Below are positions 1 through 27,488 of a stretch of 27,488 nt of DNA, in pieces. Under the pieces are notes generated by a model that saw nothing but the letters and a program-made list of their open reading frames with translations, was not told the DNA's origin and did not search any database. Origin of the DNA: a virus; the IMG/VR virus record IMGVR_UViG_3300001533_001017, positions 1 to 27,488 of that record. The stretch is one strand, 5' to 3'. Position 1 is the stretch's first letter. Each line of letters opens with the position of its first letter. Position numbers and translations under genes: made by a program.

Positions 1-1
1 C

Positions 2-382
2 GCTTCTAATAATGGAAGTTTTGCTTTGCAAGCACCAGACGCTGATACTGCCAATACGTTTGAATATGAAAGCAAAGGAACGTCTCTTACGGATACAAAA
101 AAGACTTCTGTTGTTGCACCTTTGTCAGGAGTGCTTACAGGAATAAGTGATATATCTGGGGATAAGAATATCTTGCGAGTAGACAGTATACAGGCTGATA
201 GCGATACAGGAGACCAAGGAACAGGAAACTATGGAAACTATCCTCTGTATATCGGAGCAAGAGCGGGAACCTCTTTATTCTTCGTTGGTAACCTCTACCA
301 ACTCCTTGTAAGAGGGAAACTTTCTACAGACCCACAGGTAACCAAAACAGAGAAATTTATTAGTAAAAAAATAGGATTATGA
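2..382 (+). CDS. Tail fibre / LamG-like protein, C-terminal part (partial)
   Basis: The reading frame is open from base 2, so the gene starts before the window and only about 126 residues are seen. The end contains LYIGARAGTSLFFVGNLYQL followed by a short segment rich in T, E and K. This is the usual finish of concanavalin/LamG-type jelly-roll domains at the C-terminus of phage tail or receptor-binding proteins, where the GR-GG-S turn and the final short helix recur. It probably binds a surface glycan or decorates the tail. Its stop overlaps the next start by 4 bases (ATGA), so it is co-translated with the genes after it. The family assignment rests on recognising the motif and the exact ligand is unknown. 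Confidence 0.7.
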   Translation, partial: ASNNGSFALQAPDADTANTFEYESKGTSLTDTKKTSVVAPLSGVLTGISDISGDKNILRVDSIQADSDTGDQGTGNYGNYPLYIGARAGTSLFFVGNLYQLLVRGKLSTDPQVTKTEKFISKKIGL

Positions 383-660
383 CCATAACGATACTTATTC
401 CTAAAGAGTCTCAAGCTCTAGCACAAGAGCTTACAGGAACAACGACAGTAGATGAAGAAGGAAACGAAACAGTAACGCCTTCAGAGCTTTTTACAACGCC
501 TCTAACTAATGGAGAAGAGGTTACGCACTACGTTTCTTCAGGGAATTTCCTTGAGGGAGAGCTTAACATTCTTCTCAACTCTGAATGTCCTCGTGTAGTA
601 CATTTTGGTAACCCTGAAGATATTTTTAACCAATTAGGCTTGTCTATTTATAGTGTATGA
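379..660 (+). CDS. Hypothetical late protein, 93 aa
   Basis: I do not recognise this protein. It is acidic and soluble, with no membrane segment, no cysteine pair and no coiled coil. The N-terminal half reads like an alternation of short strands (ITILIP, then a T/E-rich stretch with TVDEEGNETV). It sits between the tail-fibre end and a coiled-coil membrane protein, with 4-base overlaps on both sides, so it belongs to the same late tail/lysis operon. A tail-fibre assembly helper or minor tail protein would suit the position, but nothing in the sequence proves that. The coding call itself is strong because the overlaps are tight and no in-frame alternative exists. Confidence 0.7.
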   Translation: MTITILIPKESQALAQELTGTTTVDEEGNETVTPSELFTTPLTNGEEVTHYVSSGNFLEGELNILLNSECPRVVHFGNPEDIFNQLGLSIYSV

Positions 661-1061
661 CCGACACAAAAACAAAAAAGTACTTAGACGATATGGAAAC
701 CAGAATTAAAGATTTTGTCATCCAAGAAGATAAGAAAACCTATCACAAACTCTCCGAATTGATGCACAAAATGTCGCCAGAAACAGGAAGAAGAATAGAT
801 GAAATCGACAGAAAACTTACTTCGCACGACCAACGAGAACAACAGTACTGGAGAAAAATAGATGCTATGGAAAGTTCTATTACTGAACTCAAAAATGTCT
901 TTGAAAGACACAGCGAGTCAATGGAAGAACACATCAAAGCGATTAAAACTCTATCAGACCTGATTGCTTCAGGGAGGGTTATACGAGCAGTCGCTTCCTT
1001 GATTGGTTGGGCTTTAGTTATTATCGGAGGTTTTGTAGCTTTAAGAAATTGGATAAAATAG
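657..1061 (+). CDS. Coiled-coil protein with C-terminal membrane anchor (holin/XhlA-like)
   Basis: 134 residues. Residues 1 to about 110 are highly charged and helical with heptad-like spacing, a predicted coiled coil. Residues about 112-131 (ASLIGWALVIIGGFVALRNW) form one hydrophobic helix near the C-terminus. This soluble coiled coil plus C-terminal tail anchor resembles haemolysin XhlA-type accessory holins of Gram-positive phages. The next gene is a small two-helix membrane protein, and an endolysin gene converges from the opposite strand, so a lysis role is the best inference. A tail-tip or spanin-like function cannot be excluded. The start overlaps the previous stop (ATGA). Confidence 0.6.
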   Translation: MTDTKTKKYLDDMETRIKDFVIQEDKKTYHKLSELMHKMSPETGRRIDEIDRKLTSHDQREQQYWRKIDAMESSITELKNVFERHSESMEEHIKAIKTLSDLIASGRVIRAVASLIGWALVIIGGFVALRNWIK

Positions 1062-1062
1062 T

Positions 1063-1269
1063 ATGAATAAATTTAGTATAAAAAAACTCTTAAACGGAGT
1101 GGTAATTGTTCCAGAGACCTCAAAGGAAGTTACAAAAATAATCGTTGCAGGAGTTATCGCTATTCTTGCTTCCTATGGGCTTTCCCTTAATGAAGGATAT
1201 GTTATTATTTTAGGAGTAGCCGTGAAAGCACTTCTTGATTTGTTTCATTATTGGTTAAACAATAAATAG
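1063..1269 (+). CDS. Small membrane protein, holin-like
   Basis: 68 residues with two hydrophobic segments, about residues 24-42 (VTKIIVAGVIAILASYGLSL) and 45-64 (GYVIILGVAVKALLDLFHYW), a charged N-terminus and a short polar tail (NNK). Size and topology match class II phage holins, which form the membrane lesion that frees the endolysin. It follows the coiled-coil membrane protein by one base and precedes a zinc-ribbon gene with no gap. The name rests on topology and position, because holins share little sequence. Confidence 0.6.
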   Translation: MNKFSIKKLLNGVVIVPETSKEVTKIIVAGVIAILASYGLSLNEGYVIILGVAVKALLDLFHYWLNNK

Positions 1270-1494
1270 ATGAAATGCCACGATTGTAACAAAGAAGAAA
1301 CCTTTGAAGAATACGATACACCTTTCGGGACGTTTTATAAATGTGAGGATTGTTTTAATAAGGATATAATCCTTCGTAATTTTAGACCTACTGAAGTCTA
1401 CAGCAGAATAGTTGGTTATATCAGACCAGTTTCCCAATACAATGCAGGAAAGAAAGCAGAGTTTAAAGACAGAAAGGTTTACTTAAACAAATAA
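1270..1494 (+). CDS. Stand-alone NrdD C-terminal-like zinc ribbon / glycyl-radical domain
   Basis: 74 residues. The N-terminal half carries two CxxC pairs (CHDC at residues 3-6, CEDC near 25-28), a zinc-ribbon layout. The second half reads EVYSRIVGYIRPVSQYNAGK and then EFKDRK. That pattern, R-x-x-GY followed by a spacer and N-x-GK-x-x-EFKDR, is the C-terminal signature of class III (anaerobic) ribonucleotide reductase NrdD, where the glycine carries the radical and the four cysteines bind zinc. The rest of NrdD (over 500 residues) is absent here. It could be a spare radical domain, in the way GrcA/YfiD replaces the damaged end of pyruvate formate-lyase, or part of a split NrdD. It starts directly at the preceding stop. 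Confidence 0.65.
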   Translation: MKCHDCNKEETFEEYDTPFGTFYKCEDCFNKDIILRNFRPTEVYSRIVGYIRPVSQYNAGKKAEFKDRKVYLNK

Positions 1495-1625
1495 ATTAAA
1501 ACGATTGTAAGAGCTAGTACTAACCAAAACCCTACAGGCGTAACGACAAGATAAGCAAAGATAAGTCCAGCTAAAGCTAACACTACGCCAAAAAGGAATG
1601 GTTTTTTGTAGGAGGGATAGTTCAT
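1479..1625 (-). CDS. Small two-helix membrane protein, 48 aa
   Basis: This short gene is read from ATG at 1625 to a TAA at 1479 and overlaps the convergent zinc-ribbon gene by 16 bases. The product begins MNYPSYKKPFLFGVVLALAG and continues with a hydrophobic run, a TPVG turn and a second hydrophobic run ending IYLFK. The result is two membrane helices with a positively charged N-terminus. It would be the last gene of the leftward early strand. A second holin, an antiholin or a superinfection protein would all fit. Support is the membrane profile and the lack of any other explanation for the gap. There is no clear ribosome binding site. Confidence 0.45.
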   Translation of the reverse strand: MNYPSYKKPFLFGVVLALAGLIFAYLVVTPVGFWLVLALTIVLIYLFK

Positions 1626-1690
1626 AGTTTATTTTCTTTGCTCTTGATAAATAAAAATAAAATGCTTTATATAAAGGTTATTTTGATAGT

Positions 1691-1891
1691 TTATTTATCA
1701 AGATACTCATTTATAGCGTCTCTAATAGCTTCTAACTCTTCTTTCATAACTGGATAAGCTACGTTTCCTGCGGTGTCTTCTTCACGAAACATTCCTAAAA
1801 TACCTTTTATGTCGGCATATTCATCACCTCTTTGAACGATGAGCCAGAGAGCGTCAGAGTTTATACCGTCTTTTTTTATATAGGCTTTCAT
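1691..1891 (-). CDS. Hypothetical protein, 66 aa
   Basis: I do not recognise this protein. It is a small soluble product with a KDG...WLIVQRGDEYADIKGI strand-like first half and an acidic helical second half (KEELEAIRDAINEYLDK). The start overlaps the endolysin stop by 4 bases (ATGA), which supports real, coupled translation. A role in lysis timing is possible from position only. No membrane helix or metal-binding motif is visible. Confidence 0.65.
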   Translation of the reverse strand: MKAYIKKDGINSDALWLIVQRGDEYADIKGILGMFREEDTAGNVAYPVMKEELEAIRDAINEYLDK

Positions 1892-2838
1892 CGGTTTAGT
1901 ATTGCCTTAATTGCGAATGATAATGCGTCAAGGATAGAAGTATCTTTGGCGTTTTTGTCTACTAACGCTTTAAGGCTTGCTATTTCGTTTTGCATTGTTA
2001 TGCGTTGAACGTCAAAGGATTTCTGAAGGTCTTCGATCGTAAAGATTTGGTGTTCTAAATGATCTACTTTAGAGTCTTCAGGAACGGGAGCGGAAAGACA
2101 ATCACCAATAAAGATTTGGTGTTCTAAATGATCTACTTTAGAGTCTTCAGGAACGGGAGCGGAAAGACAATCACCAAGCTGTCCCTCTAGGATAAGGATT
2201 TTTTCCTCCAAAAGAACGTTCATTTCTATAAAGTTTTTCTTGCTTTTCTTTTCGTCTTCAAGCACATTCCTTACTCCGCTTTGAAGTTCTTTGATAATGA
2301 GAAGGTCATCCTCTCGGAGTTCGTCTTTAAACTTATATTTCACTTCTTTTTCATATTCTTTTTGACCCTTTAAAAGGTCTTGGTACTTTTTGATTTCGTC
2401 TTGTAACTTGGAAGGGATTTTCATAATGTCTTGGGTTATTTTTTTATATAATCTATAACTTATTATTGGATACGTTTTGTGTGAGCGTCTTGTTCCTGTC
2501 CACGGGTCAAGAATACTTTCGGGGCTTTCTTGAATGACGAAATGTTGCTGTTTTCCTGGACTGGGAGACATATCAACTTCAGCAATGATTGGAAAGTACT
2601 GTGGAGTACTACTATGACCTTCAAAATTGAGCTGTAAGAGGCTTGAAGCCTTATTGTGGTCTAATATACCATTTGAGTTATAAGCCCCTCCTTTGGAGAG
2701 TATTTTGTTTATTTCTTTCGGTGTTCTCCCGTCAAGCATTGCAATGGAGGTACAAAGACATCCATAGTCTTCGAGTTCGAGTCCAGAGTTTCCCATTTTG
2801 TCTTTTCCCCATTCTTTGTTTCTTTGTGAGTAAATCAT
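1888..2838 (-). CDS. C39-like cysteine peptidase endolysin with coiled-coil tail
   Basis: 316 residues. Residues 1 to about 130 look like a papain-fold C39-like peptidase: IYSQRNKEWGKDKMGNSG, then DYGCLCTSIAML with the likely nucleophile cysteine, QQHFVIQ with the likely histidine, and ILDPWTG with the likely aspartate. Related domains act as phage endolysins that cut peptidoglycan cross-links. Residues about 135-300 are charged and helical, a predicted coiled coil in place of a usual cell-wall-binding module. Inside it a 23-residue block beginning GDCLSAPVPEDSKVDHLEHQ occurs twice in perfect tandem. It converges on the holin-like genes. The peptidase fold is fairly clear, but the lytic substrate is inferred. 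Confidence 0.7.
   Translation of the reverse strand: MIYSQRNKEWGKDKMGNSGLELEDYGCLCTSIAMLDGRTPKEINKILSKGGAYNSNGILDHNKASSLLQLNFEGHSSTPQYFPIIAEVDMSPSPGKQQHFVIQESPESILDPWTGTRRSHKTYPIISYRLYKKITQDIMKIPSKLQDEIKKYQDLLKGQKEYEKEVKYKFKDELREDDLLIIKELQSGVRNVLEDEKKSKKNFIEMNVLLEEKILILEGQLGDCLSAPVPEDSKVDHLEHQIFIGDCLSAPVPEDSKVDHLEHQIFTIEDLQKSFDVQRITMQNEIASLKALVDKNAKDTSILDALSFAIKAILNR
2040..2176 (-). repeat. Perfect tandem duplication, 69-bp period, inside the endolysin
   Basis: Bases 2040-2107 recur without a mismatch at 2109-2176. The period is 69 bp, so the reading frame is kept and 23 residues are doubled. Exact identity at silent sites points to a very recent event, or to a repeat-collapse/expansion error in assembly. 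It lengthens the coiled-coil stalk. Confidence 0.95.
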
Positions 2839-2887
2839 AAAGTTAGTTTACATTTTTTATCGAACGCCAACTATAATTAAAGTTAGT

Positions 2888-3091
2888 TTACAAGAGTGCT
2901 TCAAAAACTTCTTCTCCAAAATTATTTATAATATAATTCTTCAAATTGCCTTCGTATTTGCCGTGGTACTTTTCTATCATTGAGTCAAGAGCGAAAGGGT
3001 CTATGCAGTTAAGTTGAGTATCGAACACTTCAGTCCAGATGAAAGCTAAGTCTCTATCAAACATTCTTTTAATGGCTTCTTGTTTGGTCAT
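2888..3091 (-). CDS. Hypothetical protein, 67 aa
   Basis: I do not recognise this protein. It is a small helical soluble product beginning MTKQEAIKRMFDRDLAFIWT with an acidic C-terminus. Its start overlaps the stop of the upstream 58-residue gene by 4 bases (ATGA). A 12-bp sequence, AGTTAGTTTACA, is repeated at 2843-2854 and 2881-2892 on either side of the short gap to the endolysin gene. Its meaning is unknown. The gene belongs to the same leftward unit as the lectin-like cassettes. Confidence 0.65.
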   Translation of the reverse strand: MTKQEAIKRMFDRDLAFIWTEVFDTQLNCIDPFALDSMIEKYHGKYEGNLKNYIINNFGEEVFEALL

Positions 3092-3264
3092 AAGAGCTTT
3101 ATAATTATTTCTTTTTTCTCTTGAGCAAAGTCTGCAAGTTTTATGTCGTTGGCAAGGATTTTATCGTATAGGTCTGCGTTTTCGTTGTAGAGTTCTTGTG
3201 TTTGTTCTTCAATCTTTTTGAGGCGGAAGAGGATAAGTTTTGATTTTTGTGTGATTTCTTTCAT
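3088..3264 (-). CDS. Small coiled-coil protein, 58 aa
   Basis: Start chosen at ATG 3264 (MKEITQKSKLILFRLKKIEE), which lies in the A-rich AAAATATG context common in this genome. The longer open frame reaching 3429 would run antisense-like through the hypervariable lectin region and has an unlikely composition, so it is not used. The product is almost wholly helical, with hydrophobic residues in heptad-like spacing and many K and E. No known family is recognised. It lies between the lectin cassette and a 67-residue gene and is translationally coupled to the latter. Confidence 0.6.
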   Translation of the reverse strand: MKEITQKSKLILFRLKKIEEQTQELYNENADLYDKILANDIKLADFAQEKKEIIIKLL

Positions 3265-3295
3265 ATTTTTATGTTGTTTAACGCTTCTTATTTTA

Positions 3296-3538
3296 CTATT
3301 TATCGAAAATACAACGGACGGAGTAACTGCTCGCCTTATTGCTGTAGTCCGCACCCCCATTGTAGAAGTACAGGTACCACGCACCAGTAGTGGAGCCCTC
3401 AGTGCTGGACCAATAGGAGATCGCCACAAAACCTTCTTCTTTTTCTTCGTAGGCTTTCAATAGTTCCCAAAGTTTAGGAAGTCTTCCTCCTTGTTCCTCG
3501 CACCATATTTTTGCTTCGCCCCACATTATCTTGTCCAT
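3296..3538 (-). CDS. C-type-lectin-fold mini-protein (DUF1566-like), hypervariable
   Basis: 80 residues with the DUF1566 / Lcl C-terminal signature in a compact form: WGEAKIWCEEQGGRLPKLWE, then YWSSTEGSTTGAWYLYF, a glycine turn and a final VRCIF strand. This is a C-type-lectin-related fold used for binding, also in variable proteins of diversity-generating retroelements (DGRs). There is no signal peptide or other domain, so it is a free-standing binding module or one chain of a complex. A second copy lies at 3993-4243. The two are identical over 96 bp of the 5' coding part but differ at 18 residues in the C-terminal half, at the ligand-binding face expected for this fold. It is made with the early strand rather than with the tail genes, which is odd for a receptor binder. 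Confidence 0.7.
   Translation of the reverse strand: MDKIMWGEAKIWCEEQGGRLPKLWELLKAYEEKEEGFVAISYWSSTEGSTTGAWYLYFYNGGADYSNKASSYSVRCIFDK
3321..3422 (-). repeat. Variable-repeat-like segment, copy A
   Basis: This 102-bp segment aligns without gaps to 4018-4119 and differs at 30 positions. The flanks are identical (3301-3320 on one side, 3423-3518 on the other). On the coding strand at least one copy has A at 21 of the 30 sites, and the changes fall mainly on first and second codon positions of AAC-like codons. This is the pattern left by adenine-directed mutagenesis of a DGR variable repeat. No template repeat or reverse transcriptase is in the window. Confidence 0.65.
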
Positions 3539-3547
3539 ATTATTTTA

Positions 3548-3967
3548 TTATTTGATTATTGCATTCCCGTGAATAATAGATTGCCCACTAATTCGTGCCT
3601 TTCCCGATACACTAGCTTCGTCAAAAACTTGAGCAGTCCCATAGACAATAGCATCGCCACATACTTTAGCTCTCTGGTACACGTGAGCATCACCATATAC
3701 TTGAGCATCATCATAAATCCAAGCATCGCCATACACCCGAGCATTACCAGAAACCCAAGCATTACCAGAAACCCAAGCGTTACCATACACAATAGCCCCA
3801 CAGGATACCCTAGCGTTTTCAGCTACCCAAGAGAAACCTTCTTGACTTAAATTTTCTTCTCTCTCTATATACCCTCCAAGTTCTCCTTTTTTTATTCCAG
3901 CGAAATCCTTAATGGCTTGAATTTGATAAAGATTTTTTATTTTATTTTCTGTCAATTTATATTTCAT
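3548..3967 (-). CDS. Left-handed beta-helix (hexapeptide-type repeat) protein
   Basis: 139 residues. Residues 1-45 (IQAIKDFAGIKKGELGGYIE region) form the conserved cap seen in a phage and bacterial family of repeat proteins. Residues about 50-135 are tandem repeats of the type A-x-V-x-G-N/D, for example GNAWVSGNAWVSGNARVYGD, predicted to coil into a left-handed parallel beta-helix. Such proteins are structural or binding modules. No acetyltransferase active-site loop is seen. It sits exactly between the two lectin-like cassettes with normal short gaps, so the three may form one functional set. The repeats are coding, not CRISPR. Confidence 0.7.
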   Translation of the reverse strand: MKYKLTENKIKNLYQIQAIKDFAGIKKGELGGYIEREENLSQEGFSWVAENARVSCGAIVYGNAWVSGNAWVSGNARVYGDAWIYDDAQVYGDAHVYQRAKVCGDAIVYGTAQVFDEASVSGKARISGQSIIHGNAIIK

Positions 3968-3992
3968 ATTATTTTATTATTTGATTATTTTA

Positions 3993-4243
3993 TTATTTAT
4001 CGAAAATACAACGGACGTAGAAACTGTACGTCTTAAGGTTGTAGTTCGTAGTCCCATAGAGGAAGTTCACGGTCCACGCGTACGTAGTAGAACCCTCAGT
4101 GCTGGACCAACAGTTGTTAGCCACAAAACCTTCTTCTTTTTCTTCGTAGGCTTTCAATAGTTCCCAAAGTTTAGGAAGTCTTCCTCCTTGTTCCTCGCAC
4201 CATATTTTTGCTTCGTTGACTCACTCCACACTATTTTTTCCAT
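3993..4243 (-). pseudogene. Second C-type-lectin cassette, frameshifted
   Basis: This is a paralogue of the 3296-3538 gene. Its ATG (4243) and the first residues (MEKIVW) match. Then 11 bases, read AGTGAGTCAAC on the coding strand, replace three bases (GGC), a net gain of 8 bases that breaks the frame. In the lectin frame there is a TGA just upstream and no start codon before the fold begins, so the intact C-terminal half is not translated unless the ribosome shifts. Yet the fold-encoding part is perfect: YWSSTE-type core (here CWSSTEGSTTYAW), glycine turn and VRCIF end. Its variable residues are rich in N and T, and AAC codons are frequent. It may be a silent reservoir or a recently broken gene. 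Confidence 0.7.
4018..4119 (-). repeat. Variable-repeat-like segment, copy B
   Basis: Partner of 3321-3422, with the same length and no indels. It cannot be the unmutated template: at the 30 differing sites it has A on the coding strand at fewer than half, and a template should have A at essentially all of them. Both copies therefore look like products of a common source. Confidence 0.6.
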
Positions 4244-4244
4244 A

Positions 4245-4373
4245 TTATTTGATTATTTGATTATTAATACATTGAGTTGAATAGCACCGTTCTTTTATTT
4301 CCACAGTCAAGAGAATAGCACCCATAAGGGTGATAAATATCCCCGTAAAAATCATTATTATTGCAAATTCCAT
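4245..4373 (-). CDS. Small single-helix membrane protein, 42 aa
   Basis: Begins MEFAIIMIFTGIFITLMGAI, one long hydrophobic helix, followed by a charged tail with two cysteines (ERCYSTQC). The stop TAA is 1 base before the ATG of the broken lectin cassette, the same tight spacing as between other genes here. Function unknown; holin-like, antiholin-like or superinfection-exclusion peptides have this form. There is no strong ribosome binding site. Confidence 0.45.
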   Translation of the reverse strand: MEFAIIMIFTGIFITLMGAILLTVEIKERCYSTQCINNQIIK

Positions 4374-4485
4374 TTTGTTAGAAATACGCTTAGATTAAAT
4401 ATTATCTCCATCTCTTGCCTTGATGGGTAAAGGGTATGTTTGGTCCATAAGTCTTAATTTGATTTTATATATTCAGAGTTGAGGG

Positions 4486-4501
4486 GGGGGACGTGTCCCC
4501 C
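4486..4501. other. GC hairpin at the edge of the GC-rich island
   Basis: GGGGGA-CGTG-TCCCCC forms a 6-bp stem next to the stop of the leftward 64-residue gene. There is no T tract on either side, so it is not a classic terminator, but it may end or protect the island transcript. It marks the left boundary of the GC-rich stretch. Confidence 0.5.
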
Positions 4502-4507
4502 TTCAGG

Positions 4508-4702
4508 TTAGTTACGCACAGTTTCGAGAACTTCGACATTGCTTTCGGCATAAAACTGCACATAATGGCGGAAGCAGTGTCCGAAATGGAAGAAGAGTTT
4601 TTCTCCCTGTACCCGAGCGATGACGTGAGAAGTCTCGTTCACGTTGATGTACTGTCCACAACGATGACACTTCTCGTAGTCAAATCCGATATCTTGAGTC
4701 AT
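4508..4702 (-). CDS. Small zinc-binding protein, 64 aa
   Basis: Start set at ATG 4702 (MTQDIGFDYEKCHRCGQYIN), because it overlaps the previous stop (ATGA) and has GGAG about 8 bases upstream. The longer frame to 4783 overlaps the neighbouring gene. A CHRC pair, then FGHCFRHY about 30 residues later, gives a C-x2-C ... H-x-C/H arrangement able to bind one zinc. Related treble-clef or HNH-like scraps occur in phages, but no catalytic core is visible. It is the last of three small genes in the GC-rich island with real Shine-Dalgarno sites, unlike most of the window. Confidence 0.6.
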   Translation of the reverse strand: MTQDIGFDYEKCHRCGQYINVNETSHVIARVQGEKLFFHFGHCFRHYVQFYAESNVEVLETVRN

Positions 4703-4878
4703 TTCGTTCTCCTGTAACGCCACGTTTGGTAGATTTCCTGACAAGCCTTCGAGCAGGTTGCGTAGGTCTTCCCCATTCCCCACGGGCGGTTTTCGATTGG
4801 GGCTTTACATACCACGCGTTCCTTGTGGATGTTGAGGTTGTTCGTTGGCGGAGCCTTCACTTGGGTTGCTTTGGGCAT
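4699..4878 (-). CDS. Small cysteine-containing protein, 59 aa
   Basis: Starts at ATG 4878 right after a strong AGGAGAAGGAA ribosome site located inside the end of the HNH-like gene, which it overlaps by 22 bases in another frame. It ends in an ATGA overlap with the next gene. The product begins MPKATQVKAPPTNN and contains VVCKAP and TYATCSKACQEIYQTW, three cysteines that could form part of a zinc site, with a basic C-terminus. The short signature resembles the end of a zinc-ribbon or nuclease finger. No family is recognised. Strong initiation signals make it likely to be real. Confidence 0.6.
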   Translation of the reverse strand: MPKATQVKAPPTNNLNIHKERVVCKAPIENRPWGMGKTYATCSKACQEIYQTWRYRRTK

Positions 4879-5081
4879 TTCCTTCTCCTGACAACAAGGC
4901 GAACGTGAGGGTCAATCCAGATATCGTTGAGGAGACTTGCCATTTCCTTCGGGGTCATATTCCCAAAAAGGAGATGGTAGGCTTCGTGGTAACGCCTGTC
5001 TACTACGGAGATGTTTTCTGGTTCATCTCCACCTCTACGACTTCTGGGAAGGCGATGGTGCTTTTGGTAGCTTTTTGACAT
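4857..5081 (-). CDS. HNH-like small protein
   Basis: 74 residues. It begins MSKSYQKHHRLPRSRRGGDE, followed by PENISVVDRRYHEAYHLLFG and a C-terminal NDIWIDP segment. The HH-x-R-P-x-S-x-GG ... N-x-S-x-V ... H-x-x-x-H order is that of HNH nuclease finger cores, although the usual zinc CxxC pairs are missing. It may therefore be a metal-light HNH (one-domain) protein seen in phages and uncultivated bacteria. GAGAGG lies about 6 bases before the ATG. The gene lies downstream of a large structured RNA (5197-5429) in the GC-rich island. DNA nicking is possible, but activity cannot be judged from sequence. Confidence 0.6.
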   Translation of the reverse strand: MSKSYQKHHRLPRSRRGGDEPENISVVDRRYHEAYHLLFGNMTPKEMASLLNDIWIDPHVRLVVRRRKCPKQPK

Positions 5082-5226
5082 TTTTACCTCTCAGGATATC
5101 CCGTAAACATTGACGTTCTTTCTTGGTCATAATTGACGCAAGGACTCGGTAATACTCTGGGTACTTTAGTTTTTTCAAGGTACTATCCTCTTCATTGAGA
5201 GAATAGAGAGGGCAAGGGACTTTCAC
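5035..5226 (-). CDS. Possible small protein starting within the structured RNA
   Basis: This open frame begins at a GTG inside the T-arm-like hairpin of the RNA candidate at 5197-5429 (MKVPCPLYSLNEED) and overlaps the HNH-like gene by 47 bases in another frame. A shorter version from ATG (MTKKERQCLRDILRGKNVKK) is also possible. I recall that IscB-type proteins often start within the 3' end of their ωRNA and may begin MKVPV-like, but nothing after residue 12 resembles IscB here. It may be a decayed or leader ORF. Confidence is low because of the overlap and the lack of a family. Confidence 0.3.
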   Translation of the reverse strand: MKVPCPLYSLNEEDSTLKKLKYPEYYRVLASIMTKKERQCLRDILRGKNVKKLPKAPSPSQKS

Positions 5227-5429
5227 CCTTGCATGGCTATGAACAGCCCCACCAGCTGGACATTTAGCGACTGTTCCTATCGGTGTTGTCTTGCCTTTGG
5301 CAACTCCATCAAGCAGGGTAGCTACATCCCACGAGATTTCATTGTTTGTTTTTCGGTGCTATGACGCAACTATTCAGAGTTCACACCTACTTCCATAGCG
5401 TCTATATTCCGCCACCTCTCTATACTCTC
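5197..5429 (-). ncRNA. Large structured RNA candidate (ωRNA/HEARO-like or tRNA-like)
   Basis: Read on the minus strand, the two ends (5429-5415 and 5211-5197) pair over 15 positions with one mismatch. The 5' part, GAGAGGTGGCGGAAT then AGACGC, closely resembles the 5' end of a tRNA-Leu. The 3' part has a 7-bp stem GCAAGGG/CCCTTGC with loop TGAAAGT, in the place of a T arm next to the acceptor-like strand. Internal hairpins include TTGCC-AAA-GGCAA and GGCT/AGCC, and GCTATG/CATAGC. No CCA end and no usable anticodon arm are seen. Upstream position relative to an HNH-like gene suggests comparison with HEARO/IscB ωRNAs and group I or II intron remnants. It fills the otherwise gene-free gap. Confidence 0.5.
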
Positions 5430-12289: not shown

Positions 12290-13171
12290 TTATGTTTTTA
12301 AGTAGGGGTATTTTTTAAGCCACTTCGTCCACACTGGGTTAGCCCAATGGTTCTCGAAAGGTATTTCTTTTATTCTCAAGTAACTCCTCCTTGCTCTTGC
12401 TTCCCAATCGCCATCTAGTCCCAAAGCAGATTTCGCCTCCTCTATGCATTCTATCAATATCTGTTCATCACTCTTTGTTTCATTTACGTATTTTACTATC
12501 GTGGAGAGTTTCCAATCGAATGGGAATTTCTCACTCACCAATTTGTATACCTCTCCTATTTTTTGTTGTGGGTAGTCTTTTAAAATGTTTGCGTCTCGTA
12601 ACCAACGCTTGAGTTCTGTATCGCCTGCCACCTTCGTTGGAAAGTTTAAGCCTTTGACTTTGAAGTACCAGCCGATAATCTTTATAGGGTATGTACCGGT
12701 AGAGATAAGATTGGTAATGTATTCGTCAGAAGAGAAATTCTCTCCGCAATCGCCAGATTGCAAAGTATTCTCTTTCTTACTTAAATCTTTCTTACTTAAA
12801 TCTTTCTTACTAGAGAGACCCTGTTTTTCCGAGTGGTCGATTAACCGAGTGGTCGTTTTTCCACCTCTCGGTTTTTGTTGTATTTCTGGACAGTCGTTAA
12901 GAATATAATCGTGTCCTCCAAACTTTCCGTTAGGGCTTTGTAGAGGGATTGTTGTTAAATATTGTAATTTTTTTAGTTCTCGGAACGCTGTGGAAAACGC
13001 TGTGATTCCCTCTTTTGATTCTTCTAGGAGACGGTCTTTTGAAAAATCCCATCCATTAGGCTTACTTTGTATTAAAGCAAACAGTCCCTTTGCTCTTAGA
13101 GATAGTCTTTTGTCTTTAAGTACTGTATTTGGTATCGTAGCGTAATTATTTTTTATTATGAGCTTTGCCAT
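12290..13171 (-). CDS. Phage replication protein with N-terminal winged helix
   Basis: 293 residues. Residues 1-75 are the HTH_36-type domain found in phage replication and DnaD-like proteins: YATIPNTVLKDKRLSLRAKG, then DRLLEESKEGITAFSTAF and a wing with GHDYIL. A low-complexity linker with the repeat KKDLSKKDLSKKE (a 15-bp tandem repeat in the DNA) joins it to a C-terminal helical domain rich in W and K. It probably binds the origin or loads the helicase encoded next to it. The linker repeat may vary in number. Confidence 0.65.
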   Translation of the reverse strand: MAKLIIKNNYATIPNTVLKDKRLSLRAKGLFALIQSKPNGWDFSKDRLLEESKEGITAFSTAFRELKKLQYLTTIPLQSPNGKFGGHDYILNDCPEIQQKPRGGKTTTRLIDHSEKQGLSSKKDLSKKDLSKKENTLQSGDCGENFSSDEYITNLISTGTYPIKIIGWYFKVKGLNFPTKVAGDTELKRWLRDANILKDYPQQKIGEVYKLVSEKFPFDWKLSTIVKYVNETKSDEQILIECIEEAKSALGLDGDWEARARRSYLRIKEIPFENHWANPVWTKWLKKYPYLKT

Positions 13172-13175
13172 ATTT

Positions 13176-13370
13176 TTATTTGTAAGATTGTTTCCATTTT
13201 TTCTTTAGTACCTCAGAACATTCTTCGTACGATCCTTTATGTATAACTTCCCACTTTTCTTCTTGTTTTCGGTATCCTCCAAGCTCGGCTCTTTCTCTTT
13301 TTGCCCTTGTCTCCTCTATGGTTTCAATATGAGGAGCTTTCTGTTCTCTGTTCCACAATGCGTTATACAT
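13176..13370 (-). CDS. Small protein, 64 aa, paralogue of 10553-10729
   Basis: Begins MYNALWNREQKAPHIETIEE and ends EKWEVIHKGSYEECSEVLKK plus a basic tail. It shares its two motifs with the 58-residue protein at 10553-10729 and has a charged insertion (RERAELGGYRKQEEK) between them. It is the first gene of the replication unit, behind a 150-nt structured leader. Unknown function. Confidence 0.6.
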   Translation of the reverse strand: MYNALWNREQKAPHIETIEETRAKRERAELGGYRKQEEKWEVIHKGSYEECSEVLKKKWKQSYK

Positions 13371-13399
13371 ACACGTTTATATTAATTTTTACATAACAA

Positions 13400-13486
13400 A
13401 AAGCATCTCTAGTAGAATGCCTATGCCTATTGCGTAATGGGTACAACCGAACCCACGGCGATAGGCAATCTACTAAAAATGCCTTC
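13400..13486 (-). ncRNA. Structured leader RNA of the replication operon
   Basis: On the minus strand this stretch folds into one long imperfect hairpin. AAGGCAT pairs with ATGCTTT, TAGTAGA with TCTACTA, TGCCTAT with ATAGGCA, and TGGGT with ACCCA at the tip around TCGGTTGT. It lies about 35 bases after the predicted start of transcription from 13528-13556 and 30 bases before the first gene. It may be a regulatory leader, or an independent small RNA. The tip sequence GGGTTCGGTT resembles a tRNA T arm but the pairing is wrong for one. Confidence 0.5.
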
Positions 13487-13527
13487 AGTTGTTTATGGTG
13501 GACGCAACTCCACATATTTGTACTATC

Positions 13528-13556
13528 ATCTTACACCCCAAGCTCTCTTTTGTCAA
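13528..13556 (-). promoter_or_regulatory. Promoter for the replication operon
   Basis: Minus strand: TTGACA (13556-13551), 17-bp spacer, TAAGAT (13533-13528). No extended TGC, unlike the other early promoters, so its timing may differ. The -35 overlaps the TGA stop of the membrane-protein gene before it. Confidence 0.75.
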
Positions 13557-13777
13557 GACCAAAAACCTTTTACACACATTTCAATAAGTGTTTCTGCTTG
13601 AGCAGGAGAGACTGTTCTTTTTTCATACTCGTCAAGACCAGTATACCAACTCTGTACTTTCTGACTACACTCTAATTGCTTTGCTTCCTTTTCTTGTGGC
13701 TGGAATACCCACTTATCGGCAAGGATAAAGAGAAAAATAGCACCAAGAACAATGATCGCCCATTTGAATTTGTCCAT
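13553..13777 (-). CDS. Small membrane-anchored protein, 74 aa
   Basis: A single N-terminal membrane helix (WAIIVLGAIFLFILADKWVF, about residues 6-25) is followed by a soluble helical domain with two cysteines (QLECSQKVQSW and LIEMCVKGFW). The form is that of an inner-membrane spanin or a small envelope protein. It follows the membrane-anchored transglycosylase in the same transcript, separated by a structured 62-base element. The two cysteines could form a disulphide if the domain is outside the membrane. Family not recognised. Confidence 0.55.
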   Translation of the reverse strand: MDKFKWAIIVLGAIFLFILADKWVFQPQEKEAKQLECSQKVQSWYTGLDEYEKRTVSPAQAETLIEMCVKGFWS

Positions 13778-13793
13778 ATTTTTTAATTACTTA

Positions 13794-13855
13794 TTTCTGG
13801 AGAGGAAAATAAACGGGAAGTAAAAACCCGGCCCAAAGGCAAACCTCCCCAGAAA
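13794..13855 (-). other. Three-way-junction RNA element between two envelope genes
   Basis: TTTCTGGGGAGG pairs with CCTCTCCAGAAA over 12 positions. The enclosed bases form two small hairpins, GCC-TTTG-GGC and CGGG-TTTTTACTT-CCCG. There is no T tract, so it is not a simple terminator. It may be an mRNA-stability or processing site between the two genes. Confidence 0.5.
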
Positions 13856-13862
13856 CAAACAA

Positions 13863-14456
13863 TTAAAGCGTTTTCATTATTTTGTACACATCATCAACAT
13901 AATAATTATTCCAAGTAACAAGCCCATTATGACTTCGTATCATTTCGTATTCTCCGAGATGTTTATGAGCATTGAGACGTTTTGCCGTCCATTCTGTAGC
14001 CCAATCAAAATCTCTTGCTTGTTCTTCTGTTATGTCAGGATGAGCAACCGAGTAAATTTGATATGCCCCCCAAGACTTCCCACTGTCTCCAGTCTTTGAC
14101 GAGTCGCAGTTTGACTCTTTTATGCAGATTGCTTTGAGTATTTTCCAATCTATTTCGTATTTTTCGGCAACCTTTCTTATCTTATCTTCTATGGAGAGAG
14201 GGGACTCATCTTGTCCAGAATTACCCCCTCCTTCCACCTCCACCAAAATATCGGTCTGTAGAAGCTCCTCTCCAGCTTTCGCCGAATATATGGCTAATTC
14301 TTCACGAGTATTCCAGCTTACTATACTTGGATTTTTGATGCTACTGTACGCCCCGTATGCGATATAATAACTTATACCTATAACCATCCCGATTAACACA
14401 AGCCCGAGAACGAACGATGTCTCTTTTACACTTTGCACAATTTTTATTTTATTCAT
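13863..14456 (-). CDS. Membrane-anchored lytic transglycosylase (SLT fold)
   Basis: 197 residues. N-terminal membrane helix at about 16-36 (VLGLVLIGMVIGISYYIAYG), a linker with a glycine-rich stretch, then a GEWL/SLT domain from about 90. ICIKESNCDSSKTGDSGKSW contains the catalytic glutamate in the KES motif, and SWGAYQIYSVAHPDIT is the expected next block. SLT enzymes cut peptidoglycan glycan strands. Here, expressed early and anchored, it may open the wall for DNA entry or remodel it, whereas the C39-like endolysin serves lysis. It is the first gene after its own promoter. Confidence 0.75.
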   Translation of the reverse strand: MNKIKIVQSVKETSFVLGLVLIGMVIGISYYIAYGAYSSIKNPSIVSWNTREELAIYSAKAGEELLQTDILVEVEGGGNSGQDESPLSIEDKIRKVAEKYEIDWKILKAICIKESNCDSSKTGDSGKSWGAYQIYSVAHPDITEEQARDFDWATEWTAKRLNAHKHLGEYEMIRSHNGLVTWNNYYVDDVYKIMKTL

Positions 14457-14508
14457 ATTTGATACTTATCCTCTGAAATGGTAGAGGCTAACCATCACCC
14501 TATAACCT

Positions 14509-14537
14509 AGTATAGCACGATTTCACATTAAAATCAA
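14509..14537 (-). promoter_or_regulatory. Sigma70-type promoter for the transglycosylase unit
   Basis: Minus strand: TTGATT (14537-14532), 17-bp spacer, TATACT (14514-14509) with extended -10 TGC. Predicted start near 14502, leaving a 46-nt leader before ATG 14456. Same core as at 5789, 10528 and 16034. Confidence 0.85.
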
Positions 14538-14686
14538 GAGCCACCTATTGGGAATTTTAGAACAAGAGACTCTTTTGCGAGGAAAAATTTCGCCATTGTT
14601 ATGGGAGAAAAAAGGAGATTTGAGGGTGGTTTATCTTGTCTTCTATATCTTGACAGTCTTTGTTTTCTGTGTTATTGTAAGAACAC

Positions 14687-14726
14687 AAAAAAACCGCTCT
14701 CCCCCCTGTAAGGATTGCGGCTTTTT
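14687..14726 (-). terminator. Rho-independent terminator ending the first early unit
   Basis: Reading leftward, GCCGC (from 14721) pairs with GCGGT (to 14693), followed by a run of T (seven). It lies just downstream of the stop at 14737 and before the promoter at 14509-14537. The sequence is nearly symmetric, with A and T runs on the two sides, so it may act in both directions. Bases 14538-14686 hold no gene I can support. Confidence 0.7.
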
Positions 14727-14736
14727 GATTTGCGGT

Positions 14737-14952
14737 TTATTTCCGCTGTTCGTTTTGCCTTTCGTTTCTCCATTCTCTGACCCGTACCAACGCCCCCATT
14801 TTTGGTTTTTCTATGTCTCCGAGATTAGTCCATTCTATGATGACGCTGTAGGCTTTTTTGTTCCCATCGTATACTGTAGCTATAATTTCCTCATTATCTG
14901 ATATAGAGACTTTTCGCCCTCTTGATGTCTCTAATGTTGCGTATAGTTTCAT
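14737..14952 (-). CDS. Small conserved phage protein, 71 aa
   Basis: Begins MKLYATLETSRGRKVSISDN with later strands (ATVYDGNKKAYSVIIEW) and a basic C-terminus (VRVREWRNERQNEQRK). Short early phage proteins starting MKLYA are common, and this layout looks like a small all-beta fold. Last gene of the first early unit. Function unknown. Confidence 0.6.
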   Translation of the reverse strand: MKLYATLETSRGRKVSISDNEEIIATVYDGNKKAYSVIIEWTNLGDIEKPKMGALVRVREWRNERQNEQRK

Positions 14953-14956
14953 ACAG

Positions 14957-15322
14957 TTAGAAGCTGCTTATTATAACACCCCCATCAAACACAATGACTC
15001 GTGTTTTATTCTCAAGCCATCTTAAAGCCTCTTTTTCTTGCTCTTCTTGTATCTCTACAAGGTCAAGCCCTTCGCCGTCTATTGTTGGCATATCTTCGGG
15101 AGAATATTCTAGTATTGCATCCCACGCCGTTGGATATTCAGAGAATTCACAGCATATCGCAACGGGATCGAAATCTTGTTCTTCTCCTATTGCCTCTTCG
15201 TATTCTGTGATAGCATCATAGAGGGCAAAGAGTCCTTCTCTTGAAAAGTTTTGCGAGTCTCTTCGGTCTTGGAACGCTTGAAACTCATTAACAAAACAAT
15301 ATTCATCTAATGTTTTTTTCAT
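14957..15322 (-). CDS. Conserved acidic phage protein, 121 aa
   Basis: The sequence has FSREGLFALYDAITEYEEAI, then DFDPVAICCEFSEYPTAWDA and ends VIVFDGGVIISSF. This is a widespread uncharacterised phage family with an almost invariant FS-x-x-GL...EY-E, ICCEF-x-EY and FDGG-x-II-x-F. It is strongly acidic, which would suit a DNA mimic or a protein-binding early factor, but I do not know its activity. It lies directly upstream of the 71-residue gene. Confidence 0.65.
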   Translation of the reverse strand: MKKTLDEYCFVNEFQAFQDRRDSQNFSREGLFALYDAITEYEEAIGEEQDFDPVAICCEFSEYPTAWDAILEYSPEDMPTIDGEGLDLVEIQEEQEKEALRWLENKTRVIVFDGGVIISSF

Positions 15323-15414
15323 ATATTCTTTTTTAAATTGTAAATGTACAGGGTAAAGAGTTCAAAAACTCTCTATATTCTCCACCTTGACAAGATGGAG
15401 AAAAAGAAAGGATT

Positions 15415-15519
15415 TTATATTTTGTAGTTATCTTCTGAAAAGCTCCAGTTTTTTTCCTCAAACCACTTATTGATCTTCTTCTTTTTTGGAAAGAAAAAGA
15501 AGTATATTTTTTTAAACAT
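15415..15519 (-). CDS. Small protein, 34 aa
   Basis: Begins MFKKIYFFFFPKKKKINKWF and continues EEKNWSFSEDNYKI. It starts 9 bases after the previous stop in the A-rich AAAAAATATG context used by neighbours. The hydrophobic patch followed by lysines suggests membrane attachment. The region is low in complexity (F and K from A/T runs), so the call is tentative. The remaining gap to 15323 has two short hairpins (CTCCA/TGGAG and AGAGTT/AACTCT). Confidence 0.4.
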   Translation of the reverse strand: MFKKIYFFFFPKKKKINKWFEEKNWSFSEDNYKI

Positions 15520-15529
15520 ATTTTTTCGA

Positions 15530-15760
15530 TTAAAATTGGTCTATTATTGTGTGATTGTTTACTTCTTCCATTGTTCGTCTTACGATGTCTTGCACTGTTC
15601 CACCAGCGGGAATAAGGAAACGTGCCTTGTCGTCATCAGTATATACATCCACACAGTAGTACATCCCGCCGTCCATTGAGTTTTTTGGCTCGTACGAAAC
15701 TGAGAAAGCGTCTTTTCTTATTTTCTCAAGCTCTTTTTCAATTTTTTGTGATTTAGTCAT
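15530..15760 (-). CDS. Hypothetical early protein, 76 aa
   Basis: I do not recognise it. N-terminal helix (SQKIEKELEKIRKDAF), then strand-like SMDGGMYYCVDVYTDDDKAR and a helix with VQDIVRRTMEEVNNH. GAGG lies just before the ATG. Second gene of the first early unit, 5 bases after the 49-residue gene. Confidence 0.6.
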   Translation of the reverse strand: MTKSQKIEKELEKIRKDAFSVSYEPKNSMDGGMYYCVDVYTDDDKARFLIPAGGTVQDIVRRTMEEVNNHTIIDQF

Positions 15761-15765
15761 ACCTC

Positions 15766-15915
15766 TTATTTTTTTAATTGGATTAGGTCATCGATTTCCA
15801 TCATTTTTGCAAGAACATTTTTTAAGAATACGTCTTTGGCTATTTTTTCGTGAGTCAAAAGTATTTGGTACAAAAAATAACGCTCTTCTCTTCTTGCTTC
15901 TTCTTTATTGCTCAT
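15766..15915 (-). CDS. Small early protein, 49 aa
   Basis: First gene after the promoter at 16034-16063. Begins MSNKEEARREERYFLYQILL and ends MEIDDLIQLKK, a helical charged product. The A-rich AAAAATATG context precedes it. First genes of phage early units are often host-takeover proteins, but nothing here shows the target. Confidence 0.5.
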   Translation of the reverse strand: MSNKEEARREERYFLYQILLTHEKIAKDVFLKNVLAKMMEIDDLIQLKK

Positions 15916-15961
15916 ATTTTTTTATTCTTACTTATTTATAGAACTTATTATTGACAACCGA

Positions 15962-15990
15962 TTGACCGTTTGAGAAAGCCTATATATATA
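15962..15990 (+). promoter_or_regulatory. Possible rightward promoter for a short RNA
   Basis: TTGACC (15962-15967), 17-bp spacer, TATATA (15985-15990) in an AT run. The AT run makes the -10 uncertain. No coding sequence follows before the terminator at 16218-16237. Confidence 0.4.
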
Positions 15991-16033
15991 TTGTATGCTT
16001 CTCTTTATCCGTGTGTCTCAGTTGTCTGTTGCT

Positions 16034-16063
16034 AGTATAGCATATTAGATACTGCCTTGTCAA
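16034..16063 (-). promoter_or_regulatory. Main early promoter, leftward
   Basis: Minus strand: TTGACA (16063-16058), 18-bp spacer, TATACT (16039-16034) with extended -10 TGC. Fourth member of the promoter family. Predicted start near 16027, 112 bases before the first early gene. Confidence 0.85.
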
Positions 16064-16217
16064 GGGTTTTTCTATCTTGACAATATAGAGGGAATGTGTT
16101 TTAGTGTATAGATAATATTCTGCGACATTAGCATAATTTTATAAAAGTAATACCCAATTTCACAACACAAAAACAAAGCAAAAACAATATATATATATAT
16201 AAGAAGGAGGTAGGGAC

Positions 16218-16237
16218 GGGGGGTACCCCTTTTTTTT
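16218..16237 (+). terminator. Rho-independent terminator, rightward
   Basis: GGGG-GGTA-CCCC stem-loop directly followed by eight Ts. It would end a plus-strand RNA about 240 nt long started at 15962-15990, or shield the late promoter from upstream reading. Confidence 0.6.
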
Positions 16238-16543
16238 AGATTGAAGGGAGAATATATAGAGTCCCAACTTGAAAAATCTAGGAAATTTTTGAAATGGTTT
16301 TGAAAAACAAAAAAAAATATTTTTGAAATTTTTGAAATCGTTTATTTCGGAAACCCTTTTCTGCAATTAAAAAAAAACAAAAAAAAATCCTGAGAGGATT
16401 TTGTTCGTTCGGATTTGTGTTGTTTCGGATTTGTGTTGTGCCTTCGGCAGAAAGGAGTCTGATTTTATATTTCGTTAGCCCTGACCGCTTTTAATTCCCT
16501 ACCACACAAAAGTGTAATCGTTTTTGAAGTAGTTGTCAAGTAC

Positions 16544-16572
16544 TTGCCATTTGACTAGGAATATGGTATGTA
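16544..16572 (+). promoter_or_regulatory. Probable late promoter before the terminase genes
   Basis: TTGCCA (16544-16549), 17-bp spacer, TATGTA (16567-16572). Predicted start falls at about 16579, the A of the small-terminase ATG, so the late mRNA may be leaderless. Weaker match than the early promoters, and an activator may be needed. Confidence 0.5.
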
Positions 16573-16578
16573 TAGGAT

Positions 16579-16986
16579 ATGCAAAGGAAATATAAAGAAG
16601 AAACGAAACGATTGAAGAAATTGCGTGTTTCGATGAATAAAGAGAATTTACAAGCGACAGCGGTTGGTGTTTTGGTGGCAAAACAAATAACCAATGGCGA
16701 ACGTTTGGATATCAAAAAAGCAATGGATAGAGTAGGGGTTTCTATCCCGCAAGAACGCATATTAGAAGCATCAGAATTTAAAGATGTGTTGGAAGTTCAT
16801 AAAGAGGAAATAAATTCTCTTTTAGAACTTTCTTTTAAATATGCCAAAGAAAAAGCAGGGGAAGGAAGTTTCAGAGACCATATCGTTGCTATTGACACAT
16901 TAACCAAAACGAGGCGTTTATTAGAAGACAAATCAACAGCCAATGTGGCTATCGGTCAAGTATTAGATGAATTAGAATATGATTGA
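16579..16986 (+). CDS. terS: Small terminase subunit (putative)
   Basis: 135 residues. It lies directly before the large terminase and overlaps it by 8 bases. Residues 1-90 are helical with a probable helix-turn-helix (RLDIKKAMDRVGVSIPQERI), and residues 90-125 form an oligomerisation-type helix (AIDTLTKTRRLLED). TerS recognises the packaging site on concatemeric DNA and hands it to TerL. The call rests on position and helical profile, as TerS sequences diverge. No strong ribosome site precedes it. Confidence 0.7.
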   Translation: MQRKYKEETKRLKKLRVSMNKENLQATAVGVLVAKQITNGERLDIKKAMDRVGVSIPQERILEASEFKDVLEVHKEEINSLLELSFKYAKEKAGEGSFRDHIVAIDTLTKTRRLLEDKSTANVAIGQVLDELEYD

Positions 16987-18589
16987 TTTATCAACATTAT
17001 CAGATGAAGACAAGGAACGATTAGCGTCAAAGGAATGGCGTATGTCTCATTTGTATAAAATTAGAAATGCCGACGAAAAGACCGTTACTTTCATACCAAA
17101 CGAAGCACAAAAGGATTTTGAAAAAAACAAACATACAAGGAATATAATTTTAAAATCTCGTCGTTTGGGATTTACGACCTTTGAAGCGATTGATACCTTA
17201 GATGATGTACTATTTAACAAAAACAAAGATGCTATCTTTATTGCTCATACGGACAAAGAGGCGGTAAAAATCTTTCAAAAAATATTAAACTATTCGTGGG
17301 AAAACTTTCCCCTAAAGCAGATGTATTCTGTGCGTACTGATAAAGCCAATGAATTGAGATTTGATTTCAAGGATGGGACCTTTTCTTCTGTGGCAGTTAC
17401 TTCGTCTGGGCGTTCTGGAGGATATGGACGAGTACATATTTCTGAATTTGCCAAACTGTGTAAAAACTATCCTTCTAAAGCCGAAGAAGTAATTCTTGGA
17501 ACTATCCCTGCTGTTCCATTTGAGGGAAGGATTGACATTGAGTCCACAGCTGAAGGAGAGTTTGGAGAATTTTACGATATGTTTTGGGCAGGGTGGGGAC
17601 GAGAACCCCAATACCCCACAGAATTTAAGTCTCATTTTTATAACTGGACGTGGGACAAAGAAAAAATTGACGCTTCTTTTAAGTACTTTGATTTTTTCAA
17701 AGAAAGTAAAGACAGACATTTCTTTCTCGACTGTCAAAAAAAATTAAACTTAACCGACAAAGAGATTACCTTTTATTTTATGCAATGGGTTTCTTTGGGA
17801 CAAAAATGGTGGAGACTGCGACAGGAATTTCCCTTCACAGCAGAAGAGGCTTTTATTTCTTCAGGAAATAAAGTCTTTGAGTCAGAAGAACTTGCCAAAC
17901 TTGAAACGAAAAAAGAGACAAGAGACGGAGCGTGGTATATCTATGAGGATTATAAACCTGGTTGTAATTATGTTATGGGGGCAGACGTTGCTCTTGGCGT
18001 AGGGCAGGACTCCTCTACGGCTGTTATTCTTAAACTTGGTGTAAAGGCAGAAGTAGTGGCTCTTTTCAAAGATAATACTATTCCTCCTGATTTGTTTGCT
18101 CACGAACTTAAACGCTACGGCGTAAAGTATGGAGGATGTATGATTGCTCCAGAAAGAAACAATATGGGGGATACAACAGTACGAACGCTTCTTAAAATAT
18201 ACCCGAACGTATTCAAAGAAACAAACCCAAAACAAAACCTACAAGACCGCCAAACAGGAAAAACCCAACAATATGGATTTCTTACGACAAGCTCTTCTAA
18301 ACCTCATATTATAGGTGAACTCCGACAGGCTATAAATGAAGGAGCAATTATTATCAACTCTCAAGAACTCATCAATGAACTCCGAACATACGATAAAGGA
18401 GACCTATCTAAAGTAACCTTTGACCCTAATGCTACGGCTCACTGGGATTTAATGATGGCACTTTGTATCGCATATTATATAAGAACCAAGCACAATCAAA
18501 ACTCGTGGGAGCGACCAACGTACAATCTTAATTCCCTTCAAACAGACGGATTTAATCGTCCTTCGTACGGGCTTGACAGTTTATGGTAA
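16979..18589 (+). CDS. terL: Large terminase subunit
   Basis: 536 residues, normal for TerL. The N-terminal ATPase has the terminase Walker A variant ILKSRRLGFTT near 57-67 and a Walker B ending GYGRVHISEFAKL with the catalytic glutamate. The C-terminal RNase-H-like nuclease begins NYVMGADVALGVGQDSSTAV, where the first aspartate binds metal. An internal acidic AHWDLMMALCIAYY near the end matches the last nuclease helix. It cuts concatemers and drives DNA into the procapsid through the portal encoded next. Adaptation to headful or cos packaging cannot be told from this. Confidence 0.9.
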   Translation: MIDLSTLSDEDKERLASKEWRMSHLYKIRNADEKTVTFIPNEAQKDFEKNKHTRNIILKSRRLGFTTFEAIDTLDDVLFNKNKDAIFIAHTDKEAVKIFQKILNYSWENFPLKQMYSVRTDKANELRFDFKDGTFSSVAVTSSGRSGGYGRVHISEFAKLCKNYPSKAEEVILGTIPAVPFEGRIDIESTAEGEFGEFYDMFWAGWGREPQYPTEFKSHFYNWTWDKEKIDASFKYFDFFKESKDRHFFLDCQKKLNLTDKEITFYFMQWVSLGQKWWRLRQEFPFTAEEAFISSGNKVFESEELAKLETKKETRDGAWYIYEDYKPGCNYVMGADVALGVGQDSSTAVILKLGVKAEVVALFKDNTIPPDLFAHELKRYGVKYGGCMIAPERNNMGDTTVRTLLKIYPNVFKETNPKQNLQDRQTGKTQQYGFLTTSSSKPHIIGELRQAINEGAIIINSQELINELRTYDKGDLSKVTFDPNATAHWDLMMALCIAYYIRTKHNQNSWERPTYNLNSLQTDGFNRPSYGLDSLW

Positions 18590-18607
18590 ATATAGCAATA
18601 TACTAAT

Positions 18608-20416
18608 ATGGAAAAAGAAAAAGCATTGCAGAAACTCATTCGTTTCATAGAAGACAATGAAGAGGGTCTCGTTGAAGTAGACGAGAATAACTCATATTCA
18701 ATGCGACTTGTTAATCAAGAAAATTACAGATTGTACCACAGAAAGCTAAAAGTACCTGAAGTAGAACCTAATAACTTCAGGAATATTTTCTTTCCTAAAA
18801 TGTGGGTAGTTTATAGAACAATCGTACAAAATGCAGACGTAGACTTAAAACATCTCAATATACGGATAACTGACGGCGTAAAAGCAAAGGTTGCTCCTCT
18901 TTTGAGAATGGCATATCAATCCCACCTTTCAAGGAACTCTTTCGGAGAATTTCTCGATGAAACGCTTTCTGTTATGGCGTGGTTTGGAAGTGCCGTAGTA
19001 AAAAGATGCGATGGTGGTGTATTTGTTGTCGATTGGAGAAACTACATAACCGAGCCAAATAACCCAAATCCACAAACACGAAGCCACGCAGAACTTCTTT
19101 ATAAGACAAAAGAAGAGATTGACTCGTATGGTTGGGACAGTGCAGAAATAAACGAACTCTGGGAGAAAATGCTTTCTCAAAACGAACACCTCTTCAAAGT
19201 CATTGAGTTCTGGACGTTTGATGAGAATGGCAAAAAGATTTGTATCAAAGCTATAGACAATACCTTAAATCTTCCAGAAGAGTCCCACGACAGACAATTC
19301 TGGTCTCCGTATATTGTAACAGACGTGTTTGAAAGTCCTTATAAGAAAAGAAGGGCTTCAAAAAGACTTCGCAAGGCTCTTGGGGAAGAAGAAAGAATGT
19401 TTCCTTACGAGCAGTTTGATTTGTTTTCGTGCTTTGGAAGAACACAAGGACTTGGCTGTGGAGAACTTTTGGGTGGACTTCAAGACATTTATAATGAACT
19501 CTTTTCTAATAAAAGGAAGGCAGACAGAAAAGCTCTAATGGGCGTAACGATACATAAATCAGTACTTACTAATAATGGACTTTCTCAAATCGCTCAAGAA
19601 TTTATTTCCAATCTTACTACGGGGTCTGTTATATCCCTCGCTCCTGGTGAAGATTTGCAAACAATGCAATTTGACACACGAGCAACAGACTTTCAGATAA
19701 TGGAAGAAAAAATCTACGAGCTTATGAGACAAATTATGGGGGTAACTATGCAAGGGACAGGAGAAGAACTTCCTTCAGCAACTTCGGCAACACAAGCTCA
19801 AATAAACGAGTCTAACGCTCAAACAGTATATAACTTTGTACGAGAACGTATACATCACGGAATAAAGAAACTTTTTCACAATGGATACGCCAGAGATATT
19901 GTAGAAGAAATGGAAGAAGAGGAGTTTATCTCTATTATAGGAGACCCTGCACAACTGGAAGAGATTGACGCTTTTTATACCAAAAATGCTATAAATAACT
20001 GGGCTTTAGAAGTAAAAAACAAAACAGGAAAGTATCCTGAAATGGAAGAATACCAAGTCGCAGAAGGAATGCTTCGTCAAGGACTTCGTTCAATGGGAGA
20101 CACAAGATTTTTACAATTCACCAAAGATATCGCCAAAGACCTCCAGTATATGTTTGAGTTTGAAATAACTGACGAGAGCTTTAATGCTATCGGACGCTCG
20201 CAAGCTCTTATGGCTATTAAAGCCGACCCAACATCTACCAAGAGTAAAGCAAAGATTGAAGATGAACTTATATTGATGCAAGGACTCAATCCTCGAAACT
20301 TTGATAAAACACAGCAAGAGATTGAAGCCGAGCAACAAAGGTCAGAACAAATGGAACAAGTAAAAATGCCAAGAGAAGCAAAGGTTGCTCCTGACCAATT
20401 CCCACAACCTCTATGA
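18608..20416 (+). CDS. Portal protein
   Basis: 602 residues. It follows TerL by 18 bases, the standard order. N-terminal wing-rich part with NYRLYHRKLKVPEVEPNNF and FPKMWVVYRTIVQN, a central stem region with NNGLSQIAQEFISNL and LAPGEDLQTMQF, and TSATQAQINESNAQTVYNF, which resembles the portal helix facing the DNA channel. C-terminal 150 residues are helical and end rich in Q and E. A dodecamer ring at one vertex is expected. Start ATG has no good ribosome site. The portal family is clear from order and length more than from one motif. Confidence 0.85.
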   Translation: MEKEKALQKLIRFIEDNEEGLVEVDENNSYSMRLVNQENYRLYHRKLKVPEVEPNNFRNIFFPKMWVVYRTIVQNADVDLKHLNIRITDGVKAKVAPLLRMAYQSHLSRNSFGEFLDETLSVMAWFGSAVVKRCDGGVFVVDWRNYITEPNNPNPQTRSHAELLYKTKEEIDSYGWDSAEINELWEKMLSQNEHLFKVIEFWTFDENGKKICIKAIDNTLNLPEESHDRQFWSPYIVTDVFESPYKKRRASKRLRKALGEEERMFPYEQFDLFSCFGRTQGLGCGELLGGLQDIYNELFSNKRKADRKALMGVTIHKSVLTNNGLSQIAQEFISNLTTGSVISLAPGEDLQTMQFDTRATDFQIMEEKIYELMRQIMGVTMQGTGEELPSATSATQAQINESNAQTVYNFVRERIHHGIKKLFHNGYARDIVEEMEEEEFISIIGDPAQLEEIDAFYTKNAINNWALEVKNKTGKYPEMEEYQVAEGMLRQGLRSMGDTRFLQFTKDIAKDLQYMFEFEITDESFNAIGRSQALMAIKADPTSTKSKAKIEDELILMQGLNPRNFDKTQQEIEAEQQRSEQMEQVKMPREAKVAPDQFPQPL

Positions 20417-20724
20417 AATCCGTTTTCTACAATGAAAAGTTAGCAGAAAAAGAAAAGGCTATGGCTGAAGCCGAGAGTGTTTTAGATACCAAAAGAAGTC
20501 TCTTCTTCAAAAAGATGTCAAAGAATAAAGACTTTCAAAAATACGTTATAGAGGAAATTCTTGACAGAGAAATACAAGCAAATAAAGAAATCAGCAGTAA
20601 CTTTGAAATCCTTTTAGGGAAATCACCTGAAGAAATAAAAGACGCAATACTAGCAAAGTCTTCTGCTCTCCGTGCGTGTGAAGTTATAAAGCAAAAGATA
20701 CTCATCAATTATGACGGGGAATGA
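20413..20724 (+). CDS. Small helical head protein, 103 aa
   Basis: Starts with an ATGA overlap on the portal stop. The sequence is charged and helical throughout (EKLAEKEKAMAEAESVLDTK, EEIKDAILAKSSALRACEVI). It may be an internal head or scaffold-type helper. No family recognised. The next gene overlaps it by 14 bases. Confidence 0.6.
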   Translation: MKSVFYNEKLAEKEKAMAEAESVLDTKRSLFFKKMSKNKDFQKYVIEEILDREIQANKEISSNFEILLGKSPEEIKDAILAKSSALRACEVIKQKILINYDGE

Positions 20725-20920
20725 GAAAAGAATACAAACGTGGAAAAAAAATCCTAAACTTATAGAGGACGCTGTTTTCTATGGCAGAGTTGGTGGAATT
20801 ATAAAGAGGCGGTCTAAGTGGGATAACCCAGACTATAAAGAAGTCCACTGGAAAAAAATGGAAAAACATAAAAACTGGAGACAAAACTTGACAAAAGTAG
20901 ACTCTAGTGGCAATAATTAA
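20711..20920 (+). CDS. Small basic protein, 69 aa
   Basis: Begins MTGNEKRIQTWKKNPKLIED and is rich in K, W and R (RRSKWDNPDYKEVHWKKMEK). It is likely to bind nucleic acid or a partner head protein. It lies between portal and scaffold genes, overlapping the former helper gene by 14 bases. Unknown family. Confidence 0.5.
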   Translation: MTGNEKRIQTWKKNPKLIEDAVFYGRVGGIIKRRSKWDNPDYKEVHWKKMEKHKNWRQNLTKVDSSGNN

Positions 20921-20970
20921 AGTAACGCTAACAGATTTCAATAAGAAATCGGCGTAGTAACTCACAATCT

Positions 20971-21525
20971 ATGTCAGAAGAAAAGTCAAACCTTGACGAG
21001 CGAGAGGATGAGGACATCTTTGATGAACCCAAAACCTTAAACGACTCTGAAGGAGACCAGTCAGAAGACACGTCAGCTCTCGATGAATATAATAGAAGAA
21101 CAGGGAAGAACTTTAAGTCGTGGGACGATGTCGTCAAATCCACGAAAGAAGCAGATAAACTGTTTTCCAAAGGTATACATAAAGAGCAACCGAAAGTAGT
21201 AGATGATGTAAGCGAATTATTTTTTACCACAACGCCACAAGCCGAGCTTGTAAAAGATGACCTCGAGAAAGTTTCTAAACTTCACGGGGGGAGTATCTTA
21301 AAAGCGTGGAGAGAAGAAAAATGGCTACAAGAAAAAGCAACTTTACTTTCAAAAGAACGTGAGGAAGAAAGAGAGAATTTAAGCAAAATAGGTAGACCAA
21401 GTCCAGGTAAAAGTGCTTCAATGAATTTTTCTCAAGTAGACCTTTCAAATCCTGAACACGTCAAATGGTTAAATTCAAAAGAAGGACGAAGAAAAGAATA
21501 TCTTGGCTGGTACGCCTCAAAATAA
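20971..21525 (+). CDS. Scaffolding protein (putative)
   Basis: 184 residues, acidic N-terminus (EEKSNLDEREDEDIFDEPKT) and a C-terminal coiled-coil-like half (EEKWLQEKATLLSKEREEER) ending KEGRRKEYLGWYASK. It directly precedes the capsid gene, three bases away. Scaffolds guide procapsid assembly and are then lost or cut. No protease gene is present in this window. Position and composition support the call; the sequence itself is not diagnostic. Confidence 0.65.
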   Translation: MSEEKSNLDEREDEDIFDEPKTLNDSEGDQSEDTSALDEYNRRTGKNFKSWDDVVKSTKEADKLFSKGIHKEQPKVVDDVSELFFTTTPQAELVKDDLEKVSKLHGGSILKAWREEKWLQEKATLLSKEREEERENLSKIGRPSPGKSASMNFSQVDLSNPEHVKWLNSKEGRRKEYLGWYASK

Positions 21526-21528
21526 AGT

Positions 21529-22428
21529 ATGGCAAATACATTAGAACATCTCATTCGTGAGGTTTGGGCTCCTGAAGTACAGGAAAACGCTACAAAATCC
21601 CAAGTAGCAATGGATATATGTGAAGTTATAGAACTTGCAGACGGCGATACATACAATAACCCAACAGCTTCAGACCCTTCTGTTGGAATATATACTCGTA
21701 ACCCTGCTTCTGCTGGTGTTACTTCTTCGGCAATCGAAACAACTAACGAACAACTTTTGATAAATACTGCAAAGTATGCATCATTCTTCGTTGATCGATT
21801 GGATGAAAAGCAAATGAAATATCGTATCAATGGTCGTCTTAAAGACCGTTCTACGTACCTTTTGCGAGACACTATTGACCAAGCAATCCTTGCAGAATAT
21901 GCAAACGCTGGTTCAGTAGTAGATGAAGGAAACATCGGTGGAACGTCTGGTGTTCCTATCGGAGTTAGTTCTTCAAACGTTATGGATGTTATCCTTGCAG
22001 GACTTACTGCTCTTGCAGAAAAAGACGTTGAAATTGACAGAGGAGACATTTTCCTCATTATGCCTCCTAAAGATTACTTAATGTTTCTTCAGAAATATCT
22101 CGTAGGAACAGGGTACGCTCTTGGAGATGAGTCAATCAAACGAGGATACAAAGGAACAATTCAAGATGTACATATTTACACATCTCGAAACCTTACTCAA
22201 ACAGTTGAGTCTTCATACGCTGCAAAGCACTGGTTAATGGGACGAAAAGGAGCAATCTCCTTTGGAAAGAACGCTGGTTCTTTGGTAAATCTCGAAATGA
22301 AACAAAATCCAACATTGGCAGACGGAACAGTCGCACTTGGAACACAGTACATTCTCTGGGATTTGTACGGAAAGAAAACCTTCACAGAAGGTGCACGAGA
22401 GTTAGTAGATATTGAAGTAAGAATATAG
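21529..22428 (+). CDS. Major capsid protein
   Basis: 299 residues, HK97-fold length. N-terminal helix (NTLEHLIREVWAPEVQENAT), then a long loop region with TASDPSVGIYTRNPASAGVT, a helical spine with TAKYASFFVDRLDEKQMKYR and LLRDTIDQAILAEYANAG, and a C-terminal domain with FLIMPPKDYLMFLQKYLVG and ISFGKNAGSLVN. This P-domain/A-domain order fits phage coat proteins. It is the likely most-expressed late gene; a hairpin follows it. No cleavage site is evident at the N-terminus. Confidence 0.85.
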   Translation: MANTLEHLIREVWAPEVQENATKSQVAMDICEVIELADGDTYNNPTASDPSVGIYTRNPASAGVTSSAIETTNEQLLINTAKYASFFVDRLDEKQMKYRINGRLKDRSTYLLRDTIDQAILAEYANAGSVVDEGNIGGTSGVPIGVSSSNVMDVILAGLTALAEKDVEIDRGDIFLIMPPKDYLMFLQKYLVGTGYALGDESIKRGYKGTIQDVHIYTSRNLTQTVESSYAAKHWLMGRKGAISFGKNAGSLVNLEMKQNPTLADGTVALGTQYILWDLYGKKTFTEGARELVDIEVRI

Positions 22429-22436
22429 TCTTCTTC

Positions 22437-22460
22437 CATAGTCCCTTTCGGGGGGCTATG
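22437..22460 (+). other. Hairpin after the capsid gene
   Basis: CATAGTCCC-TTTCGG-GGGGCTATG-type stem of 9 bp with one G-T pair. No T tract follows, so read-through to the glycosyltransferase genes is likely. It could raise capsid message stability or partly end it. A following AAGGA serves the next start. Confidence 0.6.
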
Positions 22461-22473
22461 ATAAGGACATTAT

Positions 22474-23862
22474 ATGCGTATACAAAATAGATTTGGCAGG
22501 TTAGTAGATGTCCCTGAAGAGCAGGCTAAATTTATGGTTTCCAATGGGGAGGCAACCTACGCAACCGAAATTGTACAGCCTAAAAAACTCTTGGGCTGTC
22601 CTTATTGTTTCTGCGACCATAAAGGCGATGAATGTTTCAAAGACGCACCACTTATTTCTATTGTTATACCTTCTCGTTATAACGAAGAAATACAATCCCT
22701 TCTTTCTTTGGAAAAACAATCGTACAAGAAAATAGAAATAATCATACAAAAAGACAGGTTTAAAAAAGGAGCAAACGTAATGCGTAACGCTGGAGCAAAA
22801 AAAGCAAAAGGCGAGTTTATTCTTTTTTCCGACAATGACTTAGAGTGGGATAAAGACGCTATTGCCGTCCTTTATAAAACGCTTGTCCAAAGTGATAAAG
22901 GATATTCTTACGGAGCGTACACGCTTGACGGAAACCTTATTGGAAACAAAGAATTTTCTTCTCACGACCTTTGGAGATATAACTATATCTCTACGATGTC
23001 GCTTATACGAAAAGTCGTCTGGGAAAAATCAGGTGGATTTGACCCTAAAATTAAACGCTTTCAGGATTGGGATTTGTGGCTTAGCTTACTTGGAAAAGGC
23101 ATAGAAGGAGTTTATTGTGGCTCGACAGTCTTTTCTACTAAGTATCGAAAAGGCATAACCTTTGGAGACACTGAACAAGAGGAAGCACGAAAGATTGTGC
23201 TTTCTAAACACAACATCAAACAAACCAAACTTGCCGATATTATAATCCCTCACCAAAACCGCCACGACCTTTTGAAAGAATGTCTTGAAAGGCTCTCTTA
23301 TGACAATTTCAATATTTACGTTATCGGAGGGAGTACCTTTTCGGTAAACTGCAACAAGGGAGCAAAACTTGCCGAAACGGATGACCTTATTTTTATAAAT
23401 GATGACACTGAACCAGAAGAAAGTGTTATACAAGAAATGCTTCAAAGTACCGAAGATATTGTAGGCTGTGCTCAAATTCATCCCGATAAAACCATTTTGT
23501 ATGGGATTTCATACAAATGGAAAAATGGCTTTATTGACGAACACCTTTCAACGTCTCTCAAAGACTCTCTTATTCCAACGGGATTTCTTTTTAGAGTAAA
23601 ACGAAAAGCGTGGGAACAACTGGGAGGACTAGACGAGACATTTAAAAACGGAGGAGAAGACCAAGAATTATTCTTATCAGCTTTTGAAAAAGGAATGACG
23701 ATTAAGATTATCAAAACCCCAACCCTTCACCGCCACTCACAGTCTCGTGATAGGTTCAAACACACCAGAGACAACAGGATAGAACTCAATAAACGCTGGA
23801 CACCAGAGAGAGTAAAAAAGGTTATAGATAAAGTAAAAAAAGAAAACCTTCTCCGTATATGA
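22474..23862 (+). CDS. Tandem GT2-like glycosyltransferase with head-protein-like N-terminus
   Basis: 462 residues. Residues 1-30 (RIQNRFGRLVDVPEEQAKFM) resemble a short domain that often follows phage capsid genes. CPYCFCDHKGDEC (about 42-54) is a small cysteine site. Then two GT-A domains: the first from ISIVIPSRYNEE with ILFSDNDLEWD as DxD-like motif and SGGFDPKIKRFQDWDLW as acceptor loop; the second from ADIIIPHQNRHD with FINDDTEPEE and LDETFKNGGEDQELF. It uses a nucleotide-sugar to decorate a protein or polymer. Its place in the head operon points to glycosylation of virion proteins. AAGGA lies about 8 bases upstream of the ATG. Confidence 0.75.
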   Translation: MRIQNRFGRLVDVPEEQAKFMVSNGEATYATEIVQPKKLLGCPYCFCDHKGDECFKDAPLISIVIPSRYNEEIQSLLSLEKQSYKKIEIIIQKDRFKKGANVMRNAGAKKAKGEFILFSDNDLEWDKDAIAVLYKTLVQSDKGYSYGAYTLDGNLIGNKEFSSHDLWRYNYISTMSLIRKVVWEKSGGFDPKIKRFQDWDLWLSLLGKGIEGVYCGSTVFSTKYRKGITFGDTEQEEARKIVLSKHNIKQTKLADIIIPHQNRHDLLKECLERLSYDNFNIYVIGGSTFSVNCNKGAKLAETDDLIFINDDTEPEESVIQEMLQSTEDIVGCAQIHPDKTILYGISYKWKNGFIDEHLSTSLKDSLIPTGFLFRVKRKAWEQLGGLDETFKNGGEDQELFLSAFEKGMTIKIIKTPTLHRHSQSRDRFKHTRDNRIELNKRWTPERVKKVIDKVKKENLLRI

Positions 23863-24530
23863 AAATAGCAATTTACACCTTAACCAGAGAGAGACTTGAA
23901 TACACAAAAGACTGCTTTCAATCATTGAAAGAGAAAGCAGGACATCCATACGACCACTATGTAGTAGACAATGGCAGTAAAGACGGAACAGTAGAATGGC
24001 TCAAAGAAAACGACTTTAAAAAAGTTATTTACAATCCTGAAAACGTAGGGATTTCCAAAGGAAGCAATCAAGCTCTGGAAGAAATATTCAAAGAAAACTA
24101 CGACCTGATAATTAAAATGGATAATGACTGTTTTATAGAAACAGACGGGATACTACGAGAAATTGTAAAGATTTACTCTTCTTTGGGACAATTTTCCCCA
24201 CAATATGTCCTTTCTCCTTATGTAAACGGCATAAATAATCAACCTACTCGTGGAGGAAAAGACGGCATTGCCACCTACACCATAGGACTTACTGCAATCG
24301 TGGGCGGACTTTTTCACATTGTGCCTTCTTTGGTGTATAGTAAATATAGGTATGATGAGAAACTCCCACTTGCAAAATACCAAGATGATTTCTTTTGCAA
24401 ATGGGTAAAAGAAAATGGTGGAAGAGTGGGATACATTGAGGAATTAAAAGTCCAACACTATGAAGGAACGGATAATCAAGCCAAGCGATTTCCCCTCTAT
24501 TTCGAGAGAAAATGGAAAGAGGAGGTATGA
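23859..24530 (+). CDS. GT2 family glycosyltransferase
   Basis: 223 residues, single GT-A domain: MKIAIYTLTRERLEYTKDCF, then YDHYVVDNGSKDGTVEWLKE, NVGISKGSNQAL and the DxD-type IIKMDNDCF. YDEKLPLAKYQDDFFCKWV carries the catalytic ED/DD-like base region. Overlaps the previous gene by 4 bases (ATGA), so both transferases are made together and probably add sugars in sequence. Specificity cannot be read from sequence. Confidence 0.8.
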   Translation: MKIAIYTLTRERLEYTKDCFQSLKEKAGHPYDHYVVDNGSKDGTVEWLKENDFKKVIYNPENVGISKGSNQALEEIFKENYDLIIKMDNDCFIETDGILREIVKIYSSLGQFSPQYVLSPYVNGINNQPTRGGKDGIATYTIGLTAIVGGLFHIVPSLVYSKYRYDEKLPLAKYQDDFFCKWVKENGGRVGYIEELKVQHYEGTDNQAKRFPLYFERKWKEEV

Positions 24531-25039
24531 TAGTAGACGCAGATGATTTTTGCCAAACAAACACAGGAATAGAAACGCTTCTTTACTTAAAAGAAAAGCG
24601 ACCTGACTTCAAAATATCACTCTTTACAATACCGAAACTTTGTGGTAATATTTTTATAGAAAGAATGAAAAGGTTCTCGTGGATTGAAATGCTACCGCAC
24701 GGAGAGTTCCACCCACACCCAAGAGAGTGCCAAGACTGGACATACGAACGCTCAAAAGAGTATCTTAAAAGCATAGGGCCTCTAGGACTTAAAAAGATAT
24801 TCAAAGCACCTGGTTGGCAAATCTCTGACGGAATGTATCGTGCTTTACTAGAAGAAGGCTACGCTGTAGCAGACCAACACTACAATGACGAAAGAAGACC
24901 AAAGGAACTCGAAGTGTTCTATCCACCATTACATCATTACCACATAGGACATCTCGGGGGTATAAATAAAAATGAGATAGGAGACTTCACTAAAGAAATC
25001 CTTTCTATCGATAAATACGAATTCTATGAACGGAGCTAA
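24527..25039 (+). CDS. NodB-like polysaccharide deacetylase (putative)
   Basis: Start set at ATG 24527 (MIVDADDFCQ), a 4-base overlap with the transferase stop; an ATG at 24512 is also possible. About 170 residues. The first strand VDADDFC supplies the aspartate pair of carbohydrate esterase family 4, LPHGEFHPHPRE the zinc-binding H-x3-H, and IFKAPGWQISDGMYRALLEE the R/W-P-x-x strand. CE4 enzymes remove N- or O-acetyl groups from glycans. With the two transferases it would form a small glycan-modifying set in the head operon. The fold is shortened (about 170 instead of 200 or more), so activity is less sure than the family. Confidence 0.6.
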   Translation: MIVDADDFCQTNTGIETLLYLKEKRPDFKISLFTIPKLCGNIFIERMKRFSWIEMLPHGEFHPHPRECQDWTYERSKEYLKSIGPLGLKKIFKAPGWQISDGMYRALLEEGYAVADQHYNDERRPKELEVFYPPLHHYHIGHLGGINKNEIGDFTKEILSIDKYEFYERS

Positions 25040-25727
25040 AATCCTTTCCCTTGCACAAATACTTACCAATACTAATTCCTCTACCTTCCTTAATGGAGTT
25101 GAGGCAACAATGTACGAACACCTCAATATCTTTTACGGGCAAAGAATACTTGATATTTTACGGGTGCGAGTAGATGCTAATGCTACTATTCAGAAATCCT
25201 ATCAAACACACGTAAACGCCACTTCACTCGTAGAAGGAGAAAATGGCTACAACGGGGAATATGCTTTCCCAACAGATTTGCTAAGACCAGTACGAGTAGA
25301 AGTATCCTATGACGGACAAACGTGGAATAAAGCAACCTTTTATGACAATGCTCTTAATACTAACTCTGAACTTAATGCTTCTTCAGAAAGTCCTTCGCAG
25401 TCTAATCCACACGTAGATTTTAATCGTGGCTCATATTTCGTACGACCCGTAAACAAAACACAAGACGTAGCTAAAGGACTTTATATTGAATATGAAAAAC
25501 GACAAGCAGACTTTGACTCTTCTTCTGAACCAGAGGAGATAGAAAAAAACCTTCAAGACCTTCTTGCTTATGACGTAGCAGGACTTGAAATTATAATGAA
25601 TACCGATAAGTATTCCAGTGCTAAAATAACTATTTTCAACAACGCCAAAAGAGAAGTTGAGGATAGATTTTTTGCATTTTACCGAACAGGACTCCCTAGT
25701 AAAAAAGTAATGACCTTTATGTACTAA
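25026..25727 (+). CDS. Head-tail connector / adaptor protein (putative)
   Basis: 233 residues. N-terminal helix with GVEATMYEHLNIFYGQRILD, a beta-rich part with EYAFPTDLLRPVRVEVSYDG and a C-terminal helical region (EKNLQDLLAYDVAGLEIIMN). The FPTDLLRPVRVEV element is typical of adaptor proteins (gp6/gp4-like) that sit under the portal and take the tail. Overlaps the deacetylase by 14 bases. The exact fold family is not proven, but order portal - capsid - connector supports the call. Confidence 0.6.
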   Translation: MNGAKILSLAQILTNTNSSTFLNGVEATMYEHLNIFYGQRILDILRVRVDANATIQKSYQTHVNATSLVEGENGYNGEYAFPTDLLRPVRVEVSYDGQTWNKATFYDNALNTNSELNASSESPSQSNPHVDFNRGSYFVRPVNKTQDVAKGLYIEYEKRQADFDSSSEPEEIEKNLQDLLAYDVAGLEIIMNTDKYSSAKITIFNNAKREVEDRFFAFYRTGLPSKKVMTFMY

Positions 25728-25738
25728 AAGTTTCTTTT

Positions 25739-26263
25739 ATGAAATATGGCGAGTTTACCTATTCTAATGCTCCGTATGGAACAAGAGACCGAGTAACCAA
25801 AGAAACAGAAATTAAATGGAGCTTGTACGGGCAAACAGGAATTGCAGTAGAGTTAGTATGGAATGTATTCGGAAGAGTAGAAAAAGCATTTACTATTCTC
25901 TGGAGTATCTATAACCAAGCAACTAAAAGTCTTTTTCTTCTCTGGAGTATGTACGGAGTACTACAGAAAGCGTTTATACTGAAATGGCATTTATTTAACC
26001 CAATAGCAAAACTATTTACAATAGGCTGGAAAGTATGGGGAGATGCAATACGAGCGTTCTCAATACGCTGGGATATGAGAAATGCTTCAGGACTGTACTT
26101 CAAACCAGTTGAGAAACCTTCAGGAATATGGATAAAACTCAAAACAGTAGGTCTCAAATATGGAACATTCAAATATGGAGAGAAAAAATATAATGGAGAA
26201 GGATATAAAAAGATAACCAAACCAACCCCACAGTGGACACCTGTGGACAAGGTAGAACAATAA
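25739..26263 (+). CDS. Protein with six tandem 14-residue tryptophan repeats
   Basis: 174 residues. Residues about 27-115 are perfectly phased 14-residue units each starting with W: WSLYGQTGIAVELV, WNVFGRVEKAFTIL, WSIYNQATKSLFLL, WSMYGVLQKAFILK, WHLFNPIAKLFTIG, WKVWGDAIRAFSIR. This looks like a stacked beta-solenoid or barrel staple, with short flanks similar at both ends (KYGEFTYSNAPYG and KYGTFKYGEKKYN). I recognise a similar repeat in other phage structural genes but not its function. Position between connector and tail-surface genes suggests a neck or tail component. Confidence 0.65.
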   Translation: MKYGEFTYSNAPYGTRDRVTKETEIKWSLYGQTGIAVELVWNVFGRVEKAFTILWSIYNQATKSLFLLWSMYGVLQKAFILKWHLFNPIAKLFTIGWKVWGDAIRAFSIRWDMRNASGLYFKPVEKPSGIWIKLKTVGLKYGTFKYGEKKYNGEGYKKITKPTPQWTPVDKVEQ

Positions 26264-26264
26264 T

Positions 26265-26765
26265 ATGTCAGTACTATCAACAGACCTTAAAATGCTTTTA
26301 AGTGGAGGAGCTTCCAACACAGACCCCAATGCTTCTTTGGGAGGAGCAGTATCTTCAACAGAAGTTGTCGATGATACGCTTCATAACCTTTTTGACGAAG
26401 TATCAGGAACAGAACACACAGCAGGAGATACAGAATACCGAGCCGTATTTATTAAAAACAATTCAGCAGAAACCGCATATAATGCAAAGATTTGGATTGA
26501 GTCAAACTCCACAGGAGTAGAGTCTTCCATAGAAATTGCAAAAGAAACATCTGGTGGTTCGCCTATCCAAACAATCACTGATGAGGACACAGCACCAACG
26601 GGGCTAACCTTCAGCACAGCAGACGGAATGGCAAATGGTATAGCACTAGGAGATTTGACAGAAGGAGCAGTTTATGGCATTTGGATAAAAAGAATTATCA
26701 CTGCAGGAACAACTCCGCAATCAAATGACACTGCTCAAATTAAGTTGTATGTAGACACACTATAA
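26265..26765 (+). CDS. Tail/neck surface protein, Ig-like beta domain
   Basis: 166 residues. Begins MSVLSTDLKMLLSGGASNTD with LGGAVSSTEVVDDTLHNLFD, then beta strands (EYRAVFIKNNSAETAYNAKI, IEIAKETSGGSPIQT, IKLYVDTL). This N-terminal DLK-x-x-x-SGGASNTDP stretch recurs in phage tail or decoration proteins. It starts 2 bases after the repeat protein. An all-beta virion surface protein is the best reading. Confidence 0.65.
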   Translation: MSVLSTDLKMLLSGGASNTDPNASLGGAVSSTEVVDDTLHNLFDEVSGTEHTAGDTEYRAVFIKNNSAETAYNAKIWIESNSTGVESSIEIAKETSGGSPIQTITDEDTAPTGLTFSTADGMANGIALGDLTEGAVYGIWIKRIITAGTTPQSNDTAQIKLYVDTL

Positions 26766-26767
26766 AT

Positions 26768-27488: not shown

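Follow-up and report, generated by a model that had tools for sequence, protein, structure and literature searches.

Two copies of a small lectin-like gene lie close together in a virus genome fragment, identical over one segment and highly divergent over the next, and the question that they raise is whether they are variable repeats (VRs) of a diversity-generating retroelement (DGR). The window, by which we mean the whole stretch of DNA analysed, is a linear virus fragment of 27,488 bp. Its left end starts inside a reading frame and its right end, as read from the sequence, appears to run out inside a tail-fibre-like gene; thus, a segment of the phage genome is missing from the record. Our reading is that the copies are probably two VRs of an ordinary DGR, with its reverse transcriptase (RT) and template either acting in trans or lying outside the sampled sequence. 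The divergent block works like a DGR target, and its membership of a DGR is unproven.

The duplication is an ungapped repeat of 231 bp on the minus strand (3288-3518 and 3985-4215; 87% identical), and the features within it are listed in Table 1. In the coding direction, 96 bp without any difference are followed by a gap-free block of 102 bp with 30 differences and then by the 3′ end, where 24 coding bases are identical and a single difference falls in the stop codon (TAG/TAA). The contrast between 0/96 and 30/102 bp is strong (Fisher p = 2e-10), and all 38 adenines that the two copies share in the constant segment are unchanged. Because the first ~20 coding bases also differ between the copies, the perfect 96 bp is bounded by divergence on both sides. 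This arrangement of an identical segment followed by a variable block at the C-terminal end of the gene, described in the first-pass annotation, was reproduced by our ungapped repeat comparison, and recounting returned the same 18 changed residues.

Table 1. Positions of the two lectin copies, their parts and the gene between them (numbering of the window)
Feature	Position	Strand
Copy 1, intact 80-aa ORF, C-terminal part of Lcl_C (DUF1566) domain	3296-3538	-
Copy 1 constant segment, same 96 bp as in copy 2	3423-3518	-
Copy 1 hypervariable block, 102 bp, candidate variable repeat	3321-3422	-
Copy 1 block, 3′ part, cleanest DGR-like pattern	3321-3382	-
Copy 1 constant 3′ end, same 24 bp as in copy 2, candidate 3′ homing anchor	3297-3320	-
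139-aa beta-solenoid protein between the lectin copies, YdcK-type repeats, phrog_5070	3548-3967	-
Copy 2, second lectin copy, frameshifted near start	3993-4243	-
Copy 2 constant segment, same 96 bp as in copy 1	4120-4215	-
Copy 2 hypervariable block, 102 bp, candidate variable repeat	4018-4119	-
Copy 2 constant 3′ end	3994-4017	-
Copy 2 start, diverged first codons and 8 extra bases shifting the frame	4216-4243	-

The differences in the block are distributed unevenly over codons and bases. Codon positions 1, 2 and 3 carry 13, 12 and 5 of them, which agrees with the earlier statement that most changes hit the first two bases (25/30), and the third base is kept in 17 of the 18 residue-changing codons; among codon pairs drawn at random from this genome, the figure is 27%. 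Under a harsher null that accepts amino-acid-changing mutations only, the third-base bias is weak (p = 0.09-0.19). The count of 21/30 sites with A in one copy, already given in the first-pass annotation, was also obtained here and represents a modest excess over the 49% expected (p = 0.015); at codon positions 1 and 2 alone, the proportion is 21/25 against an expected 62% (p = 0.016). Either copy was considered as a template and rejected, since the adenines are not confined to one copy (8 of the 30 sites in copy 1 and 13 in copy 2). The two parts of the block behave differently. All five third-position changes fall in the 5′ 42 bp, where the 11 variable sites comprise 5 synonymous and 6 non-synonymous changes and neither copy has A at 6 of them. 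The 3′ 63 bp holds 19 changes, every one non-synonymous and none at a third position, with A in one copy at 16/19; 0 of ~12 synonymous sites changed there versus 19 of ~51 non-synonymous sites.

Both copies belong to a protein family with a known association with DGRs. Pfam Lcl_C/DUF1566 (PF07603) matches them with E = 6e-7 and 2e-7, but only over the C-terminal part of the model; the N-terminal part of the domain is absent, and the scores of 30.2 and 31.5 bits lie under the curated cut-off of 34.9. The original description of the cassettes as DUF1566-like is thus upheld by the family match in both copies, at scores below that cut-off. Among solved chains, HbP1 (8q4e) is the nearest by family profile (E = 4e-8). 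Structure prediction with AlphaFold2 from three sequences gave a poor model (pLDDT 54), and Foldseek matches of that model are not meaningful; its helix-helix-three-strand order nevertheless fits the C-terminal half of a lectin fold. Since the model is poor, the lectin fold is predicted from family membership, and on this prediction the candidate VRs lie at the C-terminal end of a C-type-lectin-fold target. DUF1566 ranks first among the domains annotated in variable proteins of human-microbiome DGRs (PMC4159848). However, many Lcl_C/DUF1566 proteins are not DGR targets, and a DUF1566 homologue on a Phocaeicola plasmid has no RT or repeat nearby, so that a DGR does not follow from the domain by itself.

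Of all the evidence, most weight falls on homology to targets in phages with an intact DGR. Among 50,697 phage records, the only homologues were in Burkholderia phage Magia (MT701587; two records) and phage zrk29-1 (OP650936). The Magia homologue is annotated as a lectin-fold, potential DGR target adjoined by Avd and RT, and the genome paper reports a potential DGR (PMC7883833). Magia has a template (L015 4288-4377) and two VRs, and all template-VR mismatches (8/8 and 11/11) face template adenines; zrk29-1 likewise carries an RT together with a template-VR set that matches. Between the two Magia VRs there are 10 differences, 7 of them at sites with A (70%), the same share as the 21/30 found here. 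Nearly all known DGRs have ≥75% of mismatches facing template adenines (PMC8144416), a criterion that is limited to a comparison of VR with VR in the window because no template was found. When the block was aligned codon by codon with the known templates, starting from the shared GCG TGG, 11 of 15 variable bases lay on template adenines versus 11 or 10 of 36 invariant bases (p = 0.006 for Magia and 0.003 for zrk29-1), two tests that are not independent since the templates are close relatives.

The resemblance to Magia and zrk29-1 extends to the organization of the targets. Their targets are small, stand-alone, lectin-fold proteins homologous to copy 1, each phage has at least two of them, the variable block is C-terminal, and the variable sites align. 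In contrast, the targets of both phages are followed directly by RT, Avd and template, and none of the three was found here. Their targets keep the N-terminal strands and are 120-156 aa long, whereas copy 1, at 80 aa, begins only with the first helix, and their upstream segments are not identical between copies, unlike those in the window. The type system, the DGR of Bordetella phage BPP-1 (Mtd, Avd and Brt), is similar in that a lectin-type protein varies only towards its C-terminal end, at AAC-like codons. The reconstituted BPP-1 system converts AAC mainly into codons for Tyr, Ser and Asp (PMC12875486), three residues that are common at such codons of the block. However, Mtd is a large tail-fibre protein, while the protein here is tiny and encoded away from any tail gene with a shown function, and the BPP-1 system has the RT and template that were not found in this record. 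Several VRs occur in 28.6% of DGRs, mostly from one template (PMC6642488).

Searches for the machinery of such an element were negative. An RT hidden in the window was rejected, as six-frame translation of the 27,488 bp gave no RVT_1 match and a comparison with the RTs of Magia and zrk29-1 gave none either. The 3.3 kb downstream of copy 1, where both of those phages carry the RT, is filled by other genes. Neither a third copy of the repeat nor a template was found in the record, and Rfam gave no match. The ORFs scanned in this incomplete record included no Avd-like match; Avd is not present in every DGR. Scans of the viral collection with template patterns for the 5′ part of the block, its 3′ part and the 3′ constant end gave no template, nor did a broader DUF1566 pattern scan. 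The genome collection was scanned with the 5′-part pattern only and none was found, a search that would miss a template beginning further 3′. A scan of the same collection with copy 1 returned 84 pattern matches, none of them a homologue, and a diverse protein alignment was too variable to serve as a scan pattern. No second record with the same gene was found in the viral- and genome-collection scans. Because the record is an incomplete fragment, the missing RT and template do not refute a DGR.

Related phages were recovered through terminase and capsid (L004, 50% identity; L019, 66% identity), and neither RT nor Lcl_C was found in the two. The head-gene block from 18608 to 25727 is common to L019 and the window, and L019 has no Lcl_C, which indicates that the lectin cassettes are accessory. 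Two glycosyltransferase-2 family genes (22474-24530) are embedded in the operon of head genes, with the major head protein on one side and the adaptor on the other; their counterparts in L019/L023 show ~63% identity. Long arrays of 12-bp units, absent from the window, occur in relatives at L023 4520-5100, L025 2442-2857 and L026 8514-10109; the units in the latter two look Ser/Pro-coding. The absence of obvious Shine-Dalgarno sites and an AGA/ATA-rich codon use would fit an A/T-rich host in which initiation is unusual, possibly one of the Patescibacteria or Bacteroidota.

The second copy differs from the first in its coding capacity, which the first-pass annotation had overlooked. Eight extra bases near the start of copy 2 put the domain out of frame, so that it is not an intact ORF; the domain frame (3993-4214) has no ATG, GTG or TTG start, and one TGA is reported inside the copy. 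Copy 2 thus looks broken for expression or misassembled, and at present only copy 1 would make protein. Copy 2, the beta-solenoid gene and copy 1 are each preceded by a nearly identical A/T-rich leader, AATAATCAAATAATAAAATAAT-ATG. These leaders (3539-3560, 3968-3989 and 4244-4265) precede three consecutive minus-strand genes, as if the genes had been added in leader-plus-gene units.

If the copies are DGR targets, a lectin unit consisting of leader plus gene would have been duplicated, and the C-terminal segment of each copy would then have been overwritten by cDNA from a template RNA, with random bases inserted opposite template adenines. Change would be limited to the segment matching the template, and the 5′ part of the gene would for that reason have stayed identical. 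The product would be a small C-type-lectin-like protein with a randomized binding face, and the RT, the helper Avd and the template would reside in the host or in the stretch of phage genome that was not sampled. Several observations favour a DGR: the confined differences, the unchanged adenines of the constant segment, the conserved third bases, the excess of A and the coincidence of variable bases with adenines of the Magia and zrk29-1 templates, and above all the homology to targets in those two phages. The earlier proposal of two DGR VRs is therefore supported in part, by fold family, C-terminal position, adenine excess, third bases and homology to DGR targets, while the RT and template that it presupposes were not found. 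The case is weakened by their absence from the record, the relatives and the template-pattern scans, by the occupation of the downstream 3.3 kb by other genes, and by the 5′ 42 bp of the block with its five third-position changes and its 6/11 sites lacking A. The weak third-base bias under the amino-acid-changing null and the modest size of the adenine excess weaken it further.

Recombination combined with diversifying selection would need no retroelement: one copy would have taken the end of a diverged homologue from another phage through homologous exchange at the constant flanks, and ordinary mutation, with selection favouring new binding specificities, would account for the differences. 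The 5′ part of the block suits this explanation better, as its near-even mixture of synonymous and non-synonymous changes resembles ordinary divergence; point mutations accepted only when they change an amino acid explain the third-base pattern fairly well, and the failure to find an RT and template also counts in its favour. However, it is difficult to reconcile with the lack of synonymous change in the 3′ part, the adenine excess and the overlap with adenines of known templates, and no diverged donor was found among 2.9 million viral contigs, which yielded one distant homologue only. We therefore consider recombination and selection possible but rather unlikely. Assembly could also be suspected in a metagenomic fragment with perfectly repeated flanks and a frameshift at the repeat edge, either by setting two strain variants of one gene side by side or by misassembling the start of copy 2. 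A full unrelated gene separates the copies, though, and their outer neighbours and first codons differ, making an artefact scarcely probable; the block would still be hypervariable even if the copies were strain variants.

The frameshift in copy 2 bears on two further explanations. An unexpressed copy 2 could be a silent cassette whose block is moved into copy 1 by gene conversion through the 96-bp and 24-bp flanks. Copy 2 has no usable start, and a perfect 96 bp between diverged first codons and a variable block is what gene conversion would leave. Nevertheless, a single store is too few for useful switching, copy 2 retains its own leader and former start, and the origin of the variation in the block would still need a DGR or selection, so that we regard cassette switching as very improbable. 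A phage that has VRs only, with an RT and template of the host or a co-resident element diversifying the lectin in trans and the frameshifted copy as a silent store, is also conceivable, but we judge it distinctly unlikely. The preferred reading of two ordinary DGR VRs covers machinery that is either unsampled or acting in trans.

Confirmation would add an unusually small (80 aa) stand-alone lectin to the targets of phage DGRs, in a phage lineage that is sparsely represented in public collections. As a natural case of phage VRs without an adjacent RT, the locus could be used to test DGR action on phage genes in trans, and the identical upstream segments would allow the limits of mutagenesis to be measured cleanly within a single genome.

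Two other genes of the window deserve mention. The 316-aa gene at 1888-2838 contains a perfect tandem duplication of 69 bp (23 codons) at 2040-2177, with two identical copies of GDCLSAPVPEDSKVDHLEHQIF; such perfect identity points to either a very recent duplication or an effect of assembly. A 486-aa DUF2828/DUF7788 protein (7138-8598; phrog_850, annotated as RNA-binding, E = 3e-147) resembles the Ro60/TROVE type, an unusual cargo for a phage of this size.
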